Virus record (IMG/VR): IMGVR_UViG_3300010370_000163
Coordinates: 1-29,846 of that record
DNA from: a virus
Reading direction: 5' to 3' (one strand)
Length of the DNA stretch: 29,846 nt
In this document: positions 1 to 29,846 of the stretch, in pieces
Numbering within the stretch: the stretch's first letter is position 1
Layout: each line of letters opens with the position of its first letter
Notes under the pieces: model-generated
Database searches by the model: none
The model's input: only the letters and a program-made list of their open reading frames with translations
What the model was told of the DNA's origin: nothing
Position numbers and translations under genes: made by a program

Positions 1-7
1 GAGGATG

Positions 8-220
8 TCAGTCTTCTTCGTCATCGCCACCGTCGCAGCAGGGTTTGGTGGCGACCGGTTCGCAGCCGCAGGGTCGTGTCGGGTCGTTGGGGTTCATTTC
101 GTCCTCCATCCAAGGGTGGCTGAGCGGGTGGTAGATGTCAATGCCGTTCTCGATGCCGCAGGGTTGGAGTACGCCGCGTCCGACCTGTACGGCGAGCCAT
201 TCGTCGAGTGTGAGTTTCAT
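8..220 (-). CDS. small acidic, cysteine-containing hypothetical protein
   Basis: I do not recognise this 70-residue protein. The N-terminal half is a plain amphipathic stretch (MKLTLDEWLAVQVGRG). The last 20 residues hold four cysteines (CGC and CC) and end in a run of Asp and Glu, which suggests a small metal-binding or protein-contact tail. The start is the ATG whose last two bases form part of the TGA stop of the upstream gene (ATGA overlap). A longer in-frame start at 262 would run deep into that gene. It is the last complete gene of the leftward block in this window, so its downstream partner is not visible. Confidence 0.6.
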   Translation of the reverse strand: MKLTLDEWLAVQVGRGVLQPCGIENGIDIYHPLSHPWMEDEMNPNDPTRPCGCEPVATKPCCDGGDDEED

Positions 221-441
221 CGTCTGTCGAGCGTAATCGGAGGCGACCAGGACGCTTCCCAATGCCTGCCGGGCTTGAAACCGACGCAGAGGCGGCCTTC
301 TTCATCGAGCATGACGAGGATGTAGACGCCGCCGGTGCGGTATGCCTGCATGATGTCGGTGCAGTCGATGCTGCCGACCCAGCGTGCGTGACCGTCGCCG
401 TCTGCCATGACGGTGACGAACTTCGGGTCATTCACGATCAT
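217..441 (-). CDS. hypothetical protein, 74 residues
   Basis: This is a small unknown protein. It reads as a compact beta-rich fold (KFVTVMADGDGHARWVG, then VYILVMLDEEGRLCVGF), with one cysteine in each half. I chose ATG 441 rather than ATG 447 because GAGG lies six bases before it. It overlaps the end of the DUF6378-like gene by 14 bases and is joined to the next gene by ATGA, so it belongs to the same message. No function can be given from the sequence. Confidence 0.6.
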   Translation of the reverse strand: MIVNDPKFVTVMADGDGHARWVGSIDCTDIMQAYRTGGVYILVMLDEEGRLCVGFKPGRHWEASWSPPITLDRR

Positions 442-793
442 GGGCATCCTCGAGGTCGGCGAGTTCGCGCAGCTTTTCTTGGCGGTGTTCGTGGGCCATG
501 CTCATGCAGCCGAGGTATCCGGCTGCGTCGACGATGGTGTCGCGCTTCCAGCGACCGTGCTCCATGTTGGTGGAGAGTCGGGCAAGTTTGACGCAGACCA
601 TGAACAGGATTGCTTGCTCGACGGTGAGCATGGTGCCGGTCATGGTGAAGAACAGTTCTTTGACTTTGTAGTAGTCGTCGAATGGGTGTGAGTATTCGGC
701 TTGGCGTGGTCCGGTGATGAGGTGGTGCGCTTCGGTGAGGATGTCTGCACCTGCCATCGGTGTCGGGTCGGGCTTGGCGTAGTCGTGGTTCAT
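428..793 (-). CDS. DUF6378-like (MazG-like) phage protein
   Basis: The 121-residue protein matches the pattern of a family common in phages and annotated as DUF6378. An N-terminal helix (ADILTEAHHLITG) leads to an R-x-x-x-Y-x-x-P-like segment (RQAEYSHPFDDY). A long helix (TVEQAILFMVCVKLARL) follows, then the end motif KRDTIVDAAGYLGCM. The helical order and the Lys/Arg-Asp-Asp-Ala spacing resemble all-alpha NTP pyrophosphohydrolases of the MazG type, so a role in nucleotide pool clean-up is possible. That function is inferred only. It starts with an ATGA overlap on the gene before it. The C-terminus is highly charged. Confidence 0.75.
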   Translation of the reverse strand: MNHDYAKPDPTPMAGADILTEAHHLITGPRQAEYSHPFDDYYKVKELFFTMTGTMLTVEQAILFMVCVKLARLSTNMEHGRWKRDTIVDAAGYLGCMSMAHEHRQEKLRELADLEDAHDRE

Positions 794-1071
794 TTGATGA
801 CCTTGATGTCGGTGACTTGTTCGATGAACTCTTCTTTGCGCATGCCTCGCAGGACTTCCATGTTCATGGTTGCGAAGTAGGCGAGATCGACCAAGTCGGT
901 GAATGTGGCTGGGAAGTTTCGATAGTCCTTCTTCGGGAACAATGCCTTGAAGACGTCGTAGGTGACTTGATGGACTTCGGCTTCAACGATGAGATTGAGG
1001 CCGTCTTTCATCTTGAAATAAACGTGCATCAAGATTGGCTCGAATGTCTTTTTGCGGTGTAGAAGTTTCAC
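790..1071 (-). CDS. hypothetical protein, 93 residues
   Basis: I do not recognise this protein. It has a basic start (MKLLHRKKTFEPI), a predicted beta section, and a helical C-terminal half (TDLVDLAYFATMNMEVL, then RKEEFIEQVTDIKVIK). The GTG start overlaps the TGA of the coiled-coil gene (GTGA) and its own stop overlaps the next ATG, so it sits in a tightly coupled cassette of small early-type genes. There is no signal peptide or membrane segment. Confidence 0.65.
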   Translation of the reverse strand: MKLLHRKKTFEPILMHVYFKMKDGLNLIVEAEVHQVTYDVFKALFPKKDYRNFPATFTDLVDLAYFATMNMEVLRGMRKEEFIEQVTDIKVIK

Positions 1072-1292
1072 AGCTCGACTCCTTGCTGGATGTGTAGGCG
1101 GAGGCGTTCGATGGTTGCGGTGAGTTGTGCGACGTGCGCCTTGTAGGCGTCAACTTCTCGGATCGCTGCGGTGAGCGAGTCTTCGAGGTTGTCGCGTTGT
1201 TCGGTGACGTTGCCGAGGGCGGTGGACAGTTCGGCGATGCGTAACTGTGCCTCCTCGTTCATCTGCCGGAGGGCGTCAATGTCGTAGGTCAT
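1068..1292 (-). CDS. small coiled-coil protein
   Basis: The 74-residue protein is almost entirely one heptad-like helix: LRQMNEEAQLRIAEL, then QRDNLEDSLTAAIREV, then HVAQLTATIERLRLHI. It probably dimerises. It starts by ATGA overlap with the 43-residue gene and ends by GTGA overlap with the next. Short coiled-coil proteins of this kind are common in actinophage early regions and have no known function. A role as an adaptor or a host-protein binder is only a guess. Confidence 0.7.
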   Translation of the reverse strand: MTYDIDALRQMNEEAQLRIAELSTALGNVTEQRDNLEDSLTAAIREVDAYKAHVAQLTATIERLRLHIQQGVEL

Positions 1293-1420
1293 TTCTTGTT
1301 TCTCCTTTGTAGTTCGGCTTGTAAGGCGTTGATTACTGCTTCAAGCCGGTCGACGTCTCCGGGTCCGACGAACACTCGGCGGAGGAAGTCGATGGCGTCT
1401 CGTATTTCCTGTTTTGTCAT
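1289..1420 (-). CDS. small helical hypothetical protein (43 residues)
   Basis: This is a short ORF that reads MTKQEIRDAIDFLRRVF and continues to LEAVINALQAELQRR and a stop. The two amphipathic helices and the high G/C at third positions argue that it is translated. The stop overlaps the next ATG (ATGA), which is the usual coupling here. It also carries AAAGGAG close to its end, usable as the ribosome site of the downstream coiled-coil gene. Its own ribosome site is weak (AGAAAGACC). The protein has no recognised family. Confidence 0.65.
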   Translation of the reverse strand: MTKQEIRDAIDFLRRVFVGPGDVDRLEAVINALQAELQRRNKK

Positions 1421-1440
1421 GGCGGTCTTTCTAGTAGGAA

Positions 1441-1480
1441 GCGGCCAGGGCAGGGAAACGAACAAACCTGCCCCGGCCGC
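1441..1480 (-). terminator. strong hairpin between two small genes (terminator or processing site)
   Basis: On the minus strand a 14-base arm (GCGGCCGGGGCAGG, 1480..1467) pairs with CCTGCCCTGGCCGC (1454..1441) around a 12-base T-rich loop. Thirteen pairs are Watson-Crick and one is G-U. It lies just after the stop of the 30-residue membrane peptide and 20 bases before the next start. The bases after the stem (TTCCTACTAG) are not a clean T run. It could therefore be a leaky terminator, an RNA stability element, or a hairpin that separates expression of the last small genes from the recombination genes. Confidence 0.6.
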
Positions 1481-1486
1481 CGAGGA

Positions 1487-1579
1487 TTATTTGTGTTGGC
1501 GTGGCTCACGCAGGGCGAGCCACACCAACACGGTGAGAAGACCCACGAGCACCAGGCTCATGGCGACGTTCTCGTTCAC
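1487..1579 (-). CDS. 30-residue single-pass membrane peptide
   Basis: The GTG start overlaps the TGA of the preceding gene (GTGA). The peptide is MNENVAMSLVLVGLLT followed by VLVWLALREPRQHK. That gives a hydrophobic core of about 16 residues with a basic C-terminal tail, a typical one-pass phage membrane peptide. An internal ATG at codon 7 could also serve as start. It is followed directly by a strong hairpin. Function is unknown. Small holin-like or host-membrane-active roles are possible but unproven. Confidence 0.55.
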   Translation of the reverse strand: MNENVAMSLVLVGLLTVLVWLALREPRQHK

Positions 1580-1983
1580 CACATGTCAGCCGAAGCATCC
1601 TTGACGGGTGCCTCGACTTTGGCTTGGTATTGCTTCGGTGCGTTGAACGCAGCCGATTTCTTTTCGCCGTCGCCGACATAGCGGACGCTGAGGGTTGCAC
1701 CGACGAGCGTTGACACGCCCGCCTTCTCTGCTGCTTCGCGGATCGCTTTGGTCATCTGGCCGCGAACCCACAGGTTTGCTGCACCGGTGGGCTGTTCCAA
1801 TGTGAAGACGAACACCCAACGCGGGTCGCCGTTGTCGTAGGTCTTGAGGTTCCCTGCCGGGTCCTTGTCTTGAAGTTTCGTCACTTCGGTGACGACACCG
1901 GTGTGGGTGTCGCCAACTTTGGCGAACTTGAGTGCAGGCAGCTTGGGGCCGCCTGTGGTGGATTGCATGAACTCATCGGACAT
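1576..1983 (-). CDS. putative OB-fold-type DNA-binding protein (SSB-like)
   Basis: The 135-residue protein starts at an ATG preceded by AAGGAG at good spacing; longer upstream starts would overlap the neighbour and lack a ribosome site. The core reads as alternating beta strands (DTHTGVVTEVTKLQDKD, RWVFVFTL, ATLSVRYVGDGEKK), with aromatic residues and a Pro/Ala-rich charged tail. That layout resembles OB-fold single-strand DNA-binding proteins carried by actinophages beside RecB/Cas4-like nucleases. This gene lies two genes downstream of such a nuclease. The assignment rests on pattern and context, not on a diagnostic motif, and it could be another small beta protein. Confidence 0.6.
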   Translation of the reverse strand: MSDEFMQSTTGGPKLPALKFAKVGDTHTGVVTEVTKLQDKDPAGNLKTYDNGDPRWVFVFTLEQPTGAANLWVRGQMTKAIREAAEKAGVSTLVGATLSVRYVGDGEKKSAAFNAPKQYQAKVEAPVKDASADMW

Positions 1984-2383
1984 TGCTGTTCTCCTTGATG
2001 TGGAAGTTGTTGCTTGCTGGATGGTATTCGAGCGTGACTCGGTCCGAGTAGATGTCAAGGAGCAACGACCAAACTCGTTCGGCGTCGATCCACGACAGGT
2101 CGGCGAGACCTGCTCCTGCGGTTGGGTATTGCTTACTGGTGCGGATTTCGCAGAGGCTCCGCACCAGGTCTTTGTCAATGTGTCCGTCTTGCTCGGCGAT
2201 TTCGAGCAGGATGCGGGCGATGCCGACACGTCGTTCGGTCGGCGGGTTGAGTGAGATGTTGCCGGCGTCGTCGGCAATCTCACGAATGGTTTTTTGCAGC
2301 GACGGGTGCAGCTGCTCGAAACGGGTTTTGAGTTTGTCGACGTGTTGAGTGTCGACGAGGCGACCTTCGTTCGGGCGGGTCAC
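1973..2383 (-). CDS. hypothetical helical protein in the recombination cluster
   Basis: The 136-residue protein begins with GTG overlapping the TGA of the RecB/Cas4-like gene (GTGA), so the two are probably translated together. It is mostly alpha-helical (VDKLKTRFEQLHPSLQKTI, RRVGIARILLEIAEQDG, DAERVWSLLLDIY). A surface loop reads KQYPTAGAGLADLSW. I see no catalytic motif, metal site or membrane segment. Position between an exonuclease and an SSB-like protein suggests a partner in recombination or replication, but the sequence does not prove it. Confidence 0.65.
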   Translation of the reverse strand: MTRPNEGRLVDTQHVDKLKTRFEQLHPSLQKTIREIADDAGNISLNPPTERRVGIARILLEIAEQDGHIDKDLVRSLCEIRTSKQYPTAGAGLADLSWIDAERVWSLLLDIYSDRVTLEYHPASNNFHIKENSNVR

Positions 2384-3504
2384 TTTTTCACCTTCTTCGG
2401 TGCAGGCTTCTTGCGGACAGGTTTGGGTTCCGGTGCAATCGGTGGGAGTTCGGGTTCGATGGAGTTGACGAACGGTGCCGAGAACTCCGACTCAAGTTGC
2501 TCGATGCGAACCAGCAGGATGTCCAATTCCAACTCATCCAATTCAGGCAACTTCTTGCCTTGTGCCGGCCAGTGCCGCTTCAGCAGTTCTTGTGCTGCGG
2601 TGGGGAGGTTGCGGATGCGTCGGAGTGCATCGGCACGGTTGAGATCGGCAGAGGCGGCGACACCAGCTGTGGGCGGAACTCCTGGGCTGGCCGCCGCCTC
2701 CGCATGCACTTTGATGTGCAGGTCTTTTCGTTTGCGCCAGGCGCGAACTTCCATCGCCATCTGCGCTGCTTCCCATCCGGCGACGAGGTCAAGTTCGTAC
2801 ATTTCGCATTTGCCTTGTCCGGCGGGGAGGTGGATGATCACGCCGCGAGTCTTGTCGATGTCTGGCATCGGGAGACGTTCTTGGGTTTGCCAGTTGTAGA
2901 TGTATTCGGCGTTGGCGTACATCGCCATCTGGACGGCGATGGCGTTGATCGCGTAGTCGATGTTGCCGGTCTTGAGGTCGAACACTTGTTTCTTTTTGCG
3001 TGTCTTGAAGCGGGCGATGCGGTCGGCGGTGCCGGCGTACTCGAACTTCTCGTTGACGAGGAGCACTTCGACGAGGCGCGGGTCGATGATGACGCCGTGT
3101 TGGGTCATACCGACGACGTAAGCGTCAACGTCTTTCTGGAGACCGGGCAGGATTGCTGGTTTGCGGCCGAGGTCGATCTGTTGGGTGAGTTGATGCAGGG
3201 CGGTGCCGATGTTGGCTTTGCTGGATGCGCCTGCTGCTTCGATTGCTTGTTGCACGATGCGGTCGAGTGCTTGTTTGTCGTCGAGTGCGGTGGATGCTGC
3301 GACGAGAAGGTCGTTGCGTTGCACGAGTCCGGTGGCGGTCATGCGACCTTTCCATGCGGTGAGTGAACCTTCGTCGTCGAGACATTTGGCGATGGTGGTG
3401 ACGCGAGTGAACGACGTCTGCTTCCCTGACGTGGTGGTGATGAGGTAGCGACCCCATCGGTCTTTGGGTGCTTCGGCGGTCGTGAAATCGTCGGCGGTAT
3501 TCAT
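2380..3504 (-). CDS. Cas4/RecB-like PD-(D/E)XK exonuclease
   Basis: This 374-residue protein carries the ordered motifs of the Cas4/RecB nuclease family. His sits in GTALH (about residue 104), Asp in YAGTADRIARF (about 161), then FDLKTG (Asp 176 and Lys 178) and a Q-x-x-x-YA helix (VQMAMYANAEY, from 191). These chelate the metal and form the active site of 5'-to-3' or end-resecting exonucleases used in phage recombination. The C-terminal third is a linker plus a helical part ending in a Lys/Pro-rich tail (KPVRKKPAPKK) that may bind DNA. I start at ATG 3504, which follows AAGGAG. The longer frame to 3588 would begin inside the promoter at 3560..3588. No CRISPR locus is present, so this is a phage recombination gene rather than an adaptation gene. 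Confidence 0.85.
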   Translation of the reverse strand: MNTADDFTTAEAPKDRWGRYLITTTSGKQTSFTRVTTIAKCLDDEGSLTAWKGRMTATGLVQRNDLLVAASTALDDKQALDRIVQQAIEAAGASSKANIGTALHQLTQQIDLGRKPAILPGLQKDVDAYVVGMTQHGVIIDPRLVEVLLVNEKFEYAGTADRIARFKTRKKKQVFDLKTGNIDYAINAIAVQMAMYANAEYIYNWQTQERLPMPDIDKTRGVIIHLPAGQGKCEMYELDLVAGWEAAQMAMEVRAWRKRKDLHIKVHAEAAASPGVPPTAGVAASADLNRADALRRIRNLPTAAQELLKRHWPAQGKKLPELDELELDILLVRIEQLESEFSAPFVNSIEPELPPIAPEPKPVRKKPAPKKVKK

Positions 3505-3559
3505 GGTCGTTTCGTTTTCTCCTTGGTTGTTGGCGGGGCTAACTGGGATTGCTGAATGT

Positions 3560-3588
3560 ACCTTATCGGCGGGGTGTAGGCGAGTCAA
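3560..3588 (-). promoter_or_regulatory. sigma70/SigA-type promoter for the recombination cluster
   Basis: On the minus strand TTGACT (3588..3583) is followed by exactly 17 bases and then TAAGGT (3565..3560), which fits the actinobacterial -10 form TANNNT. It overlaps the 3' end of the resolvase-like gene. It would start an RNA about 45 to 50 bases before the ATG of the Cas4/RecB-like gene. This is the best promoter-like element I found in the window. Confidence 0.5.
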
Positions 3589-3916
3589 GCATAGCGAGCA
3601 GCTCGGCCCAAACCTTAGCGGGCATCACTGCATACCAGTCGTCGACGTTCTCCGATCCGCGACGCTTCACGATGACGGCACCTGTCCAGGCGCGGGCGTT
3701 GCCCATCTCGGTTTCAAGTTCCCGAATGTAGCCAGGCAAGTCAATCTTCTTTTCGTTTTTCACTTCGATGCAGACGCCAGGTAGGCCGTCGATGTCGCCA
3801 CGGTCGTCGGTCCAACCGGCACGACTCCGCTCAGCGTTCACCCACCCGAACGTCCGCAACCATTTGGCGACGAGCAGTTCGGCCCGATTACCTTTGCGTT
3901 TGTTTGGATGTGCCAC
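3563..3916 (-). CDS. Holliday-junction-resolvase-like PD-(D/E)XK nuclease
   Basis: The 117-residue protein has the compact archaeal Hjc/phage resolvase pattern. A basic N-terminus (PNKRKGNRAE) precedes the first acidic residue (Glu 13). Then come GDIDGLPG (Asp 41/43) and the E-x-K core CIEVKN (Glu 51, Lys 53), then a helix and a basic strand (AVIVKRRGS). This is the active site of enzymes that cut branched DNA, here likely to resolve recombination or replication joints before packaging. The GTG start overlaps the WhiB gene. Other small VRR-type or restriction-like nucleases share the core, so the substrate is inferred. Confidence 0.75.
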   Translation of the reverse strand: MAHPNKRKGNRAELLVAKWLRTFGWVNAERSRAGWTDDRGDIDGLPGVCIEVKNEKKIDLPGYIRELETEMGNARAWTGAVIVKRRGSENVDDWYAVMPAKVWAELLAMLDSPTPRR

Positions 3917-4196
3917 GGGCTCTCACTCTACGACGCACCTCACGCCGTCTCTCGGTCGTTGTCATTCCACCCCAGATGCCGATTTCTTCTGCGGTGATGG
4001 CATGTTCCAAACATTCCACACGCACCGGACATTTGTAGCAGTACGACTTCGCTTCGATGACGAGACGTCTGACGCCTTCCTCGAAGAAGATGTCGCCGGA
4101 GATTCCGATGCAGGCGGCTTTCTTGAACCACGATGGGCGTCGCGGGATGAATGCGTTGTCTTCGTTGTTCCAGTTAGCGATTGGGTCGTGCGTCAC
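3888..4196 (-). CDS. WhiB-family iron-sulphur transcription factor
   Basis: The 102-residue protein has the four invariant cysteines in WhiB spacing: Cys 29, then Cys 53, 56 and 62 (KAACIG, then CYKCPVRVEC). The turn GIWGG (73..77) and a basic C-terminal helix (TERRREVRRRVRARG) follow. WhiB proteins hold a 4Fe-4S cluster and act with the principal sigma factor. Phage versions can reprogramme host transcription or block host septation genes. The family is limited to Actinobacteria and their phages, which makes this gene the best host marker in the window. It overlaps its membrane-protein neighbour by 23 bases and the resolvase-like gene by 29 bases. Confidence 0.93.
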   Translation of the reverse strand: MTHDPIANWNNEDNAFIPRRPSWFKKAACIGISGDIFFEEGVRRLVIEAKSYCYKCPVRVECLEHAITAEEIGIWGGMTTTERRREVRRRVRARGTSKQTQR

Positions 4197-4416
4197 GACG
4201 CTTCATCGCTTTCTTGACGAGTTCGGCGTCACGTTGCTGAACGAACTTGCTGTAGGAACGGATGGCGAGGACGACGGTGGCGATGATGCCAACCCAGAAG
4301 ATGCCCCAGTCGATGGTCGTGTAGGTGTCGCTGGGGTTCTCTGGCCCGGTGAGCCATAGTCCGATCCATGCTCCGATGAAGAGCGTTGACAGTATGAGTG
4401 TTTCTTTCGGTTTCAT
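4174..4416 (-). CDS. two-pass membrane protein, 80 residues
   Basis: The start is ATG 4416, preceded by a near-perfect AAGGAGG five bases away. Two hydrophobic segments are visible: LILSTLFIGAWIGLWL (about residues 6..23) and WGIFWVGIIATVVLAI (about 37..53). A basic cytoplasmic tail rich in Lys and Arg (KKAMKRRDARPNR) follows. It sits directly after the secreted lysozyme-like gene and before WhiB. A helper role for that exported enzyme, or a superinfection-exclusion-like role, would fit the position, but nothing in the sequence proves it. Confidence 0.7.
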   Translation of the reverse strand: MKPKETLILSTLFIGAWIGLWLTGPENPSDTYTTIDWGIFWVGIIATVVLAIRSYSKFVQQRDAELVKKAMKRRDARPNR

Positions 4417-4452
4417 GTTCCCTCCTTGTGGGTGTGATTCGACCATACGGCA

Positions 4453-4980
4453 TTACTGGCCGATGGTGGTGGATGCTTTCTGCCAGGTGGTCCATTGTTT
4501 CCAGCCGCCGTATTGCCAGATGGCGAGGGCGGCGCGGGTGGCGGTGGCGGGGTCGAGGAGGTCTTCGCAGGTTTTGACTATTCGCAACGATTGTAGGTAG
4601 CCGTTCGGGTAGTAGCGGTTGGGGCGGCACCACGACTTGGTGTGGATTTGGAAGGCGGTCCAACTGATGCCCTTGTCACCCTGGACTCTTTGTTGGCATC
4701 GGGACTCGAAGTAGGTGACGGCTCCGACCATCGGCAACTCAGCCTCAGGCCAGCCGACCTGTCGGGCGAGTTCCATCCACCCTGGGCAGGATTGCCCGTC
4801 AGACGCTTCCAGAACGCTTATGGGAGGCGTTGTGGGCTGGGGTGCCTCTGTGGTGCTGGTCGTCGCCACAGGTCGTCTAAACGGCTCTGAGACGGTTTGT
4901 GGGGCTTCGACCGCTCCAGCAGGCATAAGCCCTAGGAAGGCGGTGATGCTGAGGATGATTGCGGCGGTGAGGGTTCTCAT
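4453..4980 (-). CDS. secreted lysozyme-like (lytic transglycosylase fold) protein
   Basis: A classic Sec signal peptide opens the 175-residue protein (MRTLTAAIILSITAFLGLM, cleavage likely after AGA at residue 23). A Thr/Pro linker follows (about 35..53). The rest matches the lysozyme superfamily: VTYFESRCQ gives the catalytic Glu (about residue 92) in the ES context, then SWTAFQIHTKSW corresponds to the S-x-G-x-FQI motif, then ALAIWQYGGWKQW. It is therefore expected to act on peptidoglycan outside the membrane. Four or more cysteines may form disulphides after export. It is separate from the M15 enzyme of the lysis cassette, so the phage has two wall enzymes using different export routes. Confidence 0.75.
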   Translation of the reverse strand: MRTLTAAIILSITAFLGLMPAGAVEAPQTVSEPFRRPVATTSTTEAPQPTTPPISVLEASDGQSCPGWMELARQVGWPEAELPMVGAVTYFESRCQQRVQGDKGISWTAFQIHTKSWCRPNRYYPNGYLQSLRIVKTCEDLLDPATATRAALAIWQYGGWKQWTTWQKASTTIGQ

Positions 4981-5005
4981 GGTTTCTCTTTTCGTTTGGG
5001 TATGA

Positions 5006-5035
5006 CCGCATCAGCCAAGGAGGAAACTGATGCGG
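5006..5035 (-). promoter_or_regulatory. hairpin in the leader of the secreted lysozyme-like gene
   Basis: A perfect 9-base stem (CCGCATCAG and CTGATGCGG) closes a 12-base loop. On the minus strand the loop is TTTCCTCCTTGG, which is complementary to a Shine-Dalgarno sequence. It ends 25 bases before the ATG at 4980. The gap 4981..5134 is the longest non-coding stretch in this half. It also contains TTGACA (5138..5133, no good -10) and a weak pair TTGGAC/TAGGCT with 19-base spacing (5114..5084). The gap is therefore a likely leader with regulation, of unclear type. Confidence 0.45.
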
Positions 5036-5134
5036 GGCGGTCGACTCGTGACGCCCGCCGAGGCCGAGGACCTGCCGGTTCTCAGCCTAGTGGACGCCTC
5101 CTTGTGATGTCCAAGGTTGACCCTACAGGCGGTG

Positions 5135-5374
5135 TCAAGACCTCAAAAGTTTCATGGCAACGACCATGCCGACGGGGATGCAGAGGACACCGTCAATGTT
5201 GTCGTCTGAGCCGATGGATTGAGCGAGAACGACGTGGTCGGGTTTGACGCCTTGGAGGAGCCAGCCGCAGCTTTTGACGACGTATGGGTCGGCGTCGATG
5301 TCACGGATTTGTTGCCAGGTGGATTCGGCGTGGGCGTCATGCCACGTCACTTCACAGAACTTGGCGTCGATCAT
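5135..5374 (-). CDS. hypothetical protein, 79 residues
   Basis: This is a small unknown protein that starts by ATGA overlap with the phosphoesterase gene. It reads as an alpha/beta fold: FCEVTWHDAHAESTW, then DPYVVKSCGWLLQGVKPDHV, then VLAQSIGSDDNIDGVLCIP. The C-terminus has a short hydrophobic strand. The layout of a W-x-D-A segment followed by CGWLL and a DHVVLAQS strand looks like the small proteins next to replication genes in many actinophages. No function is known to me. Confidence 0.6.
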   Translation of the reverse strand: MIDAKFCEVTWHDAHAESTWQQIRDIDADPYVVKSCGWLLQGVKPDHVVLAQSIGSDDNIDGVLCIPVGMVVAMKLLRS

Positions 5375-6381
5375 GTCAACCACACAACGTATTCAGCGGT
5401 GACGCGACCTTTGACCGGGTCGACGAAGTGGAGGCGTTGCGACGGGTAGCCGGTGGCGGCGACGAACTCTTTGGCGTAAGCCGAATCGGATTCAATCGAA
5501 CCCGTCACCCAGACGCGGCCACCGTTGGCGAGCGTCATGCAAATGTTCTGGTGGAAGTGTCCGAGGTAGGCGTCGCTGAAGTCTTCGATGACGCCTGATG
5601 CCCAAGCGTTGACTTTTCGCATGATGCCGAACGCTGGCACGTTGCCGCCAAACGATTTGATTTCGTCGCCATGCACGAGGAGCACTTTGTAGTTGCCGAT
5701 CTCGAATCGTTGATACCAGGAGTCTGAGTGCTGCCAGATGACGGGCAGGTCTTGGCATCGGTCTTGGGCGATGCGGTAGGCCATCCGGTCGGCGTTGTCA
5801 CCACCGTAGGTGCCGTCGCCATAACGGCCGAGGCGACCGTGGTTGCCCCATTCGCAGACGACACGCAACGGTTTAGCGAAGTTCGCTTGCAGAGTGCGAA
5901 CCATACGTTCGATCAGTCGAGCGGTCTCAAAGAGCTGCTCGAACAGGTGGGCTTCAATTTCCCAGACTTGACTGGGGAACACGTTGCCGCCACCTTCGAC
6001 CATGTCGCCACCGAGCATCAGCACGCATTCGTCGACTGGGTGGTCGGCACGTTGGATGTTGGTGAGGTTGATGACCTTTTCGGTGAACTCTTGCAGTCGC
6101 CGGTCGGCAACCTGAATGTTGTAGGAGGAGGTCTTTTTCCCTAACTGCCAGTCGGTCGTGTGAACTAACGCAACCTCATGCCCTTTGCGTCGCTTGTCCA
6201 CGGCAGGCCGCTTGACAGGTTGTCCTCGCCCAGATGCCCTAGCCGCCGCATAGGCGGCCTGATAGATCGCTTCGACGATGTCGTCGGTTCGTTTCTTGTT
6301 GCGGGCCGCTTCCTGCTGCGTCTTACGGAGGAGCCGTTGGAGTTCGTCAATCTCTGCTTGTTTCTCATAGGCGTCGCTCAC
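5371..6381 (-). CDS. calcineurin-like metallophosphoesterase (Mre11/SbcD-like)
   Basis: The 336-residue protein starts at GTG 6381, overlapping the previous TGA (GTGA). The first 60 residues are a charged coiled coil (QAEIDELQRLLRKTQ). The phosphoesterase core follows in canonical order: TTDWQLGK (residues 75..82), GGD (124..126), GNHGR (179..183), VHGDE (236..240) and GHFH (274..277). These residues bind two metals. The first motif is D-x-Q instead of the usual D-x-H, as in some phage phosphoesterases. The family cleaves phosphodiester bonds in DNA ends or nucleotides. No SbcC/Rad50 partner is present in the window. A DNA repair or processing role is likely. Confidence 0.85.
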   Translation of the reverse strand: MSDAYEKQAEIDELQRLLRKTQQEAARNKKRTDDIVEAIYQAAYAAARASGRGQPVKRPAVDKRRKGHEVALVHTTDWQLGKKTSSYNIQVADRRLQEFTEKVINLTNIQRADHPVDECVLMLGGDMVEGGGNVFPSQVWEIEAHLFEQLFETARLIERMVRTLQANFAKPLRVVCEWGNHGRLGRYGDGTYGGDNADRMAYRIAQDRCQDLPVIWQHSDSWYQRFEIGNYKVLLVHGDEIKSFGGNVPAFGIMRKVNAWASGVIEDFSDAYLGHFHQNICMTLANGGRVWVTGSIESDSAYAKEFVAATGYPSQRLHFVDPVKGRVTAEYVVWLT

Positions 6382-6611
6382 GATTCTTGCACCACCATTC
6401 GGATACGGCGTAAAGCCGAATAGGAGACCTTGAAGCCGCGTTGCTTGATGACACGATGAATCGTCGCGGTCGGGATACCTGGGTCTTTGCAGGCTTTCTG
6501 TAAATCTTTCCAACCGGTTTCGCCGAGGAAGTCTCGGAGTTTTTGGTCGACTGCGGTGGTTCTAGGAAGCTTTGCGCGTTCCTGATTTATGGCGTCTAGC
6601 AGCTCTCCCAT
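6378..6611 (-). CDS. small HTH-like protein
   Basis: The 77-residue protein starts at an ATG with AGGAGG eight bases upstream; the open frame continues further up but only as a shadow of the neighbour. The second half looks like a helix-turn-helix: GWKDLQKACKDPGIPTATI then HRVIKQRGFKVSYSALRRI, with basic residues on the likely recognition helix. It overlaps the preceding gene by 50 bases and the phosphoesterase by four. DNA binding is inferred from this pattern. It could regulate the lysis or replication genes or recruit the phosphoesterase. Confidence 0.6.
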   Translation of the reverse strand: MGELLDAINQERAKLPRTTAVDQKLRDFLGETGWKDLQKACKDPGIPTATIHRVIKQRGFKVSYSALRRIRMVVQES

Positions 6612-6819
6612 TATTGGTGCCTCCTGTGGCGTGCCAGTTGATGTGTGAATCCACCTTACCTTCAACTCTTTCAATGGTGTTGGATACTTGTTCAAGGGCT
6701 TCACGCACCCGGCCGTGGTCCTCGTGGTTCTCTTTGCGGAACTTGTTGATGATCGCCACCAGCACTCCGCCGACGGCGGTGATGAGGGCACCCAAGACTG
6801 CTGCGGTGCCTGTATCCAT
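6562..6819 (-). CDS. holin-like membrane protein with coiled coil
   Basis: The protein has 85 residues. One N-terminal transmembrane segment (GTAAVLGALITAVGGVLVAII, residues 4..24) is followed by a charged turn and a helix (RVREALEQVSNTIERVEGK) with heptad spacing, then a basic tail (RAARRHKSGTRK). This topology matches small phage holins or XhlA-like proteins. It follows the M15 endopeptidase gene directly (10-base gap), a normal place in a lysis cassette. A scaffold or adaptor role cannot be excluded. Confidence 0.7.
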   Translation of the reverse strand: MDTGTAAVLGALITAVGGVLVAIINKFRKENHEDHGRVREALEQVSNTIERVEGKVDSHINWHATGGTNNGRAARRHKSGTRKAS

Positions 6820-6829
6820 TCAATGAATC

Positions 6830-7381
6830 CTAGTTCGGGAACACTGGTGGTCGCCCAGTGACGTAGCGGATGTGCCAAGGTTCGACGCCAGGTATCTCCC
6901 AAGACCAGCCGACTTGTGGTGCCCATTCGGCGAGGAACTCCAAACCTGTGCGTCGTGCACGCGGCGGTTTCGCAGTGATCGACACAACCGTCCCCGTCTT
7001 GAGTATTAGTGCCGCGTCAACAGCCAATCCGAGACCGTGGTTCGATGTGCCTGGTGACGCGACCGGAGCACCAGTGTGCAGATACCAGATTTGACCGTTC
7101 CATCTGCGTGTCACTTGCACGTTGCGTTTCGCGTCAGGGAACGGTCGCATTCGTGACTCGAACAATGCGACCTGTTGTTTGTACGGTCGATAGTCGCCGA
7201 CTTGTGCCAACACCAGATTCTCTTCCGATGCTTTTTCACGCAGCCACGCCCACGACTCTGCCGCGAAATGGTGGAGACGGCCCGATGGTTCAATCGGTTT
7301 CAGTAGACGTTTGGGGACTTCGCCGTTGTCGATGCCTTTGAGGTCAGCGGGCAGCTTCACCGGTACGACGGGGAGCCGCAT
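6830..7381 (-). CDS. endolysin, M15 family LD/DD-carboxypeptidase-like
   Basis: The 183-residue protein carries the M15 (VanY/D-Ala-D-Ala carboxypeptidase-like) zinc motifs: SNHGLGLAVD (His 115, Asp 122) and EPWHIRY (His 170), with the upstream arginine in DYRPYKQQ. Enzymes of this family cut peptide links in the cell wall. There is no signal peptide, so export depends on a holin. Candidates for that role flank it on both sides. No separate wall-binding domain is seen. The length is normal for a single-domain endolysin. Confidence 0.88.
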   Translation of the reverse strand: MRLPVVPVKLPADLKGIDNGEVPKRLLKPIEPSGRLHHFAAESWAWLREKASEENLVLAQVGDYRPYKQQVALFESRMRPFPDAKRNVQVTRRWNGQIWYLHTGAPVASPGTSNHGLGLAVDAALILKTGTVVSITAKPPRARRTGLEFLAEWAPQVGWSWEIPGVEPWHIRYVTGRPPVFPN

Positions 7382-7387
7382 AGGTGT

Positions 7388-7579
7388 TCAGGAGCCGCGA
7401 CCGAATGCGGCGTCGTTCGGGTTCGCCCAACGCAGGATCGGTGGGATGGCGGCTGCGATGGCCGCTTTCAGGATGTCTTCAGGGTCGGTTGCTCCGGCGG
7501 CGACGACTGCTGCGACGGCTCCGATGACGCTGCGAAGGTAGGAGGCGAGAGCTGCTTTGTGTTGAGGTGTGAGTTTCAT
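7388..7579 (-). CDS. putative holin, 63 residues
   Basis: One hydrophobic stretch (YLRSVIGAVAAVVAAGA, residues 14..30) is followed by an acidic turn (TDPEDIL) and a second, weaker hydrophobic helix (KAAIAAAIPPILRWA). The N-terminus is basic and the tail is short. This fits a class II-like holin or a small anchor protein. It sits six bases upstream of the endolysin and three after the tail fibre gene, which is the usual holin place in actinophages. Which of the two candidates forms the lesion is not decided by sequence. Confidence 0.65.
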   Translation of the reverse strand: MKLTPQHKAALASYLRSVIGAVAAVVAAGATDPEDILKAAIAAAIPPILRWANPNDAAFGRGS

Positions 7580-7581
7580 GG

Positions 7582-8433
7582 CTAGTTGCGGTATCCGTAG
7601 ACCTTGATGGTTCCACCAGTGACGGTGCCAGTTGAGGTTGTCAAGGTGAATGCGGTGTATTGGGTGGTGTCTCCGAGGTAGCCGTTGCAGAATCCTGCGG
7701 CCGCTTCAGTAGCGATACTGCCTTGCGAGAGGAACACGGTGTGTTCAGCAAGGTTCGGAGCGAGGATGTCGACGACACCGTTGAGCGTCGTTGTGGTACC
7801 TGACGCGACAGGGATAGAGGTTGTGTTGCTGCCGTTCGTAGCGTTCGTGGTGCCGTCAGCAAACACGACATAGAACTGGCCCCAGTAGTAGCCGGTCGCC
7901 GTTGAACCGAGCGTCAAACGCAACAGAAGGTTCGTTGATGCTGCACCACCTGAGACGACAACGCGATAGTTGTCGTAGGTGCTGCTGAATGCGTTGGATA
8001 CGGTGACGCTGGATTGGGCTGAGCCGATGGTCGTCGAGGAGATGAGCACGAGTCCCGGTTCGGTCACGGTCTTGGCGGTTGGGAACCAGATCGCGGCTGA
8101 CGCCGACGTGAAGTAGAGAGTGCCACCTTGCCATTGTGAGACGGTGAGGACATCGGCACCGTTGACGGTGACACCCGCCCCGGCGGCGACGGTGAGTGTG
8201 CCGGTTGAGATGTTGTGAATGTTGAGGGTGTCGCCTGCAGTGAAGACGCTGTTGGGGACGGTGAAGGCGATGGCTGAACCGGAGTTGGCGACGACTCGTG
8301 TGCCTCGGTCTCCGACGACGAGTGTGTAGTCACCTGTTTTGACGGAGACGGTTTGGTTGAAATCGTTGCTTTGCAGGTCGTTCATCTGCGTATGGGTGAG
8401 CACCTGCCCGCTGGAGAATGTCTGCTTGGCCAT
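7582..8433 (-). CDS. tail fibre / receptor-contact protein
   Basis: The 283-residue protein has the N-terminal module often found in phage distal tail proteins (FSSGQVLTHTQMNDLQSNDF, residues 5..24). A beta-rich stretch of short Thr/Ser/Val strands follows (TVPNSVF, NIHNIST, TVAAGAGVTVNGAD) that resembles a beta-helix or stacked sandwich. The C-terminal part has a jelly-roll-like pattern rich in Gly and Thr (YYWGQFYVVF, YTAFTLTTSTGTV). It is the last structural gene before lysis genes. Roles in adsorption or trimer formation are inferred from this position and composition. Confidence 0.7.
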   Translation of the reverse strand: MAKQTFSSGQVLTHTQMNDLQSNDFNQTVSVKTGDYTLVVGDRGTRVVANSGSAIAFTVPNSVFTAGDTLNIHNISTGTLTVAAGAGVTVNGADVLTVSQWQGGTLYFTSASAAIWFPTAKTVTEPGLVLISSTTIGSAQSSVTVSNAFSSTYDNYRVVVSGGAASTNLLLRLTLGSTATGYYWGQFYVVFADGTTNATNGSNTTSIPVASGTTTTLNGVVDILAPNLAEHTVFLSQGSIATEAAAGFCNGYLGDTTQYTAFTLTTSTGTVTGGTIKVYGYRN

Positions 8434-8439
8434 GAGTGT

Positions 8440-9687
8440 TTATGCTAGCCCAACTGTCACGTCGTTGAGCGTCGACGTATTGAGAATGAACTGCGTCTTC
8501 AACGATGTTTGCGACAGACGCAGGGTGACGGTGTGGGTGTTCGGGGTGATGTTGTGGGCGATGGATTCGACTGCGACATCTTGGGCGACTTGCATCGGTG
8601 ATCCGGTGGTGTAGGTCTTGCGGACGTTGACGATTGAGCCGATGTCCAACGTGGACACTTGTTGTGCTTGAACGGCGGTGAGTCCGTTGAGGGTGAGTTG
8701 GAGTTCGTCGAATCGGAATTGTGGGTCTTCGTAGCGGCCCAAGAGTTGGTTGGCGAGGGCGGTGCCTGCGGCCATGTCGACGAGCGGCACGGCGTTCAAT
8801 GCCAAGGTTTGCACACCGAACTCGGCGATGCTCGCAGTGCCGACCGCAGTGGCGACGGACAATCCTTCGACTTCGACTTGGATGCGGTTGTAGAGGGTTT
8901 CGGCTCCGTAGCCGACGGACAGTCCTTGGTAGGGATAGTTGACGCCGTCGTCGGCGAACGTGATGACGGCTGTGCCGAAGATGTTGGCTGTCCTCGCCTG
9001 GAAGGTTGCTGTCCCGCCGCGACTGATGTAGAACCTGCCGTCCTCGGCGGTGACGACGGCGTCGATTGCCGACTTCACGTTGTCGTTGGCGTCGTAGGCG
9101 ACGGTGCCGAGGGTGGCGACACCGGTGGCGATGCTGCGGGTCGCAGTCGAATACGCGACCTCTGGCCGGTCAAGGATTGCTGAGATGCGGGCGGAGGTCA
9201 ACTGGCTGGATGGGTTGAAGGCGGTGAGGTTGGTGCGTGCGAGCTGTGCCAGGTCGTCGACGCAGGAGATGAATGCGAACGACTGGTTTGGCTGTTCGTA
9301 TTGGATGTCGACGTCGGAGATGCGGCCGATGAACAATGGTTCGTTGCCGGCGGTGCCACCGTAGATTTGGACGTATCGCATCGGTGCGATTCCGTAGCCG
9401 CCTTGGAAGTATGGTGACGCGGTGTTGGCTGGGTCGAAGGCGCGGGCTGCGGCACGGTCATCCAACACGATTGACGCCTGCCCCACCGACATGCTCGCCA
9501 ACGGGTCGGGTCGCCCACGACGAATGTTCACATTCGTCACCCATTCGGTCACATCAGCGAACTCGACGTTGCCGTTCAACACATCGCTGCCACCCAACGT
9601 CGAGGTGCCGAGGATGAACGCGGTGGTGGTGAGCCCGGTGTCAAGCATCACCTTGTAGGTCTGACCCCAGATCGCCTGTTCAGCCAT
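8440..9687 (-). CDS. minor tail (baseplate hub-like) protein
   Basis: The 415-residue protein follows the tape measure gene by three bases, where siphovirus baseplate or hub genes normally lie. The N-terminal 180 residues form a beta-rich domain (FADVTEWVTNVNIRRG, then YVQIYGG, PLFIGRISDVDIQYE). The C-terminal part has another strand-rich domain (IGSIVNVRKTYTTG, VESIAHNITPNTHTVTLRL). The segment TEWVTNVNIRRGRPD with QASIVLDDR is typical of actinophage minor tail proteins. It probably contacts the tape measure C-terminus and the fibre. No enzymatic motif is visible. Confidence 0.75.
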   Translation of the reverse strand: MAEQAIWGQTYKVMLDTGLTTTAFILGTSTLGGSDVLNGNVEFADVTEWVTNVNIRRGRPDPLASMSVGQASIVLDDRAAARAFDPANTASPYFQGGYGIAPMRYVQIYGGTAGNEPLFIGRISDVDIQYEQPNQSFAFISCVDDLAQLARTNLTAFNPSSQLTSARISAILDRPEVAYSTATRSIATGVATLGTVAYDANDNVKSAIDAVVTAEDGRFYISRGGTATFQARTANIFGTAVITFADDGVNYPYQGLSVGYGAETLYNRIQVEVEGLSVATAVGTASIAEFGVQTLALNAVPLVDMAAGTALANQLLGRYEDPQFRFDELQLTLNGLTAVQAQQVSTLDIGSIVNVRKTYTTGSPMQVAQDVAVESIAHNITPNTHTVTLRLSQTSLKTQFILNTSTLNDVTVGLA

Positions 9688-9690
9688 CGA

Positions 9691-11778
9691 CTACACCGAA
9701 ATGTAATTAGACAGAGGCCCGTTGTTCCGCGTGAACACTCGCAGATAGTCGGCAAACTCCTGGGCAACCTGATTCGGATTCACGATTGCCGAATCCACAG
9801 AGATGTTCACATTCATCTCGATAGGGTCCAACCCGAACGCATAAGGATTTGCAGGTGCAGCAGGAGCAGGAACTGACGGCAACCCCAACAATCCTTCAAC
9901 AGGATTCGCAGCAGCAATCTTCGGGAACAAACGACGCACCTCATCCAATGCCGACAACGCCGACGTGTACTCCGTCAACGCCTCAGCCTGATCCGCGATT
10001 GCCTCAGCCAAATCCTCGGCAGCTTCCTTACTGCGAATCTGTGCATCCGTCACCGCATCAACGAACGGCACCAACTCCTCGTCACCGTCGCGCAAACCTT
10101 CGGTGGCGATACGCAGATTGCGACGCGCCTCCTCCAAATCAAGAGTCGAGGAATACGCACTGTCTTGCGAATCTGCGACATTGAACTGGGCTTCAGCCAA
10201 GTCAATTTCCGCTTTGCGAATGTCATCCGCCGTCGAGCCAGAATCGGCGCGAACTTCAGCCAAACGTTTCTCCGCGTCACGAACACCGATGACCGCTTCC
10301 TCAACACCGAACTTCGCACGCGCAACCCCACGTTCCGCAGCACCAAGACGACGTTGAGCGGCCTCAATCTTCGCCGGGTCACCACCCATCTGCGCCTGAC
10401 GTAACTCTTCCTGCGCCTTCGCCAAAGCGATGTTCGCATCCTCCAACGAACCAGCAGCCTTCTCCGAACCTTTCTGACTGCGACCATACGCATCAGACGC
10501 CGACTTCGCATCCTTGGCGACTTTCGTGTATTCCTTCAACCGATCCTCAATCGACTTGATTTTCTTCTCCGCACGAGACACCTTCCCGCCAGCCGAAGTC
10601 GTTGCATCTCCCAAATCGTCCATCGACTGACTGGTGCCTTTGGCGGTTCGAGTCGTCTGAGCCAAACGACGCTCGACCACATCCATCGGACCTTCAGCGA
10701 TGATGGCAAGTTTCTTTGAGGCATAGTCAATTTCCGCACTGAAATCGGAGAACGCTTTGTTCATCCCATCTTGTGCATTTTTGACCATTCCTTGAATGGA
10801 GACAATCGGTTTTCCGAATGCAAGGAAAGCACGAACCAGGTCAATGGCCGCAAACAACGGCGTCAATGCGTTGATGACGCCGTTCAGGAAACCGAAGATT
10901 GCGTTGCCGATGCTTTGAATTTGCAAGAGGACTGTTTTGCCTGCCTCACCGAACGCAGCTACGAAATACGCCAATCCCGCTCGGACACCCGAAGATTGAA
11001 ATTGAGCGATTGCAAGTTGCACAGCAGGGATTAGGCGATCAGTGAGGAAACCAACTATTTGCGTAAGCGTCGGCAACAGCATCATTCCGAACTGTTCACG
11101 CAACTCATCCACCGCGATACCGAACGCACGGAAACGACCGGCCGCAGAGTTCGCTTTCACCGAAGCCTGACCCTCGAAAGTGTCACCCAACTGACTGACA
11201 ATCTTGTTGAAGTCTTTTGCTTTGACCGCGTTCTTGTCGAGCGGTATCCCAAGTCGAGTCAAAGCAGTCACCGATCCCTGACTCGCTTTAGCCAAGGCGA
11301 TAGTCACCGACTCAAGATCACGCCCGGTACCAGCAGACACATCCAAGGCGATTTGCAGCAACCGTTGAGACTTCGCAAAATCACCCGTTGCACGCACCAA
11401 CGTGCCGAATGCCGGACGCAACTGGTCATCGGCAACGGCCGCCGATTTGCTGAACTGGTCAATCAGCCGTTCCGTCTCAAGTCGCAACGCCTCCGATTCA
11501 CCGAACGTCGTCTTCAACGTCTGAGCCAACAATTCCTGCGACTCTGCATCCTCCATCGCCGCCTTCACCGACAACCCAGCGGCAGCCGTAATCGCCCCGA
11601 ACGCTGCAGTGCCGGCGATACTGATGGTCTTGAACGAGGGAATCAAGGCGGACAAAGCCCCACCCATACCGGACTTGCCGAACAAACCGCCAGCGGTCTT
11701 GCTGACCTTGTTGAACTCCTTGATGAGTTGCTGGGCGTCGCCCACCATCTTCACTGAGAACGTGCGTTCAACGGCCAT
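9691..11778 (-). CDS. tail tape measure protein
   Basis: The 695-residue protein has the expected layout. An N-terminal conserved opening (FSVKMVGDAQQLIKEFNKV) leads to hydrophobic helices (about residues 50..76 and 220..320). The typical central segment LGDTFEGQASVKANSAAGRF is near residue 195. A long charged coiled-coil region (about 385..600) rich in Glu/Lys/Ala follows. The C-terminal tail carries a Pro/Ala linker. At about 0.15 nm per residue the tail would be near 100 nm. This rule of thumb holds for related phages and has not been tested here. The gene starts 18 bases after the primase-like gene. Confidence 0.9.
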   Translation of the reverse strand: MAVERTFSVKMVGDAQQLIKEFNKVSKTAGGLFGKSGMGGALSALIPSFKTISIAGTAAFGAITAAAGLSVKAAMEDAESQELLAQTLKTTFGESEALRLETERLIDQFSKSAAVADDQLRPAFGTLVRATGDFAKSQRLLQIALDVSAGTGRDLESVTIALAKASQGSVTALTRLGIPLDKNAVKAKDFNKIVSQLGDTFEGQASVKANSAAGRFRAFGIAVDELREQFGMMLLPTLTQIVGFLTDRLIPAVQLAIAQFQSSGVRAGLAYFVAAFGEAGKTVLLQIQSIGNAIFGFLNGVINALTPLFAAIDLVRAFLAFGKPIVSIQGMVKNAQDGMNKAFSDFSAEIDYASKKLAIIAEGPMDVVERRLAQTTRTAKGTSQSMDDLGDATTSAGGKVSRAEKKIKSIEDRLKEYTKVAKDAKSASDAYGRSQKGSEKAAGSLEDANIALAKAQEELRQAQMGGDPAKIEAAQRRLGAAERGVARAKFGVEEAVIGVRDAEKRLAEVRADSGSTADDIRKAEIDLAEAQFNVADSQDSAYSSTLDLEEARRNLRIATEGLRDGDEELVPFVDAVTDAQIRSKEAAEDLAEAIADQAEALTEYTSALSALDEVRRLFPKIAAANPVEGLLGLPSVPAPAAPANPYAFGLDPIEMNVNISVDSAIVNPNQVAQEFADYLRVFTRNNGPLSNYISV

Positions 11779-11796
11779 GAACGCCGATTCTACTCT

Positions 11797-12516
11797 CTAA
11801 ACAGCAACCGTCTTTCTGAGATCACGCAACTCCTCCAACAGCTTCACAGCGATTTGCTGTTGCGTCAACCCGACAAAACGCGACAAGTCCTGCGGCTCAC
11901 GCCACCACGCCTCATCCTGCCAATACTGCTTCGATGTGTTGCGAACCTCACGAGGATTGCGGAAGCGTTGACGGTTCGTGACTGGACGTGGCACGAACAA
12001 TTCGCCAAGTTGCGGGTCGATGAACTGGCCGTAGCCGATCTTGATGTCGGGCGTCGTAAGCGGCTTGTGTTGAGGACGGTAGAAGATGCGGGCAGGGTCC
12101 TTGGTTTGCGGGTCGCCGACGACGTTGATTCGTTCATGCAGGTTCGTCCACACTTCCGACCAGCGTTCACCTGGCACCGGATAGGCGAGCGGCAACACGA
12201 GATGCCAGTGCTGGTCTTGCTCGGTGTGTGACCAGGTCGTGTACGCCAGGTACTCAAGCCCGTCGAGCTTGGCGTGGTCAAATGCTTCGCCGTCCATGTC
12301 AACCACGAGGCAGGTGACGTATTGGACGTTGCGGTTCCCTCTAGTTGTGCCAGGGTAATAGATGACCGGGGACCAAAGTTCGCGTTGCGTCTTGTCCGAG
12401 TTCGCTTCACTGAGTTGAAGCAGAGCCGAAAGACCGTTCCACGAGATGGCGAAGTTCTTGGGTTGGTTGCATTTGACGTCGTGGAACTTCACGGCGTGAA
12501 TCTGTTGGCAGGGCAT
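11797..12516 (-). CDS. primase/replication-initiator-like protein inserted in the tail operon
   Basis: The 239-residue protein shows the signature of archaeo-eukaryotic-type primase or Rep-like domains. CLVVDMDG (Asp 73, Asp 75) would be the metal-binding h-D-h-D motif. The stretch YTTWSHTEQDQHWHLVLPL (from 92) carries the His and the conserved basic/aromatic pattern. GDPQTKDPARIFYRP (from 114) matches the D-P-A-R-x-x-Y-x-P motif of these proteins. No helicase domain is attached. The start ATG follows AAGGAG by six bases. The gene is placed between tail chaperone/gp10 and tape measure genes, far from other replication genes. I infer the family from motif order, so confidence in the enzyme activity is moderate. 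Confidence 0.6.
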   Translation of the reverse strand: MPCQQIHAVKFHDVKCNQPKNFAISWNGLSALLQLSEANSDKTQRELWSPVIYYPGTTRGNRNVQYVTCLVVDMDGEAFDHAKLDGLEYLAYTTWSHTEQDQHWHLVLPLAYPVPGERWSEVWTNLHERINVVGDPQTKDPARIFYRPQHKPLTTPDIKIGYGQFIDPQLGELFVPRPVTNRQRFRNPREVRNTSKQYWQDEAWWREPQDLSRFVGLTQQQIAVKLLEELRDLRKTVAV

Positions 12517-12546
12517 GGCGGGCTCCTTGTTGGTTCTACCTTAGCG

Positions 12547-13086
12547 TCAGACGGCTCCGATGCCAAGCTTCTTCAAGACCCGCTCAATAGCGTTGAAATA
12601 CTCGGTGATGATGAAGTCCCTGTTCTCCCGAACCGTAGGCCAGAAGAAGTACCCGGAACGGAATCTGTGCCGCAAGAACTGTTGGGTCGTCTTGCGTCGA
12701 CGGCCACCGAACTCGGCACCGAAGAACACGTCACCCTTAGTCACCTTGATTTTCCGTTTGCGGTTCGAGCGACTCCTAGACACATACCCACGTTTGTGAT
12801 CCAGTTTGATTACCGGCACACGGTCATGCCTGGCACGCAACCCGTCAACGACCGCTTGCGCCTGACTACGACTACCGGGTTTCCTGCCGTGTGGAGGCTG
12901 GGCAGCAGCAGCCACCTTGGCTTTCTCCACGATACGGTCGGCGACATCCTTGGCCGCGTTCCTCATCTCAAGATTGAATTGCGGTGAAGCTTGCGACGCT
13001 TCACGCAGAAACTTCATCAACCCATCCGCGACGAACGCGACGTCGCCACCACGACCTACTGCTTTGCCTGACTCAGCCATTGCCAC
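12547..13086 (-). CDS. HK97 gp10-like head-tail/tail component
   Basis: The 179-residue basic protein matches the gp10-like family. A helical N-terminal half (MRNAAKDVADRIVEKAKV, residues 41..58) is followed by a basic loop (SRSRSNRKRKIKV). The characteristic end block follows: FFGAEFGG, then FLRHRFRSGYFFWPTVREN. The family sits at the head-tail interface or completes the tail tube. GTG 13086 and ATG 13080 are both possible starts. The gene overlaps the end of the frameshift product of the chaperone by 8 to 14 bases. In most siphoviruses this gene lies before the tail tube gene, so its place here is shuffled. Confidence 0.7.
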   Translation of the reverse strand: MAMAESGKAVGRGGDVAFVADGLMKFLREASQASPQFNLEMRNAAKDVADRIVEKAKVAAAAQPPHGRKPGSRSQAQAVVDGLRARHDRVPVIKLDHKRGYVSRSRSNRKRKIKVTKGDVFFGAEFGGRRRKTTQQFLRHRFRSGYFFWPTVRENRDFIITEYFNAIERVLKKLGIGAV

Positions 13087-13497
13087 GATTGTACGGTGTC
13101 GGGTTCTGCTTGATGGACCGCCAACGCAGATACGCAGCCATCGTGTACAGCATTCGTGGAGATTCAGTCAGCAACACTGATGGCGCGATACCTGTCTCGC
13201 AGGACAGGTAGGCGATCAGCCAGTGGGCTGACTGCTCTCCAAAGGGACGAGCTTCTCATCCTCCGAGTCGATGTTGATGCCGTCAACCGTTTCGCACCAA
13301 GCATCAAAGTCCAATGTCGTTATTTTGCGTCGCTTCTCTGAATGCCATGCGAACCAAGCAAGGTCACGGGTCTTCAAGTTTGATTCGATGTTGGCCATCG
13401 AGATGTTGTGAACTTCCTCAAACTTGACGAAGTCAGCGAACTCGCAGACGACTTTGCGTTTGCCGTCTTTCGTGACGACTTGCAACGCGATTTTCAT
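13073..13497 (-). CDS. tail assembly chaperone, long form by -1 frameshift
   Basis: Ribosomes reading the short chaperone can slip one base back on CCCTTTG (13246..13240). They then read on in the -1 frame to the stop at 13075..13073. The product is 141 residues: 86 from the first frame and 55 after the slip. The extension begins GEQSAHWLIAY and contains LLTESPRMLYTMAAYLRWR, the conserved pattern of the second part of siphovirus tail chaperones (S-P-R-M-x-x-x-M). The short and long forms guide tape measure folding and tail tube assembly. No start or ribosome site is needed for the second frame. The frame is open, ends exactly by the next gene, and carries the family motif. Confidence 0.85.
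13216..13246 (-). promoter_or_regulatory. programmed -1 ribosomal frameshift signal
   Basis: The heptamer CCCTTTG (13246..13240) is read as C-CCT-TTG in the chaperone frame, which is the X-XXY-YYZ form. Eight bases later a 6-pair hairpin TCAGCC-CACT-GGCTGA (13231..13216) starts. Its second arm contains the zero-frame stop. The heptamer, spacer and stem geometry match known stimulatory signals. A further 8-pair stem (TACCTGTC/GACAGGTA) follows about 29 bases after the heptamer. Confidence 0.85.
13216..13497 (-). CDS. tail assembly chaperone, short form
   Basis: This is the 93-residue zero-frame product that starts at an ATG with GGAGG five to six bases upstream. The central helical block (FADFVKFEEVHNISM, then RDLAWFAWHSEK) is the usual signature of the chaperone in actinophages and lambda-like tails. 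It lies just after the tail tube gene. Most ribosomes stop at the TGA at 13218..13216 and make this form. A minority shifts to the long form. It should be more abundant than the long form, as in lambda gpG and gpGT. Confidence 0.85.
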   Translation of the reverse strand: MKIALQVVTKDGKRKVVCEFADFVKFEEVHNISMANIESNLKTRDLAWFAWHSEKRRKITTLDFDAWCETVDGINIDSEDEKLVPLESSQPTG

Positions 13498-13528
13498 TGT
13501 TTACCTCCGCAGGGTGAAGTGAAGTGAA

Positions 13529-13933
13529 TTAGGCGAGTGCCTTCGTGATTGCACCAGAGATCGGGAAGGTGACATCGGCAGTGTTCAATTCACCGACCGC
13601 ACCGTTCACCGGGGTCCACTCGGTCACGAGCACCGAGAACGTGTACGACGGGTTCGTCGTACCGGCTGCGGTGCCGTTCGGCTTCACGACGCAGGTGACT
13701 GCGGTGGAGCCGACGAGCGGGAAGAAGATTCCGTCGATGGCGTTGTAATCGTTGTGAATCGAGAACGTCACCGAGTTGTCAATCAAACCCGACACGCGAG
13801 TGATTGCGGTGCTGCCGAACGCCGTCGTGGCGACCTCAGCCGCACTCGTGGACAGGGTCACTGCCGCGACGTTTGCACTGATGTCGGTGCCTGCAAATGT
13901 GATGTTGGCGTTGGTGAGGACCAGCTTTGCCAT
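13529..13933 (-). CDS. major tail (tube) protein
   Basis: The 134-residue beta-rich protein reads as a single tail-tube domain. It opens MAKLVLTNANITFAGTDIS, continues with VAAVTLSTSAAEVATTAFG and a central strand SFSIHNDYN-like section (VTFSIHNDY), and ends with a beta hairpin (FSVLVTEWTPVNG) and DVTFPISGAIT. Size, position before the chaperone and a good ribosome site (AGGAGAA) all support the call. It has no C-terminal Ig-like extension, which some tail tube proteins carry. The protein polymerises in hexameric rings around the tape measure. Confidence 0.82.
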   Translation of the reverse strand: MAKLVLTNANITFAGTDISANVAAVTLSTSAAEVATTAFGSTAITRVSGLIDNSVTFSIHNDYNAIDGIFFPLVGSTAVTCVVKPNGTAAGTTNPSYTFSVLVTEWTPVNGAVGELNTADVTFPISGAITKALA

Positions 13934-14014
13934 TGTGATTCTTCTCCTGCCTCATCGGCCGTAGATGATTGACGGTTCTAACTCTACCCTGCCGAAGCCG
14001 AGCAAGTCCACAGT

Positions 14015-14425
14015 CTAGGCGTAAACAGTGACCTTGAAATCCACAGTCAAATACAGGGTGTCGTTTGCGTCAATGTTCGTGAAGTTCCCAGCCGAAACAA
14101 CAATCAAATCATCACATACCCCACCCAACGTCCGATCCGATTCGATGGCTGCACGCAACGACTTCGCACCAGTCCAAGCCATGTACTGATCCAACGAATC
14201 CTGGGCGACACGCTCCGACGTGCGTTGCACCACCAACGTGACCGTGAAATCCATGACCACACCACCACTACCCATACCGGTCTGATGGAACCTGATCTCA
14301 TCCAACGTCGGCCAAGCGAACGGAGGGTTCACCTGCTCAGGCTGATAGTCGAACGCACGCAACCCCGACACCGTTTGGATGGCTGCCTTCAGCCCATCCT
14401 TGACTTCACGAATCGTGGCCGGCAT
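14015..14425 (-). CDS. tail terminator / tail completion-like protein
   Basis: The 136-residue protein follows the connector gene by a TGATG overlap and precedes the tail tube gene. The fold pattern is a helix (REVKDGLKAAIQTV) then strands (MDFTVTLVVQRTSERVAQD), a helix (SLDQYMAWTG) and a C-terminal strand (TLYLTVDFKVTVYA). That matches gpU/gp17-like tail terminators, which cap the tube and join it to the head. The block PTLDEIRFHQTGMGSGG is typical in actinophages. The family is inferred from order and fold pattern. Confidence 0.7.
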   Translation of the reverse strand: MPATIREVKDGLKAAIQTVSGLRAFDYQPEQVNPPFAWPTLDEIRFHQTGMGSGGVVMDFTVTLVVQRTSERVAQDSLDQYMAWTGAKSLRAAIESDRTLGGVCDDLIVVSAGNFTNIDANDTLYLTVDFKVTVYA

Positions 14426-15054
14426 CAGGCAAACATCCGCATTCGTCGGTACGGCTCGACAAGCTGAGCCATGTCAGGGTCGAGAAACCGAGAAACGCGA
14501 ATCGCACCAAGATCACCGAAACCAGCGACACCCAACGGCGAATCCAACCGCTTGAACAAACGTGACGACTGAATGATGCACGCCTGCTTCACAGGGTCCG
14601 GCACCGTCGCCCAACCCCACCGGGCCGTCAACTGCACCAACGCCTGCTCACCATAGTTCGCATTCACCGTCGGGAACAGATAGTTGCCGACCGCACGAAT
14701 CTTGTCATACGACCACGTCAACCCATCCAACACACCGTTCAACGGCTCCAACTGGTAATCCGTCGCAGCCCACGTCACATCGAAGTTCCCGTCAGCGAAC
14801 GTCGACGTCTTCAACACCAGCCCCGTCGTCGTAAAGAAATCATCCACCTGACACACGAACTCGCTGTTCGCCTGGAACACTCGCGGCGTAGCCGAAGCAG
14901 TCGCCCAAAACTGGCGGTTGCAATAACCGTCAATCAACCTCGACGCAGCACCAACACACGACTCCAGCAACGTATCGTCAGCCGTGTCACCGACACCGAT
15001 ACGCAACCCAGCCTTGACTTCCAGCAGGGTGCAATAGCCGTTCGTGATCGCCAT
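14425..15054 (-). CDS. head-tail connector (gp6-like adaptor)
   Basis: The 209-residue protein shows the adaptor pattern. An N-terminal helical pair (GYCTLLEVKAGLRIG, then DTLLESCVGAASRLIDGYC) begins it. A beta insertion follows, then VKQACIIQSSRLFKRLDSPLG and the conserved end FGDLGAIRVSRFLDPDMAQL. The family forms a ring below the portal. It is the first gene after the sugar island. The normal neighbour (major capsid gene) is five genes upstream, so the island splits a usually adjacent pair. Confidence 0.82.
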   Translation of the reverse strand: MAITNGYCTLLEVKAGLRIGVGDTADDTLLESCVGAASRLIDGYCNRQFWATASATPRVFQANSEFVCQVDDFFTTTGLVLKTSTFADGNFDVTWAATDYQLEPLNGVLDGLTWSYDKIRAVGNYLFPTVNANYGEQALVQLTARWGWATVPDPVKQACIIQSSRLFKRLDSPLGVAGFGDLGAIRVSRFLDPDMAQLVEPYRRMRMFA

Positions 15055-15066
15055 GATGCCCCAATC

Positions 15067-15732
15067 CTACTTGGCGACAAGCCACTGAGTGCCGACGAGT
15101 TCCACCGTCGCACCAACAGCCGCCGCGAACTTCCCCAAATCGTCACGCACAGCAGGCCAGTCATAATCATCACCCATCAACAGGCCGCCATCAGCCAACA
15201 AATCCCAAGCCGTTGACAACTCCAAAAACGTCTCGTTCACCTCATGCGCCGAATCCACATACACGACCTGCGGCCTTGCCGCCAACACCCGCGCAATCAA
15301 CCGCATCCCGACGATACCCGTCGCAGGAATCGGAGTGATGACATCCTCAAACCCTGCCTCTTTCACATTCGCCAAGAACCGTTGCCGAATCGTCGGCACC
15401 CCATTCACCAACCCAAGAAACCGCCACTTCCCTTCACGCACCAAACCCTGCTCCCAAGCCCACATGTTCACATCCCCAGTGAACGGGTCAATACACACGA
15501 TGTCCAAATCATGGCCGAGATCACGAGCGACACGAGCAACCCGCAACGCCGACCCACCCAACATCGACCCCACCTCCAACCAAAACGTCGGACGGCGATT
15601 CGTCAACACCCTATGCACCAGCGACTCAGTCAGATTCGTATGCGGATACCCGGCATCCGGCTGCGTCGCATCCGCATACACATCCTGACCACCGAACAAC
15701 AACGACCGCAGCTCGCCGCCAATCAACCCCAT
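15067..15732 (-). CDS. class I SAM-dependent methyltransferase (Methyltransf_24-like)
   Basis: The 221-residue protein has the SAM pocket FWLEVGSMLGGSALRVA (residues 50..66), then the acidic residue after strand 2 (IVCIDPFTGD). Later VVYVDSAHEVNETFLEL and LLADGGLLMGDDY follow the fourth and fifth strands. The D-x-A-H and DGG...GDDY pair is typical of Methyltransf_24-type enzymes, many of which methylate sugars. It overlaps the glycosyltransferase-like gene by ten bases, so methylation of a transferred sugar is the best guess. The substrate could also be a protein or a small molecule. Confidence 0.8.
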   Translation of the reverse strand: MGLIGGELRSLLFGGQDVYADATQPDAGYPHTNLTESLVHRVLTNRRPTFWLEVGSMLGGSALRVARVARDLGHDLDIVCIDPFTGDVNMWAWEQGLVREGKWRFLGLVNGVPTIRQRFLANVKEAGFEDVITPIPATGIVGMRLIARVLAARPQVVYVDSAHEVNETFLELSTAWDLLADGGLLMGDDYDWPAVRDDLGKFAAAVGATVELVGTQWLVAK

Positions 15733-16244
15733 GTGCCCTTGAACTTCCGCAAAAAATCGTTCTCCAACACCATGTTCAACCGACCATTCACCTCAACGAA
15801 CCCACGATTGTTCGAGTCACGCAACTCAGGGAACACCACCGGCACATCACCAGCCGCAGCCGCATACGCCCTCGTCCACTCGATCTCCGCCCGAATCGAA
15901 TCCCGCTGCGTCACCGGCGAATACAACTCCACCCGCGACAAATGCTCCCGCGTGTACACACCCATGAACATCCCGAACACACCCGGATCGTTCGTCACCG
16001 ACACCGACCCAGGATGCTCAAACATCCTGTCAAAGAACGACTGGTCCTTCACCAGCACCGAATCATGCAGAAACAGAAACCTGTCAAGCGACGTGTTCTC
16101 ATACAGCCATTGAATCTTCCCCAACTCCCACGTCCCAGCCTGACGCAACACCAACACCTCACGCTGAATAGAAGCCAAACAAGCCGACAACCACGCCTCA
16201 CGCCCAGGCGTAGACGCCACCACCACCGTCTCTTTCAATCCCAT
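15723..16244 (-). CDS. small glycosyltransferase-like protein
   Basis: The 173-residue protein starts at an ATG preceded by GAGG, inside the end of the previous gene. It resembles a minimal GT-A fold. A first strand is KETVVVASTPGREAWLSACL. The segment RFLFLHDSVLVKDQSFFDRM is where GT-A enzymes place the D-x-D; here it is HDS. A later block reads GVFGMFMGVYTREHLSRV. The canonical D-x-D is missing, so it may use another metal ligand, or act as a sugar-binding or partner protein. It lies between a family 2 enzyme and a methyltransferase. Confidence 0.6.
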   Translation of the reverse strand: MGLKETVVVASTPGREAWLSACLASIQREVLVLRQAGTWELGKIQWLYENTSLDRFLFLHDSVLVKDQSFFDRMFEHPGSVSVTNDPGVFGMFMGVYTREHLSRVELYSPVTQRDSIRAEIEWTRAYAAAAGDVPVVFPELRDSNNRGFVEVNGRLNMVLENDFLRKFKGTWG

Positions 16245-16882
16245 CCCAACCTCAAACGCCTCGACAAATCCCAATCCAACGGCTGATCCTGCACCATCCG
16301 CTCCTCGAACAGACGACGATTCGCATCAAACGTCGCAGCGTTCCGCTCCTGAAACTTCGCAGACGACTGCAACGTCGAAGAGTTCCGATGATAGATAGCC
16401 GCAGCCGACCGCACAATCTCACACCCTTTCCGATGAGCCCGCACCTCATAGTCGTTGTCCTCGAAGTACGCCGGATGGAAACCCTCATGGAACAAGCCGA
16501 CCTGTTTCACCACCTCAGACCCCAACCAGAAACACGACCACGGCGGCTTCCCACCCAACACCAAATTTGACGGCGAACAATCCACAAAGAAATCCTCAAC
16601 ACCATGACCACCGAACACGACATCGTGATTCACAATCAACCACCCAGCCGAATACGGCGTCGCCTTCACCCCAAGATTCCAGGACGCAGCCACACCAAGA
16701 TTCGACGGCATACGCAAATGCCACACCCGCTCAGCATGAGCAGCCCGCGGATACCAGTCACACGGCCCGTTGTCAACCACCACCAAATCACCGATACGAC
16801 CCGTAAAAGAATTCAACATCTGATCGACCCGATGATGCTCAGTGAGCACCGGAACAATCAGGCTTGGGACGAGCGGCACCAC
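16235..16882 (-). CDS. family 2 (GT-A) glycosyltransferase
   Basis: I start at GTG 16882, which has AAGGAG eight bases upstream, rather than ATG 16912, which has none. The core matches family 2. PSLIVPVLTEH is the first strand, VVVDNGP holds the nucleotide-binding Asp, and NLGVAASWNLGVKA is typical of rhamnosyl-type GT2. VNHDVVFGG takes the D-x-D place and FEDNDYEVRAHRKG holds the base residue. This is a compact enzyme of about 215 residues. The donor is probably a nucleotide sugar from the host. The acceptor is unknown and may be a virion protein, given the location between head and tail genes. Confidence 0.85.
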   Translation of the reverse strand: MVPLVPSLIVPVLTEHHRVDQMLNSFTGRIGDLVVVDNGPCDWYPRAAHAERVWHLRMPSNLGVAASWNLGVKATPYSAGWLIVNHDVVFGGHGVEDFFVDCSPSNLVLGGKPPWSCFWLGSEVVKQVGLFHEGFHPAYFEDNDYEVRAHRKGCEIVRSAAAIYHRNSSTLQSSAKFQERNAATFDANRRLFEERMVQDQPLDWDLSRRLRLGWD

Positions 16883-18159
16883 GCCGCCAACTCCTTCATC
16901 GCCGGCTTCCAATGCGACTCATACACCACATCAGCGTCATACTGCTTGGCGAACTCCACCGCCTTCTGCGAACGGCCACGACCACGCGCATACGCCTGCT
17001 CCAACCCGTCAATAATGCTCGGCACAGACGGCGCAAAGAACCACGAACTTTGCGCCGCATCCCAATACGGCTGACCCTCAACCAGCCAACCATCCCCAAC
17101 CAACTCCGGCTGCGCCGTAAAGTTCGAGACAATCACCGGCGTACCGCACGCCTGAGCCTCCACCACCGGGATACCGAAACCCTCACCCATCGACGACGCC
17201 AACAACACATCAGCTGCCGTGTACAACGCAGCCATCGCATGATGCGGCAACCCCATCCGATACAGGTACGGATCAGCCCACTTGATGCGTTCCTTCGCAA
17301 TACCGACCATGTCCGCCAACCTGTTCAAGTCGATGCCACCCATCGACCCAGACGCCTCAGAATGCATGTACAACACCGCATCAGGATGCTTCGACGCAAA
17401 AATGCTGAACGCCATCAAGTTCTCTGCGAACGCTTTACGAGGCGGATGGGCACCCTTGTTCGCGGCAGTCATCATCACCACGAACTCATCCTCACCAAAC
17501 CCCATGATTTCGCGGCCCGTCATCGTCTTGTTCTGATTGTCACGAATCGACGGCGTCGGCTTGAACACCGACTCAATCCCATGCGGAACATACAAACTGT
17601 GAATGCCGAGCTTCTCCAACTCCTGGAGACCGAACTTGCTCATCGCCACCGGCATCACGTTCGGCTTACTGCACCACGCCGCAACCTCCGGCGGACACGG
17701 CTTGTGGTCAATAGGCACCCATGATGCGATGTTGGGAACCGTCGCAAGATTCGGACTCTTCAACACCCACACATCAAATAACGTCATCAACAATTTGGGA
17801 AGCGTCGTGGCCTGCGTCCACTCCATCCAGTGTGCGACGATGATGTCGTCGCTGTACGCACTCAATCCTCGCGGATAGATTTTGATTCCGTTCCACGTCG
17901 ACGTTGAGGCTTCGAGCCCGTAGTTCGCGTGGATTGCGATTTCGTGCCCTTCTTTGATGAGCCTTTGGACGGCTTGCTGCGTTTGTTGACCGTAGCCCGT
18001 TCCCGCCCACGGGGCGTTCGAGTACCAGAGGGCTCGGACTGCGTCCGGGGATCGACGACTGACTCCTCTGGCAAGTGCCCCACGCCCCGCTGCAAGAGCA
18101 GGATCGCTGTCGGCTCCGGCAACTCCACCGGCACGCCCTTGATGATGAGTTTCATTCAC
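16858..18159 (-). CDS. GT-B (family 4-like) glycosyltransferase with uncertain 5' end
   Basis: The domain begins at RALWYSNAPWAGTGYGQ (about residue 42). VPHGI (191..195) and the C-terminal signature EGFGIPVVEAQACG (326..339, two Glu eight apart) follow, all typical of family 4 retaining glycosyltransferases. The only start in frame before the domain is GTG 18159. The first 40 codons it would use have poor third-position G/C and an odd composition, while the overlapping frame from ATG 18155 looks coding there. The true N-terminus may therefore come from that other frame by a -1 shift at CCCC (18050..18047), or an indel may exist. See the finding. The C-terminus overlaps the next glycosyltransferase by 25 bases. 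Confidence 0.85.
   Translation of the reverse strand: MNETHHQGRAGGVAGADSDPALAAGRGALARGVSRRSPDAVRALWYSNAPWAGTGYGQQTQQAVQRLIKEGHEIAIHANYGLEASTSTWNGIKIYPRGLSAYSDDIIVAHWMEWTQATTLPKLLMTLFDVWVLKSPNLATVPNIASWVPIDHKPCPPEVAAWCSKPNVMPVAMSKFGLQELEKLGIHSLYVPHGIESVFKPTPSIRDNQNKTMTGREIMGFGEDEFVVMMTAANKGAHPPRKAFAENLMAFSIFASKHPDAVLYMHSEASGSMGGIDLNRLADMVGIAKERIKWADPYLYRMGLPHHAMAALYTAADVLLASSMGEGFGIPVVEAQACGTPVIVSNFTAQPELVGDGWLVEGQPYWDAAQSSWFFAPSVPSIIDGLEQAYARGRGRSQKAVEFAKQYDADVVYESHWKPAMKELAAWCRSSQA
17862..18155 (-). CDS. small capsid-adjacent protein overlapping the glycosyltransferase
   Basis: The ATG has AGGAGG nine bases upstream. The first 30 residues (MKLIIKGVPVELPEPTA, then ILLLQRGVG) match the start of small proteins often encoded right after the major capsid gene in actinophages: a K-I-x-G-x-x-V-E-V-P strand, then A-x-L-L-x-R-G. 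The rest is a basic, Ser/Lys/Arg-rich tail that overlaps the glycosyltransferase domain in another frame. Third-position G/C is 30 of 35 in codons 2..36, against 12 of 36 for the competing frame. The N-terminal part is therefore very likely translated. Whether it ends at 17862 or fuses to the glycosyltransferase is open. Confidence 0.55.
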   Translation of the reverse strand: MKLIIKGVPVELPEPTAILLLQRGVGHLPEESVVDPRTQSEPSGTRTPRGRERATVNKRSKPSKGSSKKGTKSQSTRTTGSKPQRRRGTESKSIRED

Positions 18160-18198
18160 GCAGTCCTCCTGTCGCAGGTTGATTTCTTGAAAGTCTAG

Positions 18199-18235
18199 GC
18201 GGGTCGCACGACCCTGCGTGTTTCGTGCGACCCGC
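18199..18235 (-). terminator. 13-pair perfect hairpin after the major capsid gene
   Basis: GCGGGTCGCACGA and its exact reverse complement are separated by 11 bases. The stem lies 48 bases after the capsid stop and 40 bases before the next start. After the stem the minus strand reads CTAGACTTTC, which is only weakly T-rich. A partial terminator or an RNA-protecting stem would keep capsid RNA abundant and reduce expression of the glycosyltransferase island. The 18160..18283 gap holds nothing else apart from the AGGAGG ribosome site. Confidence 0.65.
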
Positions 18236-18283
18236 TTCGACAGTTGTTGTGCCCGTCAGGGCACTGCCTTCAGAGGCGACCTA

Positions 18284-19474
18284 TCAGGCCGTGCCACCGA
18301 GGAAGTGCTTGACGTGGCTGGTCTGCGGCAGCGTGCCGTCGACTCGCATCGTCGCCCGGAAGGTGACGAGGTCCGCGTTGAACGCGAAGTCGTCGCTCCT
18401 GTCGAGGCGCAGGCCACCGGCCATGCGAACGAAGTAGCTGGGCAGGTGACCGAAGATCACCGACTTGGTTGCCGAGCCCTGCGATGCCATCGCCGGGTTC
18501 TCGTACACCGGGAAGGCCAGCACGCGGTCGTTGCCATCCGAGAGCGAAGGCTCAAAGATGTACTTGCCGCTTGCATCCTTCAACTTGCGGACCGCACCCA
18601 ACGAGGCGGTGTTCATCATCCAGCCCACACCGGGCAGACGACGAGCAGCACCGTTGATGCTGTACGCGAGGTCGATGAGGTTGTCGGCCGTGAACAGACC
18701 ACCAGCAGCGGTACCGGCGATGCCCTGATCGGACTTCGCAACGATGCCGTTCGGCTGGACGGTGCCGGTTCCAATCGTCAACGCATTGTTGACGGCGAAG
18801 CCGATGGCGTTGCCGGTCTGGGTGGCGAGGAAGCCGAGGATGTCGACTCCCGCATCTTCGATGAGTTCACGCGACAGCTGCACGAGGAAGCCGTACTTGT
18901 ACGCACCGAGGGTGTTCGTGGACAGGGCGACGAACGACGGGTCGGACTCACCGAACGTCGAACCTTCACCGTTGACCGTGCCGGTCGACCAGCCGGACTG
19001 AACCGGAAGCTGGAGATTCTCGCCGCCAGCCGTGCGAAGCACGGTTGCAACGTCGAGCATCGGACCGACGAGACGCGCCTGCTCGATGACTCGGTCGTAA
19101 AACGACGTCGGCACCGGGGCACCCGTCGACGTCTTCAGAACGTCACGGGTCTCAAAGGTGAACGAACGGACTTCACCGCGAGCCATCGAACGCAGAACGT
19201 CTGCATCGGTGCTGGCAGCCTTTTCCGTGGGACGCACTTGGCCGACGATCTCGCGGGTTGCCGCTTCGATCTTGGCTTCACGCTCGGCATCAGCCTTGAG
19301 GGCGTCGATGCGAGCAGCACGCTCGTTGAGGTCGGCGTTCATCTTCTGGTATGACGCCTCTTCTTCTGCAGTGAGGTCGCGCTTCTCTGCGGCAGCCTTG
19401 TCGAGAAGGGCCTTGGCCGCTTCCCAAGCACGCTGACGCTGCTCGACCTGACGTGCGATGTAATCGTTAGTCAT
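18284..19474 (-). CDS. major capsid protein, HK97 fold
   Basis: The 396-residue protein has an N-terminal helical scaffold-like delta domain (QRQRAWEAAKALLDKAAAEK, then SYQKMNADLNERAARIDALK). A likely cleavage region follows near residues 90..105. The HK97 core comes next: SFYDRVIEQARLVGPML, then FLVQLSRELIEDAGVDILGF (the E-loop and spine region). The C-terminal block is LPSYFVRMAGGLRLDRSDD. The protease gene is directly upstream. The gene has a fair ribosome site (AAAGGACA) and possibly its own promoter. The capsid is built from this protein after delta-domain removal. Confidence 0.92.
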   Translation of the reverse strand: MTNDYIARQVEQRQRAWEAAKALLDKAAAEKRDLTAEEEASYQKMNADLNERAARIDALKADAEREAKIEAATREIVGQVRPTEKAASTDADVLRSMARGEVRSFTFETRDVLKTSTGAPVPTSFYDRVIEQARLVGPMLDVATVLRTAGGENLQLPVQSGWSTGTVNGEGSTFGESDPSFVALSTNTLGAYKYGFLVQLSRELIEDAGVDILGFLATQTGNAIGFAVNNALTIGTGTVQPNGIVAKSDQGIAGTAAGGLFTADNLIDLAYSINGAARRLPGVGWMMNTASLGAVRKLKDASGKYIFEPSLSDGNDRVLAFPVYENPAMASQGSATKSVIFGHLPSYFVRMAGGLRLDRSDDFAFNADLVTFRATMRVDGTLPQTSHVKHFLGGTA

Positions 19475-19516
19475 GGTTGTGTCCTTTCGGGGACATTGTT
19501 GTGGGCACGCAGGGAT

Positions 19517-19545
19517 TTTTTATTTCATCCAGCGAGGCACCTCAA
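19517..19545 (-). promoter_or_regulatory. weak promoter-like element upstream of the major capsid gene
   Basis: In the 118-base gap between protease and capsid genes, TTGAGG (19545..19540) is followed by 17 bases and TAAAAA (19522..19517). The -10 is A-rich in an otherwise GC-rich context. It would give a leader of about 35 to 40 bases. An extra supply of capsid RNA is plausible. The -10 lacks the final T of TANNNT in register, so I hold this lightly. The same gap contains a possible tiny ORF (MCGAAATMPVEVPRWMK) without a ribosome site. Confidence 0.35.
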
Positions 19546-19592
19546 CTGGCATCGTCGCAGCGGCACCGCACATCGAACGTGTGCGAACGAGT

Positions 19593-20294
19593 CTAGACGG
19601 CGAACTTCTGAAGTTCAAGTTGCTTCGCAAGAATCGAAGCAGGTATCTGATCGGGTTGCTTCCGCAGCTTCCCAACCACATCCGACAGCAACGAAGCCTG
19701 CTCATCAGACAACTCTGACCCGGCTTCCAACACGGTGATTGCCTCAGCCAACTTGTCGGCATCGGTCGCCGTCCGCTGAGCCAACTTGTCCAGGCTGCGA
19801 ACACTGGCAGAAGTCGCCGCATACGCAGGGAACCCAGTCACCACCGACACCTCGTACAGCTTCACTTCCTTCAACTCACGCACCGTACCGTCATCGTTCC
19901 AACGGTCACCGCGAGCAGGAACAGAGAACCCGAACGACATCGAATCCACATCGCCACGCTTGATGAGCGTCGACAGGTCACGACCAACGGTCGTGTCCGG
20001 TAGATCGGCGTCAACCTTCAGACCGCGTTCATCTTCCATCAGACGCAACGTCTTGGCTCTCGTCGTCGCCAACAGCATCGACGAATCATGGTTCAGATAC
20101 ATCCGAATGTTGTTCCGCGAATTGAGCGTCTTCTTGAACGCACCAGGCAGGATTCGTTCAGTGAACGGCAACGGCTCCGAATCAGAATTGAACACTGCCG
20201 CATAGCCGCTGAACGACATACCGTCACCAGCCGGACCTTCACGCAACTCAAGTTCGTTGACGGTGAGTCGGCGCGTCTCAATCTTGTCGGTCAT
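19593..20294 (-). CDS. HK97-family prohead protease
   Basis: I start at ATG 20294. The upstream TTG at 20303 has no better ribosome site. The protein shows the family pattern: SFSGYAAVFNSDSEPL, then FTERILPGAFKKTL, the catalytic His in YLNHDSSMLLAT, the Ser in DSMSFGFSVPARGD, and VKLYEVSVVTGFPAY. It cleaves the scaffold domain of the major capsid protein during head maturation. The C-terminal part is a charged helical tail (LDKLAQRTATDADKLAEA) that may act in scaffolding. The gene is between the HAD-mosaic gene and the capsid gene. Confidence 0.92.
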   Translation of the reverse strand: MTDKIETRRLTVNELELREGPAGDGMSFSGYAAVFNSDSEPLPFTERILPGAFKKTLNSRNNIRMYLNHDSSMLLATTRAKTLRLMEDERGLKVDADLPDTTVGRDLSTLIKRGDVDSMSFGFSVPARGDRWNDDGTVRELKEVKLYEVSVVTGFPAYAATSASVRSLDKLAQRTATDADKLAEAITVLEAGSELSDEQASLLSDVVGKLRKQPDQIPASILAKQLELQKFAV

Positions 20295-20322
20295 GGTTGA
20301 CAATGCTAGCCGTTCTGAGAGA

Positions 20323-21519
20323 TTACTTGTCCACGAACAATCTGGACAAACGCATCAAAGTTTTCAGATAACCGGCACGGCCCTCTTCCTCTTTGACACG
20401 TTCCGCCTGACGTTGAAACCAGTTCATCGCCGGACCTGGATCGAGCGGGTTGATTCCCCACAGATAGAACGCCACCGCACCAGCACCAGGGAACTCGTCG
20501 TTGTTGGCATCACTGTTCTTCGGGGCTTCGAGGTCTACCAGGTGTCGTGCTCCCCAAGCGTTTGCACGAACGACCTTATCCTCACTGATTCTTCCCGCAG
20601 CCATGTCACGGGCTTCACGCACAGTTCGCGCCACCAAACCATCACCAGCGAGGCCCTGCCCGTAGTAGTCGAGACCTTTGCGGGCGGCCGCACGAATGTA
20701 CGACGGGACATCGAAGGAGAGCTGCCGGTTCGGGTTCGGCTCCGGATAGTAGTTGAGGTCAGACCCGACAATGTTTCCGCTCTGAACGGTTTGCCCTGGG
20801 TTGTCATTCGGCAGTCCCTCCACTGGTTCCCAAGCGTCGCAATAGTAGGCATTGGAAACTTTCGCATCCCAACGCTCACACCAAAAGTTCTTGAAATGCA
20901 CACAGTTCCCACAGTTGCGGTTCGCCGGCACATCCGCCGTAGCCGCAGGACGATACGCGGCAGGCAACGCACGCAACTCCGGCATCTCACCTTCAGAAAT
21001 GTCGGCAGGGTCCAACACCGGGATACCGAGGTCACGGAACACCGAACGATTGTCCGGGTCATTGTCAATAGCCAACCGCACCGGGCCCTCATCCAAAATG
21101 TCTTGCGCCTTCTCAGCCTTGTACTCAGGCGTCGACTGCTCGGCATCATCCTTGAACTCGATGTCGTCGTACCTAACCCCAGCCGCATCTAACGCAACCT
21201 TCGTCGCATCCTCCTCATCTTCCATACGACCCGTCACAATGTAAATGTAGAAATCCTCAAACAATTTATTGACGTAATCAACGACACGCTGAATCGGCTC
21301 TGAGCCATTCAACAACGTCCCATCAACATCAACGATCACCGTCTCCTCGGCATCCTCAGACCGTTCACCACCCGGTTCCATGTCCTCAGCAATCGACACC
21401 GCAACCATCTGGTCAATTGCCGCCTGCTTCGTCGCATGACAACCGATAACTTCACCGTCTTCCTTGATGGTTGCCCAACCGCTGCAATCAGGTGACGAAT
21501 CAGTGATGAAGTACGGCAT
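20323..21519 (-). CDS. mosaic phage protein: CxGW module, HAD phosphatase domain, Cys4 module
   Basis: The 398 residues read as four modules. Residues 1..50 hold DCSGWATIKEDGEVIGCHAT, a small motif often attached to actinophage capsid proteases. Residues 58..170 are a complete HAD domain: DVDGTLL (nucleophile Asp), IVTGR (Ser/Thr motif), YKAEKA (Lys) and AIDNDPDNR (acidic motif). Next is a four-Cys block CGNCVHF...FWC...YYCDAWEP, likely a metal site. The C-terminal module (VREARDMAAGRISEDKV, then GAGAVAFYLWGINPLDPG) is also common in phage head-region proteins. It lies between the fibre/glycosyltransferase genes and the protease. A virion-associated or assembly role is inferred. The HAD substrate is unknown. 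Confidence 0.8.
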   Translation of the reverse strand: MPYFITDSSPDCSGWATIKEDGEVIGCHATKQAAIDQMVAVSIAEDMEPGGERSEDAEETVIVDVDGTLLNGSEPIQRVVDYVNKLFEDFYIYIVTGRMEDEEDATKVALDAAGVRYDDIEFKDDAEQSTPEYKAEKAQDILDEGPVRLAIDNDPDNRSVFRDLGIPVLDPADISEGEMPELRALPAAYRPAATADVPANRNCGNCVHFKNFWCERWDAKVSNAYYCDAWEPVEGLPNDNPGQTVQSGNIVGSDLNYYPEPNPNRQLSFDVPSYIRAAARKGLDYYGQGLAGDGLVARTVREARDMAAGRISEDKVVRANAWGARHLVDLEAPKNSDANNDEFPGAGAVAFYLWGINPLDPGPAMNWFQRQAERVKEEEGRAGYLKTLMRLSRLFVDK

Positions 21520-22322
21520 CAGCCAACAACTCTAGTCGCAGCATCGAACCCTGCTATCGTCTCCCGATTCCGTTCAGCGATCTCCGCGACGAGCCGCTGG
21601 ATGTCGGCGTTGCGTTGACGTTGCGCTGTGTGTGCCCCGATGTGCTGCTTGTAGAGAAGCTTCGGAATGTGGCGGCTCACCGTGTTGAGGCAGGTGCGGA
21701 CGACGAGGTCGTAGTCGTCGGCGACATGCAACGTCGGATCGTGTCCACCGATTTGCCGGTAGAGGGAGGCCCGCCAGGCGCGGACATGGTTCGGGGCTGA
21801 CACGATGTGGCTCAAGGTGATTGGGTTCAATGCCGGTGCGGACATCACCCACATGCCGTCGTGTTGGTATTCGGAGCCGTAACCGAACGCCCAACCCGCA
21901 GGGTATTTCCCTGTTTGTCCGTCGGGCAGGATTTCGCACCAGTCCGAGTAGACGAATCCGACAGCAGGGTTTTGGAAGGCGTCGTGGATTTCTTGGAGGG
22001 CGTCGGGTGTGAGTTCGTCGTCGTGGTCGAGTTCGACGAGGATGTCTCCTTCGGCAGCCATGAATGCTCGCCGTTTTACTTGTCCGATGTTTCCGCTGTG
22101 GATGTGGCTGCGGTGGGCGACGAGTCGGAATCGTTCATCGGATGCGAACCCGTAGAGCTGTTGCCATACGTCGTTGCTGGTGGAGTCGTCCCATACGACC
22201 CATTCCCAGTCGGTGAATGTTTGGGTTTTGAGAGATGCCCAGGTGCGGGCAAGTATGTCTGGTGGCGTCTCGTATGTCGCCGTTACGACGGAGATTCTTC
22301 TGGTTCTGACGGTGCTTCCCAT
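21519..22322 (-). CDS. family 2 glycosyltransferase next to the fibre gene
   Basis: I start at ATG 22322, which has GGAGG close upstream. The in-frame TTG at 22343 lacks a ribosome site. Motifs are clear: [29 protein letters not shown] (nucleotide-binding Asp pair), ILVELDHDDEL (D-x-D for the metal) and HVADDYDLVVRTC (catalytic acid). This is a normal-length 267-residue GT-A enzyme without membrane segments. It directly follows the collagen-like fibre and the small protein, and overlaps the HAD gene by TGATG. The acceptor could be the fibre, by analogy with phages that glycosylate their virions. Confidence 0.87.
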   Translation of the reverse strand: MGSTVRTRRISVVTATYETPPDILARTWASLKTQTFTDWEWVVWDDSTSNDVWQQLYGFASDERFRLVAHRSHIHSGNIGQVKRRAFMAAEGDILVELDHDDELTPDALQEIHDAFQNPAVGFVYSDWCEILPDGQTGKYPAGWAFGYGSEYQHDGMWVMSAPALNPITLSHIVSAPNHVRAWRASLYRQIGGHDPTLHVADDYDLVVRTCLNTVSRHIPKLLYKQHIGAHTAQRQRNADIQRLVAEIAERNRETIAGFDAATRVVG

Positions 22323-22474
22323 GTTCCTCCAACAAGTTTCCAACCATACGACACACCAGGATTCTCATCGCAAGGCAACAACTGTGCAATCCCAGCAGGC
22401 GAATACGGAGACACACCATCCCAAATGACGACGTTGACGACGACGCCTTCAGCGTTGAGTTCTAGCCATCTCAT
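22283..22474 (-). CDS. small protein downstream of the collagen-like fibre
   Basis: The start ATG overlaps the TGA of the fibre gene (ATGA). The 63-residue protein opens [20 protein letters not shown] and contains [16 protein letters not shown], ending with Pro/Ser/Glu. The pattern (x-x-x-V-x-N-V-I-x-W-D-G, then G-x-x-W) resembles short proteins seen after fibre genes in several phages, some acting as fibre chaperones or caps. That role is inferred from context. It overlaps the glycosyltransferase gene by 40 bases. Confidence 0.65.
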
Positions 22475-24831
22475 CCGAATACCCAAATCTTGATTTGTGC
22501 GTCGCCGCCTGCTCCACCGTTGCCGCCGTTGTTGTTGTTGTTACCGCCTCCACCGCCTCCACCGCCGCCGCCCGGCGAGCCGCCTGCGCCGCCTGTCCCG
22601 CCTGCGCCAGCGTTATTAGAGCCGCCGCCCGATCCGCCTTCTGATGTGCCGCCAGCCGTTCCGTTGCCACCGCCTGCGGTTCCGCCAGCTGGCCCGCCAC
22701 CAGAAGCAGGAATCCATGTTTCACCAGCGGTCAACGACGGATTGGTTTCATACGAGCCACCAGCACCCCCGGCAGTATTTGTGGTTGTGATGCCACCGCC
22801 TCCACCGCCACCGCCGCCTCCACGAAACGACTTCACTCCTGCTGCGCCTGCTGTACTGCCGCTACCAACGCCGCCAGCACTAAACATAGTTTGTGTTGTT
22901 GTTGTCTGCATTCCCTGAACTGCGACGCCGCTACCTCCCGCTACGTTGCCACTTTGCCCACCGCCTGCGCCGCGCCTGCCGCCAGCGAAATAGTAAGTTC
23001 CAAAACGGCTGACCCCGCCCACGTTTCCCGCTGTACCATTGCCGGATGAACCAGTCCGACCACCGCCCGCCGTCCCGCCCGCGCCGATAGTCACAGTCAC
23101 TGATGCACCTGCACCGCCGACTTCTGAGGCCGCTAAAACTATTCGATCCCACGGGCCGCCGCCCCCACCGCCGCCACCACCGATTTGCGTAGTTGCCGAT
23201 TGACGCCCGCCGCCACCGCCACCGCCACCTGCACCGATGCAGTCAACAACGATGACACGAGCACCTGTCGGAACGGTGTAGGTCGTGCTCGATGCAAACG
23301 TTTGTGCATCAAGTTCACTCATACCGCCCGATGCAGCAGCCCATTTCATGCCCTCGTTCGTCGTGCTGTCGACGGTGAGGACGTGTCCGTTCGTGCCGCC
23401 GACGGGGAGACGTACCGTCGTCGTCGAAGTGCGGGTAAGGAGGTCGCCTTTGGTCGTCAACTCCGATCCACCAGCAGCACCCTGCGGACCCTGCGAACCT
23501 TGTGGACCTTGTGAACCTGTCGCACCTTGAGCACCAGTAGCACCTTGCGGCCCGGTAGCTCCTTGCGGTCCAGTATCACCTTGCGGACCTTGCGGACCGG
23601 TTGATCCCTGCGGCCCGGTATCACCTTGCGGCCCGGTTGCTCCAGTAGCACCCTGCGAACCTGTTGCACCTTGCGGACCGGCAGCACCCTGAGCACCCTG
23701 AGCTCCTTGCGGACCTGTATCACCTTGTGGACCTGGAGCTCCTTGCGGACCTGTATCACCTTGTGGACCTTGAGCACCAGTAGCACCAGCAGCACCTTGC
23801 GGACCTGTCGCACCTTGAGGACCTGTCGCACCTTGAGGACCTTGCGAACCTGTCGCACCCTGAGCACCTTGCGGACCTTGCGGACCGACAAGGTTCATCG
23901 CAAAAATGACGTTCTGATTGTTCGAGAAGTTCGTCGTGCCTGTGCCACCGCTTGATACCAACGTGACAGGGAACTCCCAATAGTTTGTTTGCGCGACTGG
24001 TGCAGAACTGATTTCCCATTTCTGGAAATTGTCCGACAAGTTTTTATCTTGAATTATGAATGTGTCGCCGACACCGAGCAACGCAAGGAAGATGTCGATG
24101 TCGAAGTTGTTTGCGTCAATGTGCGACACGTTGATTTGTGTTGCGGATGTTTGCGTCGCATTATTCCAAATCAGATGCGTCGAACCTGGATCACCGCTCG
24201 TAATCGTCGTCTTCGCTTTGTAGTCATAGAACGACGTCGACTGTCCTGCTGCACCTTGCGGACCCTGTGAACCCTGCGGTCCTTGCGAACCTGTCGCACC
24301 TTGCGAACCTTGTGGACCTGTCGCACCTTGAGGACCTTGAGCACCGGTCGCACCCTGCGGACCGACATCACCTTGAGCACCAGTCGCACCGTGAGGACCC
24401 TGAACTCCTTGCGGACCTGTCGCACCTTGCGGACCGACAGCACCCTGAGCACCTTGCGGACCCTGAGCACCAGTCGAACCTTGAGGACCAGTAGCACCGA
24501 TCGCGCCTTGCGGACCTTGAGCACCAGTCGCACCCTGAGCACCCTGTGGACCTGTAGCACCCTGCGAACCTGTTGCACCCTGAGGACCCTGAGCACCAGT
24601 AGCACCCTGAGCACCAGTAGCACCCTGAGCACCCTGCGGACCTGTAGCACCCTGCGAACCCGTCGCACCCTGAGCACCCTGGGCTCCTTGTGGGCCGATA
24701 GAACCAGCCGACTGCGTAATCGTCACCGACTGCGTCGACTCTTGAATCGTCACCTCAGTATCGGACTCGACGACCGTGACCCGCACCGGAGTCTCGACGA
24801 CCTCAACCGTGATCGGTTTATCTTGCGCCAT
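22471..24831 (-). CDS. collagen-like, glycine-rich tail fibre
   Basis: The 786-residue protein has five parts. A beta N-terminus (residues 1..42, [17 protein letters not shown]) comes first, probably the attachment end. Then a Gly-x-x collagen-like block (about 46..196), a globular beta insert of about 120 residues ([13 protein letters not shown], then [13 protein letters not shown]), and a second collagen-like block (about 316..454). A fibre module ([20 protein letters not shown]) follows. The last part is a glycine-rich C-terminal domain (about 515..786) with stretches such as GAGGGGGGGG, similar to the glycine-rich tips of other phage fibres. Collagen-like repeats of GPQGATGAQ type form trimers. 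A receptor-contact role is likely. The gene sits unusually between portal and protease genes. Confidence 0.85.
23468..23885 (-). repeat. second collagen-like repeat tract
   Basis: A run of imperfect 9-base units encoding Gly-Pro-Gln, Gly-Ala-Thr, Gly-Ala-Gln and similar triplets, interrupted by near-synonymous changes. The units are alike enough to recombine, so copy number may vary among isolates. It follows the globular insert of the fibre gene in reading order. Confidence 0.8.
24243..24696 (-). repeat. first collagen-like repeat tract
   Basis: This is an analogous run of Gly-x-x codons in the first half of the fibre, of about 150 residues. Triplets change between GPQ, GAQ, GAT and GSQ, with rare forms such as GPH and GVQ. 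It is close in sequence to the second tract, so homologous exchange between the two could delete the globular insert. Confidence 0.8.
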
Positions 24832-25187
24832 TAGCGCGTCACCTCGCCACGAATCTCAAACGTGCCCTGCACCAGGCGAGTCACCACCGATCCTGACACC
24901 AATTCCAAATCGTAAACATAGGTCGCCGCAGAAATTTCTGCCATCGCAGTCGCAGCAACCGACAAGTTGATTGAGCCAGCCGTGCCACCCAACACGATGC
25001 GATTGTTCTCCGTCGTCAACTCCAACACTGCCGCACCCGAAGCGTCAATCTGTGAACGCAACTGCATCCGCGCCGTGTACCCAGTCAGGTTCACCGCTGA
25101 ACCAGCAGAATCTTTCCACGTCAACAAACGGGTGAATGTTGCACCTTGGTCGGCGACGATGTCGTAGATACCGGCAGGAGCAGTCAT
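24831..25187 (-). CDS. beta-rich hypothetical structural protein
   Basis: The start is ATG 25187, overlapping the portal stop (TGATG) and preceded by GAGGTGA. The GTG at 25190 is an alternative. The protein has about 118 residues: [20 protein letters not shown], then [30 protein letters not shown] and [20 protein letters not shown]. This D-Q-G-x-T-F, L-T-W and L-T-G-Y-x-A-R-M-Q-x-R series is a known phage pattern and suggests an Ig-like beta sandwich. It ends by TAATG overlap with the fibre gene, so a fibre-anchor or neck role is plausible. Confidence 0.7.
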
Positions 25188-26539
25188 CACTTCACCTCAT
25201 ACGCAGCTTGCGGATCGGTTGGACTGACCGTAGAAATCGGCTGCAACTGTGTAGACGGCAGACCAGTGTGAGCAATCGGTTCGATTCCGAGATACGCCAA
25301 TACACCTGCTGGATCAAAGCCGGCAAGAATTAGACGTTGAGCAATCAACGACTTGCGATCCAAATCGGCGAGGTTCGCTGCGGTGATGTCGATGTTCATC
25401 AAGGGCACACGGTAAGTATCGCCACCTTCAATCGGAGACATGTCCTCAAAACGGCGAACATCATTCACCGACAAATAGCCGTTGTTCAACCCCGACTGAT
25501 AGGAAGCGTTGCGAGCCTGAATGTCACCACGCAACAACCCGGCAGTGGAGAAACGGATGAACGCACGACCAGCCAACAAGACGCTGTACTCGGCTTCAAC
25601 CTTCGCCAAAATCGGTGTCAACGAATGCACCAAGAACGCCAAGTTGTTCGCTTCCACCGAGGCATAACTCATCGCACCCGGTGTCGTCACACCAATCATC
25701 GACGGCGGCACACGGAAAATACGGGCAATCTCCTCCACCGCAAACTGGCGTGACTCAATGAACTGCGATTCGTTCGGATTCACACCCGTCTTCTGGAACG
25801 TCGCACCACCGAACAAGATGCCAGGCCGATGCGAACGACGCAAACCCTTGTGCCCATCCTCGAACGAATCAACCAGATTCTTCGCCTGCTCACGCGACAA
25901 ATTCCCAGGGAACTGAATGATGCCAGCAGTCGTCGAACCTTGACCGAAGAACCGGGCAGCGAACTCCTCCAACGCACGAGCCAACCCAAGATTCTCCTTC
26001 ACCAAATCCACACGCGACTTCCCACGCAACTCGCCAGGCAACGTCAAATCCTTGATGTGAATCATGTTCACATCCTCAATCCGATCCTTCGCATCGTGAA
26101 CATAAAACAGGCGACCGTTCCCATCACGACGAACCTCGACACGTTGCGGATTCAACACCGACAACGCCAACACCTCACCATCCTCATCACGAATGATGCG
26201 AGTGAACGAGTTGCCGTTCAGAAGCAGCGAAACAACAACCTGCTGAAAATGGTCTTCCTTCGTGACACCGATGTCAGGCGCATCCAACCATGCAGGTCGC
26301 GGCCGATACTGCAACCGCACACCCTCCTGACGAATGTACGAATCCACCGGCAACGTCGAAATCGTGTCAGCGATCAACCGCACACACGCATACACCGTCC
26401 CAATCTTGAGCGAATCCTCCTGCGTGACATACACACCAGAGTTCGTCGAGAACGTGTAACCGTCACCGGCCGCGAACAAGGTTTGGAACGAGATGGCACG
26501 CTGCTCCTCCTGGCGGCCCAACAGACGGTCAAGAATCAT
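25187..26539 (-). CDS. portal protein, HK97 family
   Basis: The 450-residue protein has the family landmarks: VYACVRLIADTISTLPVDSY near residue 50, a wing region with LLNGNSFTRI, then NMIHIKDL. The stem segment FQKTGVNPNESQFIESRQFA and the block PSMIGVTTPGAMSYASVEA follow, then LTPILAKVEAEYSVLLAG and a C-terminal part. It forms the dodecameric ring through which DNA enters and leaves. The start ATG overlaps the stop of the small membrane protein. Confidence 0.92.
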   Translation of the reverse strand: MILDRLLGRQEEQRAISFQTLFAAGDGYTFSTNSGVYVTQEDSLKIGTVYACVRLIADTISTLPVDSYIRQEGVRLQYRPRPAWLDAPDIGVTKEDHFQQVVVSLLLNGNSFTRIIRDEDGEVLALSVLNPQRVEVRRDGNGRLFYVHDAKDRIEDVNMIHIKDLTLPGELRGKSRVDLVKENLGLARALEEFAARFFGQGSTTAGIIQFPGNLSREQAKNLVDSFEDGHKGLRRSHRPGILFGGATFQKTGVNPNESQFIESRQFAVEEIARIFRVPPSMIGVTTPGAMSYASVEANNLAFLVHSLTPILAKVEAEYSVLLAGRAFIRFSTAGLLRGDIQARNASYQSGLNNGYLSVNDVRRFEDMSPIEGGDTYRVPLMNIDITAANLADLDRKSLIAQRLILAGFDPAGVLAYLGIEPIAHTGLPSTQLQPISTVSPTDPQAAYEVK

Positions 26540-26688
26540 TTGTCATCCTTCGCAACCGTCCGAGACAACGCAAACGCCGTCGCAAACGCCATCACACCGA
26601 TGACAGCCAACCCGACCGACAACGACACAGCGAACCCTGCCGCAATAAAACTTGCCATCCCGACCATCTCCAGTATGAACACTCTCAT
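26536..26688 (-). CDS. 50-residue single-pass membrane protein between terminase and portal
   Basis: The short ORF begins MRVFILEMVGMASFIAAG and continues with FAVSLSVGLAVIGVMAF and ATAFALSRTVAKDDK. It has AGGAGG seven bases upstream of the ATG and an ATGA overlap with the portal gene, so it is very likely translated. Two close hydrophobic helices or one long one can be drawn. The short charged tail would be in the cytoplasm. A membrane protein here is common in actinophages but unexplained. Lysis timing or portal docking to the membrane are possible roles. Confidence 0.7.
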   Translation of the reverse strand: MRVFILEMVGMASFIAAGFAVSLSVGLAVIGVMAFATAFALSRTVAKDDK

Positions 26689-26720
26689 CCCAGCCTCCTA
26701 GGTTAGACGATTGAGTTTAG

Positions 26721-28205
26721 TCAGACCACGAAGAAACCAGGCTGCGGCTCCTCAACCGGTGTCGTCGTCGCACGATCAACCGCCATCGCAAGGGCAATCA
26801 CCGCGTCAATCTTCCGTTTCGACTTACCCTTCGACAACGTCCACCCGTTGTCCTTGACACGCTGCGCCGCAGACAACACCTGATCGGTGAACAACGGACT
26901 CCCATCATGCGCCAAACGCTGATTCACAATGCACTCATACAGATGTCCGCACGCAGGCACCATACGTTGCGGCGACTGCGGAAACTCCACCATCGGAAAC
27001 CCATCCTCCGCCAACGCCTCCGCAGTCCGCTGAAAAAACGCAGGGTCATACGCAATCTCCTGAATGTCATAGAGCTGCGCCATCTCACGCAGATGCGACT
27101 CCACCGCCGACACATCGAGCACACCACCGTCAGGCAACCAAATCTTCGCCCGCGCCACAATCCGACCATCAACATGCTGAACCGCAACCGCAGCCGTCGT
27201 ATCCCGCTTCAACGCCATGTCCACACCAATCCACGTCGCAGCACCCGGCACAAGTTGAACATCACTCCGACACAACTCCCACGCACCCTGCGGAAGCCAC
27301 GAATCCTCAGCAGTACGAACCCACTGATTGAACCGATACCTGCGCACCGACACCTCGCTCGTCTGACGCACCGCAATCTCCATGTCCTCCATGTCAAGCA
27401 AACCTTCAGCGAGATTCGGATTCGCCTGCAACCAAGCATCACGATCATTCATGTCGCAACCCTCCGGCGCCTCCCACCACCAAAACCCGAACGCATCATC
27501 ATCAATCTCATTGCGACACACCTTCTGCCCGTAGCCGTAGAGAGTTCCGCAAATGCTCGACAAGTCATAACCCGCAGTCGTAATCGCCACAATCTGCGGA
27601 TCGCGCCTCGCACCCGAACCCAACGTCAACGCATCCCACAGCTCCGAGTTCGGCTGAACATGCAACTCGTCAAAGATGACAGTGCTCGGGTTCAAGCCTT
27701 GCTGCAACTTCGCGTCGCTCGACAGCACCCGGTAGACGCTGTGCGTCGACGGCACCTCAATCGCATCCCGATACACCTTGCAAATCCCGCTCAACGCAGG
27801 CGACTGCTGCACCTGCCACTTCGCCTCATCGAACACCACACGCGCCTGACGACGATCACCAGCCGCGCTGTAGACCTCCGCACCGTGCTCGCCCTCAATC
27901 AGACCATAGAGCGCAATCAGCGAACCCAACAACGACTTCCCGTTCTTGCGGCCAAGACCAATCAGGCTGCGACGGTATCGAAGCAGACCATCCGGACGCC
28001 GCTCATACAGGGCGTTGATGAGATTCCGTTGCCATGGTGTCGGCGAGAACGCTTGCCCAGCCAGCACGCCTTTCGAGACGTGCATGAATGACTCGGCAAA
28101 GTCAATGACGTGCGGCCCTTCAGTCAGCCTCGGCTTCTCCGACGTCGACCACCTTGGTGGCACGACTACCCTTCGTTTTCCTTTCGCGGTAAGCGTCGAG
28201 CTCAT
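26721..28205 (-). CDS. terminase large subunit
   Basis: The 494-residue protein has the ATPase Walker A GLGRKNGKS (83..91), the adenine-side region AEVYSAAGDRRQARVVFDEA, and Walker B VIFDELH (176..182). The coupling segment PQIVAITTAGYD follows. The nuclease domain has GVDMALKRDTTAAV (Asp 329), AYDPAFF and a late acidic residue in KIDAVIALAMAVDR. The ATPase pumps DNA and the nuclease cuts concatemers. The start overlaps the small subunit gene by 86 bases, which is long but there is no later start before the ATPase core. Confidence 0.93.
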   Translation of the reverse strand: MSSTLTAKGKRRVVVPPRWSTSEKPRLTEGPHVIDFAESFMHVSKGVLAGQAFSPTPWQRNLINALYERRPDGLLRYRRSLIGLGRKNGKSLLGSLIALYGLIEGEHGAEVYSAAGDRRQARVVFDEAKWQVQQSPALSGICKVYRDAIEVPSTHSVYRVLSSDAKLQQGLNPSTVIFDELHVQPNSELWDALTLGSGARRDPQIVAITTAGYDLSSICGTLYGYGQKVCRNEIDDDAFGFWWWEAPEGCDMNDRDAWLQANPNLAEGLLDMEDMEIAVRQTSEVSVRRYRFNQWVRTAEDSWLPQGAWELCRSDVQLVPGAATWIGVDMALKRDTTAAVAVQHVDGRIVARAKIWLPDGGVLDVSAVESHLREMAQLYDIQEIAYDPAFFQRTAEALAEDGFPMVEFPQSPQRMVPACGHLYECIVNQRLAHDGSPLFTDQVLSAAQRVKDNGWTLSKGKSKRKIDAVIALAMAVDRATTTPVEEPQPGFFVV

Positions 28206-28611
28206 TCTGAATCTTCACCTCCACGAAACCTAGGCGGGCACGATCCACAGGAGTGAAACCGAGCAGGGATAAACAATCTAACACCTGCGCATCAAGTGCT
28301 CGTAACGCTGTTCTGTCACGCCAATCACCATCACGCAAGACACGCACCCGCAACGCCTGACGCTCATCAATCTGTTCACACACCATCTGCAATAACTCGA
28401 TGTCCGTCTGCGGACTAATCCACGCAAATCCAACTGCCCAAACCCGTTGCCAAAACGCCAATCCAACCTGACCCAACGGACGCACCGGTTCAGGAGCAGA
28501 AACTTGACCAACGATTGCCACCTCAGCAGACGGCAACTTTCGCTTCCCTGGATTACCCAAACGACGCTTCTGCTCGGTGGGCTTCGGCGGACGCCCAACC
28601 GGCCTAGCCAT
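28120..28611 (-). CDS. terminase small subunit, P27-like
   Basis: The N-terminus (GRPPKPTEQKRRLGNPGKRK, residues 6..25) is the diagnostic opening of P27-family small terminases. A helical body follows: VGLAFWQRVWAVG, TDIELLQMVCEQIDERQAL, ALDAQVLDCLSLLGFTPVDRARLG. It binds the packaging site and directs the large subunit. The C-terminal 90 bases overlap the large subunit gene. The upstream methyltransferase gene overlaps the first bases, so packaging and methylation genes are co-transcribed. Confidence 0.88.
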   Translation of the reverse strand: MARPVGRPPKPTEQKRRLGNPGKRKLPSAEVAIVGQVSAPEPVRPLGQVGLAFWQRVWAVGFAWISPQTDIELLQMVCEQIDERQALRVRVLRDGDWRDRTALRALDAQVLDCLSLLGFTPVDRARLGFVEVKIQNELDAYRERKTKGSRATKVVDVGEAEAD

Positions 28612-29809
28612 CTAAGAAATCATGCTCCCTGCCAGTCGCCTCATTCACTGGCTTGATACGCGTCAACTTCTGAAATCGAGCACAAATCACATCAACATAC
28701 TTCGGATCAAGTTCCATCAAATAAGCGACACGGTTCGTCTGATACGCGGCAATCAGCGTTGAACCAGAACCACCAAACAAATCCAAAATCTTTCCCTTGA
28801 CACTGGTAGTTGAAGTGATTGCCTGTGCGGCCAACGCAACAGGCTTTTGTGTTGGATGAACATACGAAGATGCAGAATCTTTACCGATACTCCAAACGGA
28901 GCCAATCCTCTTCCCATAAAGAGACATGCCTTGATTCCACACCAACGCCAACTCAAAATCTGTTGAAAAGGTCTTTTCCAAATCTCCGATTCCGCCACCA
29001 CCCTTATCCCAAATCACAACATTGGTCGGATACCCAAGAGCAGAAAGTTTCTCAATCCACTCAGTCATAACTTTCCAACTCGTCCAAATGAACACCCAAC
29101 CATTGCACACATCCATCACCACAGGCGCAATGTCCAAAAAAGCATCATCATTCTTTAGAACCTCAAACTTCTCGCTTTTGATTCTCATGTTGGACTGATA
29201 AGAAACACCGTATGGCGGGTCGGTAAATACCATGTCGGCTTTCGCACCAGCCATCAACTTCTCCACATCGGTCGGACTCATCGAATCGCCACACATCACC
29301 CGATGCGAACCCAAAAGCCACACATCACCAGGCACCGACTTCGCCAACACCTTCTCGGGCACATCATCCGGGTCACCATCCAAAGGCAACACATCTGGCT
29401 CCAACGAAGCCACAAGTTCCGCCACCGATGCCTCATCCCAACCCGACGCCTTCAACAACTCAGGATCCACAGACCCAACCTGCCCAATCAAATCAGCCAA
29501 TGCCGCCTCGTCATAATCACCAAGCTCAGCCGTCCGATTATCCGCCAACGCAAACGCCTTCGACGTCGTATCGTCATCATCCACCCACACCACCGCCACC
29601 TCAGCCCAACCCAACGCCTGCGCAGCCTGCAACGTGTGATTCCCTGCAATGACCACCCGGTCGGACCGGCGAGCCACAATCGGCTTCCGCTGACCAAACG
29701 CATCCAGCGACCTCTTAACGGCTTCCACGTTCCCTCGACGCGGGTTGCCAGGCAGCAGGCGGAGTTTGTCCACGGCAAAGGCAAGCGGAACCAGATCGGC
29801 GGCAATCAT
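28604..29809 (-). CDS. ParB-domain DNA methyltransferase fusion
   Basis: The 401-residue protein joins two domains. Residues 10..90 are a ParB/Srx-like fold: LLPGNPRRGNVEAVKRSL, RVVIAGNHTLQAAQALG, ALADNRTAELGDYD. Residues 150..385 are an amino-methyltransferase of the DPPY type. DPPYGVSY (197..204) comes before the SAM-binding LDLFGGSGST (342..351), which is the beta-class order. Such fusions methylate adenine N6 or cytosine N4 in DNA. The codons in the middle, where the target recognition part lies, are noticeably AT-richer than in the neighbours. No cognate restriction gene is in the window, so host-restriction evasion or packaging-site marking is likely. Confidence 0.88.
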   Translation of the reverse strand: MIAADLVPLAFAVDKLRLLPGNPRRGNVEAVKRSLDAFGQRKPIVARRSDRVVIAGNHTLQAAQALGWAEVAVVWVDDDDTTSKAFALADNRTAELGDYDEAALADLIGQVGSVDPELLKASGWDEASVAELVASLEPDVLPLDGDPDDVPEKVLAKSVPGDVWLLGSHRVMCGDSMSPTDVEKLMAGAKADMVFTDPPYGVSYQSNMRIKSEKFEVLKNDDAFLDIAPVVMDVCNGWVFIWTSWKVMTEWIEKLSALGYPTNVVIWDKGGGGIGDLEKTFSTDFELALVWNQGMSLYGKRIGSVWSIGKDSASSYVHPTQKPVALAAQAITSTTSVKGKILDLFGGSGSTLIAAYQTNRVAYLMELDPKYVDVICARFQKLTRIKPVNEATGREHDFLDG

Positions 29810-29846
29810 GGAAACAGCCTAGTTTCGCGACTGCGCACACGCCACA

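Follow-up and report, generated by a model that had tools for sequence, protein, structure and literature searches.

Our analysis supports a model in which a tail assembly chaperone gene of a siphovirus very probably undergoes programmed -1 ribosomal frameshifting. The gene lies on the minus strand of the window, by which we mean the whole 29,846-base stretch of virus DNA that was analysed. In this model, most ribosomes would translate the zero frame to its stop codon at 13218-13216 and release a chaperone of 93 amino acids, while a minority would slip back by one base on the heptamer C CCT TTG, with CCU in the P site and UUG in the A site, the tRNAs re-pairing to CCC and UUU. Slipped ribosomes would go on to make a fusion of 141 amino acids that carries the C-terminal domain encoded by the -1 frame. 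Downstream RNA structure would probably stimulate the shift, and in this clade the most likely element is a long stem starting 5 nt past the heptamer, which would alternate or compete with a hairpin nearer to it. By analogy with gpG and gpGT of phage lambda (PMC5009743), the tape measure might be bound or coated by the abundant short form, and the rare fusion might recruit the major tail protein or tail-tube subunits.

Two overlapping frames between the major tail protein and tape measure genes

The structural genes of this virus record lie on the minus strand. They include the genes for terminase (28205-26721), portal (26539-25187), capsid (19474-18284), head-tail connector (15054-14425) and tail terminator (14015..14425; phrog_17840, E 2e-27). 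The zero-frame, G-like chaperone ORF (13216..13497, minus strand; ATG at 13497, stop TGA at 13218-13216; 93 amino acids) is placed between the major tail protein gene directly upstream (13529..13933, minus strand; phrog_4574, E 8.5e-22) and the tape measure gene downstream (9691..11778, minus strand; phrog_4197, E 2.4e-6), as a siphovirus G/GT pair requires. The first-pass annotation had named a slippery C CCT TTG in the right frame, and this sequence is found at 13246-13240 (13240..13246, minus strand), in the -1 register X_XXY_YYZ. The T-like -1 frame extension (13073..13240, minus strand) has the 55 codons claimed for it, from GGA at 13240 to a stop TGA at 13075-13073. Its translation reads GEQSAHWLIAYL...ESPRMLYTMAAYLRWR...NRGNG, and GEQSAHWLIAYLSCETGIAPSVLLTESPRMLYTMAAYLRWRSIKQNPTPYNRGNG is the product of the -1 frame, which is open from just past a stop at 13258 to the TGA at 13075-13073. 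Conceptual translation across the heptamer gives a fusion product of 141 amino acids. The junction VPL-GEQSAHW proposed earlier holds if slippage follows the decoding of TTG, but earlier slippage would give VPF-GEQSAHW. The next gene (12547..13086, minus strand), with its start at ATG 13080 or GTG 13086, overlaps the end of the -1 frame.

Elsewhere in the window, the first 57 amino acids of a 398-residue ORF (20323-21519) match a head maturation protease profile, and the next 115 match a polynucleotide kinase/HAD phosphatase profile. A collagen-repeat, tail-fibre-like protein of 786 amino acids (22471-24831) is encoded between the portal and the protease/capsid genes, away from the tail genes. 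A methyltransferase and a glycosyltransferase (15067-15732 and 16858-18159) lie between the capsid and connector genes; in Pontimonas phage phiPsal1, too, glycosyltransferases and a methyltransferase directly precede the neck gene. The stretch from the chaperone to the tape measure gene includes a gene (11797-12516) for a 239-amino-acid protein similar to phage DNA primases/helicases; this primase-like gene, fixed inside a tail module, is present in 67 of the 71 relatives with enough flanking sequence.

A less usual heptamer conserved beyond the demands of the protein

C CCT TTG is the sole in-register X_XXY_YYZ sequence within the overlap of the two frames, and CCCTTTG occurs once on the minus strand of the window. 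Sequences of this type stand in register at 14 of 7240 codon positions in the minus-strand ORFs of the window, and at this rate 0.023 would be expected by chance in the 12 positions of the overlap.

Searches of viral contigs, phage records and genomes, the viral contigs being queried with the fusion and also with the -1 domains of several relatives, yielded 189 distinct homologous cores. CCCTTTG is found at the identical register in 132 of these and, offset by one alignment codon, in one more (L149), giving 133/189 in total. Another canonical heptamer, C CCA AAA or A AAA AAA, is in register in 44 cores; the sister clade with these two heptamers comprises L002, L230-L271, L285-L296, L314 and L344. 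Two cores score only AAACCCT, one of them Arthrobacter phage SerialPhiller, and both also have an in-register C_CCT. No heptamer was found in the ten others, six Gordonia/Arthrobacter isolate phages and four metagenome contigs. All heptamer-less or AAACCCT cases except MooKitty have an in-register C_CCT at or near the homologous place. As to heptamer loss or -1 frame stops in close relatives, which the first-pass annotation had named as counter-evidence, the 132 homologues keep both CCCTTTG and an open -1 frame, and most homologues without CCCTTTG carry a different canonical heptamer.

In these 132 homologues, the Pro-CCT and Leu-TTG codons of the heptamer are invariant (132/132). At other conserved positions of the -1 frame, by contrast, Pro is encoded by four codons and Leu by six. 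The codon 5' of CCT varies in its first two bases (GTC, GGC, GCC, CTC, ATC) and keeps its final C, a base that the heptamer demands and the protein does not. Judged by these synonymous codons and by the canonical alternatives in the sister clade, conservation of the heptamer exceeds protein constraint. In 139 of 140 loci, the zero-frame stop lies at a distance of 28 nt from the heptamer.

We agree with the earlier remark that CCCTTTG is cited less often than sites of the GGGAAAG type, yet it has already been measured as frameshift-prone in E. coli: in a heptamer survey, C_CC.U_UU.G gave >0.10% frameshifting even without stimulators, and C_CCU was among the few tetramers that were frameshift-prone with a stimulator (PMC4066793). 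The titles and abstracts searched, which left most subscription journals uncovered, held no earlier report of CCCTTTG/CCCUUUG as a natural phage chaperone slip site, and we regard this as weak evidence of absence. Thus CCCUUUG as a frameshift-prone sequence was already known, and what is new would be another case of lambda G/GT-type chaperone frameshifting, with CCCUUUG.

Two mutually exclusive RNA structures after the heptamer

The minimum-energy prediction for the 91 nt that follow the heptamer is a single long, irregular stem. The whole predicted rod (13158..13240, minus strand; MFE -45.5 kcal/mol, z -5.8) has a basal part (13240-13236/13162-13158), an inner part (13225-13217/13182-13175) and an apical hairpin (13214-13203/13196-13184). 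Against a codon null, in which the amino acids and the codon usage of the family are preserved, the 90 nt that follow the heptamer reach z -4.0 in the window and a mean z of -1.9 over 59 clusters, compared with a mean z of -0.06 for 230 control stretches of equal length from the same gene and the next one. We conclude from these comparisons that RNA structure appears to be selected in most of the family.

The excess stability after the heptamer is thus clear by the codon null, and two structures compete for it. One is the near hairpin TCAGCC(CACT)GGCTGA (13216..13231, minus strand), in which arms of 6 bp (13231-13226 and 13221-13216) follow the heptamer after the 8-nt spacer that had been proposed, and whose 3' arm contains the zero-frame stop. 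The other is a long-range stem of 8 bp, CAGTCAGC/GCTGACTG (13165..13234, minus strand; arms 13234-13227 and 13172-13165), which lies 5 nt past the heptamer. Both use one 5' arm and are therefore mutually exclusive.

That the near hairpin is the only stimulator and the long stem a by-product of the coding sequence is a reading that we consider possible but less likely than not. Across the full set of 59 clusters, in which clades lacking the long stem are included, 93% of cells in the near hairpin are paired, with one double change only, and the codons that build it are strongly preferred (Ser-TCA in 124/132 and Ala-GCC in 126/131 homologues). Moreover, the long stem is missing from a third clade (for example, L029-L074) that retains the heptamer and the near hairpin, and is therefore not universally needed. 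Yet the bases of the near hairpin encode two frames and are also constrained by the zero-frame Gln-Pro, and over 42 nt the folding energy falls only a little below that of the codon null (mean z -0.96). The best long-range stem from the same 5' arm, on the other hand, beats the codon null in 29 of the 59 clusters (p <= 0.05), although such p-values overstate the evidence because the relatives share ancestry and their loci are not independent. Stems of at least 7 bp occupy just two registers, in 21 and 10 clusters. The second register is that of a sister clade and of the distant EBPR siphovirus 6 (L003, 10 bp), and L193, which also uses it, has a double synonymous change from A-U to C-G. Covariation is weak for both structures; for the long stem in the window's own clade, no covariation was found on both sides and the shuffle control there gave a result no better than chance, so that the claim for this stem rests on the codon null and the two registers.

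On balance, we lean towards the long stem as the better stimulator candidate in this phage, while the near hairpin may act alone in other clades. The 6-pair hairpin put forward in the first-pass annotation, with the stop in its second arm, exists and is widely conserved, but it is not the most stable fold, and in the group of this phage synonymous-codon tests favour the longer stem with the same 5' arm. A two-state RNA, in which the 5' arm would have two alternative partners, the near arm that covers the zero-frame stop and a far arm ~55-60 nt downstream, strikes us as a doubtful but conceivable elaboration; its far pairing is found in two registers, in different clades, and if it exists, the balance between near and far pairing or the spacing of ribosomes could set the frameshift rate.

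Upstream of the heptamer, the Shine-Dalgarno-like GGAGGATGAG (13255..13264, minus strand), whose GGAGG ends 13 nt before the heptamer, is a possible 5' stimulator. The motif at first appeared 25-fold enriched compared with the rest of the gene, but the codon null removed most of this enrichment; it beats that null in only 4 of 59 clusters, acidic residues explaining it in most relatives, and we do not claim it as a stimulator. An Rfam search of the window gave no match.

The -1 frame evolves as a protein, probably joined to the zero frame

For all pairs of the 59 cluster representatives, the sequence downstream of the zero-frame stop has a pN/pS of 0.25 when read in the -1 frame, compared with 1.2 and 1.7 in the other two. 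Positional entropy at the first, second and third codon positions of the -1 frame is 0.62, 0.37 and 1.24. Purifying selection acts on this frame, which evolves as a protein.

Some annotators have treated the -1 part as an ORF in its own right (Schiebs gp14, MooKitty gp11, phiPsal1_017), and internal starts are present in it at GTG 13177 and ATG 13153, as would suit a second protein made by independent initiation or re-initiation, with the heptamer incidental. We consider such an origin very unlikely, because in 56 of 59 clusters the conserved block SAHWLIAYL comes before the first ATG or GTG, the heptamer codons show no synonymous change and conservation of the -1 frame reaches right to the heptamer. 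The first 20 codons after the heptamer are likewise free of ATG and GTG in 56/59 clusters, and GTG 13177 is the first of either in the window's -1 frame. The earlier statement that this frame has no start of its own is accordingly correct for its first 21 codons but not further in, where GTG 13177, TTG 13174, ATG 13153 and ATG 13141 occur. Every annotated record examined misses the -1 domain, cuts it or leaves it unjoined, and we correct these gene calls by joining the domain to the zero-frame chaperone.

Frameshifting by tandem tRNA slippage on the heptamer thus remains the preferred explanation of how the -1 domain is reached, and the direction of the shift is most probably -1. Since -1 and +2 shifts reach the identical frame, and since the AAAAAAA of relatives such as L002 could permit transcriptional slippage, the frame might instead be changed by slippage of the polymerase or by +1/+2 shifting; CCCTTTG, however, contains no run of more than three bases, and what is conserved corresponds exactly to the X_XXY_YYZ register, so that we consider these routes very unlikely as well. 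Finally, an indel that split one chaperone gene, through assembly error or decay, would look like two overlapping frames in a single metagenome contig, but the relatives refute this reading and leave it a practically negligible chance: the same break is found at the same base in 132 distinct sequences and in 59 clusters from many samples, both frames are conserved, and the isolate genome phiPsal1 has its own heptamer.

The zero-frame protein as a probable tail assembly chaperone

Tail assembly chaperone families are highly divergent. The assignment of the zero-frame protein to this function, made in the first-pass annotation, is supported by gene order, by the frameshift and by a profile link to annotated actinophage chaperones. 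Phage relatives keep the order of major tail protein, chaperone and, further downstream, tape measure, and the downstream gene order is kept in 66 of the 71 relatives with enough flanking sequence. PHROG 6889, described as 'unknown function', is matched by 18 of 46 relatives and by all seven Gordonia/Arthrobacter proteins at the same genome place, some of which are annotated 'tail assembly chaperone'; the window's own zero-frame protein did not match it at E 0.01. Alignment of the relatives' profile with the actinophage chaperone set by hhalign gave 96.5% (E 9e-10).

Pfam and NCBIfam searches returned no model that names this protein, and Telomerase_RBD and similar weak Pfam matches fell below the cut-off and were discarded. 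Fold prediction for the zero-frame protein (pLDDT 80) gave matches to uncharacterised phage proteins, and among solved structures there was no match by sequence or by predicted fold. With neither a named family nor a solved structure matched, the putative chaperone function rests on synteny, the frameshift and the relatives' annotation. Taking these profile matches together, PHROG 6889 is very likely a tail assembly chaperone family, which would provide a likely function for a family that has no name.

Comparison with known systems

We suggest that CCCUUUG is the natural, fixed slip site of a large, mostly uncultured and probably actinobacterial phage group. The search of genome contigs found one relative only, in a MAG contig labelled Gammaproteobacteria, and host assignment therefore stays indirect. 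The E. coli survey that measured this heptamer (PMC4066793) differs from the phage locus in its artificial reporter context, and CCCUUUG was not among the most efficient heptamers there.

The Gordonia phages Schiebs, McGonagall and Coeur and the Arthrobacter phages MooKitty and SerialPhiller share a homologous G domain (hhalign 96.5%) and -1 domain at the same genome place, and most of them also share the alignment position of the zero-frame stop. They differ in having no X_XXY_YYZ heptamer at the CCCTTTG position, and 6 of 7 have C_CCT at the homologous site. In L142, L143, L144, L145, L147 and L148 (Gordonia, Arthrobacter), the -1 frame at this C_CCT tetramer reads GPYG/KPYP. The joined product is annotated in none of the Gordonia/Arthrobacter records examined. 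As C_CCU is frameshift-prone with a stimulator in E. coli, we infer that these phages may still shift. Pontimonas phage phiPsal1 and its marine and freshwater relatives have a homologous -1 domain (58% identity) and a similar gene order, whereas their heptamer is C CCA AAA or A AAA AAA, which the zero-frame stop often follows directly. These homologous cassettes, with CCCUUUG, CCCAAAA, AAAAAAA or a bare C_CCU, are well suited to the study of how slip sites are replaced in evolution.

A close known counterpart is the G/GT tail assembly chaperone frameshift of phage lambda, which has been reviewed together with its homologues in long-tailed phages (PMC5009743). As in lambda, one gene, situated after the major tail protein and before the tape measure, would yield a short chaperone and a -1 fusion, with the -1 slip taking place late in the first frame. 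The two systems differ in that lambda uses GGGAAAG and the phage described here CCCTTTG, that their protein sequences are unrelated and that two extra genes lie between the chaperone and the tape measure here.
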